64,000 bases of DNA from Lutraria lutraria (lineage: Eukaryota > Mollusca > Bivalvia > Venerida > Mactridae). The notes beneath the pieces were generated by a model. That model made no database searches. It was not told the origin of the DNA and saw only the letters and a program-made list of their open reading frames with translations. How positions within the stretch are numbered: position 1 is the stretch's first letter; every line of letters begins with the position of its first letter. Positions 1-64,000 of the stretch are shown here, one piece after another. The translations under genes were made by a program, and so were the position numbers. The stretch covers positions 2,807,053 through 2,871,052 of the forward strand of contig OZ026835.1 in NCBI GenBank assembly GCA_964023205.1. The letters run 5' to 3'.

Positions 1-2225
1 ATACGTAACTATTCCAAAAGTACACAAAACATGCACATAAAACTCCGATAAGAACAAAAGTTGTAGTTAAAATCCACTCAACACACTGAAATACAACAGA
101 AAGAATTTTTTGTATATCACATTTTCCCTAAAATTTATTCACATTCTATATAATCCCCCGTATAGATATGATGAGAAACAAGAAAACAGTATAGATGCAC
201 AATCAAGGCGATTACCGTAGATGCACAGTCTCAAATCACATATGAAAATATAAACTGTACATTCGCGTAATGCTAGCCTGTCACGCAAGTAGAAATAGCG
301 ATCTTATTATCTTAACATTTTCACTGTATATACAAAATACAACTGGTTAACTACTAGTGTGCTTTACGACCACTCTGATAGGTCCTTATTCACCTGTCGG
401 CTCCGCCCATTTACGTGACGTACGCCTATATATTACTGTATAAAGAATAAAAAGAAAAAATATTACATTTGTATTTCTGATTCAGGACCTATACAAGTTA
501 TAGAAAACATTAGCGTTGTGTATTTTAGGCAAATTTTAACGAAATCGGTAAATCTGTACAATGTATAAAGTATTTAAGAGGCACATTAAATTATAGTTAA
601 ATTTCAATTTTCCTCTTAAATACACGCTTTAAACACTGGTTGAAATCTTGAAAAAATGTATAAATATTTACTAAGGAATATCATTTTTCACATCACAAAT
701 ATATTTAAATAGTTTATATTTTATTTTAATGGTTTTTAAGTAATTCAAACTATTTATATATTTTGTAGATTTCTGGTGCGTTGAACACGAACACGGTTCT
801 AAATGGTTCGGAGTCAATACTTTTTCAATCGCGTTCAATACAGAGCGCCAAATAAAGCCACAAAAAGTTTGATCAAATAATAATGACGTCACCATCATGT
901 TATTTAAATAAATACTACTCTTCATTTTAGTGCCAATATATTAGTGACTAAATAATACAAACACATGTATGTACAGTACAAATTCGATACTGAACCCAAT
1001 TAAAACAATAAAGACCAAAATAATATCGGTTTGAACATCGAGGCGGTCTTTTTATGAGGATGAAATATCCAGGAAATGTTGTAAATCGTTAATTAAATAT
1101 TCGCTGTAATAATGACGGTGATCTTGTTTATATTGGTGGTCGTGTTAGAAATGTTAATGTATTATACATTAATTTTAATTAAACTGATACACCGTCCGGG
1201 AACAAAACTTGACTCCGTCAAATATTTATTTCGAATCGCTTAATTTTATCAAGTAATGTAACCATTGAGACTAGCTTAAAATTTCGATAAAGCAATCAGC
1301 ATCGATCATCACACTGTACAATCATATATAATTATTATGTTTGATTCCAGCCTTCATGATATACAGATACATCCACTGCCGAGTGCCGAGGGTCAGTTTA
1401 GCATGTCAAATGAATACTTTAAAACATTATTTCAATTAAAACAATCAGCAGCGAATGAAATGATAGATTCAAAAACAGTAGTAAAGTAATGCCGTTAGTC
1501 GACCAGCGCTTGCCTAGATATCGATTATACAAAGTATATTACTATAGTAGGGGAACTCAATTTTCGAAACAAAAGAAAGCTTTCTTTGAAACCAATGATA
1601 ATTAACTTGAACATCGCGAGTAGAACTTGTAAGATACATGATAGGGTCCGTACTATTGATACTACTAATTATCAATTATCCTAAAACGGAAATGAAATCT
1701 AGGACACTAATATGTATTTAATTTTATAAATGATTCAATGTTTAGTTTGTATTAAATATCCATCCGTATTTAAATAGAAAAATACATTAACGGTCTGACA
1801 CAGGCGACAAATTGTGTAAATTTATGTATTGTGTTTAAATGGTCTCAAAAAGTTCAACTAAGGCCAGGCTTAAAAATGTTGCTTTACGATTATACAACTC
1901 AAACTTTTAACGGGATATATAGGTAAGTAAGTAGGTAGGTACTGAAAGTTAGAAACTGGAGAAATGAAAGCTATTTTGGGGTCAAAATCCCTAAAAGAAT
2001 TGGGGGTCGGGGTATTTAAATCGGGTCGGTCGCATAATCAACAAGTTTAAAGGGGCCTAAGTGAGGTTAATAGAGAAAGTTGTCGACATGCGTTAAAGTA
2101 GAGACACACCTTGCGTGATATGATACTGTGACAAGATCAACAGGCCACTAATTTGACTTAGTTGGACTTACAACGGAAAATACAGAGTTAGAAAAAATAA
2201 ATTCTTTATATTTAGTGTTTATCTG
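1..2225. other. Intergenic, no gene recognised
   Basis: AT-rich sequence with stops in all frames. A 43-codon ATG-started hydrophobic frame begins at 1112 (MTVILFILVVVL...) and an 84-codon frame lies at 671-925 on the minus strand. Neither resembles a family I know or has splice signals around it. A short GTAG-type tract sits at about 1921-1945. Nothing else is visible. Confidence 0.5.
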
Positions 2226-2229
2226 TTGT

Positions 2230-2500
2230 TCCACCGATCATTCGACAGCTTTGGTCATTTCAGGGCCACCCCTGAGAGGGGGGAGAGAAGATACTAGTAC
2301 AGGAAGTCCGGGCATTTATATTTCTAATCTTATTTCGAATAGTTTCCCTGGTTTTTATCGTGCCCGGGGTAAAGCTCCGATACACGCATCATATGTTTTT
2401 TTCTGTGATTTTCTGATCGAAGCCGAAATTCGAACTCACAACTTTCCGACTAGTAGTCCAGCGTGTTACTGATCCTAGACTAGTTAACCACACCATTCTT
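2230..2500 (-). mobile_element. tRNA-derived SINE, family A
   Basis: Read on the minus strand, the right end (about 2430-2500) is tRNA-like: an A-box-like stretch, then CTGGACTACTAG, then a B box of the form GAGTTCGAATTTC. The left end (2230-2275) is the 3' tail, with CTGAAATGACC...GCTGTCGAATGATCGG. The same head and tail occur on the plus strand at 19283-19620, and the tail alone at 23755-23830 and 19785-19815. A shared tRNA-like head plus a shared tail is the structure of a SINE. An 85-codon frame across it is fortuitous. Confidence 0.6.
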
Positions 2501-4171
2501 CATTACCGTGACACAATTCTAAAAAAATGTAATGACTTCATTTCGATGAATGTGGAGGTGTTGATGTATTTTACGCGTTTACAAATGTATGAATCATTTA
2601 TGATTTTATTACGTTTGTGTAGTATATTTTCACGTATTTATTAACAGCAAAGGTTTTGAATTCCCATACAGGGAAAGATTCAAAGATTACACAAGTTCTC
2701 TTCACAGAAATTGTCAAAAACATTTATCACTGTCTTGCAACATTTCTTAAAATGATTTTTTGCCATCCTCGATACACGAGCTTTCATGCATTCGAGTATT
2801 TAGACGAAGATCAAACACTAGGCAGGTCACGGATATTATTGAAAAACGTCAAACCTTACCTAGCTCTGATATTCTAGATTTATTTCAACTCATATAAATC
2901 TATGATTTATTAAATCATTTCTAACAAAACATATTAATCCAAGCATATATAGTATCGTAAAAATAGAGACAACATTATAGTAGCGGAGTATCGGGGCATA
3001 AATTCTGTCTAGTCTGGGTTAAGTCGGGTATGCATAATACCCAGTAATCGGTTATGAAAATTAAGAGCACGGCTCTCTAACCAGGTTTTATACCTACCCG
3101 TATTGATTCTTGTGCTTTGGTTAATGAAGTGAATTAAATGAAATTTATATGTTTACAGTAGAGAACGAAATTGGAATGCAAATAGAATGAAAATAACTTC
3201 AAATGGCTTATTTCGTCACGTGACATGAACATAGAATACAAATGTATAATATGAAATCAATCTACAGTTGGAAATATAACTATATCTTACTGCATGGGAT
3301 ATTTTAATGTTTTTCTTTTTTTTGTGTGTAAAGTTTTAGACCAGTACATGTATTAGGAATCAGACTTCGGACTTAGTACTTCATTGTGAAGTACACGTCA
3401 TTAACGCTATCAGCTATCTAATTTGTATATTTGGCACTATGCAGGGCCTCTTTCTGACATCCATTCATTTTTGGAAAATAATAGCCGACACTCGCTCGGC
3501 GCGAATTAATTATGTTGCGTACAAAGTGCTACGTTTTTCTACAATTGTTAAACTAGTTCGTGTTCCATGATGCAGGTTCATGCAAATCCAGTTTCCATAA
3601 GTAGTTACCCCTGGGTAGAACCATAGACTTTTCGTAAGTTAATAAATTCAGGATTGACTTCTGGTTAATATTGAATGATCTTTCTCTCGTCGAAGAGAAA
3701 TACACAGAAAAAGTTAAATACCAATCACCGCACCAAACAGCTCCTCACAAGATACGAAATGTTGAATTTTGATAATAGACACTAGAATACCAAAATATAT
3801 GCTATGTATTATTACTTTTATGCATTCAACTAATCTAATACATGGTGCTTTATATGTATTTTTTATTTTTATTGAACAGGATTTGTTCAATGTGCTAACT
3901 ACTTGTTCTACCACTTGGTCACCAACGACTAGTTCTGGAAATAAGCAAGATAAAGTCATATTTTCTTTATGTCTGAGTCAACTCGATAAAGTCAACTTCA
4001 ATATTTTCAATCTTATGTGCCTTAGCATCAGCTACTTGAATAACAACTCATCAGTGAATTGTCAGTATCAATGTAGAGAGTTTTCTCAAACTGAGAGTCT
4101 TTCTTCTATTAGTTTGAACAGCATAATCATTCAAAATGTGACTTCAACGCCATTATAAAGATAATCATCAT
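2501..4171. other. Intergenic with a dispersed repeat fragment
   Basis: No gene recognised. About 3475-3600 matches segments at 12180-12330 and 30235-30365 (shared GCTCGGCG..., TACGTTTTTCTACA... and TTCCATG blocks), so it is one copy of a dispersed repeat. The 129-codon plus-strand frame at 3769-4158 lacks recognisable domains and abuts the 38-bp array. I do not call it a gene. Confidence 0.4.
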
Positions 4172-5745
4172 TAAAACTGCGTGTCATCCTTGGCAATGTT
4201 AGTATTGTCATAAACTGTGTGAAATCCTTGGCAATGTTAGTATTGTCATAAACTGCGTAACATCCTTGGCAATGTTAGTATTGTCATAAACTGTGTGCCA
4301 TCCTCGGCAATGTTAGTATTGTCATAAACTGCGTGCCATCCTAGCCAATGTTAGTATTGTCATAAACTGTGTGCCATCCTAGCCAATGTTAGTATTGTCA
4401 TAAACTGCGTGCCATCCTAGCCAATGTTAGTATTGTCATAAACTGCGTGCCATCCTAGCCAATGTTAGTATTGTCATAAACTGTGTGCCATCCTCGGCAA
4501 TGTTAGTATTGTCATAAACTGTGTGACATCCTTGGCAATGTTAGTATTGTCATAAACTGTGTGAAATCCTTGGCAATGTTAGTATTGTCATAAACTGCGT
4601 AACATCCTTGGCAATGTTAGTATTGTCATAAACTGTGTGAAATCCTTGGCAATGTTAGTATTGTCATAAACTGCGTGCCATCCTAGCCAATGTTAGTATT
4701 GTCATAAACTGTGTGCCATCCTCGGCAATGTTAGTATTGTCATAAACTGTGTGCCATCCTTGGCAATGTTAGTATTGTCATAAACTGTGTGACATCCTTG
4801 GCAATGTTAGTATTGTCATAAACTGCGTGTCATCCTTGGCAATGTTAGTATTGTCATAAACTGTGTGCCATCCTTGGCAATGTTAGTATTGTCATAAACT
4901 GTGTGACATCCTTGGCAATGTTAGTATTGTCATAAACTGTGTGACATCCTTGGCAATGTTAGTATTGTCATAAACTGTGTGTCATACTTGGCAATGTTAG
5001 TATTGTCATAAACTGTGTGCCATCCTTGGCAATGTTAGTATTGTCATAAACTGTGTGCCGTCCTTGGCAATGTTAGTATTGTCATAAACTGCGTGCCATC
5101 CTTGGCAATGTTAGTATTGTCATAAACTGTGTGCCATCCTTGGCAATGTTAGTATTGTCATAAACTGCTTGCCGTCTTCCGAAATGTTGGTATTGTCATA
5201 AAGTGCCTGTCGTCTTCCGCAATGTTAGTATTGTCATAAACTGCCTGTCGTCTTCCGCAATGTTAGTATTGTCATAAAGTGCTTGCCGTCTTCCACAATG
5301 TTAGTATTGTCATAAACTGTTTGCCGTCTTCAGCAATGTTAGTATTGTCATAAACTGCCTGTCGTCTTCCGCAATGTTAGTATTGTCATAAAGTGCTTGC
5401 CGTCTTCCACAATGTTAGTATTGTCATAAACTGTTTGTCGTCTTCCACAATGTTAGTATTGTCATAAAGTGCTTGCCGTCTTCCGCAATGTTAGTATTGT
5501 CATAAACTGTTTGCCGTCTTCCGCAATGTTAGTATTGTCATAAACTGCTTGCCGTCTTCCGAAATGTTGGTATTGTCATAAAGTGCCTGTCGTCTTCCGC
5601 AATGTTAGTATTGTCATAAACTGCCTGCCGTCTTCCGCAATATTAGTATTGTCATAAACTGTTTGCCGTCTTCCGCAATGTTAGTATTGTCATAAAGTGC
5701 TTGCCGTCTTCCGCAATGTTAGTATTGTCATACGCTTTGCCATCC
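4172..5745. repeat. 38-bp minisatellite, about 41 copies
   Basis: A 38-bp unit containing GGCAATGTTAGTATTGTCAT is repeated head to tail; successive copies of AGTATTGTCA start 38 bases apart (for example 4201 and 4239). Two subfamilies are segregated: units up to about 5160 carry CATCCTTGGCAATG or close variants, and later units carry CGTCTTCCGCAATG and alternate between AAACTG and AAAGTG. Decayed units trail on to about 5808. The 38-bp period is not a multiple of three, so no long frame is kept. Confidence 0.95.
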
Positions 5746-5808
5746 TCAACAATCTCAGGATTGTGATAAACTGTTCCTTCCTCGTCAGTGTCAGAATTAT
5801 CACAAAGT

Positions 5809-7519
5809 AAGCACCAGTGACCATAGCCACACAGCAATGTAAATCGTATAACAACTAACATGCACGTTGTTTTCTCTGACAGACAGTTTAGACAAAGTCA
5901 GTTCAATGACGATGGACCCTCCCTGACAATGTCGAGAACGCTTCTTTGTTGTATGTTCTTCCCATCAATGTCAAAAACTAGTTCCGTGTGGCGTACATGA
6001 CAATGTCGCCATTATTTGTTGGTCAGAACTTGTGGAACGTTGATGCTGAAGCTACAGCGACATAAAACATAAAAAGGAGAACTTAAATTTTTACATAACA
6101 AAAAAGATAATTATGTAACCATGATTTACGTTTTGTCAGAAAATTTCGGCAATTTTACTTATCATTATGTCAGGCATGAATAAAACTTAGTCGCAATGAT
6201 CGGTACAGGACAGCTGTCGGCAAGTTACTTCTTTGAACGTGTGACTTTGAGCAGTAAATGACATTTTGTAACACGCGATACCGCACAACATTTTTGTTAC
6301 GTGTCCAAGATACTGGCATAGAAAGTGGATTTTTTTCTGCTTGCGCAATTAAGGTAAAATGTTAATTGAATGATGGCTGGCCTGGAGGTTTGTCATTAAT
6401 ACGGTGGCATTATCCTAAGTAAGGGGAGTGGACTGTTTGTCACGTGACAAATTACAAACCGATGTTTGTATGGGGAAAGACAAAAATGTTGGGTTTTGCT
6501 AATATTAAAGATTAACTGTGATCCGATATCATGAACAAGTTCAAGCTTGGCTGAGTCCAGCGCGTTAAGATCTTCGAAAACTTCCTAACGCATAACAACT
6601 GTTGTGTATTGGTGTTGGAAGCAGACTATGGTAATGCATATGAATGTTCAAATAATATACAATTTGCAGTTAAATGATACTGTGTGGCTTATTCCTAAAG
6701 TAAGGGTAATTGCTAAGCCGACCAATTTACTACGTTTGACATTAGACGCTTCTTTACAGCTTAACAAATTTCAAATAGAATTATGTTGACGTAACAATCT
6801 AAAAGGTGTCCTTGCTTCAAATGAAATATTTCTTGGTTGTATACATCACACAAGTCGCGTTAATTAGGCGTGCTAATTGTCTAGCTTATCATTAATTTAA
6901 ACGAATGTGATAGAAGAATTTCATTAGCGTGCGAGTTAACTAATTTTATTAAATTTAACTTCTCAAGCTTTTATACCCTTAATGTCCAAAAATATTATTT
7001 AAAATTGGAGCGGACAGAATTTTGGGAAGCTTTCTTATTTTAATACGTTTTCATGATAGAAAATAATTCACTGTGAGGTTTTTCAAAACAATGACAATCC
7101 TTTGAGTTAGTGCCCCTTAAATTTGAAATTGAAGTCTGTGGGAGTAATCCGTTTTTAAAAGAAAAAAGAAGACACGTTTCAAAGAAAACTTATGGTAAAA
7201 AAAATAAAAAACACCGTGCCAATCTGATTTGATAAAAGAAAAATGTAAATATAATAAATATGTTTTCTACATGTCAACAGGGCAACAAATGTAACAGAAT
7301 TTTAAAATGCATCATAAAATAATAAAAGTATCTTGTAACATTTACAATTTTGAGTACTACTGTGCAGATGCATAAAAGAGTCCAGTAATATGGAGTAACG
7401 TGAGTTCCACACAAAGTAAAGTAACATACCTGGTCAATGAAGCTGGTTAATTAAATCTTCTGTATGTTTCTTTGTTCTCCGTCACTAAATTCTGATTATA
7501 CTTTATAGATACTTTTTTT
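5809..7519. other. Intergenic, no gene recognised
   Basis: No long frames, RNA genes or clear repeats recognised. The minus-strand frame at 5652-5861 runs out of the minisatellite into unique sequence and is discussed as a finding. Confidence 0.45.
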
Positions 7520-8040
7520 TCAGATCCATTAGGCCAACTGGCCCATGAGGACAACATATTTACAAACAAAAACATTGATAACATACATGAAAGTATAATA
7601 TACATGCATAAAACAAAACAAATCTATAAATACACTTCAGGGAGAAGATGTATACATTATCGTATGATAATAGATATCAAATCAAAAATAAAATAATGAT
7701 AATTACATATTATACATAGGTAGAAGTTATACTGAGATAAATCGTTGAATAATTAAATTTGTATCATTTGTGTTTTACATAAAAATGCTTTTTGAACATA
7801 TATTCCCAATCTTTTAATTACATTTTCATTTTTACTTGTAATCAGTTCTATAAATTTAAACATACATGGTCTTTCCCAAAAATAGTTACTTATATATTGT
7901 TTTCTAAGATTTTTGTATAATGGACATTCTATAATGAAATGAAACTGGTCTTCTAATTTCACACAAAAATTACATTTTCTGTCATCAAAAGGTAGGTCCA
8001 TATACCAGTTTCTATAGCTAGATAATGTGAACTTAATCTG
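7520..8040 (-). mobile_element. 3' end of a non-LTR retrotransposon (LINE)
   Basis: The minus-strand frame ending at 7753 and open up to about 8035 encodes a C-x2-C ... DQFHFIIECPLY ... LRKQYI segment. This is the zinc-ribbon-like C terminus (zf-RVT type) that follows reverse transcriptase in many invertebrate LINEs. It is followed by the stop and a 3' UTR ending near 7520 in GGCCAGTTGGCCTAATGGAT and an A-rich tract. Only the last roughly 90 codons are present; no reverse transcriptase core or endonuclease is visible upstream, so this is a 5'-truncated dead copy. The family is known to me only from the general look of the motif; assignment to a clade would need a search. Confidence 0.7.
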
Positions 8041-8473
8041 AGTTTCGAAAATGCTTCTCTAATTTTTTTAACTGTAAAGAAGTCTTCTCACATGATATAA
8101 AAATTATATTACGCTTGAAATAATCAATTAACTACATTACGTGTTACATTGAATTGCCTAAAAGTTATCTATGTGGCAGTCATATTTAAACAGCAACTCC
8201 ACAGTACGTCGTTGTATGGTGACCTTTTTGTATATTCTTTTACTTATGGTGTATTGTTACACTGAGACGTGATTGAGACGTGATGCAGCACGCACCAGGC
8301 AGGTGTGCATGTTAGTAGATACTTAAATACATGTACTTCACCAAATACCGGAAGTCATACTAGTCAAGGACCTGACGAACAACTTTTTTGGGATTATTGT
8401 ACGAGTACCTCTTTATGTATATTGTGTCGCTGAAGTACCAAACATTAATTTCAAGAATCATTCCGATTTAACT

Positions 8474-8931
8474 TTACATTCCTAAAAACCGTTACATTAC
8501 TACATGTAATACAAGACGTTACATTCCTAAAAACCGTTACATTACTACATGTAATACAAGACGTTACATTCCTAAAAACCGTTACATTACTACATGTAAT
8601 ACAAGACGTTACATTCCTAAAAACCGTTACATTACTACATGTAATACAAGACGTTACATTACTAAAAACCGTTACATTACTACATGTAATACAAGACGTT
8701 ACATTCCTAAAAACCGTTACATTACTACATGTAATACAAGACGTTACATTCCTAAAAACCGTTACATTACTACATGTAATACAAGACGTTACATTCCTAA
8801 AAACCGTTACATTACTACATGTAATACAAGACGTTACATTCCTATAAACCGTTACATTACTACATGTAATACAAGACGTTACATTCCTAAAAACTGTTAC
8901 ATTACTAATACAAGACGTTACATTACTAATA
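8474..8931. repeat. 45-bp minisatellite, about 10 copies
   Basis: The unit is TTACATTCCTAAAAACCG followed by TTACATTACTACATGTAATACAAGACG-type sequence, with a 45-bp period (for example 8521 and 8566). The last copies shorten to a 21-bp form (ACGTTACATTACTAATACAAG). That 21-bp form resumes immediately after the mariner element at 9910-9982, so the array is interrupted by the insertion. Each unit contains an imperfect palindrome around ATTACTACATGTAAT. Confidence 0.95.
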
Positions 8932-9909
8932 CGAGGGGTGATCCAAAATAAACAGGACTTTTGTCGCTGCGTGAAAATGGTTCAATAAAATCGACAGAAA
9001 CGTTTTGTATCAATATCAACTGAAATGCACAACTAAAACAAATTATACAGATATTTCTTTAACAACACTATTGGCTGTCCGGCGCACGGTAAATACAACG
9101 CCATTGACGTCAACGACGTCACGTATTTCACGTCGGTACTTAAACATAGTATTTATCAAAATACTTTTCATTAAGCTGAATGCAACGATTGTGACGATAT
9201 ATAACCTGCGTATGGAAAAATCATTATTCCTCTATCTCAGAATCATATTTGTTTATAATTTGTGTGGTTGCTGTTCTCAAATCAGTTAGGAAATAACTTG
9301 TTGACTCTTAAGTAATTTTTTGTTTGCCGATGAAATATCAACATCTGGTGATGGTGAGTTTGCTGCATGTGTTAATTTGCAAAATACTTGAACGGCCATT
9401 ATAATATGATTTTTCTGGAGACAATGTGGGATAAGGAATTGCCCAGGTGATAAAAACGATGCGTTTGTGATATATCTTCAATCTTTAATTATAACTCTTT
9501 ATTCCGGCCATAACCTAAATCAAACATATCATTTTGACAAATCCCTAACTATCTGCCATCGATCCTTGGCTAGCGCGTCCACAACGGACGTCATTGACGT
9601 TGTGACTGTTTTCTCTTTCGGGACCCTACCCGCATCATATTTCATTGACCTTCTTCTGACAACAAACCGTTTATGCCAATTGAATACCAGTGTCTGACTG
9701 ACATATTTTCTCAGACACGTTTCTTGAATCATATTATATGTCTGCGTAGGCCTGTTGTCTAATTTCTTTGCAAACGTAGATCACAGATCTAATTTCAGTG
9801 TGGTGCGACGTCGACATAATGACGTCGTTTATGCTGTTTAGTAATTAACAATTGAACCATAAGTTTTGCCAAGAGAGCGATAGTCCTGTTTATTTTGGAT
9901 TATCCCTGG
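8932..9909 (-). mobile_element. Decayed mariner-type DNA transposon with intact ends
   Basis: The ends are inverted: left CGAGGGGTGATCCAAAATAA, right (reverse complement) CCAGGGATAATCCAAAATAA, both continuing ACAGGACT. Each is flanked by the dinucleotide TA (8930-8931 and 9910-9911), the target duplication of Tc1/mariner elements. On the minus strand the region 9810 to 9529 encodes the N-terminal helix-turn-helix of a mariner transposase, recognisable by TQTYNMIQETCL and VSQTLVFNWHKRF. There is a frameshift near 9765 and a stop near 9529. At 978 bp it is shorter than autonomous mariners (about 1.3 kb), and the catalytic DDD/DDE region was not found, so it is an internally deleted, inactive copy. 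Confidence 0.85.
9529..9810 (-). pseudogene. Mariner transposase N-terminal fragment
   Basis: The intact piece 9529-9732 has the DNA-binding domain of mariner transposases: VFNWHKRF, then a basic linker and a second recognition region ending in KDRWQIVRDLSK. The coding trace extends upstream on the minus strand to about 9810 in two frames (EIRSVIYVC in one, FAKKLDNRPTQTYNM in the other), so at least one indel separates them. The catalytic domain is absent. It lies inside the terminal-inverted-repeat element at 8932-9909. Confidence 0.75.
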
Positions 9910-9982
9910 TACACGACGTTCCATTACTAATTCAAGACGTTTCATTACTAATACAAGACGTTACATTACTAACACAAGGCGT
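9910..9982. repeat. Continuation of the 21-bp/45-bp array after the mariner insertion
   Basis: Three or four 21-bp units (consensus ACGTTACATTACTAATACAAG) directly follow the TA target duplication of the mariner element, in the same orientation as the units just before it. Confidence 0.85.
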
Positions 9983-10705
9983 AAAAAGGAATGCGTGATT
10001 GTTTTGAAATAGGTTCAATCTTTTGGTTAGCTGTTCAGAAAAAAAACTAACTTCAACCAAGAATGGTGCTTGTTTTGTGTGAAATGTTTTTCTTAATGTG
10101 ACTGTATAAAATTCCAACTCTCATTCTTATAAAGTCGTTACTATGAAGTCACTTACATGTGTGTACGGATTAAAACAAACTCGAGCTAAAATATGTTAAA
10201 CAAAATGAATTTATTGACTTAAGTGGACATGTTTACTGCAGTAATACCGTACAACGCCTCTGTGGTGATGATGTTTTGTGAGAAGTATTCATTCAATCGA
10301 CTTCATTCCTGTGCATTTCAAATATCCAACGTGTAGTGCATGGAATTTACAATAAAAGTGTCAGTTTTTTGCGATAAATTGAGTGATAAACGCGAGAATA
10401 GATGTTTAATATATGCAAACACTGTTTTTTGTTATCGTTACATGTCGAAATAGCTGTCTTTGTGTCAGTATTGGACTAAATTAATTATAATATGATTACT
10501 TAATCTTATCAATTGAATTCGTTGTAGTTTAATGTATACAGACCCTTGTACAGTTAATATTCTTTCTTAGAAACATTGTTTTAAAATCATTGAAACCCGT
10601 ATAATAAATAAAATAATTTTAATTGTATGCAAACTTATGGAAATATTTAGACTTACTCAATGTTAAAAAAAAATAATGTAATCAAATTAAAATAAAGTTT
10701 AAATC
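9983..10705. other. Unique spacer between oppositely oriented 21-bp arrays
   Basis: No gene recognised. This about 720-bp AT-rich segment separates repeats in one orientation (to 9982) from the same monomer in the reverse orientation (from 10706). Confidence 0.5.
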
Positions 10706-11290
10706 CTGAATTAGTAATTTAACATCTTGTTTTAGTAATGTAACGTCTTGTTTTGATAATGTTACGTCTTGTTTTAGTAATATAACATCTTGTTTTGATA
10801 ATGTTACGTCTTGTTTTAGTAATATAACATCTTGTTTTGATAATGTTACGTCTTGTTTTAGTAATGTAACGTCTTGTTTTGATAATGTTACGTCTTGAAT
10901 TAGAAATGTAACGTCTTGTTTTAGTAATGTAACGTCTTGTTTTAGTAATATACCGTCTTATTTTAGTAATATTACGTTTTGAATTAGTAATGTAACGTCT
11001 TGTTTTAGTAATATAAAGTCTTGTTTTGATAATGTTACGTCTTGAATTAGTAATGTAACGTCTTGTTTTAGTAATATAAAGTCTTGTTTTGATAATGTTA
11101 CGTCTTGAATTAGTAATGTAACGTCTTGTTTTAGTAATATAAAGTCTTGTTTTGATAATGTTACGTCTTGAATTAGTTATGTAACGTCTTGTTTTAGTAA
11201 TATAAAGTCTTGTTTTGATAATGTTACGTCTTGAATTAGTAATGTAACGTCTTGTTTTAGTTATTTAACGTCTAGTTTTATTAATGTTAC
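10706..11290. repeat. 21-bp minisatellite, about 28 copies, inverted relative to 8905-9982
   Basis: The monomer is TAATGTAACGTCTTGTTTTAG and variants (TAATATAAAGTC..., TAATGTTACGTC...TTGAATTAG). Groups of three form a 63-bp higher-order unit in 10980-11260. The reverse complement, CTAAAACAAGACGTTACATT, is the monomer seen at 9910-9982, so the two arrays are inverted copies. Confidence 0.93.
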
Positions 11291-12179
11291 AGACCTGTCA
11301 CTAGCAGCCAGATGGACAGACCCGCATTATTCAAGATATGAGCGGTGGTTGCGACATTTAATGGTAAGGGTATTTCACGACGTGGTGCCACGGCGATAAC
11401 GCTACGAAATATAAATCGTATGTAGCAATTTGTCCCAGTTACCTTCAGATATTGGATAGTCAAGTGTAATGAGTGCACACGGCTTGCAATCGTCAAAGAC
11501 GTTTACTAGTTGATGTTTCTCATAAAGAAATCAGGAAAAATGTTTTGAAATAGGACTAAGGTTAGATGTGTTCGTATCTTGTTCATCTGCTAGCATGCAT
11601 AAGTCATATAATTTTTACATGATGACCGGCACGTCAACTTATCCCTGTCCGCAGGTCACCATTATCTATTGTTTATGACGACATCCTTCCCGGATTATTA
11701 ATCTATTGTTTATTTAATTGCCATAGCAACGGTGAAAAAAATTGCAGGTGTGGTCACACAGAAGACAGAATATATCTTTAAGGACGAACACAATATAGGT
11801 TGTCACGTCACGAAACTAGATTTTTTCTACACCTTTAGACTGTACAACGTGGCTTTAATATGTTCAAATGGGGAACACTCGTGTACACACCCGAATATAA
11901 ACGTCCAAAACAGGACATTTGTCGATGAATATGCATATATAACGCCTCGGTCAACATTACTTGTCTCGGGTGAACATTACGTTCTATCACCCTATGTGGG
12001 ATGTGATATTTATATAATGTCAAGTCAACACGAACCCACAAACGGAAAATTTTCAATGATTTCAGATCACAAACGTATTTTCTATTCCATTCTTTGGTGT
12101 TTTTTTTTGTTAATTACACATTTTGGTTAGACAGTATGTGTTACTTGTTACTAAGTATACTTTTAGAAAATGAGAGATA
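11291..12179. other. Intergenic, no gene recognised
   Basis: A 132-codon plus-strand frame (11732-12130) opens with GTG rather than ATG, ends in a hydrophobic run, has an overlapping frame on the other strand and shows no family resemblance. I treat it as chance. Confidence 0.4.
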
Positions 12180-12330
12180 GTTCAGATTTTCGCTCGGCGT
12201 GCATGAATTTTGGTGTGCACCGAAGTACCACGTTTTTCTACATCCGCCATGCAAATCTTAAACTAGTTCTTATTCCATGTTGCAGTGCAAGTCTATGTAT
12301 GTTCAGTTTTTATTCAGTACTTTGGTTTAT
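12180..12330. repeat. Dispersed repeat copy (also 3475-3600 and 30235-30365)
   Basis: It shares the ordered blocks CGCTCGGCG, GCATGAATTT, ACGTTTTTCTACA, CCATGCA, TTCCATG and TTCAGTACTTTG(A/G)TTTA with the other two places. The class is unknown. Confidence 0.6.
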
Positions 12331-12351
12331 TTTTCAGACCCTTTAAAAATA

Positions 12352-12515
12352 CAGTTAAACTCTTGTAAACCGGGTCCCTTCCGGACAGGGTCAAAAGTCT
12401 GAGGAATCCGGTTTTCAGAGAATTTTTTATGAATTCCGAAAAAAATGGGACTTGAAAAATACTCCGATTTTCTGGGAATCCAGTTTTCCGGTGTTTTAAT
12501 GCACTAGTAAGATAT
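12352..12515. mobile_element. Possible pogo-like MITE, diverged
   Basis: It begins TA-CAGTTAAACTCTTGTAAACCGG and contains repeated CCGGTTTTC/TCCGGAC motifs, as do the better-preserved elements at 36583-36780 and 54679-54873. The right end is weak. Confidence 0.35.
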
Positions 12516-13212
12516 AATTTTAGTAAGACTTGATACAATTTTCATCTCGAAAACTTAAATACAATGGACCTTACCACTGATACTGGGTAACCCACGCAAA
12601 TGTTTCAATTTTAAATCACCAATTTATAATTTTTCATACACTTGAATATTAATAATCAGGAAACTATAAAACACAAAACAGTAATTTCAGTTAGACTATT
12701 AATGTAAAACTATGGAATAAACTCCGCAGTACTGCCCCTAGTGTAACCTTAACTTTTATACATTGGACAGTTTTAGTCTGATATCTTTCACAGACGTGTC
12801 GAACATTTACTAAACATACTATTGAACAAAAAAATACAGTGATACTAGAACATTAAGGGATTTTATAAATGATAAAACAACTTATATCATCATGAACCAA
12901 TACATGTACATATTTTTCCAAATTACTACGTAACTTCACACTAACCAACATTGTAGAGTTATCACCGGAGGTAATGTTTACCTCTAGACAAATAACACAA
13001 AAAGAAAATCTGAAATATTTCAGCGACAAGAACATTAATTTAATGTTTATTCGCTACTTTGAAAGTAATTAACCATTCGAGCGACCAGTATAAGTAATGG
13101 TTAATGTAATATGCCATATATAACATTGTGTTTTTATATCTAGGAGAGTTACAAGATGCATTTCGTATTAAACTTACACAACAGTAACTGAATTAACAAA
13201 AACGCTGTACAT

Positions 13213-13320
13213 ATTCAGTTATAACCTCTCCAGAGTGACCCCACTCTTGAGCAACAACCACTCAACAACAGTATAATTTTGCTACTCCCAAAGGGTGTTG
13301 CTCTGTACTTATATAATTAT
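13213..13320 (-). repeat. Dispersed repeat, family B (partial)
   Basis: Inverted relative to the copies at 16572-16750 and 38455-38640. It shares AACCTCTCCAGAG, AGCAACAACC and CTCCCAAAGGGTGTTGCTCT. The family consists of an internally self-complementary CCAAAG...CTTTGG type repeat. Confidence 0.65.
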
Positions 13321-16300
13321 TGTTCAAATCAGTGTTTGTTTACATTTTTAGGAAACCAATCGCTTTTCAATAACAAAATGTCAAACTGAAGTTTACTGAA
13401 AACCCTCAAAATAGGACGCGTTAAGGAGAACTCGTAGAACAGCAGAAATTTAGATATTGATTTCAAAATTAGAAATGGATGAAAGAATGGATGTCTTGAT
13501 TCATGGACACAGTAACCTCAATGAGACTGCAAGTATGTTTTAACGCTTGTTGAATCTCTTCGGATTCGGATAGTATACTTACATAATAATTGCTGTTTAA
13601 TTACCAAGCAGTATTATTCACAAAGCAATGTATGGAATTAACTTTTAAAAGGACATCTTCATTTCATGCAATTTTAAATTTGTGTATGGTTTAAAACAAA
13701 ATACATTTTTTTAAAATAAGGTTAATATTCCACTTCTATATATAAATTGGCCAGTACAAAATAATTAACATTCTATGTATAATACCAATTACAGTGGTTC
13801 GCAAAAAGAAATAACCATAGTGTAAAATGACAGTCAGTCCATCACTGTTTAGAACGCGGTGCGTGCATGATGATCACACGTCGTGAAAATCACAACGCCC
13901 TTTCATGTATATAAGTACATATGTCGTATACAGCGATGATTGTCATGGTATTTGACCAAGATCAAAATGAATAGAAACATATATTTTATGAAAGCCACAT
14001 TTATCACTAGCATAAATGGTTCATACTTAAAAGTGCATTACAAAGTACTGTATTCTCATATAATTGTATAAGGTTATAATAGCGAAAGTGATCCGAAAAC
14101 GCCGCTTCATTGTGAAACAGTCATTGGATGGTTTAAAGGATATATTTGATGGTACTCAAATCTACCAACGACCAGACTGAACACCATAAATCTAGACACG
14201 GTGTAAAGAGTTACAGGACAATTTCAAATGAACAGCAAAATATTTCATATTTGAAATCCATTATTCGGCACACATCGACAGACTACACTAGATGGAATAA
14301 TCGGAACTCCTCGGCGTTTGTTTGCGTATTTCTCAGTTACGGAAATGCCCGAGTAGTTACGATTGCAGATGGAGGTACGGAATCAGCCGAGGTGTTACGA
14401 ATGATATGATGTCGTTTTACAGGTGATCAGTTATTTTAACGGCAGCGTTAAAAGCACCAAAGACTACTTTATTGTAAGCTGTCTATAAAAAGAGTTCACA
14501 TTGTCGAAACGTGCGAAAAGACTTCGTAACTTGTTGAAATAGAAAAAGATATCTCTTTTCAAACAAAATCAAATTAAAAGAAAACGTACCAGACCTTTAG
14601 TGAATGATTTTAGCCACTTAGCGCATACACTTTAGTACATAATTATTTACCTTTTTGCTAGATTTCTTTTTAAGATTCGTTGTAATTACATTTCTTATAA
14701 TTCAACGGATTTTGACCGTACTCTCATTGGGAATAATTATAAGCCGGTGTTATGTTTATAAAATACTTAAACATTAAAATGTTTCAAGTGGTCTTCGGTT
14801 AAGGACAATATAGCCACTCAATACACAAACTTGGACATTGCGCTCACTCGCGTGTGTATTCAAGTGTTAGATGAATAAAAAAACAAAATTGTACTTCATT
14901 TAACATCGTATACTATTTCTAACACTTTAAAATCAAAGCATGGAAAGGTTAAGTAAACGAAAATGTTTTTATCTTACAAAAAAGAGAAAAAAATACCTCA
15001 TGATTTGAGGCAAAAAAGCATGAAGATTGTTATCAAACCATTTCTGATTTCTGCAGTAAAATTACAGACAATTACAAGTCTGCTTCTTTAAGTCAGCCTG
15101 AATATTGCTTGTTGTTTATTTATTGTTTATATATAATTCTGTTTACATGTCTGTACAAATATTACGTATATGTTTTTGATATATTAGGTATAAATCATAA
15201 AATTATACACTTCTGTTTTATTTGTCGTAGGAAGTTGTGCTATAATCGACACTGGGTCTAACGAGCTAATAACGAAGGTCATCCATGGAAAAGACAACAT
15301 ATATATGGCCTTTACGGATAGATAGCCTTTATTCGGAGGTCTTTTTGTTAATAAATCATCAATGTCGGTTTTTAAAAGAACGTTTTTTTTCACGGGACGG
15401 CCATTATCCTGTGGTGACCGCTTACGCCACCAAACACCAGTTTCCAGAAACCCGGATAAAGGGAAATATGGAAAATAGTGAACTCTGATATTGTGTCCTA
15501 TCAGAGTCTATTCCGTTTTAATGTAATGGACATGGTTATATTTGAATACTGTGAAGTACAGATTTGAGTCATCATGAATTCACTATGACCGTATACTTAA
15601 TGCTTAAAGATTGTAGACGGTAATCAGAGCTGCGAAACGTGGAGAAATGGTAAGCTTTGTAAGCCCGATTTCGATTGGTTACTTTGCAGATACGTCATAT
15701 TTGGTCTCCGGCTTTTTAGTTTTACCAATATATGTTAAGATGAAGTCCAGGTTAGTTCTCACTCAGGCGAGCCGGCATAACGAAACCTTGTCAGTCACTG
15801 GCTCTCTGTAGACCTTGATTTGACATGAGCAAAAATTTGGCTAGCACTTTAAATCTTCATCCACCCGAAAAAAATGAAAATAATGCACGATTCATCATAA
15901 GACACACAGTGGTACATTTTTTGTATTTACAGTAGAACACAGTTATAGTCCCGAGGGTCCGAATATCTACTTAGTTTTACCCATATGACATTATAATACT
16001 GTATCCATAACATTAAAATGAAGAAGGGTACGTTTTCGGAATGATAGATACTTCACTGTGTCCGATTCAACACTATATTCGTGTTTACCATAACCGTGTG
16101 TTACTGTATTCGTCATGCCAACACTGAATACATGCACTATAGAAACTAAAAGCGTCAACTTGATACATTGAAGGAACACGGTTAAAATGTATCCAAGTGT
16201 CGCTTTTTGTTATTTAATTTTTACATAGATGTTATAGCTTTCGTACATTATCTGCTACGGACAAGAATATAGGTCAACATGTTTTGATTTATTCAGTATT

Positions 16301-16571
16301 AACGTTGTCAGAGAAGCTAAATCTACCATCAAATAAACGATTCAATTAATCACTGCTCTATAAATCCAAAATTCATTGAAAATCACTCCGAACCGATGAA
16401 AATAAACACAACATTTATGTCATATAGGGAGCACATGATCCAATCAATGTTGATTTAGATATTGAAGACTTTGTACCCTTGTTCAGTGAACAATGATTCA
16501 TTCAGGAAGCAAGCCAATCCTATGTTACCACGATGATAGATACACAAGTATGTAATAAACAAGTTACATGT
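13321..16571. other. Intergenic; two exon-like scraps only
   Basis: No gene can be assembled. A 19-codon ATG frame at 13475 (MDERMDVLIHGHSNLNETA) runs up to a GTATGT donor-like site. At 15230 a good acceptor (TTTTATTTGTCGTAG) precedes an open stretch reading SCAIIDTGSNELIT. Neither has partners that I can identify. The rest is AT-rich. Confidence 0.4.
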
Positions 16572-16750
16572 ACAGCGCAACCTCTTCAGAGGAACACCCT
16601 TTCGGAGAAGCAAAATTATGTTGTTGTTAAGAGGTTGTCGCTCTTAGATAGGTTAAATTAATAGTTTAAGTGCTGTGGAAAAAATCATACTGTTGTTGAA
16701 GGGAGGTTGTAGCTAAAGAGAGGGCCGTTCTGGAGAGGTTGTACTGTATA
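16572..16750 (+). repeat. Dispersed repeat, family B
   Basis: It shares AACCTCT(T/C)C, GGAGAAGCAAAATT(A/G)TGTTGTT, AGAGGTTGT and CTGTTGTTGAAGGGAGGTTG in the same order with 38455-38640. GGAGAGGTTGTACTGTA at its end mirrors TACAGCGCAACCTCTTC at its start, so the ends are inverted repeats. Confidence 0.75.
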
Positions 16751-16827
16751 TCAAACATTGTAACTTTCCACCATACCAAGTTTTTACAATGACCCTGTAT
16801 GTAATACATGTAGTTGCATCAAAATGA

Positions 16828-17738
16828 AGTTCTTACAATATCGACAGGTCATTAAAATGGCGTTCTATAATACCGACAGGTCATTAAAATGGCGCTCTAA
16901 CAATATCGACAGGTCATTAAAATGGCGTTCTAACAATATCGACAGGTCATTAAAATGGCGTTCTAACAATATCGACAGGTCATTAAAATAAAGTTCTAAC
17001 AATATCGACAGGTCATTAAAATGGCGCTCTACCAATATCGACAGGTCATTAAAATGGCGTTCTAACAATATCGACAGGTCATTAAAATAAAGTTCTAACA
17101 ATATCGACAGGTCATTAAAATGGCGTTCTAACAATATCGACAGGTCATTAAAATGGCGTTCTAACAATATCGACAGGTCATTAAAATGGCGTTCTAACAA
17201 TATCGACAGGTCATTAAAATGGCGTTCTATAATACCGACAGGTCATTAAAATGGCGCTCTAACAATATCGACAGGTCATTAAAATGGCGTTCTAACAATA
17301 TCGACAGGTCATTAAAATGGCGTTCTAACAATATCGACAGGTCATTAAAATAAAGTTCTAACAATATCGACAGGTCATTAAAATGGCGCTCTACCAATAT
17401 CGACAGGTCATTAAAATGGCGTTCTAACAATATCGACAGGTCATTAAAATGGCGTTCTAACAATATCGACAGGTCAATTAAAATGGCGCTCTACCAATAT
17501 CGACAGGTCATTAAAATGGCGTTCTATAATACCGACAGGTCATTAAAATGGCGCTCTAACAATATCGACAGGTCATTAAAATGGCGTTCTAACAATATCG
17601 ACAGGTCATTAAAATAAAGTTCTAACAATATCGACAGGTCATTAAAATAAAGATCTAACAATATTAACTGGTCAGTAAATTTAGTTCTTACAATATTAAC
17701 AGGTCAGTAAATTTAGTTCTTACAATATTAACAGGTCT
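16828..17738. repeat. 33-bp minisatellite, about 27 copies
   Basis: The unit is TTCTAACAATATCGACAGG followed by TCATTAAAATGGCG. Variant units (AATAAAG, GCGCTCTACC, GCGTTCTATAATACCG) recur in the same order at 16859, 17221 and 17519, so blocks of units were duplicated together. Because 33 is a multiple of three and the unit has no stop on the minus strand, an 11-residue LERHFNDLSIL repeat is open there. A 34-bp unit at about 17470 breaks it. The final units decay (GGTCAGTAAATTTAGTTC) before 17738. Confidence 0.95.
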
Positions 17739-19282
17739 GTGATTACACAGATTACACAGACCTGTAGTAAAGTGTTCTATATAATGTTTACCCAACTATT
17801 GCCCAGAAAGGTCGTACAGTATATGTTAATCAACTGCAGTGGTAAAGTTGTACTTGACCTCAGAGTCAATTACTCCACTAATGCCAGGGATAAAACTGTC
17901 CGAAAGTTTGACTCAACAGGACTTTATATAGACAACTTTGTGTGTAAATGTGCGATGTTAGCTAGGTAACGTCTGAATCAAAAACAATGTATTAATAAAC
18001 GAGGGACACTTTATGTTCTGATAACTGGTGAACGCAGTATAAATATTTTTAAAATACACTTACCCGGTGAAAATGACCATTCCAATCTGTACAATACTAT
18101 ACAGGATAGACGTCATGTCAAGGGAAGTCATCGTCATCTGTTGGTCGTCTGCGAGTCGAGCTGACCATCCAGCAACAGTTACGGTAAAATACGACATAGC
18201 ATCCTTTCTATATACACAATATATCTATGTAGAAGACAGAACACTTTTAAAAGTAGCATCATGACCTTTATGTTCATGTATATCCCTAGCTCTTCTTTTG
18301 GCATATTTACTCATTACGCCAAGATTATAACCCATACACAAATCCACACCTTATATAATACATGTATAACGTGACACGGTGATTTACACTCATGCTTTGC
18401 ACGGGGAAACGGAAATAATCAAAACTTCCCTTACATGTATATTCGATTTAAATTTGCAAGCTAATGAGGGATTAGTCTCATTTCGATATATAGATGTAAC
18501 AGGCAAACCCGGTAACCGTTATAGATCAGATAGAGAAAACATAATTACGATTGCCTGAATAGCGGTTCTCCTGAATAGTTAGTAAATTGGTTCGAACCTA
18601 GTTAATGTCATTTTATAACTATATTTTGTATGTTTATTTTTCTTTTGATTATTTCAAATCCTTTTATCATTTTGTGTTGTTTATCATGTTTTTCATTATT
18701 TTTATTATAATATCGTTTCAAAACAATTCAAACATGTAAATTCAACACGCATAATCGCATTCACTCGCCGTGTCTTTCTCCTCGTCGCTAGAAGTGATTA
18801 ATAACAGTAAACAGTCTATCTCCTTCTCTACTGCATACTGCATGTATATTTTATAGTACACATTATTGTGTACATGTATATGAAACAAGATATTAATTTT
18901 GATTTTCACAAATTGAAGGGTAAATCTTGAAAGTCGGAAAGAAATTGCAATTTCGAATACTATATAATGTACATGTATATGCTAATAAATAAAGGATTTT
19001 GGTAGTTTTGAACTCATGGCCGCTACGAATAAAAAATCATAGCCTTTACCTCTCAGAAATGGTGCATTACAATAGTGTTCTGTTTATGTATTACAATATA
19101 AAGTCATTTCAACCGGTAAATAACCTGATCTACCTCGGAAAAATGTAAATTTTTACAACGGTTCTCATTTAACTTTAAATCGACTGTACGAACATGTATA
19201 CACAAATGACTAATATAGATGTATATAGGCTTATAATGCTGCTTTTTAAACATCCGTGGCAAACAAGTCGTCAATCATTAAA
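17739..19282. other. Intergenic, no gene recognised
   Basis: Short frames only; none with recognisable motifs. Confidence 0.45.
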
Positions 19283-19620
19283 TAGGTGTGACCGGTGTCC
19301 TAGTGATAACGTGCTGGACTACTGAACGAAAGGTTGTGGGTTCGACACCGTCTTCAAAATTTCGCAGGGAACCATTTTCCAGCGTCCCCATCCCAACTAC
19401 CGAGCCAGGCACCGTCTCTAGAATCACAGAGAAAATGACAAGGTGTGTATTGGTGCTTTACAACGAGCACGATATAAAGAATCAGGAAAAACTATATACA
19501 TATGTAGTCGAAAAAAGAATAAAGATATAAATTCTCGGTTCTCCTGTATCTCATCTCAGGCAGCTCTGAAATGGCCATACTGACTGTCGAATTGGCCACT
19601 AAACAAAATATAAACGTTAT
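19283..19620 (+). mobile_element. tRNA-derived SINE, family A, fullest copy
   Basis: The head has an A-box-like GTGTCCTAGTGATAACG, then GTGCTGGACTACTGAACG, then a B box GTGGGTTCGACACC. The tail contains CTCTGAAATGGCCATACTGA and CTGTCGAATTGGCC. Head and tail match the minus-strand copy at 2230-2500. The 80-codon frame at 19288-19530 lies in the SINE and is not a gene. Confidence 0.65.
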
Positions 19621-19784
19621 GAACACTTTGAACAGCCCATCTTATTTATTCATAGGTAGTATACTTTGGTTTTCAAGACCATGGAAAGGGCAAATTGACA
19701 CAATATTACTACTCAATGCCAGCTAATGGTGTAGCTAGCGTTACACACTTACACATGCGCATAATATCAATTCGATCTGTTGTT

Positions 19785-20012
19785 TTTTGACCCATTCGAC
19801 AGCTATGGCAAAATGTTCACTTTACCCGTTTTTCCTTGTTCTTATTTATCCTTCCACCAGGAGCTAACTTCTCCACATTTGGAGGTAACCCGTCACTTTG
19901 GTTAAATTAATATAGAACAGTACTAGTATGACTTGCTGAAACCGGGATTCGAACCCGGAATACCGCGTTACAAGTCCAGTACTCTAACCACAGGACCATG
20001 GCACAGTCCTTC
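19785..20012 (-). mobile_element. tRNA-derived SINE, related subfamily
   Basis: On the minus strand the head (about 20012-19936) is strongly tRNA-like: TGGTCCTGTGGTTAGAG (A box), ACTTGTAAC (anticodon-loop-like, TGT) and a perfect T arm CCGGGTTCGAATCCCGG. The would-be acceptor strands do not pair, so it is not a functional tRNA. The tail at 19785-19815 (TTGACCCATTCGACAGCTAT in plus sense) matches the tail of family A. Confidence 0.6.
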
Positions 20013-20439
20013 CTTACGAGGTTAAGTTTGTTTTTAACCCAATGTTCAAGCAAACTTAGCGAATGTTTAATTCTTGTTTTGTTCCGTATAAATCATGTCT
20101 AACTTCGTGTTATTGCCATTCGTTGGATGATCAGAGAATTCAATAAATTTAGAGACTGTTTACCCAGAGTTCTTTTTGTAATTGTTCTGGTTTAAGGTCG
20201 TATTACAGTATTACAACAAGAATGTGTGAAGTTTGGTTTTGAAGAATATTTATTTGGACAGAAATTTGGCGAGTTAGCTTTCTTATCAGAATGCAAACAA
20301 ACATGGATGTAGGAAAAAGAAAGCAAGATTTTGTACAATATTAGAGGCAATGCACTTTTAGTTTGTCCTCAAAATCAGAGTAAAACACGATACAGTGAAC
20401 GCTGGTACTGTGAACTCGTTTATTGTTGGTTATTTGAGT

Positions 20440-20625
20440 CAAACCTGTGTTAGTGACCACCTCGAAATAGTGACCAATCTGGGAATAAAGGCCATCCTTT
20501 CAAACACCAGTATTGATAATTTAGACTCGGAACAAAATGACCTCCAAATTGAGGCCAACTGTCTATAAAGGTCACATTATGTCTTTCCAAAGGTCAAAAG
20601 ATGGTCTTTGTTTACAGGTTTGATT
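20440..20625 (+). repeat. Dispersed repeat, family C
   Basis: It shares AATAAAGGCCATCCTTTC, TGACCTCCAAATTGAGGCC and CACATTATGTCTTTCC with 57530-57690, and in part with 49645-49800. A widespread invertebrate interspersed repeat by appearance. Confidence 0.65.
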
Positions 20626-20829
20626 ATATATATTTTACCGAAGTAAGTACAGACCGAAATTTTCGTTTTATCTAAGGGAGATCAATCTGATTAGTTCTGA
20701 TAGGTGTGATGAAGCAGTTACCTCCCCTAACATAAAAGTGAGGTTGTGTATGAAAATACGCAAGAGGTCATGAAAAAGTTTTGTATATCCTTCCAACGGT
20801 ACTTTTTGGCGTCTTTTCTTGTGACAAAA

Positions 20830-21170
20830 ACCATAGGCACTCGATTCCGTGATTTTTATACGTTTATGGAAGTTATTTTTCAAGTTAACTTTCCTTCTAA
20901 AAGCTGTCAAAACGTTTAAATTTGGGGCACACTACAACGAAAGCAAGGTTCGTCAGATTAGAAGGAAAGCCGGGACCCACGCTTATTTTGTCACTTCCGT
21001 CAATCAAAAAAATGGCGAGTGCACTACCTTGGTGTTTTTTATACACTCAATAAGGGGGGAAATGAAGATTTTCTTTCGACAGATTTGCATTGTTTGATGA
21101 GTCAAATTGAAAAATAACGTCTATTAACGTATAAAAATCACGGAATATGACAAAACTAAAAGGCGAACAT
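20830..21170. repeat. Inverted-repeat (hairpin) element
   Basis: ATTCCGTGATTTTTATACGT at about 20845 is mirrored by ACGTATAAAAATCACGGAAT at about 21129. The arms continue inward over GTTATTTTTCAA and outward with weaker similarity. The small frames on both strands here are by-products. Probably a MITE; the exact ends are unclear. Confidence 0.6.
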
Positions 21171-21399
21171 AATTCGAGAAGAATCGTATTCCGTATTCTC
21201 ATAAAAGGTTGGAAGAACAAGATACCTTTTCGACCCATATCTATTCTATTCTATAATAACAATTCAATAATTTCAACCTAATGCATACATTCATACTTTT
21301 GTAAAATAAGACATACTATTTTTGCATATGTTTGTAACTACAATGTAGATACATGTTTGTATATTTTACTTGATAAAAATATATTCTGTTCTATTCGGC

Positions 21400-21450
21400 T
21401 TATGCCAGTATTTCAGTCATATATACCAGCCGTCCAATTAATCTAGACAG
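21400..21450 (+). repeat. Fragment of dispersed repeat family D
   Basis: TTATGCCAGTATTTCAGTCA followed by TATATACCAGCCG matches the start of the longer copies at 36150-36440 and 43175-43400. Confidence 0.45.
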
Positions 21451-22047
21451 TTTAGCTGGACAATATACTAACATTACAAACCATATTATCTGCAAGTATC
21501 TGCCAACTTTTCTATATTAAATGAACGTTTATTCAGTTTTATTATGTAATCAATTACATAGGTATTCGCCTGTGCTCTGCCTCCGCCGGTAAACTTTGAA
21601 AAAAGTCAAATGAGTGGCTTCTAATCCCAGAGAGAAAAAACAACAACATCAAAACGTGTACAGCAAATGGACTACATGTAGCTTACTCCATTATTACATT
21701 CTTCTGTCAGAGAGCGTATCAAACTACAAGTACATTCAAATATACCTTTCCATAGATGTATGTATAATATTGTATCTTAATTTGGTGCTATATACTTATC
21801 GAGATACAGTGTATATTGATGGATATAGAAAAATCCGATTAGAGAAACACTATCTAGGAATGCGTGTAAGTCCTTTTTAGCCCCCGGCAATAACCGAGCT
21901 TTATAGAAAGAAACATATTCTTAAGGGAAATTATATAGCAGGATGATCGCGTTTTTCATGTTTATAGTGTAGTCTCCCTTGGTTGAAAAATTGGTGTACG
22001 CACCGTAACATTATTGCGGGATTGTACTTTCGTTTTCAAGTGTTAAA
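21451..22047. other. Upstream region of the B-box gene
   Basis: No gene recognised. An 88-codon frame at 21614-21880 has no ATG start or known motif. The stretch just before 22048 would be the 5' UTR or promoter of the B-box gene, but I see no clear TATA box. Confidence 0.4.
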
Positions 22048-23108
22048 ATGGCTGAAGGCGCGAATAAGTTTTGTGATTTATGTTTGAAGATTAACAAGCC
22101 GGTTTTGGCGTTTATGTTTTGTTATGACTGTTCGGAAAACCTTTGTTCTGATTGCGTTGCACAACATGGAAAGTTTAAGTCAATGAGTGACCACGATCTT
22201 CACGAAATGGATAAAATTAATATGAATCTTGAAGTGGTCGCCTTGGAGCGTGATCTCCGGGAATGCCATAATCATAAATCGAAAGATATCGAGTATGTTT
22301 GTAAAGATCATAATCAGCTATGTTGTTCTGAATGTGTTATTGAGAATCACCGTAAGTGTGTGCATCTTGTAACATTGACAAATGAATGTGTAGACATAAA
22401 TAGACCTGCTGAATGCAACACATTGAAAACGCTACAAGACCTTGAAGAACGGGCCCACGGTGTCATTAAAGTTGAAACGAAGAGCCAAGAAAACGTTCAG
22501 AAATCGAAGAAATTGATCATTGCTCAACTTGAAATGCTAAAACGTCACTTTGACTTAGCACACGCTGCAATGAGACACAACGTATTAACAGATCTAGACA
22601 AAACAAGTACTAGAGTCATGGTTGAGAGTGAAACCAACATTAAAGATCTGCTAAAGGTAGTTGACGAACTAACAACAGTGAAGGTAAAGCAAAATTGATT
22701 TCTGAGCAGAGCAACCCAGTTGTTAGTTATTTGTTTGATTACAAGCACTGTAATGACGTCAGAGCATTACATTCGGTAGTATTCGAGCGTGTTGGTACTA
22801 CGCGTAATAAAGATGTCCAACTTATACAGTCTAAACCTGTGAAAGCAATATGCGATTCAATGAGCAGTTGTTTAAATGTTAGAATTGTTTCGTCGAAGTC
22901 AAAGTTACAATTTGACCCTTCAGTGGCTTCCGATTCAGATGATTCAGCCAAACCTTGTGGCTATCTGAAAAGCTTGATGAAAAACTTAAAATCGGATAGA
23001 AACATTTACTTCCATGCAGTGTTCTTCTGTTGTATTCATGTTGTCAGCAATATCGACGTGTTAACTGTAGACAGTGAGTTATCTTATTGTGCGACTACTC
23101 CAGACTGA
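22048..23108 (+). pseudogene. B-box (TRIM-like) protein gene, intronless, frameshifted
   Basis: The first frame (22048-22698, 216 codons) starts with ATG in a good context (AAAATGG). It encodes two B-box zinc fingers: B-box 1 with C9, C12, C25, C28, C33, C36 and H49/H52, and B-box 2 with C73, H76, C85, H88, C93, C96, H101 and H106. A predicted coiled coil follows at about residues 120-210. No RING precedes them. The frame stops at 22698, but the +3 frame continues the same protein (AKLISEQSNPVVSYLFDY...) from about 22680 to the stop at 23108, so one base was gained or lost near 22680. Joined length would be about 350 residues, ending without an NHL or B30.2 domain. Such B-box-only TRIM relatives are greatly expanded in bivalves and are often linked to innate immunity or ubiquitin signalling; the role here is unknown. 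The absence of introns suggests a retrocopy or a naturally single-exon family. A sequencing error could equally explain the shift. Confidence 0.75.
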
Positions 23109-23754
23109 GATTAGACTAGAGCTATCATAAAATCCAAGCCGAGCTTCTGTGTATAGCTATATAAAAATACATTGCTGCTGCGTGATAAGAAGGATAACCA
23201 CGCTGGTAATATTGAACGTCGAACAATGTGGGTTGTAACTTGATAAAATACACTGTGCTCATAAATGTATTAAAGGCAAATAATCTGAACATAGTAGTAA
23301 ACAAAAGATAATTTAGTTAGATTAGAAATCAAATGTGCAGTGTAGTTTGTACTAACATTTCTATATGTATTGTTTGTTTATTGAATGTATTTTGTGAGTG
23401 ATACTGACCCAGGGAATCTCTTGTTTAAAGATTATCTTTAGCTATGACATGTCATGATGTTTTTTTAAAGATTCTCTGTAATAAGATATTCAATACATTT
23501 AATCAACTTGAAGTATTTTGTTTGTCTGTTTTTACTTTACCCCTTCATTATTCAACTTATGTTACTTCAGTAACTTGGATTATCAACATACAATTTTGTC
23601 GGTAAGCAAACCATACTTTCTTTGAACTTGTGGTCTTTCGTATCTATAGATGCTAGGAGGCACTGTAAACAATCTAGGTGTTATGCCGCACATACTTAAG
23701 ATCTATTTGCTTTTTTGTTCGAATCGATTTTCGGTTGCTTTGATTATCTGCTGT
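23109..23754. other. 3' flank of the B-box gene
   Basis: AT-rich, no gene recognised. No clear AATAAA signal is seen close to the 23108 stop. Confidence 0.4.
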
Positions 23755-23835
23755 TTTTAACGACCCATTTGACAACTCTGGTGATTTAAGGGCCGTCCCA
23801 CAGAGGGCAGAGGAGACCCAATATAACCGAGCATT
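23755..23835 (-). mobile_element. SINE family A, tail fragment
   Basis: CGACCCATTTGACAACTCTG and GTGATTTAAGGGCC match the tail of the copies at 2230-2500 and 19283-19620. Confidence 0.5.
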
Positions 23836-24048
23836 TTTGTTGTTCGGTACGAACACAAGATTTAGACCATTTTACAACACTGATTTCGAATAAAAAGTTG
23901 CTAACATAAACCATTTCCCAGAATTTAATGACCCCAATTTAACAAATGACAGAATTATACCTGGTTTAAATCAGTTCAAATTACATTTTATTATTAAATT
24001 ATAACCCTGTGTGTTATGTAACCGAACAAACGACTGTATTTAAAGTAA

Positions 24049-24947
24049 AACAGGGCACGAAAAATCCACTCGTCCGCTCGTATTGACGAGTGAATTCATG
24101 GTCCGGACGAGTAGAAAATCGGCTACGGTCGTCCGACCGGGACGAGTTGCTTTTGCGTTATAAAACCAATACAAAAAATGAATTAAAAATAATCTCTTGC
24201 AGCGGAATAACAATACGAAATGTCTGTTCATAATTTCTTGTTTGACAGATGGAAAAAATAGCCTTGACACCGGTTTGGAGTAAATGCCGATCGCCCGGTT
24301 CTCTCCGTGAGCGGCGAACGACTACTATCAAATGGACAATACTTAATTAATTTTACTCTTCATACTTATAGCGTACATTTTACTAAAAATAGATCTGAAA
24401 TGGACCTAGTTATCATTTGAGAAATGAATGGAGGTACTTAATATTTATACTCGGATTAGCCGTGTCGTGATACCTGTAAAACGGCCCGGTCTGGCATTTA
24501 TCCAGACTGTTCTCAAGATGTTTATCATTTTCGGTTTGTTGTCGTCCGTTTCAATTACATATTCAGTTACTTAGCTGTCTTGAACTCCATTCTCACCTGA
24601 TACAATTATTGTGACAGCTTACAAGCTTTAAGTATGCATTACTAAGACACTGTTACTGTCAATAATAAAGTTGTTCATTGACAACCTTGAAGAGTTTTAA
24701 AATGGTGTAATGTCATGAAGGCATCCAATGCTTCAGAAATGAACATTAGGTTGTATATTTGGCTGTTTAAATTATCAAAAAGGCTCAGTAAGTGTTTGTA
24801 TAACTACTATATACATTTACTGTTTCTACTGTGCTTTTTCTAGCAAGTAATGGTAGGACGAGTGACATCAAGGGCAGGACGAGTGGATTTTATATGTCAC
24901 TCGTCCTACAGGACGAGTGCCCCAAAAAATATTTTTCATGCCCTGTT
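24049..24947. mobile_element. Non-autonomous DNA element with terminal inverted repeats
   Basis: Left end AACAGGGCACGAAAAAT; right end reads the same in reverse complement with one change (AACAGGGCATGAAAAAT). Both subterminal regions carry repeated GGACGAGT/ACTCGTCC motifs. Length 899 bp. The 76-codon minus-strand frame inside shows no transposase motif. Target duplication not resolved; family unknown. Confidence 0.65.
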
Positions 24948-25678
24948 AAAAATACAGGGTGCCCCAAAAGAAAGGTAACACTTTCATACTTATTTAATGT
25001 GCCTTCAAATTGCAGATAAATACATAATATTTATGTAGATCAAAGATGTAAGTTTTTGTGTAAGAGAACATTATAAATATCTTCAAAATATGCAATTAAA
25101 TACAAATTTGAAAACAAAAGTGCAGTTTTTCTTCCTTGACGTCGTTTTTGTAATTTATGACGTTTTGATGAATATCAAAAAATGTATACCAAACGCAGTT
25201 AATTACAAAACTTCTTTTGTTTCTGTGGTTTGAAATTATATAGAATTTCTTGAAGTAACAATTTGCTATTTTATCTGGTCTACTTATAAATTATATGTGT
25301 GTGAATTATATAATTATATATAGTTGTCATTGAAGATGCCTGCACAATTTTCAAATGGTTCAAACATATTCAAGAAATGCAGTTAAATTAGCATAGTACA
25401 TGTATAATTTTGTCAATGAAAAACATGCTCCGACAAAAACAAAAACTACTATTTTACAAACGTAATATATACCATCAACACGAGGACACCACACAACTAG
25501 ACATTGTACAATGTAATAACAAATGTTAGAAAAACAATCCTCAATAAATCAAAAGTCGGTCAGGAATTTGCTCTTGTTTTCATACCAAAAATTTGACATT
25601 TGTTGTGAAGAATTTCACACGTGGATGACTTTATGTAAGAGAAATGATATTGTTCTCGTTGTACATGCATACGTGTAT
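24948..25678. other. Intergenic, no gene recognised
   Basis: AT-rich sequence with no long frame or repeat that I could identify. Confidence 0.4.
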
Positions 25679-25880
25679 ATACTGTAGAATCGATAATTTT
25701 CGTTGGGGATTTGATTTCGTGCATTTCGTGGGTCGTCTCGTTCACGAAATCAAATCCCCACGAATTTAAATGCAGAGATGAGGCAAAATCAAAATCCACG
25801 AATTCATGTCCCCACGAAATAGCCATTTTAGTAAAACCCACGAAAATTGAGCCCAACGAAAATAAATGAAAATACAGTAT
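25679..25880. mobile_element. MITE, about 200 bp, palindromic
   Basis: The ends ATACTGTAGAATCGATAATT and (reverse complement of the right end) ATACTGTATTTTCATTTATT both lead into TTCGTTGGG. The interior is a series of CACGAAAT/ATTTCGTG inverted blocks (for example GATTTGATTTCGTG and CACGAAATCAAATC). The 98-codon minus-strand frame at 25560-25856 is carried by this repeat and is not a gene. Confidence 0.75.
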
Positions 25881-25907
25881 TGTATGACTTGCTTTGATTA
25901 AGTTGAG

Positions 25908-26060
25908 CAGCTGTCGTGGTCCAATGGTAAGTGCGCTGGGCTTGTAAACCGGTGATTGGAAGTTGTAACCCTTTTATCTGTGGTAAACACGGATTTGATA
26001 AATATAGTTTTGGTCCGTGTGGCCAGTTTAGGCCTAATAACCACTATACACCATCCATTC
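25908..26060 (+). mobile_element. tRNA-like SINE fragment
   Basis: GTGGTCCAATGGTAAGTGCG resembles an A box; GGGCTTGTAAACC resembles an anticodon arm; the B-box position (GGAAGTTGTAACC) is degenerate. Similar in order to the head at 19936-20012. Confidence 0.45.
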
Positions 26061-26290
26061 TACGTGCTAGCCCTACAGAAAGTGGAAAATAGCTGTTGAG
26101 ATTATATTTGCACTACATCATTGTACCTCTTATCGACGTGTGTGCCCCTCTCGCTCTCGTTTAACATGAACACAGGTAACGCTGTAATGTTCAATGACAG
26201 TCATGTTTACAGTTACTGTTGTAAATTGATGTTTATTATGTATTGCGCATGCGTGTGTAGCAATCTCATGAATAATTCATTTTTAAGCGA

Positions 26291-26297
26291 TATAAAA
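26291..26297 (+). promoter_or_regulatory. TATA box of the insulin-like peptide gene
   Basis: TATAAAA, 92 bases before the ATG at 26383. A start of transcription near 26320 would leave a short 5' UTR. A GCGCATGCG site lies further up at about 26245. Inferred from position and motif only. Confidence 0.5.
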
Positions 26298-26382
26298 TGA
26301 TATGTAAATGTCATGGTGTCACTCAAGCTGATACCTCGATAACTGTCTATCGTCCAAACTGAGCACAGATTTCTTGCAAATA

Positions 26383-26566
26383 ATGTTCAGCAAAAATGGC
26401 TGGGTGCTAATGCTTACAGTTGCATTGTCTCTGTGTGGACACGTACAGGGTATACATGTAGAATGCCAGGCAATACGGCACAGCGATGTAACCGCTCACA
26501 GATTTGCAACTTGTATAAGGAATATACGAGGGATTCTTCGCTTGATGTGCTCGTTCAGTCTCCAAG
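26383..26566 (+). CDS. Insulin-like peptide, exon 1 (signal peptide and B chain)
   Basis: 184 coding bases, ending CTCCAAG/GTAAAC in phase 1. The upstream in-frame TTG at 26374 is not used as a start because ATG at 26383 begins a proper signal sequence. Reading on past the donor gives only nine more codons of unremarkable sequence before a stop. Confidence 0.75.
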
Positions 26567-29500
26567 GTAAACCTCTTTTTGTATTTTGTAAATCAAGCCA
26601 ATAATAAAGATACGCAACAGAATCTGATATGTACATAAACAAGTCCTAAATAGTAGATAGAATAATAAAATTGAACAACTGAATCGTGATGTTTATTTAG
26701 CTGAATAATAATTGCTTTTATACCTAATACTTAATAATCATCACGTAAACATTTAATCAAAAGTGTCGTCTTATAAATGTAACAAGAACTTCTCTTGGAT
26801 AAACAACTTTTTTATGCGAGGAAAATAATGTTTGTCCTGACGAACGTCTGTATGGCGGCACTTTTGGAGAGAAAATCGAGTAAATGTATTTGACTTATTC
26901 GACGATCAAAGTTAAAGATTAGATAAATAAATTAATCCGTCAATTATTAAATGATTATATAATGTCTATTGGTGTATTCAGCTGTTCCCGTTTGTGTAAC
27001 AAGTTATCTGTTTATGTGGTAAGGTAGCTAGCCTTACGCACAGCCCTCCTCTATCGACAGAGTTCATCATACGGATTCACCAGACGGTGTTAATTAGATA
27101 TCTTTTATAGCATTAAACAAATAATAATCACTGTTCACATGGTGGTCTATATTCGGAGATGGCCTCTAAAGCTGGCTTGACTGTAGTTACAGTAGATACA
27201 TGTTTATATTTTCGAAGAATATCATATTAATGTGATATGGTAATCATTTATACACTATATCATGTAAACGATTTTACACATTGCTACGCACTCATGCGCA
27301 CTCGTAAATTAACTCTTGCTCTGCGGAACTCCTGTTCGTATATAATTGATAAGATATAAAGAGAAATAATTTTTGCGTCTTAATATTTCCACTGATAATT
27401 AATTATAACTTATAAGATAAAATCCTCCCTCGCTCAAATTTGTACAGGTGGATGATACCCCTACCCTTTGAAAAATTGGACATACGCACCAAACGCTTTT
27501 AACTAGCTATTTACCATCTAGCACTTAGTTCTGAGATAACATATACCCCCTAGTACTTAGTTCTGAGATGACATTTGTCTCCTAGTATTTAATTCTGAGA
27601 TGACATTAAAACCACTAGTACTTAATTCTGAGATGACATTTGTCCTCTAGTACTTCGTTCTGAGATGACATTTAACCCCCTAGTACTTAGTTCTGAGATG
27701 ACATTTGTCCTCTAGTACTTAGTTCTGAGATGACATTTGTCCCCTAGTGCTTAGTTCTGAAATGACATTTGTCCCCTAGTACTTAGTTCTGAGATGACAG
27801 TTAACCCCCCAGCACTTAGTTCTGAGATGACATTTGTACTCTAGTACTTAATTCTGAGATGACATTTAACCTTTAGCACTTAGTTCTGAGATGACATTTG
27901 TCCTCTAGTACTTAGTTCTGAGATGACATTTGTCCCCCTAGTACTTAGTTCTGAGATGACATTTGTCCCCCTAGTAGTTAGTTCTGAGATGACATTTGTC
28001 CCCTAGTAGTTAGTTCTGAGATGACATTTATCTTCTAGTACTTAGTTCTGAGATGACATTTGTCCTCTAGTACTTAGTTCTGAGATGACATTTGTCCTCT
28101 AGTACTTAGTTCTGAGATGACATTTAACCTCTAGTACTTAGTTCTGAGATGACATTTATCCTCTAGTACTTAATTCTGAGATGACATTTAACCTCTAGTA
28201 CTTAGTTCTGAGATGACATTTATCCTCTAGTACTTAGTTCTGAGATGACATTTGTCCTCTAGTATTTAATTCTGAGATGACATTTGTCCTCTAGTACTTA
28301 ATTCTGAGATGACATTTGTCCTCTAGTACTTAGTTCTGAGATGACATTTGTCCACTAGTAGTTAGTTCTGAGATGACATTTATCCTCTAGTACTTAATTC
28401 TGAGATGACATTTATCCTCTAGTACTTAGTTCTGAGATGACATTTGTCCTCTAGTATTTAATTTTGAGATGACATTTATCTTCTAGTACTTAGTTCTGAG
28501 ATGACATTTGTCCTCTAGTACTTAGTTCTGAGATGACATTTGTCCCCTAGTAGTTAGTTCTGAGATGACATTTATCCTCTAGTACTTAGTTCTGAGATGA
28601 CATTTATCCTCTAGTACTTAGTTCTGAGATGACATTTGTCCTCTAGTACTTAGTTCTGAGATGACATTTGTCCTCTAGTACTTAATTCTGAGATGACATT
28701 TATCCTCTAGTACTTAGTTCTGAGATGACATTTGTCCTCTAGTACTTAGTTCTGAGATGACATTTGTCCTCTAGTACTTAGTTCTGAGATGACATTTGTC
28801 CCCCTAGTACTTAGTTCTGAGATGACATTTGTCCCCCTAGTACTTAGTTCTGAGATGACATTTATCCCCTAGTACTTAGTTCTGAGATGACATTTATCCT
28901 CTAGTACTTAGTTCAGAGATGACATTTATCCTCTAGTACTTAGTTCTGAGATTACCCAAAATAAGCAAAAATTCAAAATCAAGGGCAGATAATTCAAAAA
29001 CGAGATCAGTGACCACCAATTTTTGTCGCTTAAAATGATTCTTTTATCATACGCTAAGATCATGCAAAGTTTAAAAAAATCATTGATCAGTTTTAATTTT
29101 TCCTGAATGTCTATGTGAAAAATGTAGCGAACTACCGAAAACGTCTTTAAGTGTCATTTATAACAACTGTAATAAGTGCATTATAGTTTCCATCTAACAA
29201 AGCCTACTTTTACTTTGATCGTAGAGCGATTGTTTTTTAAATGTTCCAATACCAACACTTTTATTTCTAGCTACTATTTCGCGATCGTTTAAATGTGCCA
29301 TGTATAAGAAAAGGAATTAAAGACACAAAACAGAGTATCTGACCTTCCCCCTAAATACTCGCGGCCCCTTACCCCCAAATTCATCAACCCCCAGACCTAC
29401 CCAACTCATATAACCATTAAAATGATGAAGGTAAAAACACAACCTTCATGCGGAAGTGTCACACCGACTAAAGACTTTCTAAACACGTGCATAATTATCC

Positions 29501-32381
29501 TCGCTACCTCACTTAATTTACTACCTTACATAATTACGTCCATACAAAACTGGTATTTAATGCCAAAAGCTCATGACTTAATAAACATTTGTCATTGTAA
29601 CATTGTCTTGATTTATATCACCAATATTATATGTTTTATTACATGTACTATATTTGTACATGTACTATAGTGCACACTCAGTCATACACGTGCCGATTAT
29701 AACACATGGTTACATCATACGTAGCATGTCGCAAACAAGTGACATGGACTGTGTCAGATTGCCGGAAACTGGTCCAAGGTCGACAGTATGTAAAGAAGCA
29801 ATTTGCCTTGAAGCTGCATTCGGTTAATGAATGAATTGAGGCAAGATGTTTCAGACCTTGATGTCTTGATTAATCGACAGTATGAACCACGTGTACGTAC
29901 TGCTGGGGACTATTTCAAAGACATTTCTAACTGAGACATCCCTTATGTAATGAAAAATAAGTTAATTTGTAACGATTTTACTTATAATGTCAGAACCATA
30001 TGTCTGAAATTTATACCATATATGCACGACATTGAAGTGTAGAAAGTGCAGTCTTCGCTTAATTATGACTACGGAATGGGCCCCGGCTAAATTTGTGTTT
30101 TTTTTAACCAAAAGTCGAAGTGATGATCATTATTTTGAAATTACTTGTCATCGCACAAATAAATCAAAGCTCTGAAGGTTCTCATGTTGTTCGGAACTAC
30201 AAATCAGTCAAAAGTTGATTTCTATGTTGGGTGAGTTTTGGAAAACGAACGATAGTTCGCGCATGAATTTAATGCAGACATAAGTACTACGAACGCTTTT
30301 CTACACCCGCTATGCAGTTATTACAGTTGTTTCCGTTCCATGTGCTTTCAGTACTTTGATTTATGTTTCCCATTTGATCACCAAAAGTAGTTCAGCAATT
30401 AGCATAATATCATATATAGTTAACATTACCTGCCTCTTTGAATACTCAACTTATGCAAAGTGTAATACATGTATATCACACATGAAGACATGTTCAAAGA
30501 AAAAGGTTAAACGTTATAAGCATTAAATTAATCGATTGAAACTTCCCGATGAATCACTTTTTTGAATATCTGGCTGACTCACAGTTATCATCGCATCGTC
30601 CATGAATTCTAAGATGACTTGTATACGTTTACAATAGAAGCTAGGACTAAATTAGATAATACAGAACGAGAATTATGACGTCATCCTTCCTTGAATTGTG
30701 TGTACTGATAGTAATTATTGTAGTAACCCGAGGGAGAGGATTGTTTAGATTTTTTTACGAATGATTTGTATTGCTCGTTTACGATATTGCATAGCCGTAT
30801 AATTTTGACTTAAATGCACGTAATATTTGAATTTGTATTCAGCCATTAAATTGGAATATCGGAACTATATTCTTAGGCGGAAGCTAGGTTAATGGAAGCA
30901 GTTCGGTATGCAGGAAAAGTGAAAACTGAGCGATTTTTGAAATACGGTAATAACTTTATTGTTCGTACCGAACAACAAAATCTCTTGGTTTCGCCAGTCA
31001 AGTAATTGCTAAATATGCATGGATGTTCTTATGCTTTGTATGAACTAGAACTAGATGTTTAATGTAATACAAAATACCATTGTTGATTTTATACCATAAG
31101 TATATGCCATAAGTCATTTATACCTTCAGAGAGGATTTTTGTAATTCTATAAAAGAAGTCTTTTTTTCAATAATACAGACTAAATTCACAAGAGGTTAAA
31201 TTGAATTACATCACTGAATTGATAATGTAAGCGGATTAATTTATTCGCCGAATGCAAACTGTTCAATTTTTACTACACTTTTCGTCCTTCCTGGACATTT
31301 GCCCCAAAATGAAAAATGGTCTTGTAAATATTGTAAATGTACGTGAATTGTCTTTAGGGAGGGGATAAAATCAATTTGACCGGACATATTATATACTTAA
31401 TAGATTCAAAAAGAACTAAAGTTTCCGTTTAAAAATAGTATTCATTTTCATTTGTTTTGATTAGATATCTGAAGGACGTCAGTCGTCCCAAGTTTGACTT
31501 TTTCTACGACTTGATGACCTGAAATAATGTCATAATTACTGGACAACGTCTTTTTACAGAAATCAAGCAAAGCTTGTTTCTACATTGTTTACAGGACAAG
31601 ATATAAACAAGTGTATAGTTTGACACTTTTATCACTGTGGTTATGTTCATTAACGCGTGAGTTAATTGTATTGTTTTGATTGTGGTATAAAAAATAACAA
31701 TCAGTCATTCGTGTTGTTGACATGTGAATATATAATAATGGTGGTAAGACATTACACCATCAAATCAAAATAATTTACTCTAGTTTCCAGATAAAACACT
31801 TATCATTACAATACATTCAAATAAAGTTCATTTCAATAATGATATTTACTGTTAAAGTATGCCAGACTAATCTAAGTTGTAATTTATGATTTCGCCTTTA
31901 AGGCATTTTGCGACATGCTTACAATTTATAGCGTTATTTTCTATGTTGGTAACAAAATGCATAACTTTGAAGTCATTAAGCTATTCCTGTCAAATAATGA
32001 AGTATGCACGAATAGATCACGAACATCCATGATTTAATGACGTCCTTTCGAAGGGGAAATGAATGGTATTTTTTTTTTGGGGGGGGGCCTCTCCATCATT
32101 TCAATGTTTGCACTACATGTACTGTATAGAACCGCGAGGGACTATCAGTTAACCTGGTTTAACCCCGGCTTAGTCAGTATAAAACGTCGCACCTTGCTTC
32201 GAAGTCATACGAAGGACTTATATAATCAGGTATGTAAGTCCTTGGCCATACTAATTATCGATTTTTTCTGTTTTCAGGTGGCCATATACAACGTGTCTCG
32301 CGCAATGAGGTACGCGAACACCTGTTCTGTGACTGTTGTGCTCAGCGATGTTCCAGGCGGACCTTATTGTCCTTGTGCTGA
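26383..32381 (+). CDS. Insulin-related peptide (molluscan type), two coding exons
   Basis: Coding exons are 26383-26566 and 32278-32381, joined by a phase-1 intron with GTAAAC donor and TTTTCTGTTTTCAG acceptor. The product is 95 residues. Residues 1-23 form a signal peptide (hydrophobic core VLMLTVALSLC, cut after VQG). The B chain has C28, C44 and C56; C44-x11-C56 is exactly the insulin B7-B19 spacing, with hydrophobic residues at the B11, B15, B17 and B18 positions. R67-V-S-R70 is a furin-type site. The A chain contains CDCCAQRC followed by eight residues and a terminal Cys, that is C-x-CC-x3-C-x8-C, with the invariant A16 leucine (L91). The additional pair C28/C79 is the hallmark of molluscan insulin-related peptides. 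A phase-1 intron within the connecting peptide is also the ancestral insulin gene structure. Expected role: secreted hormone or growth factor acting on an insulin-type receptor tyrosine kinase. Odd points: the connecting peptide is only about 14 residues, the Gly after the B7-equivalent Cys is absent (I45), and an RR pair lies inside the A chain. An unseen middle exon is possible. Confidence 0.78.
27517..28955. repeat. 32-bp minisatellite, about 45 copies, in the insulin-like gene intron
   Basis: The unit is CTAGTACTTAGTTCTGAG plus ATGACATTTGTCCT-type sequence, period 32 with 31-34-bp variants caused by runs of C. Variant positions are GTCC/ATCC/AACC and TTAGTT/TTAATT. It sits entirely within the 5.7-kb intron 26567-32277. 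Confidence 0.96.
28956..29155 (-). repeat. Dispersed repeat, inverted copy of 61878-62095
   Basis: AAATGTAGCGAACTACCGAA followed by AACGTCTTTA at about 29120-29152 is the reverse complement of the block near 61880. The similarity continues over CATAGACAT, TTAAGCGA and GTCACTGATCTCG to GGGCAGATAA. The copy begins directly at the end of the 32-bp array. Confidence 0.75.
29156..30234. other. Intron of the insulin-like gene, unique part
   Basis: No exon could be identified. I looked for a phase-1/phase-1 exon with dibasic sites that would extend the connecting peptide and saw none with good splice sites. The 82-codon frame at 29422 (MMKVKTQPSCG...) ends in hydrophobic residues and lacks supporting signals. 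Confidence 0.35.
30235..30365 (+). repeat. Dispersed repeat copy in the insulin-like gene intron
   Basis: Matches 12180-12330 and 3475-3600 in the order of GCGCATGAATTTA, CTTTTCTACACCCGC, ATGCAG, TTCCATG and TTCAGTACTTTG. Confidence 0.55.
32278..32381 (+). CDS. Insulin-like peptide, exon 2 (cleavage site and A chain)
   Basis: The acceptor is a strong polypyrimidine tract ending TTTTCAG. Joined in phase 1, the exon encodes GGHIQRVSR, then the A chain with the C-x-CC-x3-C-x8-C signature, and the TGA stop at 32379-32381 directly after the final Cys. The longer open frame over this place (32059-32454) is a different frame without cysteine logic and is a shadow. Confidence 0.75.
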
Positions 32382-32864
32382 TCGCTCGGTAATCGCAAAA
32401 ACGAATCCTTCATTCAATACTGTTTGGACATTTCATCAACTCGACACCTTATAGCCAATATTAATGACAAAATAATATACATTATGAACTCATATGGTGT
32501 GACAGTCACGTGTCATCCTAAACATTCCGTCACCGACGCTTAGCAATCTTCTCAACGGTATGATATTGTTACAACAGTATGAAACTATAAACAAACAAAA
32601 ACAGAAATGATTAGGGATAGTAGGTAACGTGACCCCTGATTAATCAAAATAGACATGTTTACTGTTACACATCTAGCTCTTTTTGATGCCAATCCTTTTT
32701 TAAATGCAATATCTTATGTACGAAATTACTTGGGGACGAATTGTACCTCGTGCTCGAACAAAATGTTTGATAAAAAAAATATTCGAACTATTTCGACGTA
32801 TATACACTAATGTGTGGTCAAATAATGATAAACATGACTAATCTTCTTATTGGTATCAGCCTAA

Positions 32865-32870
32865 AATAAA
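32865..32870 (+). terminator. Candidate polyadenylation signal for the insulin-like gene
   Basis: AATAAA, 484 bases after the stop at 32381. It is the first canonical hexamer I noticed downstream. Position-based inference. Confidence 0.35.
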
Positions 32871-34862
32871 GGATTTTGATTTGCCTTCAGCTTCACACCT
32901 CCCACAACATCCGGGCTCCAAATTCATTTTACTTGACGCACATGACTGTTTTAGGATATAGACAGCGCTTTGTGAAACTATCAAATCTCTAAACGTCTGT
33001 GATTCTTTCTGATGAAACACGTTTTGGTGAACTTAGCTTTCAGGACAGGCAAATACAGAAATCAGATTCATAACCAATCTCAACTTCTCGGGCATTCCCG
33101 TAACTCGGACATTAGTGTAGGGTTACACATTTTTCTGGTCACGACTTTTTCAACACACTAGGCACTCGTTTTCCAGCATCATTCTTAGAATAGCAGACTT
33201 TCAAACGTGTTTATCGTTCGCGATTGATGAAATGGACAAAGTTTCCGTTGAAATAGAAAAAAGATTATTTCCATCGTTGGATTCACAGGGGTCAGCGATG
33301 ATGGAAAGTAGCCCATGAACAACACCAACAAAATGGCGACCTGCCTACTATGTCCTAAGCACTTGCCTTTCGACAAACGCCGAGATGTTCCGATTGATTC
33401 AGATCCTCACAGCCTAAATATAATGTAATGAACCTTCGTCCATACTGCGTTAAATACAATACTGTACCATATTAATGTTCACACAGAGTGGAAGTGGGAG
33501 AATATATAATTTTGAATTGTTGACATATTTTAATTTTCACATCCGCAAACGAAATTAGTGCTAAAAAGCCATATGTCATTCTTGGACTTGTAGCTAAAAA
33601 TACTGTGATAGTGCTTACGGTTTTACCGGAAAGTGAAACGTGCTGGACTTTCTACAGCGATGGTGACTCGTTTTGACGAAACCGGTCAGGTGATAAGAAC
33701 AACACTTACAGCTTACATGACATACTGTTCAGCGTGTCAGTTCTGTGTCAGCGTGTCATAAGACTAACAGCATTCTGTATTATCATACACCAGAAAGGGA
33801 AATCCAACTATTATATCTATTATCCTTAGATTTTGCCAGAAAAAGTAGTCGTGTTTACGCATGACCGACCGACAATATTTATTGACGCGGACCATCCAAA
33901 AATACGAACATGATTTGGGGACGAATCGTACATTCAAAATAGGAGATGCTTATTGAGAAAATATGAAAGAAGACTTGCGACCTTTTTTATGACCAAGTAT
34001 TCGTAAATGCGACTATTATTTCTAGCTTTAGTAATTATTAGATAATTATCATTGGGTGAATTAAATTGATACATTTCACGACCGTAAGTTTTATACGAAC
34101 TGATTTGTTCAGATTAGATTCATTTTGTGGTGTTACTTAACTCGATTAGCCGGAGGCGTAGCAACCCGATAGGGTAATTGTATTGAGTCGCGACATTACG
34201 GGAGATTAGAAATGTTATTTAATGGACATGGAAATTTGGGGAAAATATATGCATAGCATTTCGAGACCGCATATGTTTAAACATAAAGCGTACTTTGGCA
34301 TTTTATTATTGGATTTTTTTCATTCCCTAATGTTTGATTGTACCAATTCTATTATCGCATTCGGGCGGCTACGTCACTGTATTATTTATAGCAATTTTAA
34401 GTAAATCTATTTAAAAAAGTATCAGAAATTATCTCAAATACATTTTCTGGATCTGACTCCATGTTGTTTCCGTGTTTTCTCTACATTTCCATTGGTCAAC
34501 GATTTTCAAGAGACATACACCTGTTTACTGAGATCATCGGTCTTTAAGGTTTTGGGATCCTAACTCCCAATTGTTATATTGTATTTGATCAGTGCTACAA
34601 TTGTCATTATTCCAAAATGGAAGTCTATGTAATATTTTACGATTGCTCCCGAAGTTTGCTGAAGTGGACTGTCTTTAATTATATAAAAATCCATCCAGAA
34701 GGAACGCACGCTATTTCGAGCCGCACTCCCATACTGACTCTTAAAAGAGCCTTGACATTATAAGCTTAATACACTTGTCTGATTTCCACGTTGGGTCAAG
34801 AGTATACATACAACATACACTAGAAGGTTTTAATGAATCACAATGCATCTATAGGTCATTCA
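32871..34862. other. Intergenic, no gene recognised
   Basis: A minus-strand frame at 33185-33376 has a hydrophobic stretch resembling a signal peptide but starts with TTG and no in-frame ATG precedes it. Otherwise AT-rich with nothing to report. Confidence 0.4.
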
Positions 34863-35729
34863 CACCGGTGTAACGTTTTCAAGCTCCCCCTTTTTCAGGT
34901 TATCCCCCGGTAACTTAAAAACGTTTTCAGATTACCCCCGGAAATTTAAAAACGTTTTTAAGTTACCGGGAGGGGTACAATTAAAACGTTTTGAGATTAC
35001 CCCCTCCGTTTTCAAATGCCCTACCCGGTAATCTGAAAACGTTTTCAGGTTACACCGGGGCGCTTTGAAAAGTTTTCAGATTACCCCCGGGTAATAATTT
35101 GAAAATTCATAATAAAAGAGAGCTTGCACACGAATAAGGAGATTACAATTTCAAACACATAAATGCATACATGTACTACCGTTTTATGAGACTATACACG
35201 CGATCCTAATGATGAAATCATACGACGAAATCAAATGATGTCATATACTGACAAGTCCATTCCTTCATTATGGAAACCTTAATTGCGTTATTGACAAATA
35301 CCCATGCAATCTTGAATCATTTTGACCACAAAAAATAGATAAAACAATTTACCATTGTTGGTTTTGTGAACACAAGTAAGTGCATTTTTCGTTAATATAC
35401 ATGTATTTGAATAAAGGCGCGTACTCTCCATGACCCTAATAGGATTCTATAGCTTCATATAATTATTGCGTATATTCAGTTTAGAAATACAGGAATTATA
35501 TGTCAATAAACCATGTTGACTGTGAATCAGTTAGTATGAATTTTATAACCTGAAATATAAACGTTTTCGCCACAAAGAATCAACATAGGGAGGGGGGGGG
35601 GGGGATTATTAAAACGGGGGAGGCAGTTTGAAAACGTTTTAATGTTACCGGGGCCGGTACTTTGAAAACGTTTTTAAGTTACCGGGGGGTAACCTGAAAA
35701 AGGGGGAGCTTGAAAACGTTACACCGGTG
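34863..35729. mobile_element. Non-autonomous element with long near-perfect terminal inverted repeats
   Basis: Both ends begin CACCGGTGTAACGTTTTCAA and match over 67 bases with one mismatch. Further AAAACGTTTT and TTACCGGGG/CCCCGGTAA blocks repeat inside both arms (34920-35095 and 35580-35700). The 867-bp element has an AT-rich centre without a transposase. The outermost eight bases are themselves palindromic (CACCGGTG), so the precise ends and target duplication cannot be fixed. Confidence 0.8.
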
Positions 35730-36149
35730 CAAGGTTACATATGGTGTTTACATAATTATCGTATGTTAATAGATAAAAATGTTGTGGTAATTTGGTTTTT
35801 ACGTTTGGTACGCTTTTGAAAGTTATTAATGTTTTATTTCTAAGATGTCAAAAGTTGTGGTTTTTCGTTATTTTAAGAAAATATGTTTACCAGAAAGCGG
35901 ATGTAATATTGTAAACAAGGTTTATTTATTGCTCGGCGGCGTCAACATGTTTCACCATGTTCGTGCTTATTGTGATTATATAAACCAGTAATCGGAAGTA
36001 CAGCAAATGACTATTTGGTTTTACCTTTGTAAAAAACATTTCCAATCGATATGAGACTAATGGCTCTATATATGGTGCAAAGACATTAACTTATTTCAAT
36101 CTTCTAAATTAGTCTACATTTTAAAGACCACTGATTTATTTCATTTCAG

Positions 36150-36440
36150 TGGGTTTAATGCCGGTTTTCATACATGTACTCGTATATACGGCGACCGGTT
36201 CATATGAACTGTTTTTCCTGGACTGAATTCTAACCAGCACTAACTTAACAATCGACAAAGAGTCCGCAACCTTTCTACATATGGAGGCTAATCGACGTTT
36301 TTGTCCAATTTTCATAGGAGAGTACCGGACCTGCTGCGACCGAGATTAAAACCCGGATGGCCAGCACAGAGCTCTAACTACTGCACCACGGCCACGGATG
36401 GTCAACACAGAGCACAAACTACTGCACCACGGCCACGGCT
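36150..36440 (-). mobile_element. SINE-like dispersed repeat, family D
   Basis: On the minus strand the right end is tRNA-like (GTGGTGCAGTAGTTAGAGC, then GGGTTTTAATCTC as a decayed B box); a 40-bp part of the head is duplicated at 36395-36440. The body (plus sense TTTAATGCCGGTTTTCA..., CTGAATTCTAACCAG..., CTTTCTACATATGGAGG) matches 43175-43400 in the IBTK gene. Confidence 0.6.
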
Positions 36441-36582
36441 TAAATTAAAGACTACCATTGATAAATGACCGAATTAATAATTATGACTCTCAAAACACGG
36501 TCTTCACACGAGTCATGTGACTTTCTGTACACATGGAGTTCATTTGGGTAGTGCTCGTTTGTTGCAGAAAAAATAATGCATA

Positions 36583-36780
36583 CAGTCAACCTCCCTTATC
36601 CGAATAATTTTAATATGAAATCCTCTCTAACCCGAACACGCCAGATGGCCCCGATTTTTATTATGTATTTTATACTAAAAACTTTGAAACCGGGAACCTT
36701 TCTTATCCGAAAACCTCTCTGGTCCGAACACGTTTGTCAGTCCGGACAAGTTCGGTTTGGAAACGGTGGGGTTCTGCTGT
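36583..36780. mobile_element. Pogo/Tigger-like MITE
   Basis: It starts TA-CAGTCAACCTCCCTTATCCG and ends in an approximate inverted copy (GGGGTTCTGCTG). The interior repeats CTTATCCGAA and GGTCCGAACACG. CAGT-plus-TATCCGA ends and TA flanks are typical of pogo-type elements. The 78-codon frame inside is not a gene. Confidence 0.5.
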
Positions 36781-36998
36781 GTAATGATTTACTGGAATTT
36801 CGGAATAATTAATGTTTGTAACACTTTTGATATATACCTCTACAGTTTCTATACAGTATTAATCTAAAATTAAAAAATAATAAATTATCACTAAGCACGA
36901 GCGGGAGAAAATCATACATGGTGTTTGAGAATGGTGGTATGTGCAGGGCGGAAAACCCGCATGATGCGTGTATGTGGTCGCACGATCAGACAAAGCTC

Positions 36999-37026
36999 CT
37001 CTCTCTCTCTCCCTCTCTCTCTCTCC
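36999..37026. repeat. CT microsatellite
   Basis: An almost pure CT tract interrupted by one CCC. Confidence 0.9.
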
Positions 37027-38454
37027 TGCAAAACATATCGTTTATATTTATTGTCTGTTTACACCATTGAGTTATCGCCCATATTTTCGTCTATTTGCAA
37101 TCGGAAAAGATACTGCTACACTTTTGACCGATGGTTTACAATTAATTTATTTTTTATATGTTCTTTGTTTTACAAAAAAATAACATTTGTCTGTTGCTCC
37201 AAGTTAAATATCTTCATGTTTAAGTTTCTCTTTGTTTCCGCCGATAAATAATCGTCATAATTTTAGTCTGCTTGCATCTATCAGTTAACTATGTAACACG
37301 AAACAGGGAGTTGACTTGGTTCTCGGCCGAGGTAGAGAGAGGATCGGTGCATGGCCTCCAAGGAACACCTCCCTCCAGGGCTCCCTTCCTAGGAAGATTT
37401 TCCTGTGGGAGGGGATGTCCCTGTGGGGCCGTATCTGTCGATTTGTGATAATAATAAACTAAAATAAATAAAAGTACACGAGACAAGCCCTGGGATATTT
37501 TCTGTTGTTTCAAAGCAGCCTTATTGTGTAATTCCGTTATGCGCAACACAAGCTCAACGAACACCGGCCCCCAAATATCATCAATCAACTTTATACATAC
37601 GTTATTTATAGTACAAAAATAGCATTGGTATTTTTATTGCGGAATGTACATATGTACGAGTATATATGTATACCTTGATTTTGGGTATGTATTTTGAACG
37701 CTTGGAACCCAGAATGTCAAAGACTATATACGAGTATTAAGATACACGTCAGAATAGGGTACACGGACATTACGTGAGCGGGATCACAGGTAACTGTGAG
37801 CGGAATGTGGTATGATCATTTCATAAGGACAGTAAGTAGTGAAGATCTTTTTTTGAAATAAATGCACAATACAGACCTTTCGTCATGCTTCAAAACTCCT
37901 AGCTGTAAATAGCTACATTCTGTAATTTCTGATGCATTTTTTAGAAAAAAAGAAGAACTATATATGCATGCATATCACGGACAGCCAGGGTAAAAAAATC
38001 AGAGGCAGTGGACATGTCATTAATTTTATTTAGAAGCTCTTTGTGTCATGTTTTTCATTCACATTTTCAATCAACCTGCAGCCACCGTGATTTGTGATGA
38101 TTATAAACCCATGGGTCAGCCATGGTTAGCATTCACCACTCTTAACAACCAAGTGTGTGAAAAAATACATACTTTTCCGTGTGAAGTTTTTGACAGAATA
38201 GCGTAGCCTACGTGCTTTTATCTGTTTACTTGTTCGCCATGAGTGTCAAAGTCAGTGAACTTATCATGAGTACAAGTAAGTAATCTAGCATGATACATGT
38301 TCGAGTATAGGAGAATACATTCAACAATCAATCATCATATATGTGGTCTTATATAGGTCATCCTAAAATACCAGGATATATATAAGCGGTGTGATAATCA
38401 GTTTCTATGTCTGTTTTTAATAAAACACACATAAACACAATAAAAAACACGTGT
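37027..38454. other. Intergenic, no gene recognised
   Basis: A 99-codon minus-strand frame (37289-37588) sits in a patch with more G+C than its surroundings; it shows no family that I know. It may be part of an unidentified repeat. Confidence 0.35.
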
Positions 38455-38640
38455 ACAACCTCTCCAAAGCAACGCCCTTTGGGAGAAGCAAAATTGTGTT
38501 GTTACTGAGAGGTTGTTGCTATAGACAGCGACGTATTAAAAAATTAACCGTACAGCCAGAAAAAAGCATGCTGTTGTTGAAGGGAGGTTGTTACTCAGTA
38601 GAGGGTCACTTTGGGGAGGTTGCGCCGTAATTTGTTTTGA
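38455..38640 (+). repeat. Dispersed repeat, family B
   Basis: Matches 16572-16750 nearly throughout (CAACCTCTCC at the start, GGGGAGGTTGCGCCGTA at the end in inverted sense, with GAGAAGCAAAATTGTGTTGTT and TGCTGTTGTTGAAGGGAGG inside). Confidence 0.75.
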
Positions 38641-38676
38641 TCAAAATAATAAAGTAATCGGAATTCTATCTATCAT

Positions 38677-38706
38677 CAGAGACGTATAATACATTATACG
38701 TCTCTG
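38677..38706. repeat. Perfect hairpin, 14-bp arms
   Basis: CAGAGACGTATAAT, two bases, then ATTATACGTCTCTG. Isolated; not part of a family that I could trace. Confidence 0.8.
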
Positions 38707-40314
38707 CTATCATCTACAGATTTGGATGAGTACGTTGCATGCCTATGTTATAGCATCAGTCGCAACGGGACGGTGATCTGGGGGAAATTTGGTCCAACTT
38801 GTGAATGGCACTCAGTCTAAAGCCACTAATGAGTATATATAAGCTCACAACACTGTCGTCCAGCTCAGTGGTTCAAGTCAACATTCGTTCGTGGAACGAA
38901 ATTAATGATTACTGAAGGAGCGGGAGTCTGCTGTTTTAAAAAGCTTGGTGTTACACAATGAATGTCTTTTAACAACATTCACAATATTAGAAATCTACGG
39001 TCATTAAATGTTTTGGAGGTTATTTTACTGTTTAAATGATTTCTTACGGGGGTCAAAAAGTCACGACAAGAGGTATTTCAGACAGTACAGACGGAGTCAA
39101 CGGGAGTACGGTATTGTACAGACGTTATTGTCAACCATTCTGCAACATGGCGGCCACCAGCAATATCCGGTTGAACAACTTTGTGAAATACCCAGTTTTT
39201 GTTGTACTTTCTGCATTTTCGTCTGTAACACGCTTATGATAATGGTAACTTTTTATCAAAATGTGTTTGTGATTATTTATGTTCAATTAAATACTTGCAA
39301 TTTCCCAAAATTCATGTTTTACCGGTTTGGTAAGTTAGTGAATATTGGGGGGGGGGGGGGGGGGGGTCAGATTTTTTGCGGTTATTGCTTTACAGTTGTC
39401 AATAATTTCTATCAAAAAAGAAAGAATCAAAATAAGTTCATGACCCAGTCTTGAAAACAAAGGTAACGAGTTACATAAGCGTAGATTTACACATTTTCCA
39501 TACCAAAAGTTAACTAAGCTGAGTAAGCATTTTAAAATACAGGTTGTCCCTATTACCGCCTACCTAACTCTTTACCAGTGTTAAAACTTTTAAAAAAATG
39601 CATGACAGTTCAAATCTGCAATCATACAACGATTATGCAATTCTCATATGCAATTCTTCTTCTTGTCGAAAAACATAAAAATACTGTCAATAACAATAAT
39701 ATAATAAATCAACTGATCGTATTTCTTGACACACTGACGTCCATATTGTTTTTGTCAGTACTAAACACCAACCAATGTGCGGACCATCTATTATTTGTAG
39801 GAATGTCAAAACTTTGTTTTAAGAGATATAATGCTTTAAAATGTGACACATTTATTTTAATTTATTTAGCACTATTAGCAGTGTTAATTTGAATTGAATT
39901 CAAATGACAATATGAACGATAAATTGACCTGACAGTCTGTAGAAATGACATAAATCATCGATAAAAATGTTTTAAAGTCGAGACATGCAATGTAAACAAT
40001 TTCAATGCCAACAAATGCCAGGTGAAAACGGAAGTGGAGACGACACAAATGTTCAAGTCCTTGTTATTATCTGGGCATCATTGGTCACTGCGGAAATAGG
40101 CATACAAGAAATATTACTGTTTATTATATAATTTCAACTTTAAGAAGCAGTATGTACATTGTACCATTATGTAGATCTAATACAAATAAATACAGAACTG
40201 ACATATGTTTCTTTAAAATATCAAGAACAAGTGACTGGTTGACCCGGACAAGTAATTAATTATTGATTCAGACAAATAACTTTTGCGGTAATTACATTAT
40301 CATATGTATAGCAG
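38707..40314. other. Region upstream of IBTK; possible 5' exon, G tract
   Basis: An ATG in a strong, CpG-bearing context (AACATGGCGGCCACC) at 39147 opens 30 codons. It could belong to a 5' exon of IBTK or of another gene, but no splice partner is evident. A run of 20 G lies at 39347-39366. The 104-codon frame at 39578-39892 and the 82-codon frame at 40776-41024 are AT-rich and unrecognised. Confidence 0.35.
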
Positions 40315-40719
40315 AAGCGACACGATGCGTCACGAGGTCCTAATGCTTATTTAAACTGTAATTATGCTTAAATAAGCATTGATTCATTGATATAGTTAAC
40401 TGTACAAATTAGAAGTATTTAACGACTAAAAATATTTTTGTTGGTATTTTTGGACAAAAATCATAGTTTTAACTGATACAAATTTAAGCATAATTTATTA
40501 AATACAGTTTAAATCAGCATAATGACTTTGTGATGCTTCATGTCCAGAATAGTGACTCAAACTATGCTTGTATTTATAAGTTAAAACTCTAAATGGATAA
40601 ATATATTTTTTCCATCACTTGATACTTCAAAAACGTATAATTTACTATATCAAGGCTTAATTTAAGCATAATTACAGTTTAAATTAGCATTATAACCTCG
40701 TTATAACATTGTGTCGCTT
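40315..40719. mobile_element. Palindromic MITE
   Basis: Ends AAGCGACAC...GAGGT and the inverted ACCTCG...GTGTCGCTT; the inner arms carry TTAAACTGTAATTATGCTTA and its complement TAAGCATAATTACAGTTTAA. Further diverged copies of the same block in the centre make it a nested palindrome. Confidence 0.7.
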
Positions 40720-41442
40720 TTTAGTGAGACCCTCATATAGATTTATTAGAGTATAAAGGAAAACTATATTCACTTTTGGTGATTCGGACAAGCAGTTCCA
40801 TATCCTTAATTCACAGGCAGGAAAATAGTTCCAATTTTACAATTCTGTGGCATACACTCAAACAACAAATATTATGTGCATTTAACTTAAGTCAAATTTT
40901 ATCAAATGGCTATGCAATATGTGATGTCAAAAATCAAATTTACTCATGGATGCCCTCTGTTGTCACTTCTTACACTGACCAATACTATAGATCTAGTGCT
41001 TTCACTTTTTTTGTGATCCATTAACAATGCTTTTATTTATGCACAAGGCATAACAGGCTTTACTGTTAGCACTAAGTTCAAAGAACTTGAAGTTGCAGAA
41101 ATGCAATGTTGGTCCCTCAGGGGATTAAACTCATTACCTGGTTTGCATTGCATTGAGAAAATGTGATTTTATTTTCTAAAAGACCTTCAAGATTAGCCTG
41201 TTAAAATATTCTGAAATATATTTTCTTCTGCATATTTTTAGGTTTCATTTACAATTATGGATTGTTAAAAGTGACAGAATGATTTGCCCCTGCCGTGGGG
41301 GGCAAACTGCTTGCTGACTAGAACTGGGAAAGAGAAGCTAGTCATCACTGAGTGAGCCTTGTGAGAAGGTGTTTCTGTTCTGTGAAAAAGAGTAAGAAAA
41401 TAATTGGACCTCTAACATAACTTATAACGTTACTTTTAAATA
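40720..41442. promoter_or_regulatory. 5' flank of IBTK
   Basis: Sequence before the IBTK start codon. An in-frame TAA at 41437-41439 shows translation does not begin upstream in this frame. An acceptor-like TTTTTAG at about 41241 could end a 5' UTR intron. No TATA box is obvious. Confidence 0.35.
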
Positions 41443-42107
41443 ATGCCGTCACGATTTATGGAATGTGGGCCAAAGTGTAGGTCTAGGAAACATTCATATG
41501 AACTTAACTGCGCAATAAGCAAGGGGTCTTTGAATGAAATCCAGAAGTATGCAAGTGTTTGTTATAATGGTGGACAACTGAGTGATGTACATGGGAGATC
41601 AGCCCTTCATATAGCTGCAGCATGTGGGAAGACTAATGTTGTTGAATGGTTGTTGGAATCTAAGAAAGGAGATGTGACACAGAAGGATTATGAAAGTGGC
41701 TGGACGTCACTTCATCGTGCTGTGTTTTATGGCAATCTTGCCACAGCACGACTGCTTGTCCTGGTAAGTACAAATGAATCATTCAGTTATGTGTTTTGTT
41801 CCACCAAAGTTAATAATATGAAACTCAAATTATGATATATAATATGGCATTTCATTAACTTGTTATACTTGTATGAAAAATATCCTTGGTTTGATTTAAT
41901 TTTCAATTTCCTTAGCACAATGTATCCCTTTTGTATCAATTGTAGATATTAGTAAATTATTTTTGTTTGAAAATGAAACTATTTTGATTTTTGTTGGCTA
42001 TATTTTTCAGTATAAGAGTGATTTATATACTAGAGATAATGAGGGTCTTGGACCATTGGATGTTGCCATGAAGGATAGAAGTCTTTTAAATAATGTTCCT
42101 CCTCCAG
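41443..42107 (+). CDS. IBTK: IBTK exons 1-2: ankyrin repeats
   Basis: Residues 1-139. Two ankyrin repeats are clear: GRSALHIAAACGKTNVVEWL and ESGWTSLHRAVFYGNLATAR. A third continues across intron 1 as DLYTRDNEGLGPLDVAMKDR. Exon 1 (41443-41763) ends in phase 0 at GTAAGT; exon 2 (42011-42107) ends in phase 1 at GTAAAC. Confidence 0.93.
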
Positions 42108-45100
42108 GTAAACAAATTGCACTTATTATTAACAGGAAGATTATGCTCTCATTTAAAATATTTAGTCAAACTTCAATGTTTCATTTTTATTTGACAATTT
42201 TGTAAGGAGTGTGATTGTAGACAGTAAATATAATAGTTATTGTATTATTTATGTCAATGGATAATTTTCAAGGTATACTGGAGAAGAAGTCTTCTGCATA
42301 ACCACTTGTAGATCTATGTGAAATTCACTTGTCCAAAACCATATAATTTCCCTGCAATAGTATACTTAGATTGTGGTAAGAAATATAAGCATTGAAATGA
42401 TTTTTATCAGATGTTCAGGAGCATGTTTTATTTATTAATTAGAAACATTGCCAGTGTCATGTATCAGTAAAGTTTGCTTTAAAGTCTTTCTTACTAACAC
42501 GTTGAACTCGTTTATTTTCAGTTTATGAACCTAGTGATAATCATGAAGTGTACACATGGGGAGATAACTCCAACTTCACACTGGGTCATAATACTGAATT
42601 AGGTAGAAACTCTCCTGAAGTTATAGATGAATTCCGTAAAAGACATGTTGCAGTAAAACAGGTATAGCAAAAGTTCTGCTAATTTCATGTTCACTGCCAA
42701 TTTTAGTTGAAATTGAGGAAAAACTTCTAGTTTTGAGAATGTATTAAATCAGTAAATTGTTTAGTTACTTACCACTCCCATGTATCAATAGTGTTACAAA
42801 CAGTATAATCATAAAACAAAATACATGATTTTGCATGTTGTCGGATGAATGCTGGTACTTATTTAATCTGTGGTAAGATACATAATACAATATTACCACT
42901 TCATTTTTTACTAATTGGTTTTTGTTATTGATCATTTATATCTTCTGATGTTCTTTTAATGTGACATTTCCTTCATTTGTTCATTGTACTGATACAGGTG
43001 GTTATGTGTAAATATCATACTGTATATTTAACTATTGATGGGTTTGTGTATACATGTGGACATGGTATGGGTGGACGACTTGGTCATTCAAATGAAGAAA
43101 CTTGTTTGGTAAGATATTTTTTCTTCAATATTAATTAAACATAAGCCTAAAACTTAATGTATTGGTGTTTCAGCTGGTTTAATACCGTTTTTCAACAATA
43201 TTTCAGTTATATATATCGGCTAGTTCACCTAACCAATTTTCCTAGACTGTGTTTTAACCAGAACTACTCTACCCTTTCTCAAGGAGCCGGCAGCTTCTTT
43301 ACATATTAGCAAATAAACATTTTGTCAATTTTTAAGGGAAGGATATGTCCTGTCACTGCTAGGGTCCAAGGGCAGTAACCTCATGGCCGTAGCTTATTGT
43401 ATATGTATAACTTGGATTTAATTATTTCTGATCTTAATGATCATGCTGAAATATTGATAATGTTGATTAAAGATGGTTTCTATTGCTAAATCAGTCAAAT
43501 TATAACTATCTAGACTGTGGGGCGTGCTATGGTGTTTATCATTTACTTTCTGAAACTGGTCTGATTATCTTTTGCTGATCTGTTATAGATACACATGACA
43601 TTAATAAAAAATGGTAATTTAAGGTTCAACCAAATTTTAATGACTCATTATATTGTGTTTATACTTTAAATACATGGAATTAATGATATATTCAAAATAT
43701 AATAGTATACAAATTGTTGGCATATATTTGAATATTCTGTATAAATAAAAGCATTATTAGATAGCTTACTATGGCTGATTATTAAAGGTACCAAGACAGA
43801 TTGATTCTCTGAAGACAGAATGTTGTATTGAGGTTGCTGCTGCCAGAGACCACACTGTCATTTTAACCAAAAGGTGATTTACACAATGCTTTAATTTTCA
43901 CTAAGAAAGTAACACTGATAGCCAGCATCTTGTCCTAGGAGAATAAGCTATATTTTCCCCCAAAAAATCTATTTTCACTATTTGCATTATAAACAATCCT
44001 CAAATTTATCACTTTCGTGCTATTTTCATCATTTCACAGCATATAGCGTCACCCCGTTTTTGCCTAAAAAGAATACATCATGGCACATGTCTAGTTTTTT
44101 TTACATAGCTTCTAGTCCTGTATTTGTCAGTGACAGTCTTTGAATGTAGTCCATTGTGTATTTCATGATGAAATACGAAATACTTAAAAGTTTGTCAAAT
44201 CATATATCAATTGAGTTTTAAAAAGGTTTTATACTGGTATGACCGTTCATGTTACTTTCTACATGTATATACATAAAGAATATTATTATAGATAGATAGC
44301 TAAGTCTGTGTTAAAACAGAAAAGGTTTATTTCATTCATTTTTACTATCATAACCTGGTAAAGATATTTTATCTTTGATGAAATCTGAGTTAACTTTTTG
44401 TACCTTGGTTATTAAGAGATAGGTAGACCACTTGTACTGATCATTGTTTTCTTAATGTTTTCAGTGGTAGTGTATACAGTTGTGGAATGAACACATGCCA
44501 TCAATTAGCTCAAAATCCCCCACCTGACCAAAGTTTGATACCAAAATTAATCAACTGCAAATCAATAAAAGGGAGACAAATTATCGGTATATGTGCTGGA
44601 AGATTTCACTCTATACTGTACACTTCGTCGGCTGTATTCTCATGTGGTTTGAATGCTGGTCAGTTAGGTAAGTCTGGAATTATTCATTATCAGATTGAAG
44701 AATTACATTTAGGACCATTCATCATCTACACTCAATTATTCTATGGTGGAATTGGTTACCTGCCTGCATGTTTGTTTCTGAAATATAACAGAAAACATGG
44801 ATAAAACCCAAATAATTGAAATATTCCTTCAAAACAGTGCCATATCAGAATGACCTGGACAATATCACTCTGTTTACTGCTTTGCTTTTTTTTATTCTGT
44901 GACTTTGCTTTTTTAGCCCACCAGAGCACAAAGTGGTCATGGTGAGCTATTGTGATCGTATGAAGTATAAATGTTAAATTACTCTATAATAAATTGTGAT
45001 TGTTTTTCAGGCCATCCTAAACCGAAGGGTGATCGGAAGATTACACAGTTACGACAAGTCTCTTGGTTAAATGCTAAAGATTTGATGATTGTAACAGTGA

Positions 45101-48100
45101 ACTGCTCAGATGCTGCAACTGTTGTTCTTACTACAGAAGGAGAAATCTATGTGTTACATGAATATCAGTGTAGAAAAATGGCTTCAAAGTAAGACTTCAG
45201 TTCTAATTCCCTCCTGAGAGTCAGTTGTTTGTGAATGTCTTGTTGGAACTGATACATTGCACGGAGGGTTAATTAATACATTGTGGGGATGATATGTCAT
45301 GGTGTATTTAAGCCTAAATTACTGCTCATTCCAGAAACATATTTACAGTGTTTTTTGTAGGACTTACTTGGGGTCGAATTTGGGCCATGTTCCATTATCT
45401 GAAAAGTGTGTTTTTTTTCACCAGTATCTATAAAAAATCCCATTCAGTAGAATTTTATTTTTCATAGCAGACATTTTTTCGAAAAGATTGTAAAATTGAC
45501 TTGCAGAATAGCTTATTTTGTCTATTACCATCAAGGTTAAGCTATTTTAATACTAATTTTTGAGAGGGTTTCTATGCCTTGTCTGGCTATTTCCCCTGCT
45601 TGTCATCAAGACATACTTTCCCTTCTTTAGGGCCCTTCTACCTCCCCCCCCCCTCCCCAATGGTGAAACAAACACTGCTTCATCATGTATACTTACAGGT
45701 ACTTATTTTATAAATATGTTTTTTTTGTCTGTTTTACTTAGTATTTTAGGCCTTACTGCACCACCATTTACTCTATTTCCACAATGTGCTAGCCCCATGG
45801 ATGATTCTTTCAAAATTCATATTTAATCATTGTTTAATTTGGAATAAAAAAAACATTTGATGATCTTCTTTACCTGTTTTAAGTAAATTGTGAAATCAGT
45901 ATTTAAGAACTAATTAAAATGTTTTGATGAGAGTTTGTCTATTATAGAATGTAATAACCTCTTCCAGTGATATGTACTGAATATTGTAGAGTATTATACA
46001 AAACTTTGACATCTCAGCTTCTGTCCTGAAAAGAATACAGTTTAGCCATTGATTTTCAGTCGTCCAGATATCCAGCGTCTGTGTGTGGTTGGGGGTAATT
46101 TAGATCATACAGATTCTCAAATCTTGAGAGAGAATGGAGGCAGACAACTTGTGATCAGTTATTTAAATAAATCAGGAAAAGTGAGTTTAGTTTATCTTAA
46201 CCTTAAGTATATTCTTGTATACATTTTGTATGATTGTTGACTGGTTAAAATTTAATATTGTGCTGAATTCAGATATGTGTGATGTAATTTATAGTCATGC
46301 ATGGTAGAACAATTTTCTGTAAGTTTTCTGAGAAGCTATTTTCACAAAAAAAAAAAAAATTTTTCCTTTCGAGAAATTAAATCTTTTTTAGGATAGACAT
46401 GCCTTTGGTCCAAAATTTCTATGAAGAATTTAATATTAAATTATTTTGAAATAAAATATTTGGTTTGAAATTCATGTGGATTGAATGTGAATGACATGTG
46501 AAATAATATTTTAATTTATCAAAACTGGATATATTCTGGTTAACAGTATCGTGAAATGTGTATCTAATGTGTATCAAAAGATGCAGACTTTTATTGTCTA
46601 CTGTCATGTTATTTTAGGTGTTTGTTTGGCACGAGAAGAGCCCAAGTTTGAAAAGAATCCACTGGCTTATAAAGAGACAACTTTATGTAACAGATTTTAT
46701 CTTAACTGAAAGTGGTGTTACCATAGTTACAGAACTTGGAGAAGTATTTATTTGTACATTATCAAATAAACCAACGCCTGTAAGAGAAACATCAAACAGT
46801 AACAAAGGTGTGTAAAACTACTTAATGTTATCATGTTTTAGTTTTCCTGCAGAATTTGACTATTGTGAAGAATGGCATTTTGTGTTATGAAAGGGCTCTT
46901 TCAGAGTGCGACTTAAACCATGCAGGGCAAGTTGCCTAGTGTTTCATTGTAGTTACTGATGTTACATTACCATCACAGCATTCTGAGATTGGTATTTGAA
47001 TTGATTTTTTTCTGGATTAAGCATTGACACTAAGACAAAAGCCTACAAAACGGGCAAATTTATGACACATGGCAAAATATACAATTAATAAGTACAGCAT
47101 GGCACATGGTTATGTGGCATAGTGTGGCACTGTCCTAAAAAGGGTGTAGGAAACACTATGTTTGGTATTTTTACAATGAATACTAGGATCCAAAATTATT
47201 GAAGATCTTCATGTAAAAATTGGTTTAGTGTACTATACTATAACAAGAATTGACAGAATTGCATCTTTTGATTATGAGTTTAGGAAAAAATCAATGACAT
47301 ATATTTTCCGCATTACCGTATTTATCATTCCAATATTGTTTTTATTAAGATATAAAGCCCTGCTTAGTAATGAAGCTGATGTTTTAAACAAAAGTTTCTG
47401 TGTCCTGGGAATAATTTTGATCTACAGTCGGTCTTACCAACAAGTAAATTACAGGTAATGTTTGATACATATTATTATTTCAGAATCTGTCGAAGGCGAG
47501 TTCGGTCGTATGTCACTGATGGACTTATTGATGCAGGAGGAAACAGAAGATGTACAAGTGCGTAAAGTGGGTAACATACATCGTGCCATGTATATTACAG
47601 CTGATAGGAAAGGCAGAAACTTTGCTACTCTTCAATCACTTCCTAATTGCAGGTAAAGTAGAATAGATTAGGGCTCTCATTTGACTCTTTTTAAAAAAAC
47701 ATTTTTACTCTCAGAATTAATAGAATTTCTGACCCTGAGAATTTGTATCAAAGAGTTAAAATTACTATTGAATTAAAAGGAAATTTTGTTTTTTCTTCAA
47801 ATTATTATCAGCCAAAGGTAATTTTTTTCTGTAGACATTTGAATGTAGTGAGCAACCTTGTACATGGCATACATGTATATATTCAGTCAACCTAGTGAAT
47901 TAAGGGCATCTTGTGAACTCCACCCACTCTTTGTGCTCATTATTGATATAAAAATTTGTATATTGAGTTGAATGACCCCTAACATGAAGGGGTATACTTG
48001 TGCTATTTCTGTCCCAGAAAACTTTGTTCACATGTTGGTTTATGTTGTGTGTGTATCTAAATAAGAAAATTCTTTGTGGTATCAATAACAACTGGTAAGG

Positions 48101-51100
48101 TCAATTGGCTACCCTATATAAGTAAATATGATTGCAAAACTGCTTTAAAATCTGTTGAAACAAATCAAACATTAAAGCTGATTTTACTTTTAAATTTGTT
48201 TTTATTTCGATGTTTTCCATTTATAAAAGTAGTAATTATTTGTAACTCTGTTGTTGTTCTTCAGTTTAACAGATGTTCCTTGTGTAAGTGGTTCATTGAT
48301 GACTGATAGTTTCAGTAAACTTCTAGATGAAGCTGATGAGTATGATCTTATACATGATCTCATTCTACAGGTAAACATTTACATGATCTCATATTTCAAT
48401 CTACAGGTAAACATTTACATTATCTCAGATCTCAATCTACAGGTAAACATTTACATGATCTCATTCTACAGGTAAACATTTACATGATCTCAGATCTCAT
48501 TCTACCATTTGTAATTATACAGGTAAACATTTATAAATACAAACTACCTCTATTGGAAAGCATTAACATGATCTTATTATATTATAATAAACATTTACTT
48601 AAAATTCTTTCCACAGGTAAACATTATGTTCTCATTTATCCAGTAAAAAGTGATGAAATAACTCTTATTCAATCCTCATTTTTATGAACAGAACAACAAT
48701 TTAATCTGGCTTCTATGTATTTACATGTTATTTTCACTGATCAATTACTTATGATTCTTTTTTTGGATAAGTGTTAGTGTTTTATTATGCTGATTCTTGG
48801 AGGAAGTGTTTATGCAGTCATTATTTTAGATAAAATTTGATTAGTACAGTTGAATTGCAAATGTTAATGCCACTGGAATGTCTGAACATTTGCCGGGACT
48901 GCAAATATTTAACATTAGTAGCATTTCATTTTCAAACTTTTGTATTTCATACTTTTCAACTTTAACTGTATTTATTTTTTACCTTTTTTATGTGCTAAAT
49001 AAGTTAACTCATTGAATATGATATTTTTATTAGAAATAACTACAAAGGTAAATGTGGTGTTGTTTCATTTGAGTCATTCTTTACTTTTTGCGTCTTATTA
49101 TTGATTATTTATTTTCCACAGGTACACAACCAGAGATGGCCTGTACATAAATACATCCTAGTTAATCGTTGTGCTAACTTTCCTAGTCTTCTGGTGAATA
49201 ATGCTCAATCATTGTCAGATAGAGACATTCCAGTAATCAATATTACAAACATTCATCCACAAATCTTAGAACAGTTGTTGTTGTACGTGTACACAGATTC
49301 ATGCGATCTGCTTCGTATTGGTGCTAAATTTGAACTCAGTGATGACGGACCGCATCCCAATCATCATGAAGATATCTTTCACTTGGATTTAAATGATGCC
49401 CGTACTGACTCCAACATGAGTTCAGGCAATAAAAGAATGTCAGCTTATGAAGTTGTGACACAAGAAAAGGGAAAAAAGAAACAGTCAGTGAACAGCCAAC
49501 AGGATAAGAATGTCAATGATAATGAAAGAAATCCAATTAAACTTTTGATTGATGTTGCCAAGAAATGGGGAGTTAAAGGACTTGCAAAGAAGTATGTCCT
49601 ATATTGTTAGATCTTTTATTGATTTTTTTTAAAGTTGCACTCAAGCCTCTGTAAGTGGCCACATCCAAATAAGGGCCACCCTGTGAATAAAGGACATTCT
49701 TTTAGAAAGTGTCATTGATAACCACTATCAAACAAAAGTCAAACTTGATAGTAAATGATTTCCTTTGAATTAAGGCTAACCTTGTTCAATTTTTACCAGC
49801 CATATTAGCTCAGAAGGTAGATTGGCAGGTCCAGGGAGATCCAAATCCTGGGGCCTAAATTAAAAATATATTTGTTTGCCCTTTACCGACCCTGAATTTT
49901 AGAAGAGGGTCGGTAGGTAGGAAAAATATTTTATTTTATTTACCTAGCATGAAATTACACTTCAATCTAGAAGCATTCTATATAGTCATTTTATGTATTC
50001 TACTACCATACAACCATTTATAGTTTGTTTTAAAATCAACAATAAACATGTAATGAGTGCCTTAACACACTTTATTGTTTTCCTTCATTAATTCAAATGA
50101 TACCTACATGTACTTTAAATGTTTATCGAAAGCACTGAGTGTACATACATGTATATTTTCCCAAGTATAAAAATAAAGTTCTCCCAGATTTGCAATAAAA
50201 TCTTTTGAGTAGGCATGATTTTTTCGGGTCGGTCGGTAAAGGGCAAACATACTTAATTTTAATTTAAGCCTGGGCGTGGTACAAGTCCTCTATGCCATAA
50301 TGATTGAAGACATGGTGTCTATGGTCATAGTACCTCTACCTTTGATCTTCCTTTCGGAAAAGTTGGATACTTGTGGAGAACAAATCTTATACTGGTTCAG
50401 ACTGGGGGAAACTGTCTGTTAGTATATAAACTGTAATACTGCTGAATGCAAGCATAAAAAACAAGGAAAAATATTAATTTTTATACTTCATTCATTTAAC
50501 TATCAAAACAAATACTATCTATGTAGAAGTCATATAAATCTGTGTCTCTCTACTGACCATTGTTTTCATTGACTGCACATGTATTCAATTTGTCCCCAAC
50601 AGTAACATTTTGGTATTTGATTTTTAACTACCTGTATTTGTTGAATATTAATACAGGTTGGGATGTGTCACAATCAAGAAAGGTAGAATCTGTTCTTCTG
50701 GGAAACCAATGCCAAAACCATCAATTAGATTTGACAGGAATAAACTGAAGTAAGTGAAATAAATTATCAATGTATATGATCAATTAATCAATCAGTCAGT
50801 TGATCAGCCAACAGTCTTCATGCTAACCCACTAGCCGACAGCCCGGGGCTAGTAAATTTCTATTTGGGCTAGTGAACTTTCTAAAGATTGTGTATTCAGG
50901 CTGGTGGTAAATTGTCTATTTTCAATAGTCCATATATAGTTTGGGCTAGTGATTTTAAAACATTAGTTCAAACACTGGTCAATCAATATATCAGTCAATA
51001 ATATATCCATGTTTCACAAACACTTCTTGTTACTTTCCAGAGACTCAAAATGGGAATTATATGATGTATGTATTAAGTCTGAAGATGATAGCATCTTCCA

Positions 51101-54100
51101 GTGTCACAAATGTGTACTGGTTGCCAGGTTGGAATACTTTCATAGCATGCTTGCTACAGGCTGGATGGAGGTATGTCATATATAATGTACATCATGCTAG
51201 CATGGTATCTTAATTCAAAAAGCTAAGAAAACATAATAGCTCATGTCTTTTTGAATGTTTGTGGAGCAAACTTCTTCCATATTTTTCAAGGGATTGAATT
51301 AAACTTGAAATATATTATCAATATGAAATGTATATGTGCAAGTCACAATTTTCATGCCCAGTGATCCACTCATTCCAGAGTTATGTGCGCTTGAACTTAG
51401 CCATATAGTGTACTATGGCATTTTTAGTGTCAAAGCGGCAGCAGGGTATTAGTCACCTCTGTGACAAAGCTCTAGTTCCAGAGTGATGTGCCCTTGAACT
51501 TAGCCATATACTGTACTATCGCATTTTTGTGTCAAAGCGGCATCGGGGGTATTAGTCACCTCTGTGACAAAGCTCTAGTTCCAGAGTGATGTGCCCTTGA
51601 ACTTAGCCATATACTGTACTATCGCATTTTTGTGTCAAAGCAGCACCGCGGGTATTAGTCACTTCTGTGACAAAGCTCTAGTTTATTTAGCAGTAAAATA
51701 CTTCAGGGTCAGAGTAGAGGTTGGTCAAGGAGCCATAAACTTAAACTATTTTTATACCTCCACAAACAAAGTTTGAAAGGGGGTATATTGGAGTCACTCT
51801 GTCGGTCGGTCAATCGGTTGGTTGATTGGTCAGTCCATTCTCCGTCTGTCCACATACAATATCACAAGTTTGTGATGTAGTTATATTAAACAACTCAGTA
51901 AATAAAATATAACTAAATCATGAAGTTGGAAAACCCATGAGCACACCAGGTTTAAGAAAATGTAGTTGTCACATACGAATATCCTATATTTAGAATTATC
52001 AAAACAAAGATATGAATATTTTTACCAATGCTTGTCAAATTTGCCTTTCAAGATGGCCACCAATTCAAAACAAGGGAGGTAAATATTGTAGATGTGGGAA
52101 CTATGTAATGAGCCTAATGATAGTGTAAACATTTGATTATGGTTTATTTTATAATATTGTGTTGTTTGTATTTTAGACTTCTACAAGTACTGCATTATCT
52201 CTACCTGTCCCTGGTGATATACTAGAAATACTGTTAGATTATTTGTACACAGATGAGTCAAGTGTCATCAATGGTAAATATTTCAACATCATGATTTAAC
52301 TCTAAGGTTATAAAACTTGAGAACAGTCTCTGAGCTCAAATCTCAATTCCATTCTCATAACATTATGGTTGAACAATGGTGCTGAATTATGTTTGTCAGA
52401 CTAATGTATCAATACTATCTCCATTGTCCAATAATTAACTCAGAAACATTCAGACAAGATATGAGATTTGAGCTCTGATACCGATCTCAGGTTTTATAAC
52501 CTTGGGACCCAAATCTCATTTCTTTGTCCTCTGATGTTTCTTTATGCAGTATTTGACAGCATAATTGACTTGAATATGTATCTATAAATGTAAAGCTATT
52601 TCTTTTTAACCAAAATATATTGAGATTGCAATTGAAGTTTGAGCTGGTTATCTGTGTCCAAGGTTATACAACTTGAGATTGGTCTCTGAGCTTAAAGCTC
52701 ATTTTTGTCTTCTACGCTAATATTTCTAAGCTAGTTATGCTCTGACAATAATGATATTATTGATTTGTTAGTCTGACAGTGTTATTGATTGTTACATGTA
52801 GTTAAAAACATTAGTCAGCTCTGTCTTTTCAACCATAATATCTGAGACTGCTCTCAAGTTTCTTCCATCTGAACATTTAGATTAGTCAGGCGATTTGTAA
52901 ATAAAATACAGTAATAATTTGTTGGGAGTCTCCATGGTCAAGTTCTAGTTATTACTAGCCCTTACTAAAGGCACTAAAGACAATGTTTGCTTGTGAAGAA
53001 GCTGTCCAGCTAGCTTAGGAAGGTTGAAGGTTCTCGCTAGGTGTACTCAGGGCGTTTCTTTCATCCTTAAAGCTTGTGATGTCGTCCAATGATCCTGGCA
53101 GGTGAAAAATGATTTACATTGTGTACCTAATTTCATTTGACAGTTGAAAACTAAAAAATAGATTTTTCTAAAATAAATTGAAGAGGTACATTAAACAACC
53201 AAACTGATAAAATGTTGAACATATAAAATTTCAAAGTCTTGAAATGTTCAACATTTATTATATGATTGACATATTCATGTACCTGAGTGGGCACACGGCA
53301 ACGGTGGTGAACCTTCCAGTGAAGACCAAACTGTGAAATGTTTGTAACCCCCTGTCAGTAAACAGCTGAATACTGATAATTGTTTCAATATTTTAAAAAA
53401 GCAAAACTGTGAAGTTTGTAGTGAATGTTTAAACATTGTGTTGACAAAAAAATGTAACATTTTGTTGACGAACATGATCTTCATATTTGCAGACTGCTCC
53501 AAACACATTCCTTAAAATGTTCCAACAATCCTTGTTCCTAATGCCTTATATTAACAGCATGATAGTGATAACAGATTTTTTACAGGAATCTTTTGGTACA
53601 TGTAAACAGCTGATCTGACTGTCTCTAATCTAGGCTGTATAATGTAATAGGACAAAATAGTGTTTGTTAGGAGTCAGTGTATGTAGGATACTTATTGAAA
53701 CACAAACAATATTGTTCTATTGTTTTTCTAAAACTTTTTAGAGGGAAGGGGAAGCATCTCACCAACAGACGGGGTCATTTGATAACCTTTTCAGAATTCT
53801 AGGTAGAAGAATGTCCCTGATGTACACAGGTTGAACCATCAACCTGGTGTAAACTAGCTTTGCAGCTTTCTCATGTGATCCCAGATGGAATTGAACTCAC
53901 ATTAGTGAGGGGCTAGTGAATGTGCTCATAATGAGCTTTTGTTGTCACCTTCCGTCAATCATGCATTGTGCGTCAAGAAGTGGTGTCCATATTTAATTCA
54001 AACGACAATTCCTCCTACATCATTATGCCAATTGCAATCAAACTTTCCTGGAATGATCCCTGGTGGTCCCCATTCATAGTTGTTCAAAAGATTGAATTTC

Positions 54101-57100
54101 ATTAAAAACTCTTATTGCCATGGCAACCAATAGGAAAACCTTTTAAAAATCTTCTTGCCTGAAATCACAATTCCTAGAGCTTAAATATTGACCCCACCAC
54201 TGGGGTAACTTGACTTTACATAGGCTCATACAGGAAAAAAAATCCAAATGTTCTTTTCTGGTGAGTGATTATAGGGCCATCTTGGCCCTTTTGTTTTTAT
54301 CAGGAACCAATACCATTAGACCACAGTGGCCCCTTACCTGAGCTACTGGTATGTTAAATAACATATCAAGTTTGGGAACATACAGTGCATTTTGAAGTTT
54401 TTGAACAGCTCATTAACTCATTAATTCGCCACCGTATATAACTGAAAAATTGTTGAAAAATGGCGATTAACTCAAATAAATAAAAGAAGCCTTTGAAACT
54501 GATATAAAATGTCCTGGGGATGTTAGTTTTGGCTTCAGTTTCATATACATTTTAGGTACACTGAATGTAGAATTGTTATGTAACATATTAGTGGTTGCTG
54601 ATCAGATGTTAGTTACAAGATTAAAAGAGATTTGTGAATCTTGTATAGCTGTGCTTGGTAAGTATTTCTTTATATGTACAGTAAAACCTTGATTATCCAA
54701 AATCGACCGGACCAAATTATTGTTTCGGATAATCCATGGTTTCCGATAACACATTTCGGATAATTGAGTTTATTTTGCATCGAAATGCATAGAAGGACAT
54801 CAGGACTGAAAATTCATTTTGGTTAACACCAGGTTTTCGGATAATCTGAGTTCAGAAAATCAAGGTTTTACTGTATATACCTTTTAAGTTCTATGTACGG
54901 TACTTTTAATATACTTTTTAAGTTCTATGTATTTTTACTATAAAATTGTAATAAAAAATTGTTTTCTGTTTTATCAGACCATGCCAAATTGAAAATTGAG
55001 TTGGCCTGGTTATTTAATTGGGGTTCTTGGTCGAGCAGACTAGCTGGTGAATAGCTGGCATAATTTGAGGATTGATGTCTGTTCATTGTCTTTAGTTTAG
55101 GTTGATCAATTATGCTGGTTATATAGCAAGTTGTTTATGGAGACAGAGCTTTTGGAATTGTACTGGTATCTAATATTATAAACAGGATATCACTTTCCAC
55201 TCTATCAACCCTTCAATTTTTTTTTTATAATTTGGTTGATAAAAAAAACTATTTTATAACTGTTTATAGTTAAGTTTTTGGACTGTTTTTAGCTCACATG
55301 TCACAAAGTGACAAAGTGAGCTATTAGGATCACTCTCCGTCCGGCGTCGTGCGTCGTGCGTCGTCAAACTTTATGTTGTGACCACACTAGGGGCCACATT
55401 TTTGGCTCAATTTTAGCAAAACTGGGTCAGAACGTTAATATCAACAAAATCTCGGACGAGTTCGATATTGGGCCATTTTGGGTCAAAAACTAGGTCAGCA
55501 GGGCCAAATAAGGGAAAACCTTGTGAACACTTTAGAAATCACTGTTTTAAATTTATATTCATGAAACTCTGTCAGAATGTTTATTTTAATAATATGTAGG
55601 TCAAGTTTGAAAATGGGTAATTTCTGTAGTAAAATTAGGTCACTAGGGCAAATTGCTGGAAAACCTTGTGAACACTCTAGAAGTCACTGTTTTGATTGGA
55701 TGATCATGAAACCTTGTCAGAATGTTTGTCTTCATAATATCTTGGACGAGTTCGAACATGGGTCATCTGGGGTCAAAAACTAGGTCGCTAGGTCAAATCT
55801 TATGAAAAACCATGTTTACACTGTAGATTTCACAGTTATTATTGGATCTTCACCAAACTTTGTCAAATCGTTTGTTTTAATGATATAATGGTCAAGTATA
55901 AATATGGGTCATCTGGGGTCAATAACTAGGTCACCAGGTCAAATATTAGGAAAACTTTGTTAACACTGTAGATGTCACAGTTTTAATTGGATCTTCACCA
56001 AACCTTGTCAAAATGTTTGCCTCAATGATATGTGGGTCAAGGATGAACATGGGTCATCCGGGTTTAAAAACTGGGTCACAAGGTCAAATCTTAGGTAAAA
56101 ATCTTGTAAAAGCTCTAAATGTCATGGTTTTGATTGGATCTTGGCCAAACCTTGTCAGATTGTTTGTCTTAATGATATTAAGGACAAGTTCAAATATGGG
56201 TCACCTAGGGTCAAAAACCAGGTCACAAGGTCAAATCTTAGGAAAACCTTATTAACACTGTAGATGTCAAATTTTGATCATATCTTCACCAAACCTAGTC
56301 AGACTGTTTGTCTTAATGATATGTAAGACAAATTCGAACATAGGTCGTCTGGGGTCAAAAACTAGGTCACCGGTTCAAAACAATGTTTTAATGAGTGAAC
56401 AGTGATTGTCATGTGAGCGATATAGGGCCATCTTGGCCCTCTTGTTGTGTTATATGATTTTGGTTATAAACCATTTTTACAAACCACAAAAATAATGAAA
56501 TATTTTATTTTCAAACTTGATTATCAAAGTGTTATTTTTGTTTTCAGTCACCTTGAAAAATGTGGGGGAGCTTCTAGAATTTTCTACGATGTACAATGCC
56601 AATCAGTTAAAGGCAACTTGCCAGCAATATATCTCCTTGAATTTATCAGCTCTCCTTGAAGGGAGGTGAGTATTGAGCATAGGGCCTCTTTTGGCTTCTA
56701 CTCTGTGCATGCTATCAGATTGATATCAAGGCAAGAAACATGTTTCTTCACACATATGCTTAATATAATATTAGCACTGTATAACTTAAGCACAATGAAT
56801 AGTTCCTATAAAATTTTATACTTGGAAGTCTAAATATTGATTTCTTGAACAACATCCAATGTGACAGTCTTCAAGATAAACAAGGTAATTAAGGCTTCAA
56901 AATTAGTCAAGAGACCATGATTTGTGCTCAAGATATCGAGATAATGATGCTTGTAATAAACATGTAAATTTATATAATTATAAAAGATGACAGGACTTGA
57001 AGATCTCCTCATGTTATGTCTAGAGCTTGTGATATCAATGATCGTAATAACCATCAGGGGTGTCAATATTCAGGAAATATCGGGAATTTTGGATTTATCT

Positions 57101-60100
57101 GTACTGAGAGAGCTATGATGAATGAGCTTGACAAAAGTTATTTGATGAAAATATCTCAAGAATTGGCAAAGTTATGGTCAATTTAATCTGCTCTGAAGGA
57201 TTTTCTTTAAAACAAAATAAGTATGGAGACAATGTGGTCTAATAAGGCCTCTTGTTTAGAAAAAAATGGTCTGCCACATATGATTTTCAGGATTTTTAAT
57301 TTGGCTCTATTGACACCTGTGAGAACAATGTTTTATTATAATGTGTTTTATCGCATGTATTAAACATGCCTATAGATTATGTTGTAGCTATGTTTGTAAT
57401 CTAGTGTTATATATTATCTACTTTTTTCAGGTATTTAGATGTTCTGAGTGATGACGTGATAAGAGAACTTTCTATGTATTATAAAGATGTGGTATGTACA
57501 AATATTACTGTTACAGTGAAACCCATGTTAGCAGTCACCTCCAAATAAAGGCCACCCTTTGAATAAAGGCCATTCTTTTAAAAACTTCAATTTATTATTC
57601 AGAATCAAATGATCTCCAAATAAAGGCCACCTTTCAATAAAGGCCACATTATGTCTTTCCCAAGGTTAGCCTTTGTTCACAGATTTGACAGTACTGTATT
57701 TATTTTCCAGTATCCTAAGCATTTACAAAAGTATTGCCCCAGTGTACAAATTATTGGATCAACCTTCATATATACCTAGATTGTCTGTAGAATTTCTGTA
57801 ACTTGTGCCAAATTTCGTATTGTTTGGAAATCATAACTTTTAGCCTAGTCAATTATCAAATAGGTACACTTGTCAGGTGCTTGTCAAATTGGTGTTCATG
57901 ATATTATATTATCATACTATTCTGGTACAATTTTAGTTTTCTTTTCGTTCCAGATTCCAAACATGTCAAGGCGTTTGATTACGCCTTATGATGAAGGCCC
58001 AGATAAAGCATATCTGGAATTCTTGGCCTCACAGACAAATGATGATTCTGAAAATCTTGTTACTGGGGCCAGTTATGAACAGAAAAAGGGTAAATCGAAG
58101 AGAAAGAGAAATAGGACTAAGAGCTCAACAGAAGATCAAGAAAAGGCTTCTGAAAGGGGTCAAAGAAGGGTCTCCGAGAGACTGCTATCCATTAGTTCAG
58201 ACGTGAGCGTTAAATCAGACACTGAAACAGCAGACATACATGATTTAAACATAGATTGTTTTCATACTGCTCTGGTGAGTCCTTCATGTTCTTGTTGCTG
58301 CTAATGCTGATGTTCCTGATGATGATTTAAATGATGAAAGTAATGATTAATGTTATGAAGATAATTAGGGGAGACATAATGATCTTAATCCTGTTGGTTG
58401 GTAGGTCTGTCCATATTTGGTGTCCGGACCATAACTAGCATGTCTCTTGGACAAAATAACTTTGCGGCACAATTACTCGTAATCAGAGCATGCTTTTGTT
58501 GTTCTCCAAAAATATAAATGTGCATTTGGCCACACCAATTTGATAACTTGTTCATCGGATTTGCCGCTCGCTTTTTATCAAAATTAGAAAAATAATATTA
58601 TTTTTTGTTTTTTGCTTCCGACCGCTTGCTCGTGCCGACATCTCTAAAAAAAATCCGGAACGGTACGGTGTCCCGGATTTTATCACTACAAAATTGTATT
58701 CTGCGGTGTTGCTCCATTATATATGCGGCTCTCTTTACGATACCGAGATAGTATAATATCGTAGCTGATTTTTTAAATGAATTTATTCGGTAATTCCGAA
58801 TGTTTAAACCTAAGAAGAATGTTAACTGCACGCGATATCATAGACAATCAGAAACACGTCGATTATCGTAGATAAGACCATAGAAAATATAAGTAGCGAG
58901 GAATAGGAATACGGGTGATGTTAGTTCCCAAGATGGTAGCGCTCGTGGTCTAGTCCAACTGTTTGTGACGGCGAGACTCTTTCGATTTTGCCCAGCCTTC
59001 AAAAACTGAATATTTAATTTGTTGTGTGTAGAAAAATCACACATTAAAACCCGTTTGGAAAACGAAACTGGTGCAATGGTGAATAACTGCCGGTGTCATG
59101 GTAAAAATCGCCTATTCTCGAAAATTCGCTTTTCAAATAATCTGAGTTTACATGACATGTCACCGAAACGTTGACAAGTTAAACTTAAACCAACTTTCGT
59201 TAGCCCATGGTACCCATTGTAAAGAACGATTTAGAATAGCACTGTTCAGACGGTAGTTGTACACGGAGTGGCTAAAGTTCGTTGACATCGGTTATCAGTA
59301 GTCAAATTAACATGCAAAGTAAACTTTTAAGTTCAATATTAAAAATTTGACTTTTGACATAGAATTTTATGGCACGTTCACACAGATTATTGTTATTTCT
59401 ATCGATTTAAGTATACTGAAGATATCTTGGAATATTTGGTGTGGGTCTATCCTTCACTCATGGTTCTAGTTTATATAGGAATTAAGGGTAAATTCTTTTA
59501 AAACATGTCTCCAAAATTAAACAGTTTTATCTTGTGTCCAAGTTGTGTACAGTGTCATTCCAGTGATAGATCCAGTATACAATATTATGTCGTTTTATTT
59601 TAGTAATTGTAACAAGAATATGGTATACATGGTATTGTTCTGTAAGTTTAATCTAATTTTTGTGTGCTTCTTTATGGGTGATTTATCAATTTTCATATAA
59701 AAAAAGAATAGAATAAAGACATTAAAAGTGTTATCACTGGTAAACCTAAGGGTTATTGAAACTACTAAAAATACAGATTCTTTATTTGCTTGATCACATG
59801 CTTGTTTGAAATAGAAAAGCTTTTTAAATTTTTTTCGCTTGTTTTGAAAGAAGGAAAATAAAAAAAAATATTAAAATTATTTTTTCGCTCGCTCGCTCGC
59901 TCGGTCAAATTGGAAAAGTAAAAAATAATATTAATAAAAGTATTTCGCTCGCTCGCTTGCTCTTTTCAGAAAAAAATCCGATGAACAAGTTATTAAATTG
60001 GTGTGGCCTTTGTTACCATAAATTTTCATGATTACATATATTACATTTGTGGCATAATTTCTTGTTTTACAAGAATCTTGTAAAATCTGAAACACAGATA

Positions 60101-63100
60101 GACACACATGTACAACAACTCTGGATAGACATTGATTTCAGAATTTAAATTATGTTATTTCTGAACATAATCTAATACAAGAGTAATACCTATTTTTAGA
60201 CATAAAATCTATTTTTAGCTTATGATATTTTTAGCCTTGAATGTAATTGTTGGTTAGAATTTGTTCAAGTTGGTAAACGTTTTTATTATTGAGTGTATTG
60301 ATTATAGATTATTGGTTTTTAAAGGGAGGGTACTGCGCTAAGACTTATCTACATCATTCTGTTGTATCTATTTACAAAAATTGCTAGGAAATTAATGAAA
60401 AATATTTTAAATTTTCTTATTTTAAATTATTTTATTTTGTCATGTATTTTGTGAGATTTTCAATTAAATCAGTGTTTGAATTTATGATCAACATATTGTA
60501 AATACTGTTTAATTTTATGTAATTTCTTAAGTTAATTCTCAGTGTATTGTCGTAAGTTAATATATTCCTAAATCTAATGATAGTTTAACATACTTTGATC
60601 TTTCAAAGTTGTATGGTCAAGCATACACAAGTAAAGTAATTTTTTCGTGTACTGTACAACACATGTTGTACTGAACAAAAATGTATTGTTGGTTTTTACA
60701 CTGATGTTAGCAGGAAGTATTGAGGGAGCTGAAGGCAATGTACGTAGTGTCCACAATAGTTGTCCACTTTCTGATCTTCATCTAATTTGGTCAAAATGTT
60801 GATAGATGTAATGTCTTGGTCAAATTCTATAACCAGTAAAATCACAATCAGCCAAAATGATGACATATACCTTGTCCACTCTCTGAGCTGAATACTTCTA
60901 TACTTTTCTTCACCAGATAACTTACATTTGTACATTTGAGTGGAACCACTGGCCTGGAACCACTGGCCTGGAACCACTGGCCTGACACTGAGCATGACAG
61001 CTTCCTCACATGTGAAATTAGTCAACTTGAACTCGCTGCAGTTTGGGTGGTGGCTAGTGAATACTTGCAGACATGCCCTTTATTACAATGTTGATAATGT
61101 TGCGGCAGAATGACAATTTTGACTAGAGTTTATTGTGCATGTTTACTTTTTGTCAGTTAAATATCTCTAGGATTGGTTGAACCATGCCTCCCTTAATTTT
61201 AGGTAGGTATATAATTCCATGATATGTCAGACAGATTCCAAAATCTAGCACATGTAACTACAACAAAGAAGTAGCATTCTATTAGTACATTATCGTTCTG
61301 AACATCATCATTTTATAGTGGGATTTCAGGCGTATGACTTTATTATGAAATTACACATTCATGAATCATGTGATGTTTCAGAGCCTGAAGTCGCCTCACA
61401 GTCCTGGTATTCAGAACAATATGAAGTCACCATTACAGCTGAACTCACCAAAGTCTCCGGATCAGAGCTTATTATTGTCTCCATCAACTGATGCTAGTCA
61501 TGTGACTGCTGTAAACAAGACCTCTAGTCCTAGTCTGAGAGAGATTATAATTGAGGAAGAAAGTAAAAACACTCCTAGAAAGTCTGGACAAAGGTATCTA
61601 TACAGACCCCCTGAAAATATGTAGTTGTTATAAACATGGTTTTAAAATGGACATGGTCGCTATGTATGGTGTTACTGCACATTGTCCTCTAGTGAAATAA
61701 AAAATCCTGGTTGATGTGATAACCAATCAACATTAATTTATGGTAAAGAATATTTTCATGTTTTATTATAGAAAGGGAAAGCTAAGATTAACTTATTTCA
61801 CATATTAATTGTATCATGTTTTGAGTTGAGCCATGTTTTTATATAAGTTGAAAGATAAAGAAATGTTGTACCAGAGTTAAAGACGTTTTCGGTAGTTCGC
61901 TACATTTTTCACATAGACATATAGGATTAAAATTAAAACTGAACGATGATTTTTTTTTTTAAACTTTGCATAATCGTAGCATATGATAACAGAAACATTT
62001 TAAGCGAAAAAAAATTGGGGGTCACTGATCTCGTTTTTGAGTTATCTGCCCTTGAATTTGATTTTTTGCTTATTTTAGGTCATTTCAAGGGCACCTGTAT
62101 CATTATAATTACAAATATATTTGTTTGTTGATCAAGTATTACGCCCCTTTTCAACAGTCAGAGTCATATGAGCTGGACAGTTCATCAAACCATCATTCCT
62201 GGGAAGAACCAGTACTAGACTCCCATCCTCCATAATTGACTGCCTTCTTTCTCACATAAAGAGACATGGGCGGTAGTGGGGCTCAAACCCACAACCCTCT
62301 ATCAGTATTATAGAAATGATAAAAAAAATTCTTTACTGTAAATTAATGATAAACATTTTTTTATCATTGAAGTCAGAAAGGTGGCAAGATTTCCTGGAAA
62401 GAAATCAAGAAACAACAACAACAAGGTCAAGGTCAGTCTAAAGTTCATCATGTGACATCTAGTACTGTAAGTGAAGGTAATGAGGGTAAAAATGATACAA
62501 CAAACAACCCTAGTGTTAATGAGAAAGGAGCTTGTCCATGGTAAGAATTTCTTATGCTTAAGTTTTTATTGTATTATTCTACCTGGAATGTGTTGAAATT
62601 AATATTATGAAGTTTATTTGACATGCTTTTCTAATTTTTTATCTGTGTTTCAAAATTGTGTGATTACTAAATTCTCATTCTATTAAGTCCTAAAATTAAT
62701 TGACATCCCTCCGCGTAAAGTTTAAAAAGTTCCCTTTCAATCTTCATCAAACTTGGTCAAGATTTTATGGGGCATTAACATATTCGCTATTTCAATTACC
62801 AGCTACGCCACCTCTATTGGCTCTGATTCAATAAAAAAATGATAGCCTTGTCAGTCCTTGTCAACAGCTCTTATCAATCATCACTAGATAATTTTGACAG
62901 GAGTATTTTGTGGAAGTTTCTTGTTACCAGTTTGATACCAGTTAAGGATTACAGACCCTAATACAAGCACTCATTTCTAACTATTAAACTCTTATTTATC
63001 TTCATTGAATAATGTGGATCGAATCATTTATACATTCACCATACACTTTTTCTGAATTGTGTAATTTTGGAATTTGTAAACATGAAATTAAAAATGCTAT

Positions 63101-63519
63101 ATGAACATAGAAAAGGGAGAGTACTAGTTAGTAATATTACCTCCCTTTATGATAGGAAGTCAAATATAACTGACCTGAGTCCAACATTTCAAAATATTGT
63201 ATGATTGGACTCTATTAATTATTTTATCAATTAATGTTTGAATGTAACAATTTATAAGGATCATGTAGATTTTTGTGCATAGTCATTAAACGTTTGTATT
63301 AGGGTATTTTATCCTTAAGGATATATTTGAATGCTTTCATGTATAATTCAGGGGTTCAATGAATAAGATGGTGAAATCATTTAGAAGTTTAATGGTTGAA
63401 GAGGAGAGGGTAAATGATGACAAAAGTTTATCTAGACCAGCCCAACCTGTAAACAGACATAAGTCATCTGGTAAAGTTGAGGAAGGGAGACAATCAATAC
63501 ATCAAAGTAAAGTTGTTAG
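41443..63519 (+). CDS. IBTK: IBTK ortholog: ankyrin, RCC1 and double BTB protein (3' end beyond window)
   Basis: Twenty-two coding exons join in phase: 41443-41763, 42011-42107, 42522-42661, 42998-43108, 43788-43873, 44465-44667, 45011-45188, 46060-46180, 46618-46807, 47484-47652, 48265-48370, 49122-49591, 50657-50749, 51041-51170, 52177-52273, 54556-54657, 56548-56665, 57431-57491, 57954-58274, 61382-61593, 62373-62540 and 63352-63519. They encode about 1220 residues; the human protein has about 1350, so one or more final exons lie to the right. The order is ankyrin repeats, three RCC1 repeats, two BTB/POZ domains with a helical region after the second, then a basic, serine-rich tail. IBTK was described as an inhibitor of Bruton tyrosine kinase; its conserved role is as a substrate adaptor of CUL3 ubiquitin ligase (for example for PDCD4). 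All introns are GT-AG. Start ATG 41443 is supported by an in-frame stop six bases upstream and by alignment with the known N terminus (C-x3-CRS-x-KH). Confidence 0.95.
42522..46807 (+). CDS. IBTK: IBTK exons 3-9: RCC1 repeats (beta-propeller)
   Basis: Residues 140-482. RCC1-type blades begin VYTWGDNSNFTLGH (exon 3), VYTCGHGMGGRLGH (exon 4) and VYSCGMNTCHQLA (exon 6), with the intervening AAARDHTVIL and CAGRFHSILY strands. Later exons give ATVVLTTEGEIYVL, ending in YQCRKMASK, and then diverged blades (VVGGNLDH, ENGGRQ). Exon phases are consistent: 0, 0, 2, 1, 2, 0 and 1 at the ends of exons 3-9. Confidence 0.92.
43175..43400 (-). mobile_element. Family D SINE-like repeat in IBTK intron 4
   Basis: Matches 36150-36440: TTTAATACCGTTTTTCA, TTCAGTTATATATATCGGC, CTAGACTGTGTTTTAACCAG, CTTCTTTACATATTAGC and GTCCTGTCACTGCTAGGGTC. 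The tRNA-like head at its right end is strongly decayed. Confidence 0.6.
44918..44965 (+). repeat. Fragment of the CACAAAGTG...GAGCTA element family
   Basis: AGCCCACCAGAGCACAAAGT followed by GGTCATGGTGAGCTATTGTGATCG resembles the start of the element at 55291-56447. It lies in IBTK intron 6, just upstream of exon 7. Confidence 0.5.
45570..45690 (+). repeat. Dispersed repeat in IBTK intron 7 (also 63735-63820)
   Basis: Shares TTTCCC(T/C)(T/C)CTTT, AAGGGCC and AATGGTGAAA-x-AA with intron 22. A C-rich tract precedes the shared AATGGTGAAA. Confidence 0.4.
47484..49591 (+). CDS. IBTK: IBTK exons 10-12: linker and first BTB domain
   Basis: Residues 483-730. Exon 10 (47484-47652) is the linker to the propeller. 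Exon 11 (48265-48370) ends EADEYDLIHDLILQ and exon 12 (49122-49591) continues VHNQRWPVHKYILVNRC, the BTB fold start. LLLYVYTDSCDLL marks the end of the BTB core, followed by a charged insert (KGKKKQSVNSQQDK), as in the human protein. Exon 11 ends at the first of six repeated CAG/GTAAAC donor sites. Confidence 0.92.
48371..48622 (+). repeat. Tandem repeat of the exon 11 boundary, six splice donors
   Basis: The junction CTACAG/GTAAACATTTACATGATCTC is repeated. CAG/GTAAAC donors occur at 48371, 48407, 48443, 48472, 48523 and 48617. The spacings 36 and 36 keep the reading frame (adding VNIYMISYFNLQ, then VNIYIISDLNLQ); the next spacing, 29, does not. Confidence 0.85.
49645..49800 (+). repeat. Family C dispersed repeat in IBTK intron 12
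   Basis: GTAAGTGGCCACATCCAAAT and AAGGGCCACCCTGTGAATAA match 57530-57690 and, less well, 20440-20625. Confidence 0.6.
49849..50275. mobile_element. MITE with inverted repeats in IBTK intron 12
   Basis: GTTTGCCCTTTACCGACC near 49875 is mirrored by GGTCGGTAAAGGGCAAAC near 50230. The outer parts GGGCCTAAATTAAAA and TTTTAATTTAAGCCTGGGC also pair. About 427 bp; no coding content. Confidence 0.7.
50657..57491 (+). CDS. IBTK: IBTK exons 13-18: second BTB domain and following helices
   Basis: Residues 731-931. DSIFQCHKCVLVARLEYFHS opens the BTB fold (exon 14, 51041-51170). ILLDYLYTDESSV closes the core (exon 15). Exon 16 (VADQMLVTRLKEICE), exon 17 (AMYNANQLKATCQQYISLNL in part) and exon 18 (RYLDVLSDDVIRELS) form the helical BACK-like extension. 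Motif order and exon boundaries agree with vertebrate IBTK. Confidence 0.92.
51373..51850 (+). repeat. Interspersed repeat with 103-bp internal tandem units, IBTK intron 14
   Basis: TTCCAGAG begins units at 51373, 51476 and 51579, each running through GTGCCCTTGAACTTAGCCAT and GTATTAGTCACCTCTGTGAC. The flank at 51760 (CCTCCACAAACAAAGTTTGA, then GGGGGTATATTGGAGTCAC and GGTCGGTC) looks like the end of a common invertebrate interspersed repeat, so all may be one element. Confidence 0.65.
52303..52505. mobile_element. MITE in IBTK intron 15
   Basis: AAGGTTATAAAACTTGAGA and GAGCTCAAATCTCA at the left are mirrored by TGAGATTTGAGCTC and TCAGGTTTTATAACCTT at the right. A further half copy lies at 52658-52705 (AAGGTTATACAACTTGAGAT). 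Confidence 0.7.
53930..54300 (+). mobile_element. Interspersed element, relative of 55291-56447
   Basis: It begins TGCTCATAATGAGCTTTTGT and ends GTGAGTGATTATAGGGCCAT CTTGGCCCTTTTG, the same terminal motif (TATAGGGCCATCTTGGCCCT) as the larger element in intron 16. No open frame. Confidence 0.6.
54679..54873. mobile_element. Pogo/Tigger-like MITE with TA duplication
   Basis: 195 bp flanked by TA on both sides. Left end CAGTAAAACCTTGATTATCC; right end, reverse complement, CAGTAAAACCTTGATTTTCT. Internal TTCGGATAAT motifs. The CAGT...TATCCGA style of the ends is that of pogo/Tigger transposons; no transposase is carried. In IBTK intron 16. Confidence 0.75.
55291..56447 (+). mobile_element. Interspersed element with degenerate internal tandem repeats
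   Basis: The start AGCTCACATGTCACAAAGTG and the reverse complement of the end (GCTCACATGACAATCACT) are inverted repeats. The interior repeats, about every 110-150 bases, a block with AGGTCA, AAAACCTTGT, AACACT, TAGA-GTCAC, TTGGATC, AAACCTTGTCA, GTTTGTCTTAATGATAT and GGGTCATCTGGGGTCAAAAA. The 68- and 80-codon frames at 55577 and 56013 come from this block. In IBTK intron 16. A very common style of repeat in bivalve genomes; class not determined here. Confidence 0.7.
57530..57690 (+). repeat. Family C dispersed repeat in IBTK intron 18
   Basis: CACCTCCAAATAAAGGCCAC appears, with a second related block 85 bases on, and CACATTATGTCTTTCCCAAGG ends it. Matches 20440-20625. Confidence 0.65.
57954..63519 (+). 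CDS. IBTK: IBTK exons 19-22: basic, serine-rich tail (incomplete)
   Basis: Residues 932-1220. Exon 19 has the conserved RRLITPYDEGPDKAYLE and a lysine/arginine-rich nuclear-localisation-like run (KGKSKRKRNR). Exon 20 has SP-rich repeats (SLKSPHSP, MKSPLQLNSPKSP) and LREIIIEEE. Exon 21 begins SQKGGKISWKEIKKQ, for which the acceptor must be ATTGAAG/TCAG rather than the next AG, because the latter leads to a stop. Exon 22 carries MNKMVKSFRSLMVEEE, matching the conserved KSFRDFLLEE block of vertebrates, and ends in phase 2 at GTAAGA. Confidence 0.88.
58528..60008. mobile_element. Unclassified DNA element with inverted repeats in IBTK intron 19
   Basis: The ends GGCCACACCAATTTGATAAC and (reverse complement of the right end) GGCCACACCAATTTAATAAC match over 35 bases with one mismatch. 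TTT flanks both sides, a possible 3-bp target duplication. Subterminal CGCTCGCTCG tracts occur in both arms. Length 1481 bp. Two short minus-strand frames (58598-58831 and 58838-59044) have no transposase signature. Confidence 0.75.
60949..60985. repeat. Short tandem repeat, 14-bp unit, about 2.6 copies
   Basis: GGAACCACTGGCCT is repeated in IBTK intron 19. The 109-codon minus-strand frame over it starts with TTG and is not supported. Confidence 0.75.
61878..62095 (+). repeat. Dispersed repeat in IBTK intron 20 (inverted copy of 28956-29155)
   Basis: Starts TAAAGACGTTTTCGGTAGTT followed by CGCTACATTTTTCACATAGACAT; ends GTCACTGATCTCGTTTTTGA, TTATCTGCCCTTGA. Same blocks as the copy in the insulin-like gene intron. 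Confidence 0.75.
62700..62870 (+). repeat. Interspersed repeat fragment in IBTK intron 21
   Basis: TTTCAATCTTCATCAAACTTGGTCAA-type text resembles the internal block of the element at 55291-56447. Ends not defined. Confidence 0.4.
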
Positions 63520-64000
63520 GTAAGAAATCACTTCTCAGTGTTTGGGACTGATTTCAGCCCCATTCGGATTCCCCTGTTCGAGAAATATGTTTGTTTCCCT
63601 GAATTCTTAATGAATTCCCTTTAGTAGCATTAAGAGCTTAAATTGACCTGTAGGAGAGCTCTTTGTCTGTGATTATCAAGGTTATGATCTATTGATAATT
63701 AAATGTTTGGATGATATGTATACATTGTCATGTTTCTGTTCCCCTTTTCCCCTCAAGATGCAATTTTCCCCTTTCTAAGGGCCTGCCACCTTTCTGGTAA
63801 TGGTGAAAAAACCCAGCTTTTACAAAACAGTTAAATTGTCCTTACCTTTTACAAAGGTTCATAATTTACTGTAAATTTGATCATTGTCACTATGAAGTAC
63901 TTTAATCTGACTGCTTGTTTTACCTTTAATTGCAATAGAGAATTCTTGTTTGATTTTAATGACACTGTCTTTACTCCAAGAGGATGCATCTTTTGTCCAA
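63520..64000. other. IBTK intron 22, to the window edge
   Basis: It begins with the GTAAGA donor of exon 22. It holds a copy of the repeat at 45570-45690. A possible acceptor at 63937-63938 opens a frame to the edge, but that frame does not resemble the IBTK C terminus. Confidence 0.5.

Follow-up and report, generated by a model that had tools for sequence, protein, structure and literature searches.

Two short open frames in the genome of the bivalve Lutraria lutraria raise the question of whether they are the B- and A-chain exons of a single insulin-type hormone gene and, if so, what kind of insulin that gene encodes. Both lie in a stretch of 64,000 nucleotides, referred to here as the window, in which Rfam scans (at gathering scores) and tRNA scans returned nothing. 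On the sequence evidence assembled below, the pair is in all likelihood a short, divergent eight-cysteine insulin-related peptide gene of a mollusc, probably the counterpart of Py-ISNL2, the insulin-like peptide 2 of the scallop Patinopecten yessoensis.

Gene structure and predicted product

A first-pass annotation of the window had proposed two exons joined in phase 1, and reading of the DNA bears this out; exon 1 ends at a GT donor and exon 2 follows a good acceptor, the junction letters being CAAG/GTAAAC ... TTTTCTGTTTTCAG/GTGG. The gene would comprise the following elements:

26291..26296, + strand: TATAAA box, a putative promoter element, matching the consensus exactly about 90 bases 5' of the start codon
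26383..26566, + strand: coding exon 1, an open frame with its GT donor in phase 1
26567..32277, + strand: phase-1 intron of 5711 bases, GTAAAC...TTTTCAG
32278..32381, + strand: coding exon 2, with the remainder of the connecting segment, the RVSR site, the A chain and the TGA stop
32865..32870, + strand: AATAAA, a putative polyadenylation signal and presumed gene end, the sole AATAAA or ATTAAA within 32382-33100

Exon 1 opens on an ATG, upstream of which a stop closes the frame, and runs to CAAG/GTAAAC; it specifies the predicted signal peptide (residues 1-23) and the B chain (residues 24-61, plus the first base of codon 62). Exon 2 is preceded by TTTTTTCTGTTTTCAG and has TGA at its 3' end. 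GC content steps at both exons (45.7% in exon 1 and 52.9% in exon 2, against 34.1% in the intron and 34.2% in the window). Two additions to this model were considered. A second promoter just 5' of exon 2 (TATAAAA at 32178, with a CAG/GTATGT donor at 32230) was dropped, because the implied intron would span only 48 bases and nothing else supported it; a further coding exon between exons 1 and 2 was judged unnecessary, because the product already matches the scallop precursor in length. The intron contains a 32-bp minisatellite at 27517-28952, and a 131-aa open frame overlaps exon 2 in a different phase.

Joined in phase 1, the exons translate into a 95-residue product. Its cysteines are at 28, 44, 56, 79, 81, 82, 86 and 95, A16 is a Leu and a TGA comes directly after C95; the eight cysteines, including the extra C28 and C79, the RVSR sequence, the Leu and the terminal stop are all as first annotated. 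The parts of the product are assigned as follows:

26383..26451, + strand: predicted signal peptide MFSKNGWVLMLTVALSLCGHVQG, from its hydrophobic core as judged by eye and its similarity to the database protein P0001
26452..26565, + strand: B-chain region with C28, C44 and C56 (C-x15-C-x11-C), conserved in P0001
32292..32303, + strand: R-V-S-R furin-type site, residues 67-70 of the translation, where cleavage is predicted
32304..32378, + strand: A chain NEVREHLFCDCCAQRCSRRTLLSLC, C-x-CC-x3-C-x8-C, from the translation and pattern count

Cleavage of signal peptides follows the -3/-1 rule, by which the putative site was placed here. Both cores of the insulin/IGF/relaxin superfamily, C-x11-C in the B chain and CC-x3-C-x8-C in the A chain, are present, in one precursor only if splicing proceeds as proposed, and the splice signals place a phase-1 intron in the connecting-peptide region. 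To these the product adds the molluscan eight-cysteine layout, namely C-x-CC-x3-C-x8-C in the A chain and an extra B-chain cysteine upstream of B7, in a precursor that, like Py-ISNL2 to judge from its quoted positions, is short (some 95 residues) and has a short connecting peptide.

Rarity of the cysteine patterns

Six-frame translation of the window turns up the full A-chain pattern, C-x-CC-x3-C-x8-C, a single time, and none of 150 equally long windows simulated with an order-2 Markov model contains it. The simpler six-cysteine form, CC-x3-C-x8-C, has a mean of 0.107 occurrences per random window. A relaxed B pattern is commoner: across the window and flanks of about 9 kb to either side it matches 6 places, 5 of them away from exon 1.

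Insulin genes of the same genome

Five clear insulin genes were read in the same genome, under names given in this analysis:

C4:21395776-21398299, - strand: ILP, IGF-like, with six cysteines, on the window's own contig about 18.6 Mb away
C20, 16.050 to ~16.092 Mb: MIPa, MIPb and MIPc, a cluster
C10: MIPd

A genome-wide search with PF00049 scored six candidates and at E <= 10 gave six matches to exons; five of these cleared the curated cut-off, with each of the five genes represented by an exon, and no PF00049 exon match fell inside the window. The joined products of ILP, MIPa and MIPb scored 58.6, 37.7 and 35 bits, respectively. At E <= 10 no Pfam family matched the window gene, whether the query was the joined product, exon 1 or exon 2, and the joined product had no match in PDB. 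The first-pass annotation had named the lack of an insulin-profile match as a refuting outcome; taken literally, this is what Pfam gave, but a profile built from the insulins of this genome does match (below). Domain scans can thus under-count molluscan insulins, PF00049 finding five others here and missing the window gene, and for work on bivalve growth and reproduction such a gene, short and silent in Pfam searches, offers a candidate insulin ligand that might be overlooked in annotation. It leaves the picture of the family unchanged; the value of the locus lies in annotation.

The phase-1 intron between B and A exons, cited at the outset as insulin-family structure, recurs in four of the controls (ILP, MIPa, MIPb and MIPd, from splice bases read directly); in MIPc it is inferred from translated frames. 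The window gene shares with MIPa-MIPd its eight cysteines, the C-x-CC A chain and a His five residues before the B7 Cys, and with MIPa, MIPb and MIPd the phase-1 intron. In each of the four MIPs the A chain reads C-x-CC-x3-C-x8-C, and the B chain has an additional Cys separated from B7 by 12 to 14 residues, compared with 15 in the window gene. Unlike the window gene, which has none of these features, the MIPs match PF00049 and have a Gly following B7, KR sites, a Tyr immediately ahead of the last Cys, an A chain that starts with GIV or GVV and longer connecting peptides. With ILP it shares the phase-1 intron, the B and A core and the contig, but ILP has six cysteines, a Pfam match of 58.6 bits and coding sequence that continues past the A chain. 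The cluster on C20 resembles the two physically linked MIP genes of oyster described in the available portion of PMC8149454.

Lying apart from the MIP cluster, lacking the usual receptor-contact residues and KR sites and invisible to Pfam, the gene might instead represent a separate old class of bivalve insulin, secreted by the constitutive (furin) route and acting on a receptor other than the insulin receptor kinase, possibly an LGR, although molluscs are reported to lack RXFP/LGR3 through loss. We regard this as unlikely.

Resemblance beyond the cysteines

Aligned by hhalign to the product, a three-insulin profile gave E 6.2e-5 (one comparison; probability 64.7), and the five-insulin profile gave E 1.2e-5 (one comparison; probability 80.9) with both chains aligned; the range of probabilities, 65-83, is modest. 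In a local rerun the product scored 34.9 and outscored all 60 cysteine-fixed shuffles, the best of them narrowly (mean 18.6, maximum 33.2), as well as 40 free shuffles (maximum 17.2). A register test was also applied, in which a gap-free register was fixed by the cysteines and the non-cysteine residues were scored against the insulins, with shuffling within each chain. With five insulins, 0 of 20000 shuffles reached the observed score (B chain alone 0.0006, A chain alone 0.018); with three insulins and pooled shuffling, the value was 0.0001 (B 0.0018, A 0.015). The five insulins score far higher against one another than does the window gene. As judged from these alignments, the resemblance extends past the cysteines, but it is a distant one, and the A chain shows it less strongly.

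Conservation of exon 1

A sole database relative, P0001, was recovered, matching exon 1 (E 9.6e-25), and a two-row alignment used as query returned the same single protein. P0001 has 99 residues, comes from a 1444-base contig (source lgn) and reads through the splice point, which gives it the look of exon 1 in unspliced form. It probably belongs to a second species, because the window's own genome shows one such locus: when the genome was searched with the window product, its own two exons were the sole candidates, and no close paralogue was seen, though a distant one could escape such a search. Exon 2 and its upstream frame had no candidate relative among 5.8 billion proteins, in a search that needs shared 5-residue words.

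The presence of a database relative for exon 1 only, together with the 131-aa frame overlapping exon 2 and the weaker match of the A chain (p 0.018), is what might be expected if exon 1 were a genuine conserved secreted peptide, its true partner elsewhere and the A-like exon a chance match. Such a coincidence is very unlikely, considering that the A pattern was met in none of the 150 random windows, that exon 2 has a good acceptor, the right phase and a GC content of 52.9%, and that the total length and spacing fit scallop Py-ISNL2 as far as that precursor is described in the portion of its source at hand.

Across exon 1 as a whole, 48 of 65 amino acids are identical in P0001. In the mature part the figure is 34/38, with all three cysteines retained; in the signal peptide it is 13/23 (18/23 identical or similar), in the 5' flank 17/25, the window having a stop there, and past residue 61 it is 6/13. 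These differences were compared with simulations in which the same number of changes was placed at random and 5000 stop-free outcomes were kept, P0001 being known as protein letters only. Differences as few as those in the mature part arose in 0.5% of the 5000 (p 0.0048), and changes as conservative overall in 2.6% (p 0.026). The three mature cysteines were kept in 44% of simulations and the stop-free state arose in 5000 of 9372, so that neither is remarkable alone. The comparison speaks, with moderate weight, for selection acting on the part of exon 1 that encodes the hormone.

A decaying or silent insulin pseudogene might also be envisaged, given that several residues otherwise conserved in insulins are missing and that the intron is large and contains a minisatellite. 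We find this highly improbable for a gene in which both frames and the splice sites are intact and whose exon 1 is intact in P0001, with conservation mainly in the mature part. Most probably the locus is a genuine gene that looks intact and belongs, as a divergent member, to the eight-cysteine insulins of molluscs, and the annotation of an insulin-family gene gains support from the cysteine layout, the phase-1 intron, the non-cysteine similarity and the conservation of exon 1 in P0001.

Relationship to known insulin-like peptides

Eight cysteines, or two extra ones, are a molluscan trait according to the portions of PMC9221753 and PMC11275868 at hand, and the molluscan pattern first assigned to the window gene was correctly that of the eight-cysteine type, as the layout given in PMC5996578 indicates. 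That paper (2018), in the part available, describes three scallop insulin-like precursors, among them Py-ISNL2, which is 94 residues long, with a signal peptide of 21 residues, B-side cysteines at 23, 38 and 50 and A-side cysteines at 75, 77, 78, 82 and 91. The likeness to the 95-residue precursor extends to the division of the cysteines, three on the B side and five on the A side, to C-x11-C and C-x-CC-x3-C-x8-C, and to a connecting segment that is very short, with 24 residues separating the final B cysteine from the first one of the A chain in the scallop and 22 here. The two differ in the spacing of the extra B cysteine, x14 in the scallop and x15 here, the latter one outside the 9-14 stated in the same portion of that source, and in the three residues that follow the last Cys of Py-ISNL2, where the window gene has none. 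The layout, so far as the source describes it, is thus already known in kind, with a near-identical arrangement of cysteines, and the surprise initially attached to the gene was overstated, a 94-residue precursor of the same layout having been published in 2018. The window gene is probably the counterpart of Py-ISNL2, a correspondence drawn from layout and by description only. Nothing on the short eight-cysteine type appears in the accessible parts of PMC6425005, PMC4200219, PMC12965858, PMC8557429 and PMC8156652.

Outside the molluscs, octinsulin, an ambulacrarian insulin-related peptide, is described in the excerpted text of PMC8286064 as having eight cysteines, a phase-1 intron and KR sites; compared by description, the window gene shares the first two features and lacks the typical KR sites. 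Gonadulins are poorly conserved (PMC7357564, in the portion at hand), and a literature search combining gonadulin with bivalve returned no paper.

Predicted maturation and receptor

The relaxin receptor cassette takes the form R-x3-R-x2-I/V in the B chain. In the window gene it is out of register within C44-I-R-N-I-R-G-I-L-R-L-M-C56, where the first Arg alone fits, which argues against a relaxin- or gonadulin/octinsulin-type ligand of an LGR-type G-protein-coupled receptor in place of an ordinary molluscan insulin. The extra cysteines, placed as in the MIP genes of the same genome, tell in the same direction, as does the loss of RXFP/LGR3-type receptors from molluscs reported in the available part of PMC11863921. 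The same part records LGR4-type receptors in molluscs and some molluscan precursors in the relaxin/Dilp8 clade, for which it notes long branches; these observations favour an LGR ligand, as do eight cysteines like those of octinsulin (PMC8286064, as excerpted), the furin-type site, the Arg two residues after the B7 Cys and, as weak evidence, the contig shared with the IGF-like gene about 18.6 Mb away. On balance we consider such a ligand distinctly unlikely.

For a short molluscan insulin, the signal-like N-terminus suggests a secreted precursor. Three canonical disulfides would form, C44-C82, C56-C95 and C81-C86, and an additional inter-chain bridge, C28-C79, may be proposed by analogy with the pairing suggested for cuttlefish ILP in the part of PMC9221753 at hand. 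One furin cut after RVSR would then yield a two-chain hormone whose B chain retains a short C-terminal tail. Release would more likely be constitutive than from neurosecretory granules, because the window gene lacks a KR site. An insulin-type receptor kinase would be the default guess for the receptor. The residues that usually bind this kinase, namely a Gly following B7, a GIV at the beginning of the A chain and a Tyr preceding the final Cys, are changed in the window gene. An RR pair is also present within the A chain.

Signals immediately upstream of exon 2

Within 32178-32277, at most 100 bases 5' of exon 2 of the predicted insulin-like gene, the sequence reads TATAAAA, a consensus-like donor (CAG before the cut, GTATGTAAG after it) and TACTAAT, a box resembling a branch point. 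The combination of TATAAAA and a donor ahead of the exon could represent a second promoter with a 48-base intron, or these signals may amount to just a strong branch point serving the exon 2 acceptor.

Related genes in the same genome

MIP genes, encoding molluscan insulin-related peptides, lie on two other contigs:

C20, from 16049797: MIP loci L014, L015, L017 and L023
C20:16091535-16091684: MIPc A-chain exon
C10:359603-359800: fourth MIP gene (locus L024)

The C20 cluster comprises three MIP genes, one on the plus and two on the minus strand. The IGF-like gene on C4, the contig of the window, is additional to these three and the one on C10. In MIPa (locus L002, about 1730-1965), the A-exon frame extends into a long glutamine-rich tail, coded by CAA/CAG repeats, before reaching a stop, which seems unusual for a hormone precursor.

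Other features of the window

Open frames and minisatellites of the window:

4174-5806: 38-bp minisatellite, 43 copies
16817-17737: 33-bp minisatellite, 28 copies
22048-22698: B-box zinc-finger (TRIM-like) open frame, 216 aa
22695-23108: further open frame, next after the B-box frame
27517-28952: 32-bp minisatellite, about 45 copies, within the insulin-like gene's long intron
41443-41835: ankyrin-repeat frame
49101-49610: BTB/POZ frame
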